A stretch of 42,459 nt of DNA from a virus. The notes under the pieces are model-generated. The model searched no databases, was not told the origin of the DNA, and worked only from the letters and a program-made list of their open reading frames with translations. The position numbers and the translations under genes were made by a program. Where the stretch lies: positions 1 to 42,459 of the IMG/VR virus record IMGVR_UViG_3300019764_000003, one strand, 5' to 3'. Positions 1 through 42,459 of this stretch are shown piece by piece (the first letter of the stretch is position 1; every line of letters begins with the position of its first letter).

Positions 1-123
1 GTTTCATAAGTTGGTGTTGTTAGTTCTGGATAGGCGGCCACTACTGATTCCCATGTTGTACCAATGTATGTATTTACCATGCCAACATAGGCCACCGCAT
101 TAGGACCAAACTGATCACCACAA
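1..123. repeat. Terminal direct repeat, left copy
   Basis: These 123 bases are identical to the last 123 bases of the window (42337-42459). Joining the copies leaves one continuous minus-strand reading frame, so the sequence closes into a circle of 42,336 bp. The repeat is either an assembler overlap of a circular or circularly permuted molecule, or a short true terminal redundancy. It lies inside a gene, which favours the assembly explanation. Confidence 0.95.
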
Positions 124-314
124 TCACATGTTTCATCTAACCAACCTACTAAGTTGTCCTCTTCAATGCGAGACTTTACTATTACTTTTTCATCATCTTT
201 GTACAAAGGAAATGAATTAATGTTTGACCCTAATGGTAAGTAATCGTTATCTGGCATAACAAGAATAGTATGATTAGCATATTGCTCAGGAGCTACTACG
301 AAATAAATATCCAT
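1..314 (-). CDS. Late-operon hypothetical protein, N-terminal part (crosses the circular junction)
   Basis: The ATG is at 314 and the frame stays open to the left edge. Across the repeat it continues at 42336 and stops at 42282, giving about 122 residues in all. It begins MDIYFVV and contains YIGTTWESVVAAYPEL. The next gene (42010-42285) begins MTVYFVI and contains YIGWDRESVIDRYPEI, so the two look like tandem paralogs. It lies between the fibre-like genes and the large terminase. Function is not recognised; a small virion or packaging-associated protein would fit the position. Confidence 0.8.
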   Translation of the reverse strand, partial: MDIYFVVAPEQYANHTILVMPDNDYLPLGSNINSFPLYKDDEKVIVKSRIEEDNLVGWLDETCDCGDQFGPNAVAYVGMVNTYIGTTWESVVAAYPELTTPTYE

Positions 315-316
315 GC

Positions 317-1774
317 TTATGTCCACTGTGGTTTGTCTGATATTTTTAAAGATCCTGTTTTAATCCACCCTGCGTTGATCGTGTTTCCGTAAAAGAATTT
401 CAGGTCTTCGGTTCCCCATGATCCAACAAACGGCTGCTTCACTCCGGCCACACCATCGACAGTGAGCAGTAGCCCTGTTGTATCAAAGTCAAGCACAAGA
501 TCTACCTCATCACCAACAGCCAGTGTTTTAGCCACAGCGTCTGTATTCGTGCCGTCTGTTGATGTAAACCCTGATACTGTGGTGTAGTTAACAACACTTG
601 ATCCAGTGTTGTTGCATGTTAGGATATTAAAGTTGTTCGAGCTGTCGACATTACTCACAAACGTAAATTCAATATGACCCTCTGCATCAGGGCCTTGCAG
701 TATTTGTTTAAGCCCAGTAAGTGATGGATCGTCAAGGTCAAAGCTTGTTGCGCCTGTTTCTGAGACGATGCTTGTAAACCCTGTATTATCGCTATCGACA
801 TGTGGTAACTTACTAACCACGCCACTGCCATAATTTAGCAGACTTACTTGGCATATCTCAAACCATTTATCAGGATCGTCATAAGGCATAGCAATGTCGT
901 AATAAACCTGAGAATTAACTCCAGCACCTGTCAGCACATCTGCATGAATAAAAACCTCGTACCAACCATCCCTGTAATCCGACATACCTCCATCAAGTCC
1001 TGCGTCTTTGGTATAAGACCCGTCTGTTAGGTCTATGAATATTGAGACGATAGACCCGTCTTTACGCTTAATCCTCCACCGGAAATCAGGAATCGTGCCC
1101 CTTACTAAATAACGAACGCCGACAGTGTCATTGTCTGCTATTGGTATATTTTGGTATCCGCCATTAGCCACAGAAACTGCTGAATTTGGTGTAAAACGGT
1201 ATATGTTAGTGCCTTGGTGTGGTCCCTCATCAGTAACAACACACTCAAAGTTTATCCAGTTATTAACAGCAAACGTTGCCGCCCTACGCTGGTATTGTGT
1301 AAAAGGAGGACATCCCCTTAATCCTTTATCCTCAACAGGAGCTTCATTCACAGCAAACTCAGTAACAACATCATTTACAATACCATAACGCACACCTGGA
1401 ATAGACACAGAAAAATTAGTGCCGGAAACAATATCACCCTTATCTCCCATTACAAACAATAAACTATACAGCTCATAATAAGTTGTTGCGTCCAATCCCT
1501 GTTGATCCACAACCAATGCCCAAAGATCTTCTAAAGCTCCATTGTACACACCATCAGGACCTCCACCTAAATCACCCGCCAAATCAAAAGCTAAAGACTC
1601 GGCCGAAGTGGTTATTTTAGTTTGAAGCCAAGACCATTCTAAATAATCCAAGTCAGACTGAAACCCTAAATCAGCAACATAATAATGCCACTTCATATCT
1701 TCCAAAGCACCAGCATAGCCTAAATCACGCAAGTGCTGAAAAAGAACATCCGTATTAAAACCCCCACCCCACAT
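317..1774 (-). CDS. Putative tail fibre / adsorption protein
   Basis: This encodes a 485-residue protein with no recognised enzyme motif. It is rich in Gly, Asp, Thr, Ser and aromatic residues in a pattern typical of beta-rich phage appendage proteins. The C-terminal third (roughly residues 345-485), with alternating hydrophobic strands and a LVLDFDTTGLLLTVDGVAG-type segment, resembles a concanavalin/LamG-like sandwich. It ends two bases before the next gene and follows a second LamG-like protein, so this pair is the likely host-recognition module. Assignment rests on composition and context, not on a diagnostic motif. Confidence 0.55.
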   Translation of the reverse strand: MWGGGFNTDVLFQHLRDLGYAGALEDMKWHYYVADLGFQSDLDYLEWSWLQTKITTSAESLAFDLAGDLGGGPDGVYNGALEDLWALVVDQQGLDATTYYELYSLLFVMGDKGDIVSGTNFSVSIPGVRYGIVNDVVTEFAVNEAPVEDKGLRGCPPFTQYQRRAATFAVNNWINFECVVTDEGPHQGTNIYRFTPNSAVSVANGGYQNIPIADNDTVGVRYLVRGTIPDFRWRIKRKDGSIVSIFIDLTDGSYTKDAGLDGGMSDYRDGWYEVFIHADVLTGAGVNSQVYYDIAMPYDDPDKWFEICQVSLLNYGSGVVSKLPHVDSDNTGFTSIVSETGATSFDLDDPSLTGLKQILQGPDAEGHIEFTFVSNVDSSNNFNILTCNNTGSSVVNYTTVSGFTSTDGTNTDAVAKTLAVGDEVDLVLDFDTTGLLLTVDGVAGVKQPFVGSWGTEDLKFFYGNTINAGWIKTGSLKISDKPQWT

Positions 1775-1785
1775 AATATACCTTT

Positions 1786-2655
1786 CTATGTTACCTGACC
1801 ATCAGGAGTTCGTTTGGATCTAATTTCGTTGTCCTCACCAGTCTCTTCTACTTTTAAATAGATAGTGTGTGTTTCATTATACGGTGTGTAAAGCTTATAG
1901 CTTCCTCCAACCAATGCCGATGATGTAGTAGTGTCGACTATAATACCTGTGGAGTCCTGCACGAGATATAACTCCCAAGACTGCGGCAATGAGTTAAACG
2001 TAACATCACCTTCATAGTAATAGGGTTCTGGTGTGCCTACTCTGTCAATGTACCCTACTTTTTCCGAGGAGCAAACATAGTCACAGAAGACGAAATTATC
2101 AAAAAGCACATTGCCTCCACCAATGGTTCCGCTGTAGGCAAAATTTCCACTTGCTATGTATGTTCTTTCTCTACTTATATTCTCAGGGTAATAAATATTG
2201 CTAGAGTTAATAATCGCTCCATTTTCATATTTAATTATATCCCCATTACTTGCATGCGTTATTGTTTCTGTAATGGCTTGCCCTAAGACAACAGTGTTCC
2301 CCGCGATTAAATAAGCCCCAGACGACGAATCCCTTATAACATAATTGGATGCACCAGTACTATAGGATAGGTATATAGACGATGTACCAATATCAGCAGT
2401 GTTGTAGGCATGAAAGTTCCTTGCGGAGCTGTAATTCTTACCCCACTTAGACCAACTAAAACCTATTGTATAGCCATCAGTAACGCCGTTAAAAAGGTCA
2501 GGCATACTTATGATTGCCCCTGCTCCTATAACCGACAGGTATGGGAGATTGCTATTAGGAACAGAAATCAATGTTGCGTTATTACCATTCCCACTAAGAT
2601 CTATTAGCGTTGTTCCACTCACATCCCGTGCTGTGTAGTGTGCAATTACTGTCAT
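1786..2655 (-). CDS. LamG/concanavalin-like fibre protein
   Basis: This is a 289-residue protein. The N-terminal segment HYTARDVSGTTLIDLSGNGN (about residues 6-25) matches the usual opening strand of LamG/concanavalin A-like domains, which often carry D-x-S-G-N-G-N-x-A-T-L. The sandwich covers about residues 1-215, followed by a smaller beta domain (about 215-280). Its ATG overlaps the stop of the upstream gene at 2652-2655, indicating translational coupling. It is probably a carbohydrate-binding fibre or appendage component. Confidence 0.6.
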   Translation of the reverse strand: MTVIAHYTARDVSGTTLIDLSGNGNNATLISVPNSNLPYLSVIGAGAIISMPDLFNGVTDGYTIGFSWSKWGKNYSSARNFHAYNTADIGTSSIYLSYSTGASNYVIRDSSSGAYLIAGNTVVLGQAITETITHASNGDIIKYENGAIINSSNIYYPENISRERTYIASGNFAYSGTIGGGNVLFDNFVFCDYVCSSEKVGYIDRVGTPEPYYYEGDVTFNSLPQSWELYLVQDSTGIIVDTTTSSALVGGSYKLYTPYNETHTIYLKVEETGEDNEIRSKRTPDGQVT

Positions 2656-3104
2656 GAACTCTCCATAATACTGCCCAAAGCTTCCTCAATACGAGCCATG
2701 TCCTCTTTAGTGTCGGCCGCTTCTTTTGCCGCATCTTTTGCCGCTTTACTACGTTTTGCCTTGGTTTGTTTTTCCTCATAGGCTGATGTGGCAATGAATT
2801 TATTAGCAGCGTCCGAATCAGATTCAACCAACTTCTTAATGGCGGCGGCTCTTTGCTTGGCTTGTATTTCCTGCACCATTAGTTCAACCCTGTCAGAAAA
2901 CTTCTTCAATCCTAAACAAACATTCCAAGTGGACCATCTTTGAGACTTAGGCACATGTGTTAGTAAAGATAAAGCAGCCTCATATCCAGTTATATCCCCC
3001 AACTCAACAAACTGTTCGTGGAACTGGTCAATATCATAAATAGAATTAGAATCAAAGAACAAACTGCCAGCGCCTCTTGGTCGTCCCCCCTTATTTTTAG
3101 TCAT
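2652..3104 (-). CDS. Candidate terminase small subunit (first gene of the late unit)
   Basis: This 150-residue protein begins MTKNKGGRPRGAGS. That basic GGRP opening is common in phage small terminase and DNA-binding proteins. The second half (about 95-150) is Ala/Lys/Glu-rich and predicted helical or coiled coil, which would suit oligomerisation. It is the first gene of the minus-strand structural unit; in circular order four genes separate it from the large terminase. No terminase-specific motif was found, so another DNA-binding protein remains possible. Confidence 0.4.
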   Translation of the reverse strand: MTKNKGGRPRGAGSLFFDSNSIYDIDQFHEQFVELGDITGYEAALSLLTHVPKSQRWSTWNVCLGLKKFSDRVELMVQEIQAKQRAAAIKKLVESDSDAANKFIATSAYEEKQTKAKRSKAAKDAAKEAADTKEDMARIEEALGSIMESS

Positions 3105-3123
3105 GCTTTTCCTCAGTGATTGA

Positions 3124-3193
3124 TTAGATAATTTTTAGTTAGATAATTTTTAGTAGCAGCTATTACAAAAAAAAATGGTTAGATAATTTTTAA
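3124..3193. repeat. Iteron-like 15-bp repeats (three copies)
   Basis: TTAGATAATTTTTAG occurs at 3124-3138 and immediately again at 3139-3153. A third copy with one change (final G to A) lies at 3179-3193. The copies are in the same orientation, with starts 15 and 40 bp apart, just upstream of the first structural gene on the minus strand. They could be operator sites or origin iterons. Confidence 0.85.
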
Positions 3194-3235
3194 CGGAGGG
3201 TCAACATATATGTACAACCCCCTTATCCCCCCTTA

Positions 3236-3307
3236 GCCCCCTCTAAAATAATTCTTTGTCTGACCATACAATTAATTAAAACAAGTAGTTATCTACTTTT
3301 AGGGGGC
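3236..3307. repeat. Imperfect inverted repeat with inner hairpin
   Basis: GCCCCCTCTAAAA (3236-3248) can pair with TTTTAGGGGGC (3297-3307) with a two-base bulge. Between them AAGTAG (3283-3288) and CTACTT (3293-3298) form a six-base stem with a four-base loop; this inner stem overlaps the outer one by two bases, so the two may alternate. It lies upstream of the early promoter and may be a protein-binding site. Confidence 0.5.
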
Positions 3308-3408
3308 GTAGCGGATTAGTCAAACAATCACACACCAATACAGTGTCCGTCATATTTAACATATACACTTATCTTTATATATAGTTAAGCTCTCCTGCAA
3401 AATAATCC

Positions 3409-3437
3409 TTGACAGTCTGAAAACAACCTGTTACTTT
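3409..3437 (+). promoter_or_regulatory. Candidate sigma70-type early promoter
   Basis: A perfect TTGACA (3409-3414) is separated by 17 bases from TACTTT (3432-3437), a weak -10 box. It precedes an AAAAGGAG ribosome binding site (3454-3461) and the first plus-strand ORF. A host-type promoter suits a phage in which no RNA polymerase gene is seen. Confidence 0.6.
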
Positions 3438-3470
3438 AAGCCAAAACAACAACAAAAGGAGAACAAAACT

Positions 3471-3628
3471 GTGACATCTTAATTGATCTGGGCATTGCAA
3501 CACAGGCCGAACTGGAACTCGTTTCTGCCATCAACGGGCATAGTGTCGAAACGCTTGACGATGTGCTTTATGCTCGGACAGCTTACAGATCATTGGAACA
3601 AATACAGCGGATACATTACGGTCTTTAA
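3471..3628 (+). pseudogene. First early ORF, apparently frameshifted near its start
   Basis: An AAAAGGAG site is well spaced for a GTG at 3471, but that frame stops after three codons (GTG ACA TCT TAA). From about 3479 the -1 frame is open to TAA at 3626-3628 and reads like a real protein (LIDLGIATQAELELVSAING near its start), about 52 residues in all. No usable start codon lies in that frame. Either one T is missing in the sequence, or the gene is mutated, or translation shifts -1 after the third codon. Function unknown. Confidence 0.5.
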
Positions 3629-3643
3629 ACAGGAGAATGAATC

Positions 3644-3781
3644 ATGAAAGCAACGCCTATCTTGTTACTCATCGGCACCATATTAACAGCAATTATTTGT
3701 TATTCCTGGGACAGACAAGAGAGCACAACCAACCATCAACTAATGAAGTCAACTCACTACATTGAATCTTTGGAGGAATAA
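3644..3781 (+). CDS. Small membrane protein
   Basis: This 45-residue ORF has a GGAGA site six to ten bases before its ATG. An N-terminal hydrophobic helix (about residues 5-21, PILLLIGTILTAIICY) is followed by a polar tail, suggesting a single-pass inner-membrane protein or an uncleaved signal anchor. It ends two bases before the next ATG. No family recognised. Confidence 0.6.
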   Translation: MKATPILLLIGTILTAIICYSWDRQESTTNHQLMKSTHYIESLEE

Positions 3782-3783
3782 CC

Positions 3784-4236
3784 ATGAACAATCCAGAATA
3801 CGCAGCTGCAAAGCATATCCTTAGCAAAACAGAGGACAGGAAGTACATGCGGTTTTTAAAAGTTTTTAACGGCCAGGCCATTGCAACTAATGGTAAGGTG
3901 TTGCTTGCCTTTAACACATCGTTAACCAACGGTTTTTATTTCCCCACCATAATAACAAAGAAACAAACAACCTGGGAAAAGGTAGATACTGATCTTGACT
4001 ATCCAGAGTATGAGAGCTTACTACCATCAAATGTAGGTGAATTATTATTAGATGGCATACACCCAGAACATATAACAGCTAAAATAGCTATTGAATCTGG
4101 TGTGGCATTAAGCAGCGAATGGGTAAAAATATATAAATGCTTAGAGATTACCAGCTACGCATGTACCTCTAATAAACACCCAGTTATTTTCTTTGGTGGT
4201 TGTTTTACTCTTGTAGTTATGCCTTTTGTGTTATAG
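3784..4236 (+). CDS. Possible sliding-clamp-like (DnaN fold) early protein
   Basis: This encodes 150 residues. Two features recall one domain of bacterial beta clamps: an internal KVFNGQAIATNGKVLLAF segment, like the clamp pattern of strand, A-T-(D/N)-G, strand; and a C-terminus FTLVVMPFVL, like the VVMP(M)RL ending of DnaN. At 150 residues it could form only one clamp domain, so it might bind a clamp partner or mimic the clamp rather than encircle DNA. Fold comparison would be needed; this is a low-confidence reading. The GGAGG site lies just before the ATG. Confidence 0.4.
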   Translation: MNNPEYAAAKHILSKTEDRKYMRFLKVFNGQAIATNGKVLLAFNTSLTNGFYFPTIITKKQTTWEKVDTDLDYPEYESLLPSNVGELLLDGIHPEHITAKIAIESGVALSSEWVKIYKCLEITSYACTSNKHPVIFFGGCFTLVVMPFVL

Positions 4237-4580
4237 TGCTTATTCCCTTCCGCCAAAGTACCGGCGGAAACACTTTAAAACAAAAAGAAAAAAAAAGGAG
4301 AAAAAAAAAGAAAAAAGATAAAGCGAATGAAATGAGTTTTAGATTTTTTCTTTTGATAGTTAGTTGGGAGTGATAAGAAGAGAACACCGAATAGGTCGTT
4401 CACTTCGTTCACTCCCTTATAGTATATATATGTGTATTATTTAAGGGTTTGTCAAGGGCAGTATTTTCATTTATTTTATAACCTGTTAATATTGTTCAAT
4501 AACTTTTTTTATTTATTTTCATCTTGCCAAGAGCTTAAGTGTGATATACTATGAGTTATTACTATTAAGGAGGAACTAGC
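4237..4580 (+). promoter_or_regulatory. A-rich intergenic region with hairpin and promoter
   Basis: These 344 bases show no gene. TTCCGCC (4248-4254) and GGCGGAA (4263-4269) form a seven-base stem with an eight-base loop right after the previous stop, possibly a terminator or attenuator although no T-run follows. A long A/G tract (about 4278-4325) comes next, then GTTCACT repeated after two bases (near 4400), then AT-rich DNA leading to the promoter at 4524-4550. Confidence 0.5.
4524..4550 (+). promoter_or_regulatory. Candidate extended -10 promoter
   Basis: TATACT at 4545-4550 is preceded by TG one base upstream, an extended -10 arrangement. TTGCCA at 4524-4529 is a possible -35 with a short 15-base spacer. 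Transcription would start about ten bases later, before the AAGGAGGAA ribosome binding site of the gene at 4581. Confidence 0.5.
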
Positions 4581-4871
4581 ATGATCTACAAAAAACTAAA
4601 CGAATTTGAATTTATCCAAGCATTTGAATCTATGGGCCGAGGTGATCAGTTTTCAACACGAGCTTTAACTTATTTATACGACTATCTGAACGAGTTTGAT
4701 AATTATGAGCTTGATGTAATTGCCATCTGTTGTGAGTTTGTAGAGTACAAAGGTATTGCCGAGTACTGTGAGAAGTGCAATGTTGACCCTGACTTTGCTG
4801 GGGAGGAGTTACAAGCCAACACATTATTAGTATGTTTCGATGATGACTGCGTGTTGTTTGCTAATTATTAA
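4581..4871 (+). CDS. Conserved-type early phage protein, unknown function
   Basis: A 96-residue acidic protein with AAGGAGGAA eight bases before the ATG. It has the layout of a widely seen small phage protein family: N-terminal FEFIQAFESMGRGDQFS, then a helix, then ELDVIAICCEFVEY. The family's role is unknown to me. The strong promoter and ribosome site suggest high early expression; an acidic early protein could act in host takeover, but that is a guess. Confidence 0.6.
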   Translation: MIYKKLNEFEFIQAFESMGRGDQFSTRALTYLYDYLNEFDNYELDVIAICCEFVEYKGIAEYCEKCNVDPDFAGEELQANTLLVCFDDDCVLFANY

Positions 4872-4890
4872 AAAGAAGGGGTATCACGAC

Positions 4891-5343
4891 GTGAAGATTT
4901 TAATTAAAGTGCATGGTGGTGCGGTGCTTAATGGTAAAAAAGAAGCACTTGATTTTTTAAATAAAACATTGCATTCTGAAATTGAATTTATGTTGACACG
5001 CTTTCGTGAGTATGGCTTTGACATTGAAAAAGTAAAAGGTAAAATGGAGACCATTTGCGATATTGCAGACATACACAAAAATATTGAAAATATTAAAAAT
5101 GATAATTTTACAGTATCTATTGTAACAGACATCGGTGAACATTTCGATTGTCCACATGATGCACTATCACATTTAAAAAATAGGTGCGATTTGTTAGTTT
5201 CAGAACTTTCTGATTTAGTGATGGACACAAGCGCAAAAGCAATTGGCAGGGGACTTAACAAAAACTTAGGTCTTATAAAAAATATTGCAAAAGTTTGTGA
5301 AGAGGTAGACGAATTACAGACGCTTATTAACAATTTAAAATAA
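4891..5343 (+). CDS. Hypothetical early protein
   Basis: A GTG start at 4891 follows AAGAAGGGG at suitable distance and gives 150 residues. An in-frame upstream start would overlap the previous gene. The sequence is Lys-, Asp- and Ile-rich and largely helical, with possible coiled coil in the C-terminal half (about 105-150). No motif recognised. Confidence 0.5.
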   Translation: MKILIKVHGGAVLNGKKEALDFLNKTLHSEIEFMLTRFREYGFDIEKVKGKMETICDIADIHKNIENIKNDNFTVSIVTDIGEHFDCPHDALSHLKNRCDLLVSELSDLVMDTSAKAIGRGLNKNLGLIKNIAKVCEEVDELQTLINNLK

Positions 5344-5371
5344 GGTGACTAAAAAGAAAGGACACGTTACC

Positions 5372-5593
5372 GTGAAAAAAGAAACAAAAATTATCACCCC
5401 ATTGAAAGCTATTAAAGAAAAATGTCTTGAGTGTTGTGCGGGTAATAAGTCGAAAGTAAGGTTGTGTGAAATTGAAGATTGTGCTCTCTGGTCATACAGG
5501 TTTGGGCGAGGACCAAAAAGACATCTGACTGACGAAGCGAGAGCTAAATTATCACAGCAGGCAAAAACTAATTTTAACAGGAAGGGATATTAA
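5372..5593 (+). CDS. Cys-rich zinc-binding-type small phage protein
   Basis: I chose GTG 5372, preceded by AAAGGA; an alternative GTG at 5345 adds nine residues. The 73-residue product has AIKEKCLECCAGNKSKVRLC followed by a further Cys (C-x2-C-C, then two Cys six residues apart) and an YRFGRGPK stretch. I recognise this arrangement in small proteins of many phages, where it probably binds a metal. The basic C-terminal half suggests nucleic-acid contact. Confidence 0.65.
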   Translation: MKKETKIITPLKAIKEKCLECCAGNKSKVRLCEIEDCALWSYRFGRGPKRHLTDEARAKLSQQAKTNFNRKGY

Positions 5594-5596
5594 AAA

Positions 5597-5896
5597 ATGA
5601 AGATTTATCACAGAAAAAAATACATATCCACATTTATTGCTGATAAGGGGATGGTTTTTGATATTGGTCTGTTACACAAAGAAAGGGTTGTATCAGACAA
5701 TGACACCTTATGCTTAAAACATGATGGTAGTGCACTTGTCATAGAGAGTTATTTTAAAAACCATGATATACCGGATGAAAAATGGATTGAATTTTTAAAG
5801 CCTTGTCAAGTAAAATTAAACGATAAAAAAGAAGGATGGTCTAAAATGAAAGTTCTTGTTATATTGGGGATTAAACATTTAAGAAAATGGAGGTAG
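5597..5896 (+). CDS. Hypothetical protein
   Basis: A 99-residue ORF starting three bases after the previous stop, with GGAAGGGA upstream of the ATG. It is basic at the C-terminus (ending HLRKWR). No recognised family; it belongs to the tightly packed run of small early genes. Confidence 0.5.
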   Translation: MKIYHRKKYISTFIADKGMVFDIGLLHKERVVSDNDTLCLKHDGSALVIESYFKNHDIPDEKWIEFLKPCQVKLNDKKEGWSKMKVLVILGIKHLRKWR

Positions 5897-5900
5897 ACAC

Positions 5901-6050
5901 ATGAAAAAAACATTAAAGCAAGCAATGGTACTAACCTACGGACCAATGACAACAGACGAGTTCTGGCATGTGCTGCGTAACCACCAGGACAAGCTGCCAG
6001 CAAACATTATGCGCCTGTATAAAAACATGGTGGGGGAGGAAAGAGGTTAA
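5901..6050 (+). CDS. Small hypothetical protein
   Basis: A 49-residue ORF with a GGAGGT site before the ATG. The segment MTTDEFWHVLRNHQDKLP looks like one helix-turn-helix-sized pair of helices. It abuts the next gene (one base between TAA and ATG). Function unknown. Confidence 0.5.
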   Translation: MKKTLKQAMVLTYGPMTTDEFWHVLRNHQDKLPANIMRLYKNMVGEERG

Positions 6051-6051
6051 C

Positions 6052-6369
6052 ATGGAAGATCTGCACCTTAGTTTATGTGAGAAAAGAAAGGCCCATGCAA
6101 AAAATAACAATTGTTGGGAATATTTCTTGTCATGGAACGAACATTGCACTATACTAAAAACACTAAAGGGGAAAGTGGCCCAATGGTTACTATGGCACGA
6201 TCCTCTTTATACTGGTGGAGGAACCTATGGTGGTTGGTCTGAGGATCAATTAGAAGACTATGTTGACCAGCACCACCAAGCAGCTTTAGTTGGTCTGAAA
6301 ATGGAACGGGATCTTAGCCAAGGGTTGTACTGGAAAAAAACAATGCAGAAAAGGAAAACTCGTGACTAA
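6052..6369 (+). CDS. Hypothetical protein
   Basis: A 105-residue product if started at ATG 6052, which follows GGGGGAGGAAAG in the end of the previous gene. It is rich in Trp and His in the middle (WLLWHDPLYTGGGTYGGW) with a basic C-terminus. No family recognised. Confidence 0.55.
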   Translation: MEDLHLSLCEKRKAHAKNNNCWEYFLSWNEHCTILKTLKGKVAQWLLWHDPLYTGGGTYGGWSEDQLEDYVDQHHQAALVGLKMERDLSQGLYWKKTMQKRKTRD

Positions 6370-6389
6370 AGATGAGAGGAGGAGTACCC

Positions 6390-6614
6390 ATGAAACAACC
6401 GTGCAAAGAAATAACATGTCGCAACACTAAGTTTTATGTGCCTGACGATTGTAATGGATGTGAAGACCCTTGCAAACTGTTATGGACAACCTGCCCAATT
6501 TGTGGTAAAACAATAAAACACTTCGGGGACAGGCCAGGAGTTCGGGAGATATCTGACTATAATTTTTGTTGTTTTAAATGCTTTAAAGAAAGGAAGCACC
6601 ATGTTAGTATGTAA
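6390..6614 (+). CDS. Small zinc-ribbon-like protein
   Basis: Started at ATG 6390 because GAGAGGAGGAG lies just upstream; ATG 6372 is an alternative adding six residues. The 74-residue product holds many cysteines, including CPICGK and CCFKCFK, forming a CxxC...CxxC pattern expected for a zinc ribbon. Partner unknown. The end overlaps the next gene by 14 bases. Confidence 0.6.
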   Translation: MKQPCKEITCRNTKFYVPDDCNGCEDPCKLLWTTCPICGKTIKHFGDRPGVREISDYNFCCFKCFKERKHHVSM

Positions 6615-6783
6615 ATCAGTAGCTTTTAGAGTTGTTTTTTCTACCGATCAAGACCCTATTGACATTACGGCCGATTATGTTTTTATTAAAGACGGATCCT
6701 ATCTTTTCCGGGACGAACAAAACAACACCATTGCGGCGGTCAATGCGGCCTATGTGTTACATATCACACCAAAAGGAGTATAA
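6601..6783 (+). CDS. Small hypothetical protein
   Basis: A 60-residue, predicted beta-rich protein. Its ATG overlaps the end of the upstream gene, and AAAGGAAG lies before it. It contains SYLFRDEQNNTIAAV and a C-terminal strand, compatible with a small barrel fold. No family recognised. Confidence 0.5.
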   Translation: MLVCKSVAFRVVFSTDQDPIDITADYVFIKDGSYLFRDEQNNTIAAVNAAYVLHITPKGV

Positions 6784-6960
6784 ATGCTACGTGAAATAGG
6801 TAACATATACAATCACTACGGTGGACTTGCTATTAAACAAGACGGAGATAAGTTTTTTTGGTCTATCGAGGACTACAACGGACACAATTGGGAAGAAATA
6901 CCAAAATATGTGTTTGACACTTTAACAAAATATCAAGACACTTTGGAGCGAAGCGGATGA
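6784..6960 (+). CDS. Small hypothetical protein
   Basis: A 58-residue ORF starting directly after the previous stop (TAA ATG), with AAAGGAG upstream. Its stop overlaps the next ATG (ATGA). It has a strand-rich middle (GGLAIKQDGDKFFWSIEDYN). Function unknown; the packing and ribosome site support it as a gene. Confidence 0.55.
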   Translation: MLREIGNIYNHYGGLAIKQDGDKFFWSIEDYNGHNWEEIPKYVFDTLTKYQDTLERSG

Positions 6961-7106
6961 GTGAGTCTGAGTTAAATGACTTGTTATGTGTTGCAGAAGA
7001 TAATGCCAATAAGTTTGGTACTATGACGAAAAAGCAAGCACTTGAGTATTGTTATAAACACGAAAATGCTTTCAAAGCAGATTGTGGCGAAGATGGTTCC
7101 AGGTAA
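6957..7106 (+). CDS. Small hypothetical protein
   Basis: A 49-residue ORF coupled to the previous gene by ATGA overlap. It is acidic and helical with two Cys near the C-terminus. It is the last gene before the structured non-coding segment at 7.1 kb. Confidence 0.5.
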   Translation: MSESELNDLLCVAEDNANKFGTMTKKQALEYCYKHENAFKADCGEDGSR

Positions 7107-7109
7107 TTT

Positions 7110-7260
7110 AATTGCTTAATATCCATACTTGAGTCCGGGACTATACAACCGGGAGAACTACCAGACTATGGTATGGAGTACTAACACATAACGCCAAGAT
7201 CACCTGCCACGCAGACAGATTTCAGTTAAACGACTGAACTTCTCGTGGTCAGGTGGATTG
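7110..7260 (+). other. Structured non-coding element (possible small RNA or cis-acting site)
   Basis: The 203 bases between genes (7107-7309) hold two nested structures. In the first, TCCATAC (7122-7128) pairs with GTATGGA (7171-7177) and encloses the near-palindrome AGTCCGGGACT (7132-7142). In the second, CACCTG plus CCACG (7201-7211) pairs with CGTGG plus CAGGTG (7244-7255, one-base bulge), enclosing TTCAGT/ACTGAA (7221-7226 with 7233-7238). There is no T-run, so it is not a standard terminator. It could be a phage small RNA, a processing site or an origin structure. Confidence 0.5.
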
Positions 7261-7309
7261 AATTGTTATGAATTTTTAACTTATTAATAATAAAAGAAGG
7301 ATTAATTTG

Positions 7310-7501
7310 ATGGCTAACAAAAAGATGGAACAAATAAAAAAAATAGAAAAATCATTAGAAAAAGAAGGTATGTCTTTTGTACTTATTATTTTTGATGGGA
7401 TAGAACCTCGTAGTACAAGAATAAACATCTTTGGTGATTATACCACAGATGAGGTAGCGGAATCCGTAACACAAACAATATGTAATACTTTGCATTCATA
7501 A
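7310..7501 (+). CDS. Small hypothetical protein
   Basis: A 63-residue ORF; ATG 7310 follows AAGAAGGA. It has a Lys/Glu-rich N-terminal helix, then strands (SFVLIIFDG, TRINIFGDY) and a C-terminal helix, suggesting a small alpha/beta fold. Unknown function. Confidence 0.5.
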   Translation: MANKKMEQIKKIEKSLEKEGMSFVLIIFDGIEPRSTRINIFGDYTTDEVAESVTQTICNTLHS

Positions 7502-7547
7502 CTATTAACTTATAGAGATATCGGTATAATAATGAGGAAATAAAAAC

Positions 7548-7733
7548 ATGATCACCTTAGTTGACCTACAAAAACAAGAAAACATTTGGCGCATTGTCAA
7601 AGAACAAGTAGCCTTCCGTCGCACCATGTGGGATTTCAAGCATTGTGTCATGGGCCTGGTAAGCGGAGGTAAGAACATGACGGAATCACAATGGGCAGAA
7701 CTAAGAAAGGAGGTAGAGAAATATGCTCTTTAA
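7548..7733 (+). CDS. Small hypothetical protein
   Basis: A 61-residue, helix-rich ORF with ATGAGGAAA before the ATG. Its end overlaps the following membrane-protein ORF. No family recognised. Confidence 0.5.
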   Translation: MITLVDLQKQENIWRIVKEQVAFRRTMWDFKHCVMGLVSGGKNMTESQWAELRKEVEKYAL

Positions 7734-7872
7734 CATTCTTAGTATTTGTTGTTGTTTTGGGCTTTGTTATTTCTTAGCTAACTCCGTAGGTGTTACTGAA
7801 CCGCCTATTTTTATCTTCATAGATTATCTATTCGGTGTTATTACGGGTGCCGTTATTGCTCTAAAGGATTGA
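7723..7872 (+). CDS. Small membrane protein
   Basis: A 49-residue ORF with an AAAGGAGGT site. Two hydrophobic segments (about residues 2-18 with a Cys triplet, and 26-46) suggest a two-pass inner-membrane protein. It is coupled to its neighbours by overlap. A holin-like role is possible but the early location argues against it. Confidence 0.5.
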   Translation: MLFNILSICCCFGLCYFLANSVGVTEPPIFIFIDYLFGVITGAVIALKD

Positions 7873-7874
7873 AT

Positions 7875-8105
7875 ATGGACAAATTTAGTTTGAGAACTAT
7901 AACAAAAAGAGATAAGCATGGGTTTGTCATAGCATGTAAAAAAGGTCTTTGGTCTGTGTCTGGAACAGATTTATGTACCGTGATCCACGAAGCTATGCAC
8001 TACTATCTACAATATGCTTCTGCTGGAGAGTATGACGATCAATCCTTATTGAAAGGAAGAAAAGCATGTGGAAGAAAATACTTTAATAGGTACTATTGGA
8101 GATAA
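7875..8105 (+). CDS. Small hypothetical protein
   Basis: A 76-residue ORF started at ATG 7875 (a TTG lies six bases upstream). It has a central GLWSVSGTDL segment, then a HEAMHYYLQY helix and a C-terminus rich in Lys/Arg. It resembles small phage proteins in which EA-x-H-Y-(F/Y) is a structural helix. Function unknown. Confidence 0.5.
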   Translation: MDKFSLRTITKRDKHGFVIACKKGLWSVSGTDLCTVIHEAMHYYLQYASAGEYDDQSLLKGRKACGRKYFNRYYWR

Positions 8106-8106
8106 A

Positions 8107-8328
8107 ATGAAAATCAAAAAAGCGATAACAATTGACGGCACAGAAGTTACCTTACTGAAAACTTTTGATGGTATTTCAGTCTTTATTGCAGGAGATGGCG
8201 CAGGTGACACTGACAATAGATTTTTTTTTATAAGAGGCGAACAGGTTATACAGATTATGGACATTGAGTGCGGTATGGGACAAGGAACAGGCTATGTGGA
8301 AAGCATAGCGTTCATAGATGTCAAATAG
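8107..8328 (+). CDS. Small hypothetical protein
   Basis: Started at ATG 8107 because TTGGAG lies close upstream; a GTG at 8068 would add 13 residues within the previous gene. The 73-residue product is predicted beta-rich (AITIDGTEVTLLKTFDGISV). Its end overlaps the primase start by 11 bases. Confidence 0.5.
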   Translation: MKIKKAITIDGTEVTLLKTFDGISVFIAGDGAGDTDNRFFFIRGEQVIQIMDIECGMGQGTGYVESIAFIDVK

Positions 8329-9052
8329 CTGGACGGGCCCTTATTTATGCCCCAAGTGTGGGAAGGTAAAACAATACACTTGTAATTTGATCACAGGCAC
8401 GCTTTATTGCTGTCACAGTGGACAATGTGGGAGTAAGACAACCTTTACCCCTAATGGCGAAATAAGTGGCCCTAAACAGACTATTAAGGCCGTTAAACAA
8501 CATCTGAAAAAATCATCTTGTGTGGACATAACAACAGAAGAGGTTTTGTTGCCTTGGGATTTTGAACCTGGTATAAACGAAGAATGGAAAGATTGGATAC
8601 AACAGTATGCTTTGTCTGAAGATGAAATTGATGCTGCCGGTTTTGGTTGTGGTGGGGGTCGCCTTATTATGCCTATATTTGATGACCAGGGCAGACTTGT
8701 CTATTATCAGGGACGAGGTGTCGAACCCAAGTATCTTAACGTGCGCCAGAAAAGAAAACTAATCTATGGTTTTAAGCAGCCTGCTAATTACACTGGCACT
8801 GCAGTTGTTCTTGTTGAAGATATTGTCAGTATGATCAAGGTTGCCCGAACTAAAGCCTGCTATGCTCTACTGGGCAGCGTGGTGCATGACGCTCTAATAC
8901 CAATGCTCAGTAGTTGGCCGATTGTCGAAGTGTGGTTAGATTACGATAAAAAAGACTATAGTAAAACCATAGCACGGCGCATAAAAAGCTTGACCGGTAA
9001 TGATTGCTATAGTATAATAACAAAGCTTGACCCAAAGGATCATATAAAATGA
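8318..9052 (+). CDS. Primase-like protein (zinc ribbon plus TOPRIM-like)
   Basis: This 244-residue protein has an N-terminal zinc ribbon (Cys11, Cys14, then Cys31/Cys32 and Cys37; CPKC and CCHSGQC). The C-terminal half has a TOPRIM-like core: VVLVEDIVSMIK with the acidic residue after a strand, then VEVWLDYDKKD. It would make RNA primers or load with the helicase encoded just downstream. It is shorter than bacterial DnaG and lacks an obvious separate helicase-binding domain, so zinc and TOPRIM modules are compact, as in T7-like primases. The small membrane-protein gene between it and the helicase is unusual. Confidence 0.7.
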   Translation: MSNSWTGPYLCPKCGKVKQYTCNLITGTLYCCHSGQCGSKTTFTPNGEISGPKQTIKAVKQHLKKSSCVDITTEEVLLPWDFEPGINEEWKDWIQQYALSEDEIDAAGFGCGGGRLIMPIFDDQGRLVYYQGRGVEPKYLNVRQKRKLIYGFKQPANYTGTAVVLVEDIVSMIKVARTKACYALLGSVVHDALIPMLSSWPIVEVWLDYDKKDYSKTIARRIKSLTGNDCYSIITKLDPKDHIK

Positions 9053-9066
9053 GAAAGGAATAGAAC

Positions 9067-9441
9067 ATGGAAGCTACAGATTTTGTATTGTGGGTATTCG
9101 GGGGAGTTGGTGTTGCATACACTGTTATAATATGGGCTTATGTGTTGATAACAGGTGCTGTGTGGTATGTGACAGATGGAGAAACACATTTAGGTAAGTA
9201 TGTTGGTGCAGATGGGGCCATGGGGGGATTTCTTGGTGTCTGTGGCGTGGTGTTGCCTGTTGCCTACATGTTCTTTGTAGATGTTTTAAGGACTCTCACG
9301 AAGGCTGCTGGGTGGTTCCCTTTAGTGCTTATACTAATAGGTTTGTGCGTTTTTGTTGGGTTATATTTGATGCGCGGTATTGTGAGGCTAAAAAAAGATC
9401 TGACCAACCACAAAGCAGACAAGGAAGCTCATGGACATTAA
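9067..9441 (+). CDS. Membrane protein
   Basis: A 124-residue protein with three clear hydrophobic helices (about 8-30, 54-72 and 82-105), Gly/Val-rich, and a charged His/Lys-rich tail. It lies between primase and helicase and overlaps the helicase start by 11 bases. It could anchor replication at the membrane or be a superinfection-exclusion factor; neither is shown. Confidence 0.6.
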   Translation: MEATDFVLWVFGGVGVAYTVIIWAYVLITGAVWYVTDGETHLGKYVGADGAMGGFLGVCGVVLPVAYMFFVDVLRTLTKAAGWFPLVLILIGLCVFVGLYLMRGIVRLKKDLTNHKADKEAHGH

Positions 9442-10645
9442 AATCCTAAGCACATTTTTGAAGGACCGTGATGTTTGGGACAGATACACAGGCACAATGG
9501 GCAGCTTGGCAAAGGAGGAACCAGAATACAAGGTGTGTTTTGACGCTGTTGACCGATACTATGAAACCTACCCAGACCATAGCTACATATCAACAGACGA
9601 ATTCAACACCTATTTGCACCATGAGTTTTTAAAGGATGATGATCAACCAATATATAAAACAATAGTTGATCGTCTTGATGCAGTAGACACCAGCAGTAGT
9701 TTGATCGAGAACATTATTAAAGATCGTATTGGTGTGGACATTGCCAACAGTCTGAGCCAGGATCTACTACCAGTTCTTGATGGTCAGAAAAAGTTTGAAG
9801 TTGATCGAGTTAAAACCTTAGTTGAAAGATATGAAACAAAAGTTAACAGGGAAGTTGAAGAAGTTGGCTATGTTCCATCAGCCGAGGAGTTGTTGCACGT
9901 TGCCGTGAGGCGAGATGGTTGGACGTGGCCGGTTGAATTTCTGAACAAAAACCTTGGAGCTTTAAATGGTGGTAGATTGGGCCATGTGTTTGCATATGTA
10001 TCAACAGGTAAAACTTCTTTCGGCGCAAACTGTGTGGCCCATTGGTTAAGGGAGGGGGCCAAGGTACATTACTACAACAACGAGGAAAAAGGTAGTAAAG
10101 TTTTTCTTAGAGTGCTGCTGTCTTATTTTGGTATTACAAACGCACAATATGCTGAAAATATTTACAAATACTATGACCAATTCATGGAGGAGGTTGGGGA
10201 AAACTTTGATTTAATCGACGACGCTTTACTAACTGTAAGTAAAATTGAGAAGTTGGTGCAGGATAAAAAACCAAATATTATTCTCATTGACATTGCGGAT
10301 AAGGTGGCTTTTAGAGGAGGGCACACAATGACAGAGGTGCTACGCATACAGAATTTATATGTTAAGTACCGCAACTTAGCCAAGACCTATCCAATTGACA
10401 TTATTACTTTAGGTCAAGGCGACGGCAACACAGCCAGCAGGAAGATTTTAAAAAAAGAACACATGAACTATAGCAAGGTAGGTAAACCAGGGGAGCTTGA
10501 CTTTGCATTAGGTATTGGTAAAGTTGAGCAGGACACAGATGATTTTATGCGCTGGTTGTCTGTGTGTAAGAACAAAGACGGAGAAGAGGGTTGGTCAACA
10601 GCAATTCTTGATCCACAACGAGCAATATATAAGGATGGTTACTAA
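9431..10645 (+). CDS. Replicative DNA helicase, DnaB-like
   Basis: This 404-residue protein has a helical N-terminal domain (about 1-145) and a RecA-type ATPase domain. The P-loop is AYVSTGKTSFG (about 188-198, Lys194) and Walker B is IILIDIAD (about 283-290, Asp287). LGQGDGN near the C-terminus matches the sensor region of DnaB-family hexameric helicases. It unwinds DNA ahead of the phage polymerase and works with the primase-like protein upstream. Its TAA overlaps the next gene's ATG. Confidence 0.85.
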   Translation: MDIKILSTFLKDRDVWDRYTGTMGSLAKEEPEYKVCFDAVDRYYETYPDHSYISTDEFNTYLHHEFLKDDDQPIYKTIVDRLDAVDTSSSLIENIIKDRIGVDIANSLSQDLLPVLDGQKKFEVDRVKTLVERYETKVNREVEEVGYVPSAEELLHVAVRRDGWTWPVEFLNKNLGALNGGRLGHVFAYVSTGKTSFGANCVAHWLREGAKVHYYNNEEKGSKVFLRVLLSYFGITNAQYAENIYKYYDQFMEEVGENFDLIDDALLTVSKIEKLVQDKKPNIILIDIADKVAFRGGHTMTEVLRIQNLYVKYRNLAKTYPIDIITLGQGDGNTASRKILKKEHMNYSKVGKPGELDFALGIGKVEQDTDDFMRWLSVCKNKDGEEGWSTAILDPQRAIYKDGY

Positions 10646-11463
10646 TGGTAGACAAATTTGAAGTTGGGGAATACTATAGGTTTACAGGGACAACCAGACC
10701 AGTGGAATTTAGCAGTGACGGTGAGATGGATTTCTGGTTGGATGGTAAGCCGAGAAAATGCGTGAGTGTTACAGACGATTTTTATGCTTATTTCACTGAC
10801 CAGCCAACAAGAAAAGATTGGTTTTATAACGGCTCTCTTCCTTATTTTGAGGAGGTTGATGCTGGAGAAAGATTTTTTGAGGTTGTGTCTTGTGGTAGAG
10901 AGTGGAAAGTTATAAATTACGTAGGCCACAAAGTAACAGAACATGCACTTAGAGAAAATAATTGGAGTGCCCTCAAAAATTGGGATGGTACCTTAGAGCA
11001 TCTTAATGAACTGCGGAGTGAAGAACAACAAGGCGATTATTACGTACAATACAAGGAGATACCTATGGAAGCACCAAAAACCATAACACTAAGCACTTTA
11101 CTTGATGCAAATGCATGTGATGGGGAACTTACTGCACTTATTGATGAGCAAGACACAACACGTTTTGAGATTACCCATTGGGGACAAAGTGAAGTTGTTG
11201 ACAGAAACAAAGAATGGGTAGTTAGTAAAGGTTTTACTCTTGAGGATGAAAAAGGTAAACTATATCAAGGGCATGTTGTTAAGCGTAATGGTAGTTATTA
11301 CATTTTCACACAAGTTGCCCCAGGGGAATATAAGCTCATCGATTTATATGGTAATAGATTGACCGATAAAACTTACCCCAGAGGTGCTACCATAGACGGA
11401 TTTGAAAAGGTTGCTGCCAATATTGAAGAATTTTTCTCAAAGGATCACAGAGGGGAACGTTAA
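10645..11463 (+). CDS. Hypothetical protein in replication cluster
   Basis: A 272-residue, acidic, predicted mostly beta protein with two similar-looking halves of strands rich in Trp/Tyr. It is coupled to both neighbours: its ATG overlaps the helicase stop, and its stop overlaps thyX. No motif recognised. The position suggests a replication or nucleotide-metabolism accessory role. Confidence 0.5.
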   Translation: MVDKFEVGEYYRFTGTTRPVEFSSDGEMDFWLDGKPRKCVSVTDDFYAYFTDQPTRKDWFYNGSLPYFEEVDAGERFFEVVSCGREWKVINYVGHKVTEHALRENNWSALKNWDGTLEHLNELRSEEQQGDYYVQYKEIPMEAPKTITLSTLLDANACDGELTALIDEQDTTRFEITHWGQSEVVDRNKEWVVSKGFTLEDEKGKLYQGHVVKRNGSYYIFTQVAPGEYKLIDLYGNRLTDKTYPRGATIDGFEKVAANIEEFFSKDHRGER

Positions 11464-12071
11464 TGCAAATAATCGAGCCAAGCTTTACTATTTTAGAATC
11501 AACCCCAAACATGGAATTGTTAATTGAAAAAGCAGGGCGCACTTGTTACAAATCAGAAGAAGCATTGGGCACAAATGAAAACTTTATACAAAGGCTTATT
11601 AAAAGGGGCCACGGTAGTGTGCTTGAGCATGGTAGTATTACTGTGTCCCTCACTGTTGATCGTGGGATTAGCCATGAGCTTGTGCGCCATAGGATTGCAT
11701 CGTTTAGTCAAGAAAGCACAAGATATGTAAACTATGGTGGCCGGGAACCAAGATTTATTTGTCCTGTTGGTATTTGTTCAGATGAACCAAAGCAGTGGAG
11801 ATCTTATGTTGCTTGGAGAGGGGTAATGGAATCCTCTTTTGAAGTGTATGAACGTCTATTGGGGCATGGTGTTAAACCAGAAGATGCAAGGTCAGTGCTA
11901 CCCAACGCATTAGCAACAGACATTGTAGTCACAACTAATGTAAGAGAATGGCGGCACATATTTGATTTAAGATGTAGTAAAGCAGCCCATCCAGATATGC
12001 GCCATATTATGTGCCAAGTGAGGGATGTGTTTGCTGTTAATTGGCCCAAACTATTCGGGGATTTAGTATAA
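11463..12071 (+). CDS. thyX: Flavin-dependent thymidylate synthase
   Basis: A 202-residue protein with the ThyX signature RHRIASFSQESTR (residues 75-87; R-H-R-x7-S class). It converts dUMP to dTMP using methylene-tetrahydrofolate and FADH2 as a homotetramer. Length matches the family. Together with dUTPase and NrdD it supplies dTTP for phage replication, with dUTPase making dUMP. The start overlaps the previous stop. Confidence 0.95.
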   Translation: MQIIEPSFTILESTPNMELLIEKAGRTCYKSEEALGTNENFIQRLIKRGHGSVLEHGSITVSLTVDRGISHELVRHRIASFSQESTRYVNYGGREPRFICPVGICSDEPKQWRSYVAWRGVMESSFEVYERLLGHGVKPEDARSVLPNALATDIVVTTNVREWRHIFDLRCSKAAHPDMRHIMCQVRDVFAVNWPKLFGDLV

Positions 12072-12115
12072 TATTTAAATTTAGCGGCACGGCTTTACAA
12101 CAATGAAAGGACACT

Positions 12116-13264
12116 ATGCAAAAGGTAGCGGCGTTTGACTTCGAAACAACTAAGTTTCCTGATGCTGTTCCGTGGCAAACCAGAGCACGGCCAGTAACAC
12201 TACACATATTTGACGGCTCCAAACCAATAACATACACAGACTTTAACAACATAGACTTGTCAGAATATGATGTGCTTATTGCTGCTAATGCTAAGTTCGA
12301 TATGCACTGGCTCCAAGCATTGTCTATATCCTATAAGGAAGAAGCAATCTATTGTACCCAGGTGGCAGAATATATTATCAGAGGTAGCGACAACATGATA
12401 AACTATGACCTTGCTACGTGTTGTAAACGCTACAAAATTACTGATAAAATAGACAGAGTAAAACCCTATTGGGACAGTGGTATTGACACACCTGACATAC
12501 CAAAGAAAATACTAATACCTTACGGGGAACAGGACGCAGTGAACGCATATTTATTATGGCAAGCACAACAACCAATCATAAATAAGTATGGTCTTGAGAA
12601 AAGTATTAAGTTGGAAATGAGAACCATATCTTGTTTGTGTGACATTGAATCTAATGGTATGTTGGTGGATGTTCAGTTGTTTAAGGATCGCTCCGCTGCA
12701 AATAAAAAGCGCATACAAACAATAGAGCTTGACCTTAATGATGCTGTGGGTTATAATGTCTTGTGGTCCAGCAGTGATCAAGTGTCGGCCGCTTTGTTTG
12801 GAGGGACGATTAATGAAAAGTATGTAGAAACTTATTGGAAGGAACTCAAGTCTGGAAAAAAGAAGGCCACACGAAATGCTATTAGGGAAATAAAACTTGA
12901 TGGTATTTTTAAACCAGAACCAGAATGGGAAACAAAGAAGCCTGGTGTGTACCAAACTAATAAAGATATCCTTGTCCAAATTAAAGCCAAAGGTAAGAAA
13001 CAAAAGGCAGTGCTACAACTACTATTAGAATATAGTAAACTTAGCCAGGAAAATAAAACCTACTATGGCAACTGGGAACATGATGTTTGTTTAAAAGGTT
13101 GGCCCAGTTTTATTAGAGACGACGGACTTATCCACGGAAATATGAACCAAACAATAGCAACAACAGGTCGATTAACCAGCAGTCAACCGAATCAACAGAA
13201 CCTGCCAAGAGAAAAAGGAGGAGTGAAGAATGGAATCATCAGTCGTTATAGTGTATGCAATTGA
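12116..13264 (+). CDS. DNA polymerase family A, N-terminal part (3'-5' exonuclease and thumb)
   Basis: The 382-residue product starts with a DEDDy proofreading exonuclease: AFDFETT (Asp8, Glu10), KFDMHWL (Asp62) and YGEQD (Tyr136, Asp140). It runs through the thumb and ends in the conserved TGRLTSSQPNQQNLPRE segment, then GIISRYS. In a normal PolA this is followed within about eight residues by motif A, but here the frame stops at 13262. The palm resumes at 13673 after three small ORFs. The end of this part also contains the ribosome site and start of the first of those ORFs. Confidence 0.9.
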   Translation: MQKVAAFDFETTKFPDAVPWQTRARPVTLHIFDGSKPITYTDFNNIDLSEYDVLIAANAKFDMHWLQALSISYKEEAIYCTQVAEYIIRGSDNMINYDLATCCKRYKITDKIDRVKPYWDSGIDTPDIPKKILIPYGEQDAVNAYLLWQAQQPIINKYGLEKSIKLEMRTISCLCDIESNGMLVDVQLFKDRSAANKKRIQTIELDLNDAVGYNVLWSSSDQVSAALFGGTINEKYVETYWKELKSGKKKATRNAIREIKLDGIFKPEPEWETKKPGVYQTNKDILVQIKAKGKKQKAVLQLLLEYSKLSQENKTYYGNWEHDVCLKGWPSFIRDDGLIHGNMNQTIATTGRLTSSQPNQQNLPREKGGVKNGIISRYSVCN

Positions 13265-13397
13265 TCCTTGGGACGAACGCACAGTACTAAAGGTGTTTGA
13301 CACAGAAGAAAAAGCAATGGGCTACATAGCGTCACTACAAGAGGCAGAATCGGACGGACATTTTATTTACACATATGAGGAAAGGGCTGTTGAATAG
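13230..13397 (+). CDS. Small ORF 1 inserted in the polymerase gene
   Basis: A 55-residue ORF in another frame, with AAAGGAGGAG before its ATG inside the polymerase coding sequence. It contains VIVYAIDPWDERTVLKVFDT and ends in acidic residues. Codon pattern and overlap with the next ORF support translation. Function unknown; it resembles small phage accessory proteins rather than a homing enzyme. Confidence 0.6.
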   Translation: MESSVVIVYAIDPWDERTVLKVFDTEEKAMGYIASLQEAESDGHFIYTYEERAVE

Positions 13398-13483
13398 TGA
13401 AAATAACAGATAAAGATATCTGTCGGTGGGTTTGTGGTGTCATTAAAGCAGTAAACATACATGAATGGGAAGAGGAAGAATGA
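13397..13483 (+). CDS. Small ORF 2 inserted in the polymerase gene
   Basis: A 28-residue ORF from a GTG that overlaps the previous TAG by one base and ends in an ATGA overlap with the next ORF. It has an acidic tail (EWEEEE). Its size makes it uncertain, but the tight coupling on both sides supports it. Confidence 0.4.
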   Translation: MKITDKDICRWVCGVIKAVNIHEWEEEE

Positions 13484-13668
13484 CGACTGATCTTGTTGGG
13501 AAAGCATTTATGTGCGGTCCTCACGAGTATCCAGTGAAGTGGCAGGTGATTAGTGCAACAGACACCCATGTTACAATAACCAGAGTTGAAAAAATTAATC
13601 ACACAATGACTGTCGACACGAATGTTTTTTTAGAAGAGGTGCACCGTTACCAGTCAGAAAGGAGGTGA
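13480..13668 (+). CDS. Small ORF 3 inserted in the polymerase gene
   Basis: A 62-residue ORF from ATG 13480 (AGAGGAAG upstream; ATG 13465 also possible). Predicted beta-rich: PVKWQVISATDTHVTITRVE then MTVDTNVFLEEV, like a small barrel. It ends five bases before the start of the polymerase C-terminal part, and its last codons contain that part's AAAGGAGGT ribosome site. Confidence 0.55.
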   Translation: MTTDLVGKAFMCGPHEYPVKWQVISATDTHVTITRVEKINHTMTVDTNVFLEEVHRYQSERR

Positions 13669-13672
13669 GTCA

Positions 13673-14449
13673 GTGCCTATTATAGATGCTGACCTTTAGC
13701 TTAGCCAAATTGAATGGCGGGTGGCAGCTTATTTATCCCAAGACCAAACTATGATCCATGAAATTAACAACGGCATTGACCAACATGCAGCAGCTTGCGT
13801 TGATCTTATGGAAAGGGAACTAACAAAAGAAAATAGAAACGATGCAAAGATATTTAACTTCCGCATGATCTTTGATGGTAGCGCCTATGGGTTTTATGCC
13901 GATACAAAAATGCCCAACTTTTCTAAAAAGAAATGGGAGCTTATTGTTGATAGGTTCAAAGAAAAATACAAAGCCTTGTTCACCTATCACCAAAAGAATT
14001 TAATGGCAGTAAGAAGCAATGGAGGGTGGTTACGGGCAGAATCTGGACGCTACTATAGATTGCACAAACAATATAGAAAGGGTCATGGACAAGATTACAG
14101 CCCGTCTCAAGTGGCAAACAAGCTTATCCAGGCAATGGCTGCTGAGATTATGAAGTTAGCTATTATCCACATACGAAAAAGATTAGCCCATTTACCAGAA
14201 GTGTTGTTAATTAACCAGGTGCATGACAGTATTATTATTGATTGTCCTGAAAAACATGTTGACACAACCGCTAAAATTTGCTATAATACTTTTATAGAAC
14301 TGCCGCAGCTAATAGAAAAACATTTAACTGGAAAGCCTTTTAATGTTTTACTTGAAGGTGAGGTAGATGTTGGACCTACATGGGGAGAAGTAAAGCCGTA
14401 CATAGGGAGTAAAAAAGGCGAACCAATTTATATAAAGGAGAGTAATTAA
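13673..14449 (+). CDS. DNA polymerase family A, C-terminal part (palm/fingers) with in-frame TAG in motif A
   Basis: A GTG at 13673 has a near-perfect AAAGGAGGT six bases upstream and reads VPIIDADL, then TAG (13697-13699), then LSQIEWRVAAYLSQD. Motif A should read D-L-S-Q-I-E; the bases are GAC CTT TAG CTT AGC, so removing six bases restores it exactly. Downstream are a motif B-like segment (RNDAKIFNFRMIFDGSAYG) and motif C QVHDSIIID (Ser where Glu is usual, as in several phage enzymes). A start after the TAG (GTG 13721) would lack the catalytic Asp. TAG is a normal stop elsewhere in this genome. Confidence 0.8.
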
Positions 14450-15051
14450 TGAAAGCAAAAGTTGTTGAGTTAGATTTCAAAGCAGTAGGACAGGGAGCAA
14501 AAGGACCATATACATTCACACAATTGGTTGTTCAAGCTCCACCTTGGAAAGGCACACCAAAAGCACCAAGAACAGTCAAGCTATTTCCTTGGGATGACAA
14601 AGCGGCAATTGTTATTAAACAGTTGGAGGATTTAAAAATTGCTGTTGGTGATGATATTGAGTACCAATGTGATGATTCTAAGTGGAAAAATATTGTCTCT
14701 GTTTCAAAAGTAAACGGGCCTCCGTCACCAGATTATGGCCAGACTCCACAACCACAGCAGAAACAAACACAAGGCAACACTTATAACAAAGACGATGATG
14801 AAGTTGGTAAACGTATTGCCAGGTCAACAGCATTAAAAGCGGGCATTGATTTAGTTGGTGCCAAGATGACCAGTGGAAAAGGTGATGGCATTACAGCTAA
14901 GGTTAAACCAGAAGTGTTGGAAGACATGGTACTTGCTTATAGCGATGCTTTCTTCAACTACTTATGGGACGGCCCTAAGAACTTAGAGGTTGACCTAACA
15001 GGTGTGGGAAATGTTGATGACTTACCAATAGACGAAGATGTTCCGTTCTAA
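14449..15051 (+). CDS. Single-stranded DNA-binding protein (SSB-like)
   Basis: A 200-residue protein whose N-terminal about 90 residues look like an OB-type beta barrel. A Pro/Gln/Lys-rich linker (about 95-120) and a second small domain follow. It ends in an acidic tail (DDLPIDEDVPF), the hallmark of bacterial and phage SSBs that recruit replication partners. It starts at the polymerase stop (overlap by one base) with AAAGGAGAG upstream, as expected for a replisome component. Confidence 0.7.
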   Translation: MKAKVVELDFKAVGQGAKGPYTFTQLVVQAPPWKGTPKAPRTVKLFPWDDKAAIVIKQLEDLKIAVGDDIEYQCDDSKWKNIVSVSKVNGPPSPDYGQTPQPQQKQTQGNTYNKDDDEVGKRIARSTALKAGIDLVGAKMTSGKGDGITAKVKPEVLEDMVLAYSDAFFNYLWDGPKNLEVDLTGVGNVDDLPIDEDVPF

Positions 15052-15071
15052 TAATAGTACATAAGGAGAGT

Positions 15072-15878
15072 ATGAAACTAACTAATAAAAGAAATCATCC
15101 TCAGCTTATTGTTGATCTGATGGAAATGCACTTAGCCATGTATGATTCTGGTGAAAGTGACATTACCTGTACACAGATTATTAACAGCCCTAAGATAGTT
15201 GAGCTTAAACGAAGGCATAAACACGAGCTTGAAGTTGATGTGGACGATGTCATGTTCTCATATCTTGGCTCTGCCGTGCACCATTACAATGAATATCTAT
15301 TGACCGGATTACCTCAGTATGAGACAGAACAAAGATACTTCAGGGAATATGATGGTTGGGTTATTAGCGGCACCGCAGATGTTGTTGAGCCAGGGATTAT
15401 GTCAGACTATAAGCTAACTACAAAAGGGCAAACCCGGCAGTATAAAACCCATTTGAAGTGGGAGCAGCAGTTAAACATTAACCGTTGGTTGCATCCAGAT
15501 AAGGACAGTATTCACACCATTCAAATTCCTTGGTTTGCTCGTGATGCGTATTCAGCCAGAGGAGACATAAGATTAGATACTAAGGTGTTGCCTGTATGGG
15601 ACGATGAGGATACTGAAATGTATTTGTCACATCGTATTGAACTGCATAAGCAAGCAAGGATTAAACTACCGCCGTGTGAAGATAAGTGGACTCAACCAGC
15701 ACAGTTTGCAGTGATGAAACCTAATAGAAAGTCGGCAGTGAGATTGTTAAACAGCTACAGCGAGGCAGAGGATTATATTAAGCTTGGCAATATTAAAGGT
15801 GCTTATATTAAAGAGCGACCGGAAGTACATAATCGATGTAACTATTGTGAAGTAAGGAGATTTTGTGATGAGCAATAA
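15072..15878 (+). CDS. Cas4/RecB-like PD-(D/E)XK nuclease with likely Fe-S cluster
   Basis: This 268-residue protein has the RecB-nuclease order: His near residue 70, GTADVVE with Asp103, then SDYKLTTK (Asp112, Lys114), and WEQQLNINRW as the following QxxxY-like helix. Cys33 plus C-terminal C-x2-C-x5-C (Cys256, Cys259, Cys265) match the 4Fe-4S ligands of Cas4/AddB-type nucleases. No CRISPR system is present, so it is a recombination or DNA-degrading nuclease acting with the replisome genes upstream. Confidence 0.8.
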   Translation: MKLTNKRNHPQLIVDLMEMHLAMYDSGESDITCTQIINSPKIVELKRRHKHELEVDVDDVMFSYLGSAVHHYNEYLLTGLPQYETEQRYFREYDGWVISGTADVVEPGIMSDYKLTTKGQTRQYKTHLKWEQQLNINRWLHPDKDSIHTIQIPWFARDAYSARGDIRLDTKVLPVWDDEDTEMYLSHRIELHKQARIKLPPCEDKWTQPAQFAVMKPNRKSAVRLLNSYSEAEDYIKLGNIKGAYIKERPEVHNRCNYCEVRRFCDEQ

Positions 15879-15939
15879 AGATTTTAGAGTGGGTGGTACT
15901 GATATTGTAAAAACAGTAGAGATTGAACTCGATGAATAA
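15868..15939 (+). CDS. Possible tiny ORF between nuclease genes
   Basis: A 23-residue ORF with AAGGAG before its ATG, overlapping the end of the Cas4-like gene and the start of the HNH gene. Good ribosome site spacing and coupling suggest it is translated, perhaps mainly to couple its neighbours. Function unknown. Confidence 0.35.
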   Translation: MSNKDFRVGGTDIVKTVEIELDE

Positions 15940-16321
15940 TACACCCACCATGCTAACTAAGAAGCAGATTAACCACGCACAGAACATATTGCGCCGAGCT
16001 TCTTACCGGGCACCAGGGTGTATTAAAGCAATGAACGCAGCGAAGAAGTATGTAAAGGTGCATAACAAAGATGGATCTGTTAGTAAAAAGAAACACGTAA
16101 GATATCAATGCGCCCATTGCAATAACTGGTTCTCTCGTAAGCAAGTGCAGCGGGACCATATAGATCCTGTGATTGATCCTGCCGAGGGGTTTGTTAACTT
16201 AGAAAAATATTATGTTAGGTTGTTTGTGGACGAAGATCGTTGGCAAATACTGTGCAAGGATTGTCATAATAAAAAGACTCGATCTGAAAACAAGATTCGT
16301 CAGAAAAGAGGAAGAAAATGA
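15932..16321 (+). CDS. HNH endonuclease
   Basis: A 129-residue protein from ATG 15932 (a TTG at 15923 is possible). The C-terminal half has the HNH layout with zinc knuckles: YQCAHCNNW, then RDHIDPVID, then ILCKDCHNKKT. The basic tail ends RQKRGRK. It cleaves DNA by a beta-beta-alpha-metal fold. It may be a homing-type or a packaging/recombination nuclease; the position among replication genes suggests the latter. Confidence 0.85.
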   Translation: MNNTPTMLTKKQINHAQNILRRASYRAPGCIKAMNAAKKYVKVHNKDGSVSKKKHVRYQCAHCNNWFSRKQVQRDHIDPVIDPAEGFVNLEKYYVRLFVDEDRWQILCKDCHNKKTRSENKIRQKRGRK

Positions 16322-16917
16322 TTAATAAATCAGACTCAAAACAAAACTATGTTATGCGTATTCCCAATGATCTTAAACCAATGGACATGCTACTGTTCCG
16401 GGGCGAGGGATTGGTTAGTGAGCTGATCATGTTCGGCCATAAGAAAAACACAGCCTTTAGCCACGTTGGTGTTGTATATGATTCAAACATAATCTTTCAC
16501 AGCACTACATTAATGGGAAATATTCCAGACTTTATAAGTGGGTCACCTTTCTCTGGTGTGCAACTAAATGACCTAAGAGAAACTATTAAACGATACAATG
16601 GTGAGGTGTTTGTTCGTAGGGCAATTGTACAATTAGAAGACAGAACCAAATTCCAAGCCCAGGTTGAAAGATTCTACGGCACACCATATGAGGAAAACTA
16701 TGGTGATCTTGTAGGCGCTGAGATTGATACCATTTTTGATGACCATAGTGTTGATTTCAGTAGCGTGTTTTGTTCTGAGTTGGTGGCTGAGTTGGCCAAT
16801 AAAGTTATGAGTGCTTACTTAGAATACCCACCAGATGAATACACACCTACAGATTGTAGTAGAGCATGGATAGGTCAGTATGGTTCGGACATAGAGAAAA
16901 TTAAATGGAAGGTGTAG
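16318..16917 (+). CDS. Permuted papain-like (NlpC/P60-related, YiiX-type) hydrolase
   Basis: A 199-residue protein. DMLLFRGEG near residue 25, FSHVGVV with His49, and VFCSELVAEL with Cys152 follow the circularly permuted NlpC/P60 order (His before Cys). Such proteins are cysteine peptidases, amidases or thioesterases acting on cell-wall peptides or lipids. It overlaps the HNH gene by four bases. Its substrate is unknown; a role in lysis or cell-envelope change is plausible. Confidence 0.65.
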   Translation: MINKSDSKQNYVMRIPNDLKPMDMLLFRGEGLVSELIMFGHKKNTAFSHVGVVYDSNIIFHSTTLMGNIPDFISGSPFSGVQLNDLRETIKRYNGEVFVRRAIVQLEDRTKFQAQVERFYGTPYEENYGDLVGAEIDTIFDDHSVDFSSVFCSELVAELANKVMSAYLEYPPDEYTPTDCSRAWIGQYGSDIEKIKWKV

Positions 16918-16918
16918 T

Positions 16919-17101
16919 ATGAAAAAGAGAAAGTATTTCTGTGATCTGCACCTGTATTTAGAAGTGAAGGAAAATTATCTGTTCCGTCAACTACAACCAA
17001 ACAAGGGCTCTCCAAGAAGGGGGGTTAGTATGGCCGCAGTTGATTGTTGGTTGGCAGGATACTACAGACAATGTATAATTGAGGATGGTGAGATATTATG
17101 A
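16919..17101 (+). CDS. Small hypothetical protein
   Basis: A 60-residue basic ORF that starts one base after the hydrolase stop and ends in an ATGATG overlap with the next gene. No motif recognised. Tight coupling on both sides supports expression. Confidence 0.5.
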   Translation: MKKRKYFCDLHLYLEVKENYLFRQLQPNKGSPRRGVSMAAVDCWLAGYYRQCIIEDGEIL

Positions 17102-17862
17102 TGGTACTATCAATACCTGATTGTCATGTTGAGCCGGATCAGGATTTAACAAGATTCACTTGGCTCAGTAGATTGGTTGTGGATTATAGGCCAGACTTTA
17201 TTATTATTGGTGGTGATTTTATATCCTGTAGTAGCTTGTCTCACTGGGATAGAAATAAAAGAATGCTCATGGAAGGACGACGCTATCAATCAGACATTGA
17301 CACAGCCAATAAAGCCCTTAATCTTTTGTTCCATGACTTGCACAGACTCCAAAAGAATCAGCGACGTAGCAAAAAGAAAGTGTACAGACCAACCATTGTT
17401 TATTTAATCGGTAATCATGAGGAGTGGGTTGATAAGTACATTGATGTGCATCCAGAATTAGAAGGTGCTATTAGCATTGAGAAAGATTTAAAGCTGGCAC
17501 AAAGAGGCATACGCTATTTAGATAAGATTGTGGTGGACAATGTGTTGTTTCAACATGCTATGATAGGTAATAACGGTGTGGCTATTGCTTGTAAACACAC
17601 ACCTAAGAAAGCCCTGGAAATGTCAAGCATGAACACGATAACATACCACACACATAAGTTGGAGCTAATGGGGGAGTCGGATCATCCATCAGGTGTGGTT
17701 AGAACAGCACTAACTGGTGGTTGTTTCTTTGAAGGCATTCCTCAGTACATACCCAAAGCATTGCCTCCGTATTGGCGTGGGGTGCAGATAGTACACACCT
17801 TGCCGGAAGCACCAGACTTTGAAACGATCAGCATAGAAAGAATGAGGGCATTGTATGGTTAA
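17098..17862 (+). CDS. Calcineurin-like metallophosphoesterase
   Basis: A 254-residue protein with the family motifs: PDCH (Asp8, His10), IIIGGD (Asp40), YLIGNHEEW (Asn106, His107) and a C-terminal THKLE histidine motif. It binds two metals and cleaves phosphodiester or phosphomonoester bonds. SIO1-like phages often carry one. The substrate may be nucleotides or DNA ends; sequence alone does not say. Confidence 0.88.
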   Translation: MMVLSIPDCHVEPDQDLTRFTWLSRLVVDYRPDFIIIGGDFISCSSLSHWDRNKRMLMEGRRYQSDIDTANKALNLLFHDLHRLQKNQRRSKKKVYRPTIVYLIGNHEEWVDKYIDVHPELEGAISIEKDLKLAQRGIRYLDKIVVDNVLFQHAMIGNNGVAIACKHTPKKALEMSSMNTITYHTHKLELMGESDHPSGVVRTALTGGCFFEGIPQYIPKALPPYWRGVQIVHTLPEAPDFETISIERMRALYG

Positions 17863-18286
17863 AGGTTGTATAACATGCGGTAGAAATAGTGATGGGAATT
17901 GTGAGCTTACAAGCACGTGTGATAACTTAGATCTGTGGGTGCCAAGAGATGGTAGTGATGGTGATGTTAAGAACTGCTCAACCTGTAGACACCAGTTATT
18001 AGCTGGGAATGCTTCTCCATGCCTTGAATGTGACGGTAACGATTCTTGTTGGACACCAAAAGAAAACGTTGTGGATAAACCAAATCATTATGCAGCTCAG
18101 TATCCGTTTGAAGTGAAAGAGGTTATCAAGGACACTCTTAATACATATGGGTTTGATCTTACTCCATACCAATGCTACTGCTTGGGATGCGAAATTAAGT
18201 ACAGATTGAGAGCAGGGTTTAAAGATGATATTGAACAAGAAATTGGTAAAGCTTTAAAGTATAAGGAGTTCCGGGATGAATGTTAA
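17855..18286 (+). CDS. Zinc-binding module fused to DUF3310
   Basis: A 143-residue protein. The N-terminal half (about 1-68) has two repeats of paired Cys (CITCGR, CSTCRH, CLEC). The C-terminal half matches DUF3310: DKPNHYAAQYPFEVKEVI, then CLGCEIKYRLRAG and the helix ending GKALKYKEF. DUF3310 occurs in many phages near nucleotide genes and is sometimes annotated as nucleotide kinase-like; its activity is not established. The fusion to a Cys-rich module is worth noting. Confidence 0.75.
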   Translation: MVKGCITCGRNSDGNCELTSTCDNLDLWVPRDGSDGDVKNCSTCRHQLLAGNASPCLECDGNDSCWTPKENVVDKPNHYAAQYPFEVKEVIKDTLNTYGFDLTPYQCYCLGCEIKYRLRAGFKDDIEQEIGKALKYKEFRDEC

Positions 18287-18698
18287 CAATGTAACTGATG
18301 CTACTTACATCCCAAGTAGGGGCAGACATGGGGTTTGGCTAACCATTATTGGCCACGACCTAAGAGTGTTTGTTCCAGAAGAAGAGATTTGGCCAGAGTT
18401 ACAGGAAAGAATAAACCAACTTATTTTTTCAAGACCGTTTGCTATTGGTGATTGCTACCTATGGTTTCTTTTTCACTGCTACAGATATGATGTAATGAAT
18501 GCGCCTTTTATAACTGACCGTGACTTCGATTTGTTGTGTGACTCCATCCTTGATTTGTATGATGAAAAATGGTCGCCATATAAGAAGTTAGTTAGTAAAG
18601 AAAACTTATCAGCAAGCTCAGCCGTTGGTTTAGAATACCCAGAGGAAGTAGTTAGGCTTGCAAAACAATTTACTGTGGAGGATTGGTATGATATGTAA
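18276..18698 (+). CDS. Hypothetical protein
   Basis: A 140-residue acidic ORF with AAGGAG before the ATG. It overlaps its neighbours on both sides. It has several aromatic and Cys residues in a helical middle (CYLWFLFHCYRYD). No family recognised with confidence. The position before dUTPase suggests nucleotide metabolism or DNA repair. Confidence 0.5.
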   Translation: MNVNNVTDATYIPSRGRHGVWLTIIGHDLRVFVPEEEIWPELQERINQLIFSRPFAIGDCYLWFLFHCYRYDVMNAPFITDRDFDLLCDSILDLYDEKWSPYKKLVSKENLSASSAVGLEYPEEVVRLAKQFTVEDWYDM

Positions 18699-19116
18699 GG
18701 CTAAACGTGTTGATAAAAAAGCTACGCTACCAGAATACAAAACATTATTATCTGCCGGGGCTGACCTTGTGGCAATTGAATCTGTAACCTTAGCGCATGG
18801 AGACACACATAAATTTCGCACAGGCTTGGTCTTTGAACCACCACCAGGGTACCATCTTAAAGTAAGACAAAGATCAGGACTGAGTACTAAATACCCAAAT
18901 TATATTATGAACAACACAGGGGTTATTGATGAGGACTATAGGGGTGAAGTGTTTATCCCTATTAAAAACAACTCACCAGACTATATGAGGATTAAAGCGG
19001 GTGATCGTATTGCACAGATTATGATTGAACCAACACTACATGTTGACTTTATTGACGCAGATGATTTATCTGAAACAGACAGAGGACCAGGTGGTTTCGG
19101 ACACACAGGGAGGTAG
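18688..19116 (+). CDS. dut: dUTP diphosphatase
   Basis: Started at ATG 18688 (TGGAGG upstream), giving 142 residues, the normal trimeric dUTPase length. The motifs are in order: LSAGADLVA, VRQRSGLS, NNTGVIDEDYRGEV, GDRIAQIMIEP and the C-terminal arm RGPGGFGHTGR. It hydrolyses dUTP to dUMP, the substrate of ThyX, and keeps uracil out of DNA. An in-frame TTG at 18658 would add residues not usual for the family. Confidence 0.95.
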   Translation: MICKAKRVDKKATLPEYKTLLSAGADLVAIESVTLAHGDTHKFRTGLVFEPPPGYHLKVRQRSGLSTKYPNYIMNNTGVIDEDYRGEVFIPIKNNSPDYMRIKAGDRIAQIMIEPTLHVDFIDADDLSETDRGPGGFGHTGR

Positions 19117-19119
19117 AAC

Positions 19120-19299
19120 ATGAAAGTAGACAATGTGTTTCCTTGGGAAGCAGGTTATATAATTGAGACGTTACAACAAATACAGGACTACTTTAAAAAG
19201 GATTCTGGAAATACCCCAGAAGATTTGGTTGAATACCTGTCCAGTATTTTTGCTGATCGTGACTTACAACAATGTTTGAATTATTTTGAGGAGAGCTGA
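19120..19299 (+). CDS. Small hypothetical protein
   Basis: A 59-residue ORF with GGGAGGT before the ATG, four bases after dUTPase. Acidic and helical, with DLVEYLSSIFADRDLQQCLN near the end. No family recognised. Confidence 0.5.
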   Translation: MKVDNVFPWEAGYIIETLQQIQDYFKKDSGNTPEDLVEYLSSIFADRDLQQCLNYFEES

Positions 19300-19302
19300 T
19301 GT

Positions 19303-19548
19303 ATGCCAGTATATCTTTTTAGTTGTAGAGAATGTGGAAGAGAAGCAGAACACAGATGCAGTATTAAAGACAAGCCAAAAACAATTAAGTGTCCTTGTGG
19401 CTTCTACATGGAACAAGACTTTAGTTCTCACACTGGCACATTTATTTTAAACGGCATGGGTTGGGCCAGTGACGGATACGCAACAGCAGGTAGTTTTAAA
19501 GCAGAGAATGAGAAGGCTACGAGGGAGGCGAAAGGAATACCAACATGA
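19303..19548 (+). CDS. FmdB-type zinc-ribbon protein
   Basis: An 81-residue protein opening MPVYLFSCRECGREAEHRCS, then IKCPCGFYMEQDF. The C-x2-C ... C-x-C zinc ribbon after an MP-(I/V)-Y start is typical of the FmdB/CxxC_CxxC_SSSS regulatory family. Partners are unknown. It overlaps the following membrane-protein ORF by four bases. Confidence 0.7.
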   Translation: MPVYLFSCRECGREAEHRCSIKDKPKTIKCPCGFYMEQDFSSHTGTFILNGMGWASDGYATAGSFKAENEKATREAKGIPT

Positions 19549-19694
19549 TACACATAATACTATGTACAATAATACCATTCCTAATATGGGGTGTTATTAA
19601 TAAGCTGGGTGTTCCTATAAGTTTAGTTGAGGCTGTGTTAATCTCTATGTGTGGCTACTTTGGTATGTTGTTTAATAGAATTGAGGAGGAATGA
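19545..19694 (+). CDS. Small two-pass membrane protein, holin candidate
   Basis: A 49-residue ORF with two hydrophobic segments (about 2-18 and 22-42) and a charged RIEEE tail. It is coupled by ATGA-type overlaps to both neighbours, the second also a tiny two-pass membrane protein. Two adjacent proteins of this kind upstream of a lysozyme-like gene suggest holin/pinholin or holin/antiholin, but no sequence signature proves it. Confidence 0.5.
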   Translation: MIHIILCTIIPFLIWGVINKLGVPISLVEAVLISMCGYFGMLFNRIEEE

Positions 19695-19855
19695 TGCTCT
19701 ATTACTACTTACTCATAGGTGCAGTTGCAGGGGCTATTAACTATGTATTGGACAGAGAACCATTTAAAGCATCAAACTTGTTTCTAACTGTGTGTGTTGG
19801 TGCAATAGCAGCTCCTTATGCTGTGTGGTTCTTATTGAAACGTTTGGAGGGGTAG
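19694..19855 (+). CDS. Small two-pass membrane protein, holin candidate
   Basis: A 53-residue ORF (ATG 19691 also possible) with GAGGAGG upstream. Hydrophobic segments at about 2-18 (YYYLLIGAVAGAINYVL) and 27-46, with a basic KRLEG end. It ends three bases before nrdD. See the neighbouring ORF for the possible paired holin role. Confidence 0.5.
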   Translation: MLYYYLLIGAVAGAINYVLDREPFKASNLFLTVCVGAIAAPYAVWFLLKRLEG

Positions 19856-19858
19856 TGT

Positions 19859-22606
19859 ATGACAAATAGTATTGACGATTATATTCAGCAGCAAGATTGG
19901 CGAGTGAAGGAAAACAGCAACACAAACTATTCCATACAAGGATTGTACAATTATATATCAGGTTTAATGGTGTCTGATTATTGGATGAAGCAGTACTCTG
20001 ATGAAGTGGCACAGGCCCATAAGTCTGGTGACTTTCATATTCATGATGCGGATTATCTAATGCCCTATTGTTGTGGTTGGTCGTTAGAAGATTTAATCAA
20101 GAATGGATTCCAGGGACCAGCTAATAAAAACTCAGCAGCTCCGGCAAAACATTTCAGAGTTATTCTTGGGCAGATATATAACTTCCTCTACACACTACAA
20201 GGGGAAGCGGCAGGGGCTCAAGCATTTAGTAACTTTGATACATTAGTTGCACCTTTTATTGCTTATGACAATCTGACCTATGATGAAGTTAAACAAGCAA
20301 TGCAGGAGTTTATTTTTAATCTTAATGTGTCAACCAGAGTAGGGGCTCAAACACCTTTCAGCAATATAACTATGGATCTACAATGCCCGGCTATATTGGC
20401 AGATCAACCAGTAGTTATTGGGGGGCAGTATGTTGCTCTTGATGCTGATGGTGAGCTTGACTTAGCAGACTCTTATGACAAAGAGCTACTAACATACAGT
20501 CAGTTCCAAGAAGAAATGGACATGGTCAACAGAGCTTTTTGTGAGGTGATGTCAGAAGGTGACGCTAATGGCAGGGTGTTTAGTTTCCCCATCCCAACAT
20601 ACAACCTAACAAAAGATTTCGATTGGGACAATAAAAACTTAGATGCATTTTGGAGCATGACAGGTAAGTATGGTATTCCCTATTTCGCAAACTATATCAA
20701 CAGTGACATGTCCCCAGATGACAGCAGAAGTATGGCAATTCTTGGGACTGAAAAAGTCATCTTTCGTGAGCCAGGTGGCCGTGTGACCATCAATGAGATC
20801 CGCCATTTGGTATCCAGGTGGATTGCGTCAGATGTTAAACCTAATTATGAAATACTCTGTAACGGGGTCTTTGTTCCTATCATCGATATGTTTGAAGTTT
20901 GTTACCGAGACTATGATAGATATACAAAGTTTACTCTTGCTAATGGGTACACACAGAACTTCTCATACCAACATACATGTCCTATAGTACGTGATGGTGT
21001 GCGTATGGAAGTAGAAAGTCAAGAGGTCCAGGAGGGGGATTCTTTTCTGGTGTCTAAGTATGGTTACGAAGGAGAAGCCTTAGCAGGTACATACAGGTCT
21101 GGTAAAGTGTTGGGTTATTTCTTAGCGGAAGGTTGGGTTAATACGCACTCAAGCTCTGAGATATCATTTGCAATTAATATAAACAAAAAAAACATCGTTG
21201 ACGATATCACCGACTTTTTTAATAACATAGGTTGCGTAGTTAAAACTGAGGTGCAACTTGACAGAAATATCTATAAGATCAATGTGTATGGAAAACAAGC
21301 TGTTGGTTTTGTTAGACAGTATGTGAAAGGAAAAACAGCTAAGAAAAAAAGACTTGAATACGTTATTTGGAATACCTCTAAAGCATTCAGGGAGGGTGTT
21401 TTTTCTGGTTACTACGAAACAGACGGGAGTAAAAAATATGAGATATTCGCACACACAACAAATAAAGAGCTTATCGGTGATTTAATTATACTTGCTAACA
21501 GTATAGGTAAGGTGTTGAAGTACAGAAAGAACAATAAGAACACAAGGTACTTTAACAAAGACAAATCTGATAAGGTTTGTTTTACGAGCTATGAGTTGAA
21601 AGAATACACTGCGGATGAGTTCGAAGACTACTATACCATCCCTGTGACGAAGATTGAGTATCCTAAATCAAAGACAGATGTGGTCTATAACTTCACAGTG
21701 GACACTAAGGATCATTTATATGAGCTACCAAACGGTATTGTTACCCACCAATGCTGCCGACTTCGTATTTCCAACACTGAGCTTAGAAAACGTGGAGGCG
21801 GTTTGTTTGGGGCTCATCCTCTTACTGGCTCTATTGGAGTTGTCACTATCAATCTTCCTCGACTCGGAGCTATGGCTACAAATGAAACAGAGTTGTTCGA
21901 CGGGTTGGAGAAATTGCTGCAATTGGCTAAGGAATCACTAATAACAAAGCGTAATATTATAGATGAATTAACAGACCGTGGCCTATACCCCTATTCATCC
22001 TATTACTTGCGAGATGTTAAGGAAAGATTCGGCAGTTGTTGGGCCAACCACTTCAATACCATTGGTTTCATTGGTGGTAATGAGTGCTGCTTAAACTTCA
22101 TGGGGGAGGACATCACTTCGGAAGCTGGTAGAAAACTAATGCTCGACATTATGGACTACTGTAACAACAGGTTGGTAGCCTTTCAAAAAGAAACGGGCTT
22201 GTTGTTTAATCTTGAAGCAACGCCAGGAGAATCTACTTGCTATAAGTTAGCTTTGGCTGATGGGGGAGTGTATGACTACTATACTAACTCAACACACTTA
22301 CCAGTTAACTACACTGATGATGTGTTTGAGGCTTTGTCTTTGCAAGATGATTTCCAGACTAAGTACACTGGTGGCACGGTGCTTCATTTATTCTGTGGTG
22401 AAGAGATTAGCGATATCAAAACAGTAAAGAATCTGGTGAGGAATGTTGCTCAAAATTTTAAGCTGCCTTACTTTAGTATTACTCCAACCTTTTCAGTATG
22501 CGCCACACATGGATATATTAAAGGGGCTGAATACACCTGTCCAGATTGTGATTCAGAAACAGAAGTGTATAGTAGGATCGTTGGGTTGACAAATAGGCCC
22601 AACTAA
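19859..22606 (+). CDS. nrdD: Anaerobic ribonucleotide reductase NrdD, exon 1 with in-frame intein
   Basis: The frame encodes NrdD residues, an intein (codons 293-631) and NrdD again to Gly909 (22583-22585), then six intron codons to a stop. Family features are HIHDADYLMPYC near residue 58, TRVGAQTPFSN, NSDMSPDDSRSM before and CCRLRIS after the intein, a zinc-type Cys site (VCATHGY...CPDC) and SRIVG, the glycyl-radical Gly. Spliced protein would be about 596 residues (T4 NrdD is about 605) and lacks an ATP-cone. It makes dNTPs without oxygen. No nrdG activase gene is visible, so a host activase is probably needed. Confidence 0.93.
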   Translation: MTNSIDDYIQQQDWRVKENSNTNYSIQGLYNYISGLMVSDYWMKQYSDEVAQAHKSGDFHIHDADYLMPYCCGWSLEDLIKNGFQGPANKNSAAPAKHFRVILGQIYNFLYTLQGEAAGAQAFSNFDTLVAPFIAYDNLTYDEVKQAMQEFIFNLNVSTRVGAQTPFSNITMDLQCPAILADQPVVIGGQYVALDADGELDLADSYDKELLTYSQFQEEMDMVNRAFCEVMSEGDANGRVFSFPIPTYNLTKDFDWDNKNLDAFWSMTGKYGIPYFANYINSDMSPDDSRSMAILGTEKVIFREPGGRVTINEIRHLVSRWIASDVKPNYEILCNGVFVPIIDMFEVCYRDYDRYTKFTLANGYTQNFSYQHTCPIVRDGVRMEVESQEVQEGDSFLVSKYGYEGEALAGTYRSGKVLGYFLAEGWVNTHSSSEISFAININKKNIVDDITDFFNNIGCVVKTEVQLDRNIYKINVYGKQAVGFVRQYVKGKTAKKKRLEYVIWNTSKAFREGVFSGYYETDGSKKYEIFAHTTNKELIGDLIILANSIGKVLKYRKNNKNTRYFNKDKSDKVCFTSYELKEYTADEFEDYYTIPVTKIEYPKSKTDVVYNFTVDTKDHLYELPNGIVTHQCCRLRISNTELRKRGGGLFGAHPLTGSIGVVTINLPRLGAMATNETELFDGLEKLLQLAKESLITKRNIIDELTDRGLYPYSSYYLRDVKERFGSCWANHFNTIGFIGGNECCLNFMGEDITSEAGRKLMLDIMDYCNNRLVAFQKETGLLFNLEATPGESTCYKLALADGGVYDYYTNSTHLPVNYTDDVFEALSLQDDFQTKYTGGTVLHLFCGEEISDIKTVKNLVRNVAQNFKLPYFSITPTFSVCATHGYIKGAEYTCPDCDSETEVYSRIVGLTNRPN
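20735..21751 (+). mobile_element. NrdD intein with LAGLIDADG endonuclease domain
   Basis: A 339-residue in-frame insertion splits the conserved NrdD motif RSM/CCRL. It begins with Ala (AILGTEKVIF) instead of Cys or Ser and ends GIVTHQ before Cys+1. Ala at position 1 with Cys at +1 matches class 2 (KlbA-like) inteins, in which the downstream Cys attacks directly; the C-terminal Gln replaces the usual Asn. Block B His is in SYQHTCPIV. Two LAGLIDADG dodecapeptides are visible: VLGYFLAEGWV and VFSGYYETDGS. Boundaries are inferred from the NrdD motif. Confidence 0.92.
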
Positions 22607-23370
22607 AACTAACTTTAATTGACTTGGAAACAAGGGCGAAGGAGATTGTCTTATGGGCAAAAGGATCTATCCTCTAAATGAAAAAGTATTTGATGTTGTT
22701 AATCCTGTAAATGCGTATTGGATTGGCCTCCTGTATGCAGACGGAGCTTGTACTTCTGAGAACAAGATAAGATTGTGGTTAGCCAAGAAAGATGAAAGAA
22801 CAATACACCAATTTAGAAATTTTTTGCAGACCTCGCAACGGCCTATAAAAGAGAGAATGAGTGCTTATGGTGGCGTTGGTGAGAAAAGACCCTATGTTGG
22901 TTTAGACGTTAGAAGCTGGCGAATACACAATAAAATCAGGAAGTATGAATTAACTGTTAGGAAAGAAAATAGGCGCGAGCTACACATAGATCTACTCCAG
23001 CCAGAAATACGCAGACATTTTATTCGTGGTTTATTTGATGGTGACGGTGGCTTTTACGTTGATAAGCGAGGTTATTTATTTGCTGAGATCACGGGCTACT
23101 TACCTGTTCTACGAAGTGTTAAAAGTATTTTGGTACTTGACAATATAACAACCGAAAAAAAGAAGATTGTCAAGAATGGAAAGAATGTACATCGTATTAG
23201 ATTATCAGCAGGAGACACTTTAAAACTTGCTGAGTATATGTATGAGGGTGCACTGCACTACATGCGAAGAAAATACAATATGTACAAACTCCACGCTGAA
23301 CGACTGAACAAGTTAGGAGGGAAACTATCCCTTAAGCGACAGTCTGGGGTTGTCAAAGCTGATGACCTTG
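22587..23370 (+). mobile_element. Group I intron in nrdD (784 nt) carrying an endonuclease ORF
   Basis: Exon 1 ends ATCGTTGGGT (codon for the radical Gly plus one base); exon 2 starts TTATGCGACC and continues RPISQWNEGK, the normal NrdD end. P1: GTTGGGT (22580-22586) pairs with GCCCAAC (22597-22603), with U.G at the splice site. P10: exon 2 TTAT pairs with ATAG (22593-22596). P3: TTGACTTG (22619-22626) with CAAGTTAG (23309-23316). P7: GACTG (23302-23306) with CAGTC (23340-23344). P8: AGGGA/TCCCT (23318-23332). The intron ends in G (23370). T4 nrdD (sunY) is a known precedent for a group I intron in this gene. Confidence 0.85.
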
Positions 23371-23450
23371 TTATGCGACCGATTAGCCAATGGAATGAGG
23401 GTAAGTCAACTGAGTGGAAGGAAAGGATTACGTTCAATGTCGATAAATAA
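22653..23450 (+). CDS. LAGLIDADG homing endonuclease within the nrdD intron
   Basis: A 265-residue ORF with GAAGGAG eight bases before the ATG. Two dodecapeptide motifs, YWIGLLYADGA (about 22-32) and FIRGLFDGDGGF (about 122-133), carry the two catalytic acids of a single-chain LAGLIDADG enzyme. It would cut intronless nrdD. Its last 26 residues (from VMRPISQWNEG) are NrdD exon 2 read in the same frame, and its TAA is the nrdD stop, so unspliced RNA gives an endonuclease with an NrdD tail. The ORF also contains the intron's P7/P8 core. Confidence 0.92.
   Translation: MGKRIYPLNEKVFDVVNPVNAYWIGLLYADGACTSENKIRLWLAKKDERTIHQFRNFLQTSQRPIKERMSAYGGVGEKRPYVGLDVRSWRIHNKIRKYELTVRKENRRELHIDLLQPEIRRHFIRGLFDGDGGFYVDKRGYLFAEITGYLPVLRSVKSILVLDNITTEKKKIVKNGKNVHRIRLSAGDTLKLAEYMYEGALHYMRRKYNMYKLHAERLNKLGGKLSLKRQSGVVKADDLVMRPISQWNEGKSTEWKERITFNVDK
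23371..23450 (+). CDS. nrdD: NrdD exon 2 (C-terminal tail)
   Basis: After splicing, the first two bases complete a Phe codon and the frame reads FMRPISQWNEGKSTEWKERI and on to the TAA at 23448. This is the expected C-terminal tail following the glycyl radical (R-x-V/I-G-Y/F-x-R-P-x-x-x-W-N-x-G-K), placing the Gly 26 residues from the end, close to the T4 enzyme. It overlaps the start of the lysozyme-like gene by 14 bases. Confidence 0.88.
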
Positions 23451-23904
23451 AACAGAACTACGCACCATGATTAAGGCTTCCTTAGAGCTTTATGACAAGG
23501 CTTACGACACAAAGCTATATAGTAGTGAGGTTGAGGATCTGTTAATGCTTACAGCGGCCACTGAGAGTGATTTAGGAGCCTATCTGATGCAAATGAACAA
23601 CGGTCCAGCCGAAGGTATTTATCAGATGGAGCCTATTGCAAAACAACAGAGCAACAATAGAAGCAACAAGGTGTTTGGACTACCTTTAATTTGGAGACCC
23701 TATTGCTTAGAGACACAAACTGTATTTGCTCGGCTTTACTACACATCATTTCCTGAGCCAATACCAGCAAGGAAAGACTATGTGTCTGAGGATGATTACT
23801 GGTGGGCTTTGGCAGTGTATTATAAAAAGTATTGGAACACAGAAGCAGGGGCCAACACAATTGAACGAGCCTACAACGACAGTAAACATTTTGTGTGGGG
23901 CTAA
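23437..23904 (+). CDS. Lysozyme/transglycosylase-like protein, candidate endolysin
   Basis: Started at ATG 23437 (GGAAAGGA about ten bases upstream; an upstream in-frame start would lie in nrdD), giving 155 residues. LTAATESDLGAYL with Glu43 followed by NGPAEGIYQMEP resembles the catalytic Glu and G-(I/L)-x-Q-M segment of SLT/lysozyme-fold enzymes. No signal peptide, so a holin would release it. Position near the end of the plus-strand unit and the small membrane genes support an endolysin. Confidence 0.65.
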   Translation: MSINKTELRTMIKASLELYDKAYDTKLYSSEVEDLLMLTAATESDLGAYLMQMNNGPAEGIYQMEPIAKQQSNNRSNKVFGLPLIWRPYCLETQTVFARLYYTSFPEPIPARKDYVSEDDYWWALAVYYKKYWNTEAGANTIERAYNDSKHFVWG

Positions 23905-23965
23905 GGCTTCCAAATGTACACATTAAAGCACATTATGGTAGTTAATGAGTAGAATAAGGAGCATT

Positions 23966-24190
23966 ATGGAAATCATATATGAGAAAACTACGTCAGAAGA
24001 AATAATTGAACTGTGGAAAACAAGGGATCGAAATAGGAAAGTTGACCACATCAAACTAACACCTTCAGAGTTTGAAGCCTTGAGGCAAGAAACGGGTGAG
24101 AATTTGGGTCAGTTTCCAATTGTACTTCCACCACCTATTGAGCATGTAGATGACTACAGTACCGAATTGATCATCTGTAAATGGTGGTAG
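23966..24190 (+). CDS. Small hypothetical protein, last plus-strand gene
   Basis: ATG 23966 is chosen because AATAAGGAG is well spaced; ATG 23945 would add seven residues. The 74-residue acidic product has LTPSEFEALRQETGENLGQ in the middle. No recognised family. It ends seven bases before the bidirectional hairpin. Confidence 0.55.
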   Translation: MEIIYEKTTSEEIIELWKTRDRNRKVDHIKLTPSEFEALRQETGENLGQFPIVLPPPIEHVDDYSTELIICKWW

Positions 24191-24196
24191 TAAACT

Positions 24197-24230
24197 AAAA
24201 AAGCCCCGGTAGAAATTAATCCGCCGGGGC
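24197..24230. terminator. Rho-independent terminator between convergent units
   Basis: GCCCCGG (24203-24209) pairs with CCGGGGC (24224-24230). On the minus strand the stem is followed by six T, a strong terminator for the structural unit. On the plus strand it is followed by CTTACTT, weaker but possibly active. It lies between the two converging last genes. Confidence 0.88.
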
Positions 24231-24235
24231 CTTAC

Positions 24236-24523
24236 TTAGTGAATATCTATTGCAGCGCACTTATACTTGCAGCGTTCTTCTATGCGACCAACTCTTTCCT
24301 TTACTTCATGAACATCATCTCTATCGAGAATCCTCTCATCCTGCATTTTTTTATACTCCGCTATACGATCTTCCCTCTCCCTTAACAGTCCTATGTTTAA
24401 AGTGTCCAATTGTTTATTAAGATGCGACAACTCTCTTTTCACAGCCCATACTGCTATACCAATACAACCCATGATAAGTAGATTTGCACCATACCACACT
24501 AAATCTGGGATAGCATTTGGCAT
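24236..24523 (-). CDS. Membrane-anchored coiled-coil protein (spanin- or holin-like candidate)
   Basis: A 95-residue protein with one N-terminal transmembrane helix (about 9-27, YGANLLIMGCIGIAVWAV) and a long charged coiled coil (about 28-85). This is the layout of i-spanins (Rz) and some holin-associated proteins. No nested outer-membrane spanin gene is evident. It is the last minus-strand gene, opposite the lysozyme-like gene, so lysis functions may meet at the terminator. Confidence 0.55.
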   Translation of the reverse strand: MPNAIPDLVWYGANLLIMGCIGIAVWAVKRELSHLNKQLDTLNIGLLREREDRIAEYKKMQDERILDRDDVHEVKERVGRIEERCKYKCAAIDIH

Positions 24524-24526
24524 AGG

Positions 24527-25849
24527 TCATGGTCTCCAAAAGTACCCTGTTAGTGTGACATTTGTTATAACAATATTGGCGGATACGGTGTCGTCGGGAT
24601 TGCCCGCTGTAGCGTCTCTGAATAGATGAATTACTATAGCGTCATTAGGCGTGAGTTGATTTGCAAAAAACTTGATATCAACAGACCTCCGCACTAAATT
24701 AGAAGCAGACGCTACTGTGTCTATAACCGGGTAGTTAGCTGGTGTGGCGGTACCGTCATAAACAAAACCATCAGAAACCGTATAAACATCAGCCTCTAAT
24801 TCAACATCCCCAGTGGCCGTTCCCTCCACGTAATAACTCACTGTTAGTTTTAAAGGTATAGACGTGTCTAACCCCTCCTCAATGTTCTGCACCAAACCAA
24901 AGCCATGCTTTTGTACGTTTTGAAATTTATTACGCACGCGAGCCAAGTCAAAATCTGCGCCGTACGCCACATCCTCATTCCCAGGAGTATTGAGTGCATT
25001 AGCCACTGCGTTGTCAAGACCGAATATTAGTGTCTTTGGATAACGAGCTCTACCAAAATATTCACTTGCACCGTCTGCATTAATCTCCATTCGGTTAGTG
25101 TGTAGTTTAATTTGTTCAACAAGAGCATCTGTTGTAATTGCAGAAGTTATTCTTAGTCTGGCCCAGTACTTGGTGTATTCTGTTCCGTTGATTGTTAGTG
25201 TAACGGGCACCCACGGAGTAGGAAGATTATCAGGATCAAACCCAAACCGCCACTGCTCACTACACGAACTGCACGTAGCTAATGACCATCCTTTTTGCGT
25301 GTATGGTTGGTCAGCGTCTGTAGCCATGAAAGGTGTTTGGGCCCAACCAGACGAGGAAGGTAAATATTCACCTATAATATTAGCAGGTTCGATCACACCT
25401 GTAGTAGATAGCTTGGTTTTAACGCCGCCAAACCTATTGTCAGAACCAACAAGTAAGTAAAGACCTGCTGTTGTGCCGTCAAACAACCCAGTGTCAGACT
25501 CAGAATCAGATTGCAAGATATCTGTAACATCGGTTGCTGAAGTAATTGTTAGTCCAGTTGTATTCGCCACATCACAATGAAACGCAATAGGAACATGGTA
25601 ACTATCCCCCTCACCAAAAACACTTTCCTTACCAGCAGAGGGAGTACCAACAGATATCTGGTTTTCAAACGTGATCCCAGCATCATCCCCTGTTTCTGTT
25701 ACTGTTACTTGATTAAAGAACGGATCTATAGTATCATACGCAGCATTAACAGAAGTTTTTATTTCGTTAAAATCCTCCGCTGTTGCTTGTGTTCCCCTTG
25801 ATGTAACTGCATTAGGGTTTGTTTTGTCAGCATAGGTTATTTTAGCCAC
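24527..25849 (-). CDS. Putative tail fibre or structural protein
   Basis: A 440-residue protein that starts MAKITYADKTNPNAV and FNEIKTSVNAAYD, an opening common in phage fibre/appendage proteins, followed by long beta-rich sequence with TIDP, TITSATDVTDI and repeated Thr/Val strands. Two Cys pairs (CSSCSEQW) sit mid-protein. It follows the internal virion genes, where T7-like phages place fibre genes. No catalytic motif seen. Confidence 0.6.
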   Translation of the reverse strand: MAKITYADKTNPNAVTSRGTQATAEDFNEIKTSVNAAYDTIDPFFNQVTVTETGDDAGITFENQISVGTPSAGKESVFGEGDSYHVPIAFHCDVANTTGLTITSATDVTDILQSDSESDTGLFDGTTAGLYLLVGSDNRFGGVKTKLSTTGVIEPANIIGEYLPSSSGWAQTPFMATDADQPYTQKGWSLATCSSCSEQWRFGFDPDNLPTPWVPVTLTINGTEYTKYWARLRITSAITTDALVEQIKLHTNRMEINADGASEYFGRARYPKTLIFGLDNAVANALNTPGNEDVAYGADFDLARVRNKFQNVQKHGFGLVQNIEEGLDTSIPLKLTVSYYVEGTATGDVELEADVYTVSDGFVYDGTATPANYPVIDTVASASNLVRRSVDIKFFANQLTPNDAIVIHLFRDATAGNPDDTVSANIVITNVTLTGYFWRP

Positions 25850-25860
25850 TTATCTTCTCC

Positions 25861-25965
25861 TTAGTAGGATGTCTTCTTTTTACCAATTCTTTTTTTCTCT
25901 TGCTTTTTTTTCTTTGGTTCTGTTGTATTCTGCTTCTTTGGTCGTTTTGCCATGCCGTTTTTCAT
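25861..25965 (-). CDS. Lysine-rich 34-residue peptide
   Basis: Fills the gap between the internal virion gene and the fibre gene. ATG 25965 follows AAGGGA on the minus strand; ATG 25953 is also possible. About 45% of residues are Lys or Arg, in runs such as KKKKQEKKR and KKK. It could be a nucleic-acid-binding or virion peptide packaged with DNA. The gap length, ribosome site and in-frame stop just before the next ribosome site support translation. Confidence 0.5.
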   Translation of the reverse strand: MKNGMAKRPKKQNTTEPKKKKQEKKRIGKKKTSY

Positions 25966-25977
25966 TTACTTGTTCCC

Positions 25978-28900
25978 TTACTTGATTAGTGGGTTTTCCA
26001 TGTTGCCCATTTTTATTTCAATTAGTTTTACTTGCATATCTATAGGAAGATGCTGAACATATTGCAGGTAAGAATATAGTTCTGTAAGTTGTCGTAAGTA
26101 AGAACCATCCCGACTCAGGCCCATAGCTTTTTGCATTGTGTCTTTAAAAACTTCCTCACCAATAGACGGATTATTTCTTGACAGCTCTGCCAACTGAACA
26201 GCTTTGTACTTCACCCATTCTTTAGAAGCTTTCTTAACTGCAAGCACATCAAACAAAGCCTCCTTACTTTCCAACAACTTACCTGGAGTAATGCCTAAAG
26301 CTGACACAACTCTGTCTGGTATTGTTGTATTAGGTAGTCCCGGCAATTCCTCCTGCAAAGCCATTAAGGGATTCTTAATACCTGGAAAAGGTTTTAGTGT
26401 TGCTCCTGTTTTACCTACAGCTTCTAACCAAGTTGCTTCTCCCTCCCTAACAGCCTTTAACATTTCCGGTAAAGTGAAACTAAGATCATTTGCCATGCGA
26501 CCCATTTGCCAAATTGTAGCAGCTCCTGGACCGAGTAGTCTTTCTAAGCTTAATCCCCTCTGATAGTTTTCTGTGAAGGATATCATAGCAGCTCTGTTAC
26601 CAACGTTAATAGCTCCGTCAGAAGAAGCTGAAATTAAACCCTTGGTAATGAACCGAGATAAGAATTTTTTGTTCTCGTCTTTGTCCGCACCTAATGCAGT
26701 AGCTATTTCTGATGCAGCTTCGTACATTAATCTCTTGGTTGAACCAACTGCTTGCGGATCTCCGGTCCTTTCTTTAATAGCCTCACCTACATACACAGCG
26801 TCCCATAGTAAAGGCACTCCATCAGCACCAAAAGCGCCAGCCCATCCAGCCCACAACCGAGCCTTTTGCATACCTGTTAAACCATCTCCAAAGAACAACC
26901 CAACTTGGTGCAAGGGCCACGAAGTAAACTGAGTCATCATTGCAGTTAAACCCTCGTAGTTCATCTCAGCCTTGTTTATAGCACTGAAATCACCTGCTAA
27001 TCTGTTTGTTCTACGAGCTACAACATTGTTAAACTCTAACCCATCAATATCCTTTCGACCTAAGTATCTATGGGTTCCAGCCTCAATCTCATCAATAAGT
27101 CTACGACGTTCTGCAAAAGTAATAACACCCCTACTAATACCCTCGCCAACATTTAGTGGTAAGTAAGCAGCGTTACCAAGCTTAGTTAGCGGAGCATCAT
27201 TCACAGTACCGTAATTAAAAGCACTATTAATACCACTACCTTTAATCCAATTATAAAGAGCTTCACCATTCTTCGAGCTGAAACCAAGTTTACTTCCAAT
27301 CATACCATTAATGTAAGCGGAATTGAAATCAGCAAGAGCCCCGGATAAAAGAGCGGGTTGGTCTGCATAAACACTGGCATTTAACAAGGCTGTTGATTGA
27401 ATAGGAATTTGTGAAAAGTTCATTAGCCCAATCTTAGTCATTGCTCCTAAAGACATGGACTTATCTGTAATAGACATGTACCCGTCTTTTAAATACTTAT
27501 CAACAGTCTTTCCAAAAGTAGGTAGGTTACGTTTATACATCCAATCGGCTGTTGTTTTTGCACGACTACGGGCAGCTAATCTTTCTGGTGTTGGTACCCC
27601 GGCCATACGTTTTAGTTGTTGCTGCACAGCCTTTGCTTCAGGAGCAATTTTACTTGTAGCTGTTATAGGATCTGACCAGTGTTCTAATCCCAACTTTGCT
27701 CCGTAGGTGTCCATGAATGCTTTAGTTGCTTTAGTTGTCCAAGCACCTTTGTTAACATATGTAGATATTTCACCATAGTAATCGGACAGAGCTTTAGGTG
27801 TGGCAAGTAGTGGAGCATTAGAAGCTGTTTCAATGGCCTCATCAACCGCTTGGCCGGACTCAATACCTTTGGCCACATCCTCAGCAGATCTTAGTCTTTT
27901 ACCACGCTTACGTTGTGATGCCACCTTCTTAACCGAAACAGATTTTAATAGATTCTCAAAAGGAGCCAAAGACTCATCTGCTAACTCGCCTTTCAAACTA
28001 AGTTTTATTTGCTCGATCTCTTTTGAAGATAGTCTTGAAAGCTTAGGCCATGTCTTGTCGTTAAGTATGAAGTCAGTATGTTCCCATTGTTCGTCAGGTC
28101 TGTGAGCAAAAAACACGTCACTCTCTGTAGCACTGGCAACCCCTACTAAATCCTCAGCCTCCTTTCTTGTTGTAGCATTAGCAACCCGACCAACCTTATA
28201 GTTACCTTCAGCATCTTGAGACAATCTACTTACTTGGTACAGACTTGACTTTTGATCATATCTAATCGGAGAGAATCCAGGGCGATAAGCAACCACTTCT
28301 ATATTTTCTGGAATGGATAGTAGCTCTTCTTGTGTAAATACAAACTGGCCAGTTGGCCCATCCTTGCCTACCACCTCAAAAGCCTTTGCTTCCTTTGCTA
28401 ACTCATCTGTCCATGTAACACCATTAACATCTACTTCACCAAAAGAAGGTGTGTGCGGCTTCATTACTCTGTCTTGACTATATTTATAACCAAGTGCGTT
28501 CAACCCATCAATGGCAGAAGCATTTGACATATAGTGCAGAGTATCATTAATGGTGGTTATCTTGTAGTATCTCTCAGCAATGTCGTCAGATACAAAAAAT
28601 GTTTTACCTGTTGAAGGGGATATAACACCACCACTAACAGGTTGGAAAACTTCGTTGTAATCTGTGCCGGTTTGTAAAAGATTATCCAGCTCCTTCTTAC
28701 CAGCCCTTGTATTACCTTTGTTATAAATTTCTGTCAGTAAGTTATCTAAGTTTTTCTTCAACACCTTAGCTGTTCTTGCTTGTCTTGAAGCCACTTCTAC
28801 TAAACCCGGTCCAAGATCTTTAAAGAACCTGTCCATGTTAAGTACTTGTTTAGTTTGTGGTAGTCTATCAAGCTCACCAGGGACAAAATCCTGCATTGCT

Positions 28901-30366
28901 TCTAATGCTTCTTGAGCCCCCTTACCAGAATGAACTGTGGAGTCAGCATAAACGCGATATGATAAGTTTTCAAGAAAGTCTTTAGCGTTGGTAAACTTAG
29001 TTAAAGTTCTAAACCCACAACCGTCAGAGATGTCACGTGTATTATGGATATTCTCAGCAGTGGCTTCTAAACCGTCAGCGGTGAATGGTGAGGGATCTAC
29101 AAGCTCGGTGGTAAATTGACCATCAAGTTGAACAGTAGTTGGTTCAGGAGCAATAGCCATAGGAGAATAGTCACCAGTGCCGGTCGCTTTTCTTGCCAAT
29201 AATGAAACAGTGTCGTCTGCATTATGTGCTGCCAGTATAGCAGTTTCTCCCAAAGCTTCTAAAGCAACAACATCTGCAACATCGCCGCTTGCAGCAATAG
29301 AACTACTCATAGCCACAGGACTAATAGAAGAATCCACAGTGCCTGGATTAATATCTAATGTTTGTGCTATTTCCCACAGTCTCTCGTTACGTGGTAGGTT
29401 CTGCTCCAAAGCCTTGTAAATATCTGGATTGTTCATTCTTGTATTACCAAGCCAAGAAGCAAGTCCACGTCTACTTAAAGAAAGAACCATTGATGCCGCA
29501 GCAGGTCCAACAATACCAGAAAGAACTTGCACAGACACAGGACTGCCAGCAATTTCAGCAGCGGTCATTGCCCCACGAACACCTAAATCAAATGCTGCTT
29601 CTTTTGCACCAGAGGCAAGAAACTTTTTAGCGGCAGTCTTAATTCCAGCCTCAGTTACTTGAACACCTTTCATACCTCCCCAACCAAAAGCAAAAGCCGT
29701 TTGAACAAAAGGATCATTCAAGCCAGCAACAGCCCAATGATCCGTGTTGTACATTTCATTCAGACTTTCCTGAGCTACATTTAACGGCATACCCTTGTCC
29801 ATTAATGCAAGCAGACGTAGTGAATAGTTTTGTTGTGTTCTACGGTTGTTCATTTCCTTTGCTTTTTTAACATCTTCTGCGTAAGGAACAAAGTTAACAC
29901 TACCACTAACACTGCCATAACTTGGAGGTAGTTCAGGCACTGGGTAGGCTCGGTCTAATGCTGCGTAGTCTGCATGAGTAGCTATCTGAGGCAGAGCCAT
30001 GTCTTTTGTTTGAGTCACAAATCTGGCAACTTCATCAGGAGTAAGACCTTCATCAATTATAAGAGACTCAACAACACTGCGCTGGGCTTCAAATTGTTGC
30101 TTACCGTCCCACGCCCTTTGTTCTTGCAAGTGAGAATCTAATTGACCCTTCTTACTTCTCTCAAGATTCTGTCCAACAGCTGATGGAAAGTCAATATCAA
30201 ACCCAACAGAAGCCTCGTTGTCTTGTTGTAATTTAGCCGCCTCAAGATTATCCAATGCTGCACCAGCGGTTTCAGAAGAAGCAACAGCAGCTTGAGTTCT
30301 TTTACGTGTGTTTATAAGATTGGTTGTTGCTTCAATATCTGGTTGTAGGTCGTCAAACACACCCAT
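25978..30366 (-). CDS. Large internal virion / ejection protein (T7 gp16-like position)
   Basis: A 1462-residue mostly helical protein, the largest in the genome. It follows smaller putative internal virion proteins in the same order as T7 gp14-gp15-gp16. T7 gp16 forms part of the channel that carries DNA across the envelope. I did not find a clear transglycosylase motif at the N-terminus, so the peptidoglycan-cutting function may be missing or divergent. Hydrophobic Ala/Gly-rich stretches near about residues 225-300 could contact membrane. Confidence 0.75.
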   Translation of the reverse strand: MGVFDDLQPDIEATTNLINTRKRTQAAVASSETAGAALDNLEAAKLQQDNEASVGFDIDFPSAVGQNLERSKKGQLDSHLQEQRAWDGKQQFEAQRSVVESLIIDEGLTPDEVARFVTQTKDMALPQIATHADYAALDRAYPVPELPPSYGSVSGSVNFVPYAEDVKKAKEMNNRRTQQNYSLRLLALMDKGMPLNVAQESLNEMYNTDHWAVAGLNDPFVQTAFAFGWGGMKGVQVTEAGIKTAAKKFLASGAKEAAFDLGVRGAMTAAEIAGSPVSVQVLSGIVGPAAASMVLSLSRRGLASWLGNTRMNNPDIYKALEQNLPRNERLWEIAQTLDINPGTVDSSISPVAMSSSIAASGDVADVVALEALGETAILAAHNADDTVSLLARKATGTGDYSPMAIAPEPTTVQLDGQFTTELVDPSPFTADGLEATAENIHNTRDISDGCGFRTLTKFTNAKDFLENLSYRVYADSTVHSGKGAQEALEAMQDFVPGELDRLPQTKQVLNMDRFFKDLGPGLVEVASRQARTAKVLKKNLDNLLTEIYNKGNTRAGKKELDNLLQTGTDYNEVFQPVSGGVISPSTGKTFFVSDDIAERYYKITTINDTLHYMSNASAIDGLNALGYKYSQDRVMKPHTPSFGEVDVNGVTWTDELAKEAKAFEVVGKDGPTGQFVFTQEELLSIPENIEVVAYRPGFSPIRYDQKSSLYQVSRLSQDAEGNYKVGRVANATTRKEAEDLVGVASATESDVFFAHRPDEQWEHTDFILNDKTWPKLSRLSSKEIEQIKLSLKGELADESLAPFENLLKSVSVKKVASQRKRGKRLRSAEDVAKGIESGQAVDEAIETASNAPLLATPKALSDYYGEISTYVNKGAWTTKATKAFMDTYGAKLGLEHWSDPITATSKIAPEAKAVQQQLKRMAGVPTPERLAARSRAKTTADWMYKRNLPTFGKTVDKYLKDGYMSITDKSMSLGAMTKIGLMNFSQIPIQSTALLNASVYADQPALLSGALADFNSAYINGMIGSKLGFSSKNGEALYNWIKGSGINSAFNYGTVNDAPLTKLGNAAYLPLNVGEGISRGVITFAERRRLIDEIEAGTHRYLGRKDIDGLEFNNVVARRTNRLAGDFSAINKAEMNYEGLTAMMTQFTSWPLHQVGLFFGDGLTGMQKARLWAGWAGAFGADGVPLLWDAVYVGEAIKERTGDPQAVGSTKRLMYEAASEIATALGADKDENKKFLSRFITKGLISASSDGAINVGNRAAMISFTENYQRGLSLERLLGPGAATIWQMGRMANDLSFTLPEMLKAVREGEATWLEAVGKTGATLKPFPGIKNPLMALQEELPGLPNTTIPDRVVSALGITPGKLLESKEALFDVLAVKKASKEWVKYKAVQLAELSRNNPSIGEEVFKDTMQKAMGLSRDGSYLRQLTELYSYLQYVQHLPIDMQVKLIEIKMGNMENPLIK

Positions 30367-30368
30367 GA

Positions 30369-31880
30369 TTATTCCATCTCTTTCATTCGTGTTCTAATAT
30401 CTTCAATAGCTTGTTGAGTGGACGTAAACCCTTCTGGGGATTCTTTTTGAAATGCTGCTGATTCAGGTAGTTCTAAGAAAGCGTCCCACGTAGCTACTAA
30501 TTCTTCAGGAGCCACACCATAAATATCAAGTTCGGCACTCTTTGGGTCATTATAAGTTCTTAGTGTGGTCACAACCTGAGTCAATAGGTCCTTAGCTTTG
30601 TCAACATTAGACACAGTGCTATTGATTGTGGCGTTTCTCGCAGCTACTAATCTTGCCTTGCCCTGCATATAGGCTGTGTTCTGCTCATAGGCTGTGGAGT
30701 TTTTACCCTTACCTAAGTATTCAAGCTGAGATTCACCAGTTAGAATGCCCGTTAGGTTTGTTTTAGACAGGAATCTTTCTTTGGGTGATAATGTACCAGC
30801 AAATACCATCTCATCCATATCCTGTTCTTTACGCATCCTGTTGTATTCAATTGTCTTTGGATCATAGTTTGCTGCTGTTTCGAGCCACTTAGTTTTTGAA
30901 TCTATAATAGGCTTAAGATCCCTTAGCAATTCATCAACACTGCCATAACCAGCACTTAGTAAGTCTCCCGGTGCTATGGCATCTAAGATCAAGTCATTGA
31001 TGCTACTGGAAAACTCAGCAGTAAATGCTTGAGGAGAGAAGCCCGGCTGATTTTTAATATACTCAACACCGGCAATATTAGAACTTATGCGTTTATTAAC
31101 AAAACCTATAATTTGTTTCTGTAGAGCTATTTTGTTTTGAGGGTAAATTACTTCTTTGTTCTTTTCTTGTTGCATCCTGCTTGCAGACAACTCTTTGTTA
31201 GCCACCTCAAGACGTAGTTTTCTGTTCTTAAGGTCGTCAATTTCCTCCATGTCTCGTGCCAGTTCTGCTACAAACCTATCTCTTTCTGGACCTGCTGGCA
31301 TTAAACTTAAAGTATATGCATCTTGAGGACTGGCCTTAGCAGCAAGGGCTATCTGAGCATCTTCTTTTTCTTGTTGCGGTGTTTTCTTTAAAGATTGAAC
31401 ATATTTAGTCTCACCGGTCATCTTATTTGTAACAAACACAGACTCGTCGTTGTTAAATACATAGTCTTTTTGTATTTCATTTACTTGATTACCTACTGCT
31501 GTTCCAAGAGAAGACCAATACTTAGGATCAACATTGGCCCTAACTATGTTAAGCTCGTTAAACACAGCGGCCCTTGCATCATTAGCATTAATTTCTCCAA
31601 CACGAGCTTGTTTATAAGTGGTGTCAACAATATTTGTCATGTGTAAAAGAGCTTCTTGCACACCTTGAATAGCTGTCTGACTATCAAGAGCCTTCTTTTG
31701 CGCTTCCAGATCTTGTAACACAGCCGCCTTTGTTCTTATTTCTCCACTTGCAGCTTGAGTTGCTAAATTAGTTATTGTCTGTGCAATAGGTGCAATAACA
31801 GAAGGAGCGGCATAGGCAACTCTCCCAGGAGAAGCAGGAGCTTGTAGTGGGGATGATTGTGGTGTTCTGAATTGTGCCAT
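30369..31880 (-). CDS. Internal virion protein (T7 gp15-like position)
   Basis: A 503-residue protein. The N-terminus is Pro/Ala/Gln-rich (FRTPQSSPLQAPASPGRVAY), then long helical and coiled-coil sequence to the end. It lies two bases upstream of the large internal virion gene and after the small Ala/Gln-rich one, matching the middle ejection protein of T7-type phages. Function assigned by order and composition. Confidence 0.65.
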   Translation of the reverse strand: MAQFRTPQSSPLQAPASPGRVAYAAPSVIAPIAQTITNLATQAASGEIRTKAAVLQDLEAQKKALDSQTAIQGVQEALLHMTNIVDTTYKQARVGEINANDARAAVFNELNIVRANVDPKYWSSLGTAVGNQVNEIQKDYVFNNDESVFVTNKMTGETKYVQSLKKTPQQEKEDAQIALAAKASPQDAYTLSLMPAGPERDRFVAELARDMEEIDDLKNRKLRLEVANKELSASRMQQEKNKEVIYPQNKIALQKQIIGFVNKRISSNIAGVEYIKNQPGFSPQAFTAEFSSSINDLILDAIAPGDLLSAGYGSVDELLRDLKPIIDSKTKWLETAANYDPKTIEYNRMRKEQDMDEMVFAGTLSPKERFLSKTNLTGILTGESQLEYLGKGKNSTAYEQNTAYMQGKARLVAARNATINSTVSNVDKAKDLLTQVVTTLRTYNDPKSAELDIYGVAPEELVATWDAFLELPESAAFQKESPEGFTSTQQAIEDIRTRMKEME

Positions 31881-31889
31881 GTGCTCTCC

Positions 31890-32429
31890 TTAAAAATCGT
31901 AAAAACTGTTTGGTCTTGGTGGGCCTACAAAGTTAGGTTGTTGTTCTGCAATATATGTTTCATACTGGTTTATTTGATTCTGTATACCAGATCCTTGTTG
32001 GTACTGTCCATAAATACTTGCACCTTGTTGTGCTAAGTTACCAACAGCCGTGGCAATACCAACATTAGCTTGTGTAATAGATTGTGATTCTACATTTTCT
32101 ATTGACTGCATAGTTAGCCCTAATCCTTGTTGACTTAACTCAGACTGCCCTTGAAGAGAAGCGTCTATAGCTGTCATAGGTGCTGTGACTATACTACCAC
32201 CAACACCCTCACCACCAGTCTTAGCCGTTTGTACTGCCTTGGCTATACGTGCCTGTCGTCTTCGCCTAACCTCGTTTAGTCTTTCCTGCTGTTGAGCTTG
32301 TTGTTTTTGTATGGCCGCATTCTTTCTTGCAGCACTCTTTTGTTCGCCAGCTTGGTAAACAGACGTAGCAGTACCAGCAATAGCACTTGCAATAGCTAGA
32401 CCTAATGCAACTTCTACAACACCCATCAC
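31890..32429 (-). CDS. Internal virion protein (T7 gp14-like)
   Basis: A 179-residue protein with an N-terminal Ala/Gly-rich hydrophobic helix (VVEVALGLAIASAIAGTATS), then a basic Gln/Lys/Arg coiled coil (about 28-70) and a Gln-rich tail ending NSFYDF. This matches T7 gp14-type small ejection proteins, which form the outer-membrane pore. It is first in the three-gene ejection set. Confidence 0.75.
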   Translation of the reverse strand: MMGVVEVALGLAIASAIAGTATSVYQAGEQKSAARKNAAIQKQQAQQQERLNEVRRRRQARIAKAVQTAKTGGEGVGGSIVTAPMTAIDASLQGQSELSQQGLGLTMQSIENVESQSITQANVGIATAVGNLAQQGASIYGQYQQGSGIQNQINQYETYIAEQQPNFVGPPRPNSFYDF

Positions 32430-32770
32430 ATCACCTCCATCTGAGAATAAGTAACTTCTTTTCCAAGGTAAGGGATTGTTTTAAATTCTGTAAATCCTAC
32501 ATGCCGCCAATATTTTTTCATAGTTTCCGTGAGCTTAGAAGAATAAACAAACACTGTGTCCACCCCTTCGTGCTTCAGACTATCAAGCAAATCACCCATG
32601 TCACACACAACATCATTATACACATCTTTAGAAAAGCGAGTGACATCATTATGGAGTTCTGCCATGTTATCGTGCAGCTTAACCTTTATAGTTCCATAAG
32701 GACCGAACTCATTGCTCTGTTCATATGCTATTTCATCCCAACCATCCAAGTCTATTTTGCTAATCATCAT
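32426..32770 (-). CDS. GNAT-like / T7 gp13-position protein
   Basis: Started at ATG 32770 because GGAAAG is five bases upstream; a GTG at 32776 is less likely. The 114-residue product has GVDTVFVYSSKLTETMKKYW followed by RHVGFTEFKTIPYL, like the last helix-strand of GNAT acetyltransferases. T7 gp13 and relatives at this position are often annotated similarly. The acetyl-CoA loop (R/Q-x-x-G-x-G/A) is not obvious, so it may be a structural relic or assembly factor. Confidence 0.5.
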   Translation of the reverse strand: MMISKIDLDGWDEIAYEQSNEFGPYGTIKVKLHDNMAELHNDVTRFSKDVYNDVVCDMGDLLDSLKHEGVDTVFVYSSKLTETMKKYWRHVGFTEFKTIPYLGKEVTYSQMEVM

Positions 32771-33626
32771 ACTCACTTTCCAATTCTACTTGATACCCAT
32801 ATAGAGTAAATTTATTGTCACTGTTAAATCTAACTTGATAAGATCTACCGTATTTTGTGACTCTGTGTTTATTCCTTACGAGCATCCCATTATTGGCTGA
32901 TATGAAGTATCTGTCTTTCTCCGGTAAGTATGCTTTAGAATAAACAGCCTCTGTTTTCCAATCATCAGTTATAGTATAGTCAAGATCAGTGTATGTAGCA
33001 TCTTCAGGCCATATAACCTCACCCTGTAGTTTTTTGTAGTCGCTAAAATCAAAAATAGACTCACCAGGTTGACTCTGCCGCGTTCGTACATACACACGAA
33101 GGTCATTTGGCATACTGTTAGGATGGGTTGCAGTTAAAATGTTCGCAGTTGTAGTTCCGTGGTAGACAGACACGGTCCCAGATTCATCCCTTAGTAACCT
33201 TAAACTTGCCTCGCGATTACCCCAGGGTACTTCTGTTTGTGTTGCAGCTATTGCTGTAAGTGTTGACCATATTCCTTGCTCCGTATAGACCTGTGTTTCC
33301 GACACGTATTGTATGATGTAATAATCAGCAGTAGTGTCCGTAATCAATAACCCACCATATTGTTGCGGTGTAGGCGGCGATCCACTACCTGATGCTATCT
33401 CAAAGCTTTTACACGAAACTTCGGCAACACCTCTTAACTGGTACACAGATATTAAGCTGTTGCGTAATAATGTGCTACCAGATGTAGCTGGTAGTGCCAT
33501 CCTAAGCCTGTTATTAAAGTAAGCGACATACCCATTATCTATTGAAACATTCCAAAGGACACTGTTTATAGGTGTGCCAGCACTGCCTGTGAGTGGGTCG
33601 TCTACATATTGTAGGCCATTAGCCAT
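32760..33626 (-). CDS. Virion-associated protein with C-terminal repeat module
   Basis: A 288-residue beta-rich protein. About residues 1-205 form a LamG-like or jelly-roll region (YFNNRLRMALPATSGSTLLR, YGGLLITDT). The C-terminal about 70 residues, from an acidic VIWPEDA segment to NKHRVTKYGRSYQVRFNSDN and YGYQVELE, closely resemble the end of the neighbouring 100-residue protein. It is probably a minor tail or appendage protein. Confidence 0.55.
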   Translation of the reverse strand: MANGLQYVDDPLTGSAGTPINSVLWNVSIDNGYVAYFNNRLRMALPATSGSTLLRNSLISVYQLRGVAEVSCKSFEIASGSGSPPTPQQYGGLLITDTTADYYIIQYVSETQVYTEQGIWSTLTAIAATQTEVPWGNREASLRLLRDESGTVSVYHGTTTANILTATHPNSMPNDLRVYVRTRQSQPGESIFDFSDYKKLQGEVIWPEDATYTDLDYTITDDWKTEAVYSKAYLPEKDRYFISANNGMLVRNKHRVTKYGRSYQVRFNSDNKFTLYGYQVELESEYDD

Positions 33627-33921
33627 GCATCACCTCCACCTGATAACCATGTACCTTACATTCATCACCAGCCTTAAACCTAATTTGGTATGTGTACCCA
33701 TAATGAGGCACCCTATGTTTATTAGCGATAATTTTAGATACTGCGTTGTCTTCTCGATCCCGTGAAGGTACACCCGTTTCAGTGTAGTTATCCTCTGGTT
33801 GTCCCCAAGAACTAACAACCATAAAAGAAACGCACGGTGTGTATACAGGAGTAACACCTAATATAAAGTCATTACCGCTGGGCTCCGTTGTTCCGTCTGG
33901 AAGTATAAAGTCAACAGCCAT
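33619..33921 (-). CDS. Small virion protein sharing the C-terminal module
   Basis: A 100-residue protein, mostly consisting of the module also found at the end of the next gene: NKHRVPHYGYTYQIRFKAGD then HGYQVEV. It starts at the stop of the tail-tube gene and overlaps the next gene by eight bases. Likely a minor tail component that arose by duplication of a shared domain. Confidence 0.5.
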   Translation of the reverse strand: MAVDFILPDGTTEPSGNDFILGVTPVYTPCVSFMVVSSWGQPEDNYTETGVPSRDREDNAVSKIIANKHRVPHYGYTYQIRFKAGDECKVHGYQVEVMHG

Positions 33922-35645
33922 TACGCCACCACCGGGTTATCTGAACCTATTAAGGTGTGTAACCACATTACCTGTTTTCTACCAGAAACATCATTCAATA
34001 CTTGCTGCACACCCCAAATATTTGTATCATAGGTAGATTCAAACAATGTGTTTGTCAAGTCATACTTATAGAAACTTGTATTAAATGACACGCCTACATA
34101 GAGATAACTATCGTTACTACCACCAGGAGTTCCACTATCATATAAGTAACTGTAAATACCTGACACACCATTAATGTGAGGGTTTTGATACACATCAGAT
34201 AAACGTGCTACTTGTCCGTCTACGTCATACTTGTTGTATGTATGTGTGTACCATGCACCCAAGGTTAAATCCAAAATTAAACAGACATCCCAAAAAGTAG
34301 GAACACCACTATAGGAATCATGAACATCTAAGTCCTCTGTTGAATAAAATACCAGTAGCTTGTTTTCACCCTTGTCATACACTAACTTGCAGTATTTTTT
34401 TTGCAGTTCATCAATAGCATTCCAGTATGTGTATATTTTATCTGATAGGGTGGTAACTTTAATAGGTGAGTAATAATCACCAGATTGAATAAGGCTTATC
34501 TTCGCCGGGGTTGCACAAATAATAACATCATCCACAGCAGTGTAACCACATTGTCCTACAATACCGCTATCAGACACCTTATCAATTACGTAGTTGGTAG
34601 GGGTGAACAGACCATCAACACCTCTTAGTACCCAAATACCATTGGTTGCGAATATGATAATACCTGTCGCAAACGGAGCAATCGCAAAAATATTTGTAGC
34701 CCCTGATATTGTTAGTGTTCCTCCATCTGTATCAACAATAGCATTATCAAACTTGTTATTAGGGTCTGCCTCAGTATAGAATTTAGTATAGGACTCACTA
34801 TCTTTGATAGTCTGGGAATAATAAATAGTATTTGAATTACCTACTGCAAACATTCTGCCGTTAGAAAAACAACCGTCCTTATAACCAAGTTCAGAAGAAT
34901 CAATTATATTTGAGAAATAAGTAGTAGCAAGGGTAAAATTTGTATATGTCTCTCCCTCAAAGTTATCATATCTTTCCCAATAGGTTGTATCTGTTGGGAA
35001 GATTTCATCACCACTACCCCCGGCCCCGGTTGTGTGACTCTTTATACACACATAATAATTCTCATCTGCTCCAGGAACAGGAGAGGCATACTTTACAATG
35101 TCGCTCTGATTCTTCGTGTTTTGTCTTACCTTTAGCACTATCTCAGTTGTGGAAAAGGAAGGGGTTGTGTCTGTTGTACTATATATAGTTTTGTGGATAG
35201 GTAGGTTCTTGTTAAACAAGAAGATTGTGTTGTCATCAATAGCGAACTCTGTTTTATAACTTGTGGGGTCTGTAGAAAAAGTGTAATCCTCACCCGTTAT
35301 TTCAACAACTACTTCCCCCTTACCTACAGAGCCATAAAAATTAAGTTTATTACCAACCTGTAGTATTGTGTAATCTTGTATACTACCCTCAATACCGTAG
35401 TTGGAAGGTAACTCTTCCGGTTGGAATACAATAGCTGAAGGAGCTATAAAGGCATCTTCTGATAGTGTTCCTACTGGCAAGGTACCAGAACCTAATCCTT
35501 TTCTACGAGATATACTACCGTCTCTATTGATATCTACATTTTCTAACTTTTCATATAGTGAAGGATCTTTAGGTATTAACCCTGCCTCTGAAGTGAACCC
35601 ACCTCGGAAATCAAAGTACGTCAGATTGCTTTTTTTGCTTGGCAT
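33921..35645 (-). CDS. Tail tubular protein B / nozzle-like protein
   Basis: A 574-residue protein. Its opening (DFRGGFTSEAGLIPKDPSLY, then NVDINRDGSISRRKGL) is typical of T7 gp12-type nozzle and stabilisation proteins of podoviruses, which begin with a G-G-hydrophobic segment and NVD...G-x-x-x-R-R-x-G. The rest is beta-propeller-like. Order after the tail tube A-like gene agrees. Confidence 0.7.
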   Translation of the reverse strand: MPSKKSNLTYFDFRGGFTSEAGLIPKDPSLYEKLENVDINRDGSISRRKGLGSGTLPVGTLSEDAFIAPSAIVFQPEELPSNYGIEGSIQDYTILQVGNKLNFYGSVGKGEVVVEITGEDYTFSTDPTSYKTEFAIDDNTIFLFNKNLPIHKTIYSTTDTTPSFSTTEIVLKVRQNTKNQSDIVKYASPVPGADENYYVCIKSHTTGAGGSGDEIFPTDTTYWERYDNFEGETYTNFTLATTYFSNIIDSSELGYKDGCFSNGRMFAVGNSNTIYYSQTIKDSESYTKFYTEADPNNKFDNAIVDTDGGTLTISGATNIFAIAPFATGIIIFATNGIWVLRGVDGLFTPTNYVIDKVSDSGIVGQCGYTAVDDVIICATPAKISLIQSGDYYSPIKVTTLSDKIYTYWNAIDELQKKYCKLVYDKGENKLLVFYSTEDLDVHDSYSGVPTFWDVCLILDLTLGAWYTHTYNKYDVDGQVARLSDVYQNPHINGVSGIYSYLYDSGTPGGSNDSYLYVGVSFNTSFYKYDLTNTLFESTYDTNIWGVQQVLNDVSGRKQVMWLHTLIGSDNPVVA

Positions 35646-35811
35646 TTCTTCGGGCCTCTGTTAGTTTTTTTGCATATTCCTTAGCAGCTATAGTTAATCG
35701 ATTCTTATGTTCTATAGCCGCTTTTTTATTTAACCAGAATCCACCTTCAATAATTCCAGATTTATCTATAGTCACCACATAACCATTGTTTTTAGTTACC
35801 ACACTATACAT
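35611..35811 (-). CDS. Small basic hypothetical protein
   Basis: A 66-residue ORF overlapping both tail-tube genes. N-terminal strands (VVTKNNGYVVTIDKSG) are followed by a basic helix (KKAAIEHKNRLTIAAKEYAK). No family recognised; the conserved spacing between tail genes suggests a small assembly protein. Confidence 0.55.
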   Translation of the reverse strand: MYSVVTKNNGYVVTIDKSGIIEGGFWLNKKAAIEHKNRLTIAAKEYAKKLTEARRNAKQKKQSDVL

Positions 35812-36503
35812 TATACTGTCGGCCTTCCATAGTTAGGTATGTCTTGAATGTAATCATCTACAACAGTGCGTGACCATCGCTTGTTATTTGCCATAGACTG
35901 CATTGCTTTTTGTTCATACAACCGGGCTCTGTTCTCATCTCTTTTAATAGTACCCCAAGCCTCGGCAAGCATTTTATAAAAGATTGAATTAAAAACACGA
36001 TCGGGAATATCTAAAACATCCGCATACTCATACACTGGATCTGGTTTCTTTTGATATACAAGATCACACAAACCCGCTAACGTAGTAACATTGTAGCTGT
36101 CAAATACAATAGTAGTAGAGTTATAAATTGTATAATATGTTGGGTAGGCATCTGTAATAACACCATTAGTTCCCTGTCCAGCTAAAGCCCTGCTTTGTAT
36201 AATCTCTTCTAATATTTCAGGAGATACATAGGAAACCTCGTTATAAGCATAGAATAGTTTATGTACCATCATGCAATTTGTTGGCAGTGTTAATTCATTT
36301 GGATCACCACCAACAGGTTGTACAGCAGTGTCTTTTGTCCTTAACCAAGTCCACGGAAAATTTAAAGTTACCTCATCATACACCGTTGTAACTAATGATC
36401 GTACTTGTTTCGCTTCTACAGTTTCTTGAGACTCTGACGAAGTGTCTGCATTTATAGAATCCAGGATTCTGTTTACTACTTGTAATACTGTGTACCGAGC
36501 CAT
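35811..36503 (-). CDS. Tail tubular protein A-like (head-tail adaptor)
   Basis: A 230-residue protein that starts with helices leading to VYDEVTLNFPWTWLRTKDTA, then LTLPTNCMMVHKLFY and a C-terminal helix bundle (YKMLAEAWGTIKRDENRARLY). This pattern matches T7 gp11-type adaptors: N-terminal helix, W-x-x-x-R/K, central beta domain and C-terminal helices. It joins the portal to the nozzle. It is the first gene after the internal terminator. Confidence 0.75.
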   Translation of the reverse strand: MARYTVLQVVNRILDSINADTSSESQETVEAKQVRSLVTTVYDEVTLNFPWTWLRTKDTAVQPVGGDPNELTLPTNCMMVHKLFYAYNEVSYVSPEILEEIIQSRALAGQGTNGVITDAYPTYYTIYNSTTIVFDSYNVTTLAGLCDLVYQKKPDPVYEYADVLDIPDRVFNSIFYKMLAEAWGTIKRDENRARLYEQKAMQSMANNKRWSRTVVDDYIQDIPNYGRPTV

Positions 36504-36510
36504 AAAGCCT

Positions 36511-36541
36511 CCGAAAGAAAAGCCCCCTCAAAAGAAGGGGC
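36511..36541 (-). terminator. Internal rho-independent terminator after the head genes
   Basis: On the minus strand GCCCCTTC pairs with GAGGGGGC (36522-36541, one G.U) around a TTTT loop and is followed by TTTTCTTTC. It lies between the decoration and tail-tube genes. It would lower tail gene expression relative to the capsid, as in T7 after gene 10. Confidence 0.85.
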
Positions 36542-36548
36542 ATTGTGG

Positions 36549-36938
36549 TTAACCTGCAACAAAGATCAAAGTAACAAGACCAGCACCAGAACCACCAATA
36601 GTAGCTGTGGTTGTGATAACATCACCTTGAGTAACAGCATTAGCGTCACTTGCGGTGATAGGAAGAACATCAACTGTGGTACGAATTGCTGTTGGGTTAG
36701 CAGAAGCAGCCGCAGTATTCATAGCAGTAGATGTGCTTGTATTAGTTACTGTGAATGCTGAGTACTTATCTGTGCCATCAAGAGCAACAGTGTTTGTAAT
36801 CCGAGCACCAATAAAGTATCCAGTGACAGGAGCTTGGAACACTTCAGATGCAGCAAGATCAAACTCAATAAACTCTTGGTTGCTACTTAGTTGGTTAGTT
36901 GAGCTTGGAACTCTTTCAAGGTAATCAATAATAGCCAT
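36549..36938 (-). CDS. Capsid decoration-type protein
   Basis: A 129-residue Thr/Ala-rich, charge-poor, predicted beta protein (FTVTNTSTSTAMNTAAASAN, then DVITTTATIGGSGAG). It lies directly after the major capsid gene and before a terminator, the usual place for a head decoration protein made in high copy. No specific family motif. Confidence 0.55.
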   Translation of the reverse strand: MAIIDYLERVPSSTNQLSSNQEFIEFDLAASEVFQAPVTGYFIGARITNTVALDGTDKYSAFTVTNTSTSTAMNTAAASANPTAIRTTVDVLPITASDANAVTQGDVITTTATIGGSGAGLVTLIFVAG

Positions 36939-36953
36939 TTGTATTTCTCCTTA

Positions 36954-37874
36954 TTAAATAGTGCCTGATTTTGTAAGTACAGTTACAAGAGACTCTGGTC
37001 GGTACAGATCAAGACCGTAACGAGTAGTAGCGTGAAAAACTTCTCGTAGGTATTCATCTTGTCGCCAGAATCTAAGATCAACAGGCAATCGCATAGCACC
37101 AATAAAAGCATCCGCACCAACAAACAAGTTAGCTACCTTATCACCACCGGTGTCATAATCAAGGGCTGTTGCTTCATCAAGCATGTTAGACTCATAGAAA
37201 TCAAATCCCATGTACTGGCCGATCCATTTGGTAGAACCCATGCCTGTTTTGATGTTGTCATTGTTGCCATATACATCCTGACGAGTAAAGCCATCAAGCT
37301 GCAACATTTGAGCAGCAACAGTCGGATCTACAATAGCCATACGGCCCATTCGATCAACGTTAGCTTTAGTCAAACCAGTACGAGCTTTAACAATATCAGC
37401 CAGTGTAATAGTTGTATTGGTGTTACCTGTTGAAACAAATCTATGAGGAAAGCCATTAATTAGGTTTGCGTCATTATTTGTTTGCTTTTTATGCAGCAGG
37501 AACACATCATTCTCAAGCCTTTTAAGAAGAGCACGAGAAATCTGAGCAGGAAACTTAGCATCAAGAACACCTTTATAAAAAGCATCTTGAGAAAGTTTGT
37601 CTGTGATACTAATACCAGATTGATTGTACTCAGTAATCTCAAGTTCAAACACGCCAGCTTCAGCAGGTTGAATAGCAGCCGGAGTATTTTCTACATACTT
37701 CTCAGCTTCAAGGTTGGTCAGTACAGGAATCTTGAGCTTATCCCCATCAGGAAAATCTGTGACCATCATCATCAGTTCTTGTGCAAATAGTTCAGGCTCA
37801 AGTTCTTCTTTAATCATCTGGCTATAAACTTCACTTCTAATCAGATTGCCAGTATTACCAGTTGTATTACCCAT
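36954..37874 (-). CDS. Major capsid protein
   Basis: A 306-residue protein with the HK97-fold-like order seen in podovirus capsids: N-terminal arm, E-loop region with KIPVLTNLEAEKYVEN, spine helix with LSQDAFYKGVLDAKFPAQIS, and P-domain and A-domain segments (RMAIVDPTVAAQMLQLDGF, VGADAFIGAMRLPVDLRFW). It lies just after the scaffold gene and has GGAGT upstream. Identity rests on order, length and segment layout. Confidence 0.85.
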   Translation of the reverse strand: MGNTTGNTGNLIRSEVYSQMIKEELEPELFAQELMMMVTDFPDGDKLKIPVLTNLEAEKYVENTPAAIQPAEAGVFELEITEYNQSGISITDKLSQDAFYKGVLDAKFPAQISRALLKRLENDVFLLHKKQTNNDANLINGFPHRFVSTGNTNTTITLADIVKARTGLTKANVDRMGRMAIVDPTVAAQMLQLDGFTRQDVYGNNDNIKTGMGSTKWIGQYMGFDFYESNMLDEATALDYDTGGDKVANLFVGADAFIGAMRLPVDLRFWRQDEYLREVFHATTRYGLDLYRPESLVTVLTKSGTI

Positions 37875-37884
37875 TTTTTACTCC

Positions 37885-38541
37885 TTAGTTGCTTAGTGGA
37901 TTTTTTACAAAATATTGTGGATCTGCTTTAACAGCCTCCCGATACGACATTGTTTTTTTGCCGCCTTGTGGTGAGACAATAGTTGATCCTTCTGAGAATT
38001 GCGTTGGTTGTTTGGTAGAGGCTAACACAAGATTTAATGCATCCTCCGGCAAAGTGTAACCAATTTGTTCAAGCATAGCAGACCTCGAAGCATTGCTTCC
38101 AACGTATGCCTTAACCGCAGACTTAGCTTCTTCTTTTGATCCAAGAGCGTCTGTTAGTTTAGACCAGAACATATTCTTATTGGCTGTTGCTACTGCTTCC
38201 TTGTCTTTTGCTGTGAGTTTTTCTGTTAGCTTCTGCTCAACAAGTGCAGCAATGTCAACTGCCTCTTGTTCTGTTCTGGCTGGTTCAGCTACCACTGGGT
38301 CTTGTGGATTATCAAGCTTTGCCAAAATTGCATCAACTGTAGAGGACGTTTCTGTCTTTGCCTCCAACTCACGCTTTTCTTGTATGAGAGTTTGAATATG
38401 GTTATCGGCGTGTATCTTAGCCTTTGCCAATTCTTCAACGGTTGCGTACTTCTTACCTTCTCCTACAAGCTCTGCCACAGGGTCCGATTGAGCTGCATCC
38501 TCGGTCAAGGTTTCACCCAATACTTGCTCTTCTGTCATCAT
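37885..38541 (-). CDS. Scaffolding protein
   Basis: A 218-residue, acidic, Glu/Ala/Lys-rich, helical protein. It has YATVEELAKAKIHADNHIQT and a coiled-coil segment (about 50-70), a disordered middle, and a C-terminal basic helix near REAVKADPQYFVK. This is the typical layout of podovirus scaffolds between portal and capsid genes. ATG ATG start with GGAGG upstream. Confidence 0.8.
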   Translation of the reverse strand: MMTEEQVLGETLTEDAAQSDPVAELVGEGKKYATVEELAKAKIHADNHIQTLIQEKRELEAKTETSSTVDAILAKLDNPQDPVVAEPARTEQEAVDIAALVEQKLTEKLTAKDKEAVATANKNMFWSKLTDALGSKEEAKSAVKAYVGSNASRSAMLEQIGYTLPEDALNLVLASTKQPTQFSEGSTIVSPQGGKKTMSYREAVKADPQYFVKNPLSN

Positions 38542-38777
38542 TCCTCCACGTTTAAAATAGTTAGTAGTTCTTTATATGCCCCCATCTTGCCGTCAGCAAG
38601 GGCACGCTTCACAGTCCAGTTAGTAGCATCAGAAGGTATACTATCAACTTGGTCAAGCTTTTTAGTAAACACTTCATTTAATAATCGGACTAATGGTTTA
38701 TAATGCTCGGCACTTTTTTCTATAGCATCTGCCGCATCTTTATTCTTCAGGTATGGCTTGAGGTGGACCAGCTTCAC
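38538..38777 (-). CDS. Small helical protein between portal and scaffold
   Basis: A 79-residue ORF with a GTG start supported by AGGAGGT five bases upstream on the minus strand. It overlaps the end of the portal gene by 38 bases. Helical throughout, with KLVHLKPYLKNKDAADAIEK at the start. It may be a head assembly factor; no family recognised. Confidence 0.6.
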   Translation of the reverse strand: MKLVHLKPYLKNKDAADAIEKSAEHYKPLVRLLNEVFTKKLDQVDSIPSDATNWTVKRALADGKMGAYKELLTILNVEE

Positions 38778-40491
38778 CTTGTACCTCCTGGGTCATTTGG
38801 TTCATTACCATTTGCGTTTGAAAGGCTTCTCTTGTACCTATATTAGGAGCTACAATTTGATCTGCCTCATAACCTAATTCATTCATAATAGATTCTGCTA
38901 AGTTGTATCCGCTAATATGTGGTGCCAATTTAGGATCTTGAGATAACATTAGAACATTCTGCAACTCCTGCACCTTTCTATTTCTTAATGCATAGTGCTT
39001 TGCTCCAACGGGTCTGAATACACCATCCGCAACAACATCTTCCTTAGTAATGTCTAACAGGATAAGAGAGTTTTTGTTGTCGTCGAATGTTCTGGCAACA
39101 TCTGTAACATCCATATTCCGCACAAGCATTTCAAACATAGTGTTTAGAATACGTTCGAGCATCCCCTCCATTTGAAACAACTTGTCCTGAAAAATACGGT
39201 CTGCGTTACCTTGAAGCATAGAAACTTCAAAGGCTGTCTTTTCACCAGGAGTACGCATACCAGAAGCTTCTTTAGGATAGCCTACAATCTCTTCCATAAG
39301 GCTGTGGTATAAAGCAATCTGGCTGTCACATAGTAGTGCGTTTGTTGGCGGGGCTTGTATTTCTACCCTGCTCTCAACCCCAAAGAAGTTCTGTTTGCCT
39401 GGACCCCATTCAAACTCCTCCATAGGATCACCAAAGATATTGACAATAGGATGAACCACAAGATCGAGTACATCAGCTTTCATATTCTCAAGGTGATCAC
39501 ATCGATACTGCATGCCAATTAAATTAGTGAGAGCTGATTGGCCATATAGATTATCCGGCACAATACCCCAAGGGCAATAGCCAAAAGGTTTCTTACCATC
39601 CCATGCTGGATTATCTCGCATGTTTAACACATACATACGGTCAGCAATAATAACTACTTGGTTCTCCAACACTTCTGTTGTGCCATCTTTTTGAGTAACA
39701 AGTACATCACCCCAATACTCAAGGATTTCAACTTGGCCCGATTGTAAATAGGTTGTGTAGGTATTAAACCCATCTACTTCTATGCCACGATCTTTGTAGT
39801 AATCAACCCAATCTTTAGATGGAGATGATCGATTAGTAGCTAATTCAGCCAGCTTAGTTTCGTCATATGTTATACCGCTACGCTTTTTGTTGTGGTTAAG
39901 TACATTACCCAAAGAAACAAATCGTCGCCGTATAAAAGGAGACTCGTCAAAAGATGGCAGTCTCGGATTAATAGTGGCATCCAGTGGGCTAATCCTAAAT
40001 AGTTTTGGTCCCACATAGTTGATAATTCTTTCCCCAGTTGTCTTACTTGTAGTGTATTCTTTTACCCATTCAATACCAGCAAAGCAAGTTCCATACAAAA
40101 CCCAATCTGAAATAACCTTCTTAAACTCTTGTGTAAACTGTGACATCCTAAGCTTGGTTCTCATATAAGACTCAATCATGAAAGCCTTATCCTGACTCTG
40201 TTTATCAGAAGCCTCAAACCTAAACCACTCATCATTTGGAAAAAGAGCGGCCATGTACACACTTACAAGACCTGTATATAAATGCGTTATCTTGGGTATG
40301 GTAGTATTGTTTTTCCAACCGTTAGTAGAATTAATAGTGTCATGTGTGGAATTAGCAGTGATATAATTCCTAACCTCTGCCACATCATTCAACCAAGCAC
40401 TCTTATCGCTGTTGTCCCTGTTCCAAAGAGAAACAACATAGTCGGCCACAGGGTCTTGCTCCATGTATGTAGTCTCATCAATTTGTAGCAT
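38740..40491 (-). CDS. Portal (head-to-tail connector) protein
   Basis: ATG 40491 overlaps the terminase stop (TAATG) with GGGAGG upstream and gives 583 residues; an upstream start at 40512 would add seven. WNRDNSDKSAWLNDVAEVRN opens a helical region like other podovirus portals. Later come a TTIPKITHLYTGL segment, DWVLYGTCFAGIEW and a long C-terminal stem/crown helix region (KTAFEVSMLQGNADRIFQDK). It forms the dodecameric DNA channel and docks the terminase. Confidence 0.85.
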   Translation of the reverse strand: MLQIDETTYMEQDPVADYVVSLWNRDNSDKSAWLNDVAEVRNYITANSTHDTINSTNGWKNNTTIPKITHLYTGLVSVYMAALFPNDEWFRFEASDKQSQDKAFMIESYMRTKLRMSQFTQEFKKVISDWVLYGTCFAGIEWVKEYTTSKTTGERIINYVGPKLFRISPLDATINPRLPSFDESPFIRRRFVSLGNVLNHNKKRSGITYDETKLAELATNRSSPSKDWVDYYKDRGIEVDGFNTYTTYLQSGQVEILEYWGDVLVTQKDGTTEVLENQVVIIADRMYVLNMRDNPAWDGKKPFGYCPWGIVPDNLYGQSALTNLIGMQYRCDHLENMKADVLDLVVHPIVNIFGDPMEEFEWGPGKQNFFGVESRVEIQAPPTNALLCDSQIALYHSLMEEIVGYPKEASGMRTPGEKTAFEVSMLQGNADRIFQDKLFQMEGMLERILNTMFEMLVRNMDVTDVARTFDDNKNSLILLDITKEDVVADGVFRPVGAKHYALRNRKVQELQNVLMLSQDPKLAPHISGYNLAESIMNELGYEADQIVAPNIGTREAFQTQMVMNQMTQEVQGEAGPPQAIPEE

Positions 40492-42032
40492 TAACCCACT
40501 ACGCCTCCCCATTTAGGATGGTAAATAACATTAGTATCTGATTTCTTTTTAGTTCGTCTTGGCTTAAGAGCAATTTCAACAGCAGAAGCAAATGCATCAG
40601 CAACATCATCATGTGGTGGTTTTGTACTTGATAACTGCTTCTCTAACTCTTCACATTCACCACCAACGTAGTGCCACACCTTACCGGCTTCATACCGAGG
40701 CTCAAGATTTGACATAATGCGAATTTGCTTATCTCCGCTCGGTGTGTGTTTATCTATTGTGTAGTAGACTTGGTTTTCTTGGTTCATACTTTTAATTTGT
40801 TCTACTACTAAGTTTTGCTGTCCGGATGTTTCTGCTCTTAGTTTAACCCACTTCCACTTATCATACAAAGTTCTTAAAGTTTCAAACATTACAGAAATCT
40901 TATCTGTTTTAAATCTTTTAATTGCCAGCACATAATAATTACCATGACCATCAATACCAATAACTACAATAGCAGTGTAGTCGGATTTCTTTGATAATGT
41001 TGCAGCAAAGTCAATGGCCGCAAACACATTCAAAGGCTGACCATTATAATTCCACACGCCTTTTAAAAACTGTAACTTAGTTGAATCGTAGTACTGAAAA
41101 TTCTCAATGCGTTTGTTTTCTGGGTCAGAAGGATCTTGGTAGTACTGAGCAAGGAATTGTGCTTTATCTCTGTAGTTTGCTTTAACTCGCCCCAACTCTC
41201 TTTTATTAAACCCAAACCACTTTCCATCTTTACGTTGTGTTCGTGGCCATAGAAACTGCCCATTCTCCTCAACAACCTTAACTGTTATTTCATACACATG
41301 TTCCTGCTCTACAATCTCACCTTGATCATCATAAATAGGTTCAGTCATGTTGATAAGATAATTATACAGATCATCAGGATGGTATCTTGTACCAACAGCT
41401 TTAATTACTCCACCTGGGTTTAATACAGAGTTTAATAGTGAGTAATAAGTATCCAGTTTGTCCCGCTCTGTTTTTGTATCTGCATTGCTAAGAACAACAA
41501 TGTCATCCAGTACAACAACATCGAAGTGAAGTCCTGTTGTCTCAGAACCAACGCCTACAGCTTTCATAGTAGGATCACGAATACTCTCATCATCACGTTT
41601 CCAATGTTCAACACAAAACTCGTCATTTCTCCAGAGAGTATACTTGCCGCCGTCTGGTTTTGCCATAAGTTCTGGCCAGTACGTTGCAACAACTTGTCCT
41701 GCAAGAATTGATTTAATAAACCCAAGCTGTTTTTCTACAACACCAGAAGTTGCGGAAGCAAGAAGTATTGTTATCTCTGGGTTATTAACAATATGCCAAG
41801 CACACCAATATGCAACCATTGTAGACTTCTGATGAGCACGAGGCCAGATACAGAGTTGATGTTTATCTGTTGGTCGTTGAAGGAAATTACACAGCTCAAC
41901 ATGACAACTACCAAGCATACGTTCAGGAGCAACAAGAGCAATAAAAGCACGTAGATCGCCCATAGCTAAGTCACGCACCTTTAATTGAGCGTCTGTTAAC
42001 TTTCCTTTTTTATATAGTAGTTTCTTCGCCAT
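40491..42032 (-). CDS. terL: Terminase large subunit
   Basis: A 513-residue packaging motor. Its ATPase has a deviant Walker A, PRAHQKST (about 64-71), and Walker B VVVLDD (about 172-177). The RNase H-type nuclease is seen in AAIDFAATLSKKSDYTA (about 335-352) and the C-terminal DDVADAFASAVE. It cuts and pumps DNA into the head through the portal. GAGGAAC precedes the ATG, which overlaps the end of the upstream 91-residue gene. Confidence 0.93.
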   Translation of the reverse strand: MAKKLLYKKGKLTDAQLKVRDLAMGDLRAFIALVAPERMLGSCHVELCNFLQRPTDKHQLCIWPRAHQKSTMVAYWCAWHIVNNPEITILLASATSGVVEKQLGFIKSILAGQVVATYWPELMAKPDGGKYTLWRNDEFCVEHWKRDDESIRDPTMKAVGVGSETTGLHFDVVVLDDIVVLSNADTKTERDKLDTYYSLLNSVLNPGGVIKAVGTRYHPDDLYNYLINMTEPIYDDQGEIVEQEHVYEITVKVVEENGQFLWPRTQRKDGKWFGFNKRELGRVKANYRDKAQFLAQYYQDPSDPENKRIENFQYYDSTKLQFLKGVWNYNGQPLNVFAAIDFAATLSKKSDYTAIVVIGIDGHGNYYVLAIKRFKTDKISVMFETLRTLYDKWKWVKLRAETSGQQNLVVEQIKSMNQENQVYYTIDKHTPSGDKQIRIMSNLEPRYEAGKVWHYVGGECEELEKQLSSTKPPHDDVADAFASAVEIALKPRRTKKKSDTNVIYHPKWGGVVG

Positions 42033-42285
42033 GTTCCTCAGATAATAATACTGTTATAATTTCGGGATATCTATCTATCACTGATTCTCTGTCCCACCCA
42101 ATGTAACCACTTAAAAAATAGCAACATACATAAACTTCAGTTGGTGTTGTATCAGGTATGAATTGAACCACAACATTGTCTTCTATTTCAGACAACATAA
42201 TGTAGGAACCATCAACGGGTTTATTATTATAAAGCGGTAATGAGTAATCAAATAGGTTTGTTGGTATTACAAAATAAACGGTCAT
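42010..42285 (-). CDS. Small late protein, paralog of the junction gene
   Basis: A 91-residue protein beginning MTVYFVI with a C-terminal GYIGWDRESVIDRYPEIITV. The same start and YIG-x3-ESV-x3-YPE pattern occurs in the gene immediately upstream. Coupled by ATGA overlap with that gene and by overlap with terL. Function unknown. Confidence 0.6.
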   Translation of the reverse strand: MTVYFVIPTNLFDYSLPLYNNKPVDGSYIMLSEIEDNVVVQFIPDTTPTEVYVCCYFLSGYIGWDRESVIDRYPEIITVLLSEEHGEETTI

Positions 42286-42459
42286 AAGATTAAGGTATTT
42301 TTTAGTTTGGTTGTTTCTGTTAGTTGACCATCGATTGTTTCATAAGTTGGTGTTGTTAGTTCTGGATAGGCGGCCACTACTGATTCCCATGTTGTACCAA
42401 TGTATGTATTTACCATGCCAACATAGGCCACCGCATTAGGACCAAACTGATCACCACAA
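42282..42459 (-). CDS. Late-operon hypothetical protein, C-terminal part (crosses the circular junction)
   Basis: This frame is open from the right edge to TGA at 42282-42284. It repeats residues encoded at 1-123 and adds the final 18 residues (ending LKNTLIL) missing from the copy at the left edge. See the feature at 1-314 for the whole protein. Confidence 0.8.
   Translation of the reverse strand, partial: CGDQFGPNAVAYVGMVNTYIGTTWESVVAAYPELTTPTYETIDGQLTETTKLKNTLIL
42337..42459. repeat. Terminal direct repeat, right copy
   Basis: Exact copy of 1-123. The unique sequence therefore ends at 42336. See the left copy for interpretation. Confidence 0.95.

Follow-up and report, generated by a model that had tools for sequence, protein, structure and literature searches.

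A family A DNA polymerase split between two phage genes, with a stop codon in motif A and a candidate ribosome hop

How can a phage make a family A DNA polymerase (PolA) when the gene for its catalytic part is closed by a stop codon inside motif A? The question is raised by a virus record of 42,459 bases, analyzed at full length and here called the window. A 123-base repeat is common to both of its ends, so that this circular-looking sequence is probably a whole phage genome. Its portal-like protein is nearest to those of marine podoviruses such as Roseobacter phage CRP-5 (41%). The window also encodes a ThyX-type thymidylate synthase (11463–12071) and the large subunit of an anaerobic ribonucleotide reductase (NrdD-like, 19859–22606).

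The split polymerase of the window and its relatives

The two polymerase genes lie on the plus strand, as do all window features described below. The N-part (12116–13264, 382 aa) comprises the 3′–5′ exonuclease region and the start of the polymerase domain and ends in GIISRYSVCN, after ISRYS as the sequence-only reading of this DNA had stated. It was aligned with split relatives and matches PF00476 (E 7e-15) and PF01612 (E 8e-5). Three small ORFs joined by TAGTG and ATGA overlaps are located where that reading had put them: 13230–13397 (55 aa; weak DUF7336 likeness, E 0.0025, under the Pfam cut-off), 13397–13483 (28 aa), and 13480–13668 (62 aa from ATG 13480, given as a 67-aa form from 13465 in the mechanical ORF list), the last two without a Pfam family. 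The C-part is preceded by the Shine–Dalgarno sequence AAAGGAGGTGA (13658–13668; duplex energy −12.9 kcal/mol) and begins at GTG 13673 with eight codons (13673–13696; GTG CCT ATT ATA GAT GCT GAC CTT, MPIIDADL). The catalytic Asp, placed by alignment with motif A of solved PolA, is GAC 13691–13693, and the next codon, CTT 13694–13696, is followed in frame by TAG 13697–13699. The sequence across the break is GAC CTT TAG CTT AGC CAA, with the stop one codon past the Asp. The TAG and a second CTT (13700–13702) make up six extra bases (13697–13702) at a point where relatives are intact. The remainder (13703–14449; SQIEWR onward) encodes fingers and palm to its stop codon without a further break, matches PF00476 (E 2e-29), and has 245 codons beyond the Glu-anchored point.

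Both parts are family A polymerase above the curated cut-off (PF00476 positions 53–134 and 167–381), in agreement with the reading of one polymerase in two parts. The palm-part match is continuous across the TAG, a single match with "1 TAG" inside, which is more than chance, and the C-part profile also matches solved PolA, e.g., the Klenow fragment (E 1.5e-32). The N-part is the only other PF00476 match in the window; a second complete polymerase, sought there with this family, was not found. The palm part had been credited with its own start. The Shine–Dalgarno sequence and GTG 13673 are indeed present, but the ORF from this GTG closes at the TAG, and motif A with its catalytic Asp comes into one open frame only if six bases are skipped. 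With the TAG inside motif A, the palm gene must either be recoded or start elsewhere, or else it is dead. Initiation at GTG 13721, the next usual start codon in the open frame, would leave out the catalytic Asp. Translation of the C-part from 13721 in a non-polymerase role is highly improbable: the mechanical ORF list begins the C-part there, but no Shine–Dalgarno sequence precedes this codon, the codons ahead of the break are conserved and carry the strong one, and the phage would be left without a polymerase.

Split relatives were sought by tblastn of both parts against named phages. Two polymerase genes are annotated in MEP402, Alcaligenes phage QDWS535, two Manatee Spring phages, and ICP2. 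Among loci of IMG/VR and named phages with both parts located (87 loci minus three without an N match), 83 of 84 are split at the same region, the exception being VpV262, and a larger set holds 166 split loci. From the N-part stop to the motif A Glu, the distance is 13 to 3628 bases (median 152; ≤30 in 54 of the 166), with inserts ranging from none to 3.6 kb that contain unrelated small genes, a methyltransferase, and endonucleases. Most N-parts end a few residues after SRY or SRF, and most C-parts start with M-x-x-x-D. The window has the layout of MEP401/402, two genes of which the first ends after SRY/SRF and the second begins just before motif A. Since the split is general, the inserts are varied, and the C-parts have their own start, the arrangement most likely yields a two-subunit PolA and not an intron, and the two products may assemble into one enzyme. 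These counts lend good support to the two-gene reading. A split PolA is less unusual than that reading held; the MEP401/402 case has been described by authors who reported the split polymerase and raised the idea of an intron (PMC10580990).

Splicing of the insert to join the parts, as raised for MEP401/402, is the least probable of the explanations considered here. Introns are common in phage polymerase genes (PMC10580990), and two relatives (L120 and L228) seem by eye to have them at other sites; the range of insert sizes and the C-part starts argue against one here. Rfam gave no match at the gathering threshold in the window, none at E ≤ 1 over 13150–13800, and none in 16 large-gap loci, a search of limited sensitivity that also missed the likely intron of L120. 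This insert (L120, 1700–2700) lies in the fingers region before IYGGSAY, is group I intron-like by eye, contains a small broken HNH-like ORF, and was not called by Rfam at the gathering threshold.

The split of ICP2 (L005, 2581) lies ahead of the ISRF strand, with an earlier C-part start, and may therefore be independent. In 13 loci (L023, L025, L029, L044, L056, L057, L058, L061, L063, L069, L071, L082, and L086), the C-part ATG lies within the last codons of the N-part, with an overlap of 17 nt in another frame, so that a frame shift there could even join both parts as one chain. The gene between the PolA parts of a Manatee Spring phage (L002, 3350–3556) is annotated as an R67-type dihydrofolate reductase. 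L089 and L226 have a similar small Cys-rich ORF in the gap between the N- and C-part, which we take to be zinc-ribbon-like, and the L226 gap also holds a short ORF beginning MRNIWVTSDTHFNHSNF, presumably a cut metallophosphoesterase start. In L228 (2400–4000), a relative of the window (40%), the polymerase continues through the split point (IPRHDFIVSADLSQLEWR) and is interrupted further upstream, after TGRLSS, by an apparent endonuclease-bearing insert.

Frame breaks and HNH cassettes behind the catalytic Asp

A set of 216 loci anchored at motif A was collapsed to 173 distinct C-part sequences, after loci whose match fell short of motif A, L120 among them, had been dropped. Of these sequences, 159 are intact (among them L228, whose frame nevertheless extends upstream as in an unsplit gene), 4 unsplit, and 10 broken ≤4 codons after the catalytic Asp: the window, L002, L123, L138 (the same record as L092), L139, L140, L141 (L096), L143, L144, and L146 (L089). 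L142, identical to L141 over the part compared, brings the broken records to 11. The fraction 10/173 is not a rate: L139, L140, L142, L143, and L144 first came via an HNH protein search (L143 and L144 were recovered again by a C-part search), and L139 and L140 are near-duplicates.

The breaks are +6, +4, +1, or −1 nt in size, and full ORFs of 227–245 codons lie behind all ten. Stops are found in the window (CTT TAG CTT) and L138 (CTG TAA CTG). The other forms are CTT T CTT (L139–L142), ATT T GAA (L089), GCA AAA A GCT (L002), and GCA AAG followed by one missing base (L123, L143, and L144). Every form, in this order, would be mended without a residue gained or lost by re-pairing at a distance of +6, +6, +4, +1, +1, or −1 bases. 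In the seven alleles measured, take-off is from one of codons 8 to 10. The take-off codon is the same as the landing codon in the window, L138, and L139–L142, for which the chance per random insertion is about 0.016; both copies of this codon differ between L138 and L139, whose cassettes are related. The matched codons could partly stem from short duplications. The set includes all three stop codons as well as both other frames and so cannot be explained by a different genetic code. Broken alleles occur at no fewer than four places in the tree, some next to intact sisters, and by this comparison the window break is no isolated error. The only other row of the 173 with a short closed C ORF behind motif A is L126, in which a single nonsense codon (between VMP and GRTYKY) lies far past motif A.

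An assembly error or a fresh inactivating mutation would account for the window TAG and leave the other broken alleles a separate matter. We regard it as unlikely, though not negligible. The break rests on one assembly, and the whole ORF behind the TAG is as expected of something very recent. The nearest relatives of the window, L226 and L009, are both intact; L226 is the nearest found (48%), in a search from which records very near the window may be absent. The exact DNA around the break gave no match elsewhere, and neither the C-part search with the window sequence alone (15 pattern matches) nor that of genome contigs for window-type C-parts (40 pattern matches) gave a confirmed one. Against an error stand the circular-looking genome without another PolA, the in-frame six-base change with matched codons, the retained strong Shine–Dalgarno sequence, the same codons broken in nine other distinct sequences, and the HNH gene site of L089. 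The six extra bases start right after GAC CTT, where the remnant of L089 ends and its HNH gene continues. In the tree, the window, L089, and L226 group together (support 97/86) on long branches. Given this coincidence of site and grouping, yet with L226 intact, the window may be the descendant of a carrier or an independently guarded target.

An HNH endonuclease cassette precedes the break in 8 of the 10 broken sequences, one cassette being degraded, which makes the earlier hint at a mobile-element target apt. In L138–L143 (six records) and L123, an HNH-type gene lies between a remnant and a fresh copy of the C-part start; the proteins of L138 and L123 match PHROG 3322, endonuclease. The gene is mostly deleted in L144, where the fresh start and the break are retained. 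L089 has an unrelated HNH_3 gene, fused to a MIVDADL remnant. The sequence TTGACA-17-TATAAT, presumably promoter-like, is found upstream of the L123 HNH gene, with near matches in L138, L139, L141, and L143. The flanks of L139 are 93–99% identical to its empty-site relatives L094 and L095, relative to which about 550 bp are present between GCAGA and GAGTGG. M-L-L-Q-A-D-A-K-Q-L is encoded anew by the 3′ end of this cassette, with four codon changes, all of them synonymous. In the rescue codons of L143 and L144, five changes, AGC to TCA among them, are synonymous and none is a replacement; L138 and L089 have one replacement each. Overall, comparison with empty-site relatives or the own remnant gave no replacement in five of seven cases and one in the other two. 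The cassette thus consists of the first codons of the gene in a synonymous rewrite, followed by a frame break. In six of these sequences (L138, L139, L140, L123, L143, and L144), the 5′ remnant is without the Asp codon, so that motif A could not be regained by splicing this remnant to the 3′ part, which further argues against an intron.

No endonuclease gene was found at the split of the window, either in the ORF list or with Pfam. The break may protect from the endonuclease, and the window may once have carried a cassette. Other endonuclease-like genes, as read from the sequence, lie in the gap of L012, L066, and L097 with an intact C-part, which argues against a simple endonuclease–break rule. 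A flanking-repeat pattern was dropped as a general rule: of 87 HNH loci, 11 matched, of which only L146, L141, L142, and L144 are PolA, and the other seven look like chance.

Repair of the frame in translation

Behind the break, dN/dS among broken alleles is 0.03–0.14, and L139 differs from the intact L094 and L095 by 12 and 8 synonymous changes, respectively, and no replacement. A second PF00476 gene was found neither in the window nor in the eight broken relatives searched, several of which are fragments. Codons are conserved on both sides of the break and a second PolA was not found, which makes restoration of the frame in translation probable, whether through hops between matched Leu codons, for the window and two other alleles, or through frameshifting.

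The Shine–Dalgarno energy is ≤ −11.5 kcal/mol in all ten broken sequences, compared with a median of −5.6 in the 159 intact ones (P 7e-8; 8e-5 if each of five events is counted a single time); neither the cassette rows nor, among themselves, the intact rows are independent, and the intact L079 has an equally strong sequence. Strong initiation may offset inefficient recoding. Shifts by −1 are known at A_AAG, and for a related site, one study found that a 3′ C generally favored shifting more than a U did (PMC5009743). The +1 re-pairing in L089 (AUU to UUU) is imperfect. As to an RNA stimulator, nothing consistent was found: among eight broken alleles folded, only L143 stands out (z −2.2), and the break region of the window folds no better than shuffles. 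A start-to-landing hairpin suspected by eye in L138 and L139 was dropped (z 0.18 and −0.23).

The spacing in motif A bears on the mode of repair. Four residues separate Asp from Glu in each of the 163 intact or unsplit sequences; a hop keeps these four in the window, whereas readthrough would give six. Readthrough of the UAG, in which a near-cognate or suppressor tRNA would lengthen motif A by two residues, is very unlikely: the TAG is a single in-frame stop, as this explanation needs, but the four residues are kept in 163 of 163 relatives, and the frame-change breaks of relatives are beyond mending in this way. A tRNA gene was sought in the window and not found, and TAG closes 9 of the 47 called window ORFs of ≥80 aa; a suppressor tRNA or a recoded TAG was rejected on these grounds.

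Here, we propose a mechanism that we hold to be slightly better than an even chance. The only DNA polymerase of the phage would be a two-subunit PolA, formed by the N-part (exonuclease and start of the polymerase domain) and the C-part (motif A to the end). Translation of the C-part would begin at GTG 13673 from the near-perfect Shine–Dalgarno sequence, and after eight codons, the ribosome would reach the UAG just past the catalytic Asp. The peptidyl-tRNA-Leu would then release CUU, skip the UAG, and re-pair with the next CUU, so that the product reads exactly DADL-SQIEWR. Located at the HNH gene site of L089, the six extra bases would best be read as a homing-site scar or a guard insertion that can be tolerated since the protein is restored in translation, along the lines proposed for T4 gene 60. 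A wider proposal falls just short of even chances: the HNH cassettes in split phage PolA genes would be a natural gene drive with rescue, which cuts motif A, inserts, rewrites the gene start, and adds a guarding frame break, such that the polymerase is made only by ribosomes that hop or slip. The first natural in-frame stop-hops would be among these events. The window would be a descendant that lost the endonuclease and kept the hop.

Comparison with known systems

If these proposals are right, another phage system besides T4 gene 60 unites a homing endonuclease, a split essential gene, and ribosome recoding, with several different recoding solutions at one site of one gene. The window and L138 would supply candidate natural in-frame stop-hops, which were unknown at the time according to a 2016 review (PMC5009743). 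The question of whether bypass inserts arise as endonuclease resistance would become directly testable. The cassettes would form a compact natural parallel to engineered rescue gene drives, and the two-part PolA, which is widespread in environmental phages, would offer a split polymerase that is tractable. Among open-licence papers, none was recognised that joins a polymerase gene, a homing endonuclease, and recoding.

In phage T4, gene 39 was split by a homing endonuclease, and ribosomes bypass a 50-nt insert in gene 60 that may protect from cleavage (PMC5009743, PMC2988022). As in T4 mobA, gene 39, and gene 60, an essential enzyme gene is split at a homing endonuclease, the downstream gene is interrupted soon after its start, a stop follows the take-off codon with a matched landing codon beyond it (in the window and L138), and protection from the nuclease is possible. 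Unlike the 50 nt of T4, the gaps here are 6 or 4 nt, or plain +1 or −1 shifts, and the 6-nt gap of the window, which folds like shuffles, contrasts with a long structured one. The enzyme is PolA and not a topoisomerase, the break is at codon 8–10, the rescue codons are synonymously rewritten, the window is without an endonuclease, and the putative bypass is deduced from sequence.

In the Methylophilales phages MEP401 and MEP402, PolA is likewise divided ahead of motif A into two genes that flank a small unrelated ORF, and the replication genes are related (PMC10580990). The C-part of MEP402 is intact, unlike that of the window, and the accessible sections of that paper consider an intron and report no recoding (PMC10580990). 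In the split NrdA of phage Aeh1 and the split gene 43 of phage 25, an enzyme is also divided by or beside a homing endonuclease and its parts reassemble; these are other enzymes, for which the accessible part of the source names no recoding site (PMC2988022). The synthetic stop-hops of Escherichia coli were constructs, unlike the window, but share with its candidate hop a stop flanked by matched codons and the decoding of nine bases as one amino acid (PMC5009743).

Follow-up and report, generated by a model that had tools for sequence, protein, structure and literature searches.

Results

A split polymerase gene with a stop codon inside motif A

The stretch of DNA analysed here (the window), a virus record 42,459 bases long, carries a direct terminal repeat of 123 bp (positions 1-123 and 42337-42459), so the genome looks complete. 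No close DNA relatives of it were found in phages or in IMG/VR, and its family A DNA polymerase is divergent, with a best identity of 36% and a long branch on the tree. The gene for this enzyme (polA) is split, a feature that an initial annotation of the DNA did not report: the N part ends just before motif A and is followed by three small open reading frames (ORFs) and then by the C part. Family scans of most, not all, large ORFs revealed no second DNA polymerase in the window. An ORF at 16318-16917 matches a phage enoyl-CoA hydratase/carnitine racemase-like family (PHROG 1128, E 5e-7). The features of the locus are:

12116..13264, + strand: polA-N, a 3'-5' exonuclease-like region and the first part of the family A polymerase domain, ending ...NLPREKGGVKNGIISRYSVCN at its stop (Pfam DNA_pol_A 7e-15, DNA_pol_A_exo1 7.6e-5)
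13230..13397, + strand: small ORF 1 of the N-C gap, 55 aa, weak DUF7336-like match, overlapping the end of polA-N
13397..13483, + strand: small ORF 2 of the N-C gap, 28 aa
13480..13668, + strand: small ORF 3 of the N-C gap, 62 aa
13658..13668, + strand: Shine-Dalgarno match of polA-C, 11 nt, AAAGGAGGTGA
13673..13696, + strand: 5' piece of polA-C (VPIIDADL), from the GTG start at 13673 to the take-off codon, including the catalytic Asp codon GAC at 13691-13693
13694..13696, + strand: putative take-off codon CTT (Leu)
13697..13699, + strand: in-frame stop TAG
13700..13702, + strand: putative landing codon CTT (Leu), the same as the take-off codon
13703..14449, + strand: remainder of polA-C, SQIEWRVAAYLSQD... 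to TAA, motifs B and C intact (Pfam DNA_pol_A 1.4e-33 for 13700-14446)

Positions 13673-13714 read GTG CCT ATT ATA GAT GCT GAC CTT TAG CTT AGC CAA ATT GAA, with AGC at 13703, the Glu codon GAA at 13712-13714 and TGG (Trp) next, at 13715. Both upstream and downstream of the TAG the reading frame is open. The initial annotation had placed CTT TAG CTT inside motif A and had proposed that a six-base hop from the first CTT to the second would restore the canonical motif; the sequence and positions that it gave were exact, and the predicted hop product (VPIIDADLSQIEW...), when aligned to the E. coli Klenow polymerase, agrees with the proposal, in that the D of ADLSQIE is aligned with the motif A aspartate, the D of ADYSQIE. 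With the hop, the window has family A motifs A, B and C with their catalytic Asp (Pfam DNA_pol_A and the Klenow alignment), and only with it is motif A complete.

Two features of known bypass sites are present, namely matched take-off and landing codons (CTT/CTT) and a stop (TAG, 13697-13699) directly 3' of the take-off codon. The coding gap in the window is 6 nt and holds no stem-loop, and no stimulatory hairpin was found downstream of the site, where folding was no better than that of shuffled sequences (z +1.9), so no stimulator was identified. In the relative L199 the stretch folded from its 5' piece on was stabler than shuffles (z -2.5), which was not general.

Motif A breaks recur among related polymerases

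Related C genes were collected from IMG/VR, by protein search and by DNA patterns, and from genome contigs. Many of the broken loci were retrieved by DNA patterns built to match a length change, which biases the overall broken fraction upward. N and C genes are separate and divided immediately before motif A in MEP401, MEP402, MW202796, MW202697 and Alcaligenes phage vB_Af_QDWS535, and they lie within a few bases of each other or overlap in many relatives; in L413 the polymerase appears unsplit across the same point. Among the related split polymerases, 23 clusters have breaks in motif A (+1, +2, +4, +5, +6 or -1), and at every break the in-frame start reads the normal motif up to the break and a ribosomal shift would restore the rest. 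The breaks, by type, are:

+6, CTT TAG CTT: window; L199
+6, other Leu landings: L255 CTA TAG CTA; L056 CTG TAA CTG; L229 CTT TAG CTG; L212 CTT TAA CTG
+6, other landings: L172, L216 and L415 CTT TAG CCC; L201 CAG TAG CGG
+5: L414
+4: L171 group CTT T CTT; L182 CTT C CTT
+2: L189, L196, L190, L027, L165
+1: L032 CTT TGA C; L004 AAA A
-1: L162, L163

The site in related phages, a comparison that the initial annotation had suggested, thus shows a stop between Leu codons in the same motif at L199, L255, L056, L229 and L212. Across 19 tabulated loci with breaks of +1 to +6, D-x4-E-W is restored from an in-frame start in 19/19, a stop codon would occupy the A site in 14 and the landing codon is one for the take-off amino acid in 11. 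Leu is found at the landing position in six of the nine +6 lineages with Leu before the stop (p=6e-5 if random), an excess that an origin by duplication would also favour, and pairing would be poor at some landing codons (CTT to CCC, CAG to CGG). The break in the window sits three codons earlier in motif A than most others. No isolated phage with a break was recognised among the matches listed, the sole record with one, MW202697, being metagenome-derived. A tRNA-Leu(UAA) gene (L004:2972-3055) and a tRNA-Trp gene (L165:3843-3916) lie close downstream of two broken C genes; none was found in the other broken loci checked.

Breaks are concentrated at the motif. In the protein-search set, to which this count was restricted (~169 loci including the window), eight frame breaks fall within ~6 codons of motif A and one elsewhere in the C gene, over ~230 codons (binomial p=1e-12, or 5e-11 with the window left out). 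This tally excludes two inserts of intron type, in L166 and L167, at motif B of the C gene: that of L167 (3113-3478) has an Rfam group I intron match, that of L166 (~2330-3000) holds an HNH-like ORF and has no Rfam match, and motif A is readable in both. The only stop found outside motif A is a single in-frame TAA at residue 115 of the L114 C gene (ATGCCATAAGGTAGA), which is otherwise normal.

Broken polymerase genes are under purifying selection, with dN/dS of 0.03-0.13 downstream of the break in pairs that share a break type (L162/L163, dS 0.80; L189/L196, 1.17; L172/L203, 0.43; L171/L179, 0.34). On a tree of 90 proteins, a quick tree on which the placement of the window is unsure, 18 switches between the broken and the intact state are needed to account for the 20 broken tips, so breaks come or go repeatedly.

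Filled and empty sites outline an endonuclease cassette

Comparison of filled loci (L056, L179) with empty ones (L044, L052, L080) revealed that a left remnant of the old C gene, ATGCTACTACAAGCAGA, is kept before the endonuclease. In the filled loci, ATGCTACTACAAGCAGA follows the N gene. Next come a sigma70-like promoter and the endonuclease gene; a strong ribosome-binding site then precedes the rebuilt 5' end (ATGTTACTCCAAGCGGATGCAAAACAA), and beyond the break the old gene resumes (GAGTGG...). In L163, as in L056, the left junction is immediately followed by a sigma70-like promoter (TTGACA-17-TATAAT in L163), with the endonuclease gene downstream of it. L190 and L402 are 97.3% identical downstream; what sets them apart in the motif is two inserted bases along with synonymous changes, the left junction of L190 again falling after CAAGCAGA. 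In L212 the endonuclease ORF starts with the old C-gene start, MAIVNADAKS, from which the rebuilt copy differs synonymously in seven of eight codons. Synonymous change was in significant excess within the cassette-supplied 5' piece in four of five comparisons (e.g. 7/10 vs 14/70 for L172/L409, L172 having no endonuclease today). The insert lies at the cassette-target junction in L056, L179, L190 and L212; for the window, no empty-site relative was found. These comparisons show insertion of an HNH-endonuclease cassette within motif A in relatives; the C gene takes its new start and a recoded 5' piece from the right end of the cassette, and the break marks where this piece meets the old gene.

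A Shine-Dalgarno match of at least 5 nt precedes the C gene in 18/18 scorable broken clusters and in 32/126 intact ones (p=5e-10), which fits either a cassette origin or an offset for inefficient recoding.

Endonuclease genes often accompany the breaks

An endonuclease gene or a remnant of one, the hallmark of the mobA/gene 60 arrangement when it lies between the halves, occupies the N-C gap in 12/23 broken and 2/129 intact clusters (Fisher p=5e-10, a test that ignores ancestry). Phylogenetically independent pairs gave a weaker result, with five to seven for the link between break and endonuclease and none against (median p 0.03). PHROG 3322 / endonuclease VII-like proteins are encoded in the gap in L056, L162, L163, the L171 group, L182, L190 and L216; L027 has an HNH_3 protein, L414 a related one, L212 an endonuclease VII-like one and L201 what is likely a degenerate endonuclease fragment. 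The best PDB match of a predicted structure for the PHROG 3322 type was the HNH endonuclease PacI, at a weak E of 0.008. The remaining 11 broken clusters, the window included, have no endonuclease gene in the gap, and neither an endonuclease trace nor a left remnant was found in the gap of the window.

An intact motif A together with a gap endonuclease was seen only in clusters L339 and L341 and in L166; L166 has DARALEW in place of DAKALEW, and IGDAKQLEW is found in L339, possibly a form of resistance by substitution. The N-C gap of L255 (reverse strand) holds an ORF of ~200 aa that resembles RNA ligase and adjoins the CTA TAG CTA site, and a second insert with an HNH-like ORF lies deeper in its C gene.

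Discussion

A proposed hop over a probable cassette scar

The best reading of the window is a hop from CTT over TAG to CTT, and at this and all the other loci we infer the hop from the sequence. We put at roughly 0.7 the probability that ribosomes hop 6 nt over the in-frame stop and so rescue the polymerase from the scar of a former homing-endonuclease cassette in motif A. The enzyme would be made as two polypeptides, the catalytic part from polA-C, and the scar, consisting of TAG and the second CTT, would lie in motif A eight codons after the polA-C start. On entry of the stop into the A site, peptidyl-tRNA-Leu may leave the first CTT and re-pair with the identical CTT six bases on, with translation resuming at AGC to give DLSQIE.

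This scar most likely represents the right-hand junction of the former cassette. In relatives, the right end of the cassette rebuilds the start of the C gene, with a new, strong ribosome-binding site, a start codon and partly synonymously recoded codons, and this rebuilt start is joined to the old gene at a break of 1-6 nt, over which the ribosome would have to shift. The break and the recoding probably prevent the endonuclease from re-cutting its own genome, the kind of protection that has been proposed for T4 mobA and gene 60; the differences between L190 and L402 and the synonymous excess suggest that the two together would make the motif immune to the cassette endonuclease. Because the endonuclease is absent from the window and no trace of it is left, the cassette history of this genome is read from its relatives, by analogy with which the lineage probably once carried an endonuclease.

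Alternative explanations

The recoding may be real but regulatory, an inefficient step that sets the polymerase level and to which the endonuclease link is incidental. We consider this unlikely, though nearly half of the broken clusters (11/23) now have no endonuclease, the L032 break is a shift site known from the release factor 2 gene, and breaks are accompanied by strong ribosome-binding sites. Against such a role, ~127 intact clusters manage without a break, the breaks are quickly gained or lost and differ in type, and they lie at cassette junctions wherever filled and empty sites could be compared.

The initial annotation had named, as the dull alternative, a six-base duplication mutation or a sequence error; in such a case the break would be a loss of function or an assembly error in one genome, and there would be no functional hop. 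The window is indeed a single metagenomic contig with no close relative. However, ~23 clusters, drawn from two sequence collections, have differing breaks within the same handful of codons, with almost none elsewhere in the C gene, the +4 break was seen in four different metagenome samples, and dN/dS is ~0.1 downstream in break-sharing pairs. Given this recurrence in many samples and the purifying selection downstream, we see only a slim chance that mutation or error accounts for the site.

Reading of the TAG as an amino acid, by a suppressor tRNA or an altered code, is highly improbable, even though the TAG is in frame and the frame is open on both sides. As had been argued from the start, readthrough is no remedy: it would give D-x6-E spacing, and the inserted residue is put at the aspartate position. 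The 38 window ORFs of at least 100 aa end in TAA (28), TAG (5) or TGA (5), with no sign of extensions beyond TAG, a stop usage that indicates the standard code and rules out an altered one. No tRNA gene was found in the window, so a suppressor tRNA was rejected, and the frame-changing breaks of relatives could not be repaired by readthrough.

An intron between N and C, whose splicing would build the protein, was the possibility raised for MEP401/MEP402; here it has next to no chance of being right, even though phage polymerase genes can contain group I introns (L167 has one in its motif B region). An Rfam search gave no match anywhere in the window, the gap included, but did recover the L167 intron as a positive control, the N and C genes lie within a few bases or overlap in many relatives, and splicing out the gap would leave the TAG, which follows canonical motif residues.

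Significance and comparison with known systems

Beyond the hop in the window, we lean towards a broader reading, in which a widespread class of mobile phage cassettes enters an essential DNA polymerase gene at its catalytic motif and rescues it via a recoded 5' end and a 1-6 nt hop or frameshift. The class would have been gained many times, would include the first natural in-frame stop hops and would be a natural counterpart of engineered home-and-rescue drives, novelty being judged within the open-access literature. The bypass in T4 gene 60 has been called near-unique, and comparable, minimal candidate recoding sites are found here in ~20 lineages of phage polymerase, where they fall on the codons under the strongest constraint in the enzyme and often lie beside HNH endonucleases. 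They form a natural library of putative +1, +2, +4, +5, +6 and -1 shifts, including candidate in-frame stop hops, and the near-identical empty and filled alleles make the idea of bypass as protection against homing endonucleases directly testable. The breaks also explain how annotation would come to list such polymerases as truncated or broken.

The +1 frameshift site of the release factor 2 gene (prfB) is CUU UGA C. L032 has CTT TGA C in motif A, with the differences that no adjacent internal Shine-Dalgarno was seen and that the gene is another one; the window differs from prfB in that it would hop rather than shift by +1.

Bonocora et al. (2011) reportedly described the T4 gene 39 - mobA - gene 60 cassette with its 50-nt translational bypass. 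In that system an HNH endonuclease split gene 39, and the bypassed insert of gene 60 is thought to be protective against cleavage (PMC5009743, PMC3014915, PMC2988022). The resemblance to gene 60 that the initial annotation had pointed out is closer than it claimed, in that the relatives have a replication gene in two parts, with an HNH homing-type endonuclease gene separating them and a frame break at the junction. Both systems have an essential replication gene split by an HNH homing endonuclease, and a downstream half that has a non-coding insert, matched take-off and landing codons and a stop beside the take-off codon. They differ in the gene (polymerase here, topoisomerase in T4) and in the insert (1-6 nt here, 50 in T4), and the polymerase loci have no gap hairpin, several shift types and many origins, the window itself being without an endonuclease.

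In the stop hops of synthetic E. coli constructs, nine nucleotides made up of matched codons around a stop yield one amino acid (cited in PMC5009743); the window shares this layout and differs in being a natural sequence, and a 2016 review knew of no natural in-frame stop hop (PMC5009743). A split DNA polymerase was reported in MEP401/MEP402, where the authors suspected an intron (PMC10580990); like that of the window it belongs to family A and is encoded by two genes, with the division just upstream of motif A and a small ORF between them, but it has no break in the reading frame. Gene fission in Aeh1 nrdA-mobE and phage 25 gene 43 likewise places a homing endonuclease beside a split gene whose halves still work and, unlike the loci described here, comes with no recoding reported in the portions of the source that we draw on (PMC2988022). 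Finally, engineered home-and-rescue drives target an essential gene and carry its rescue, and it is this design that the phage cassettes resemble (PMC7968924).
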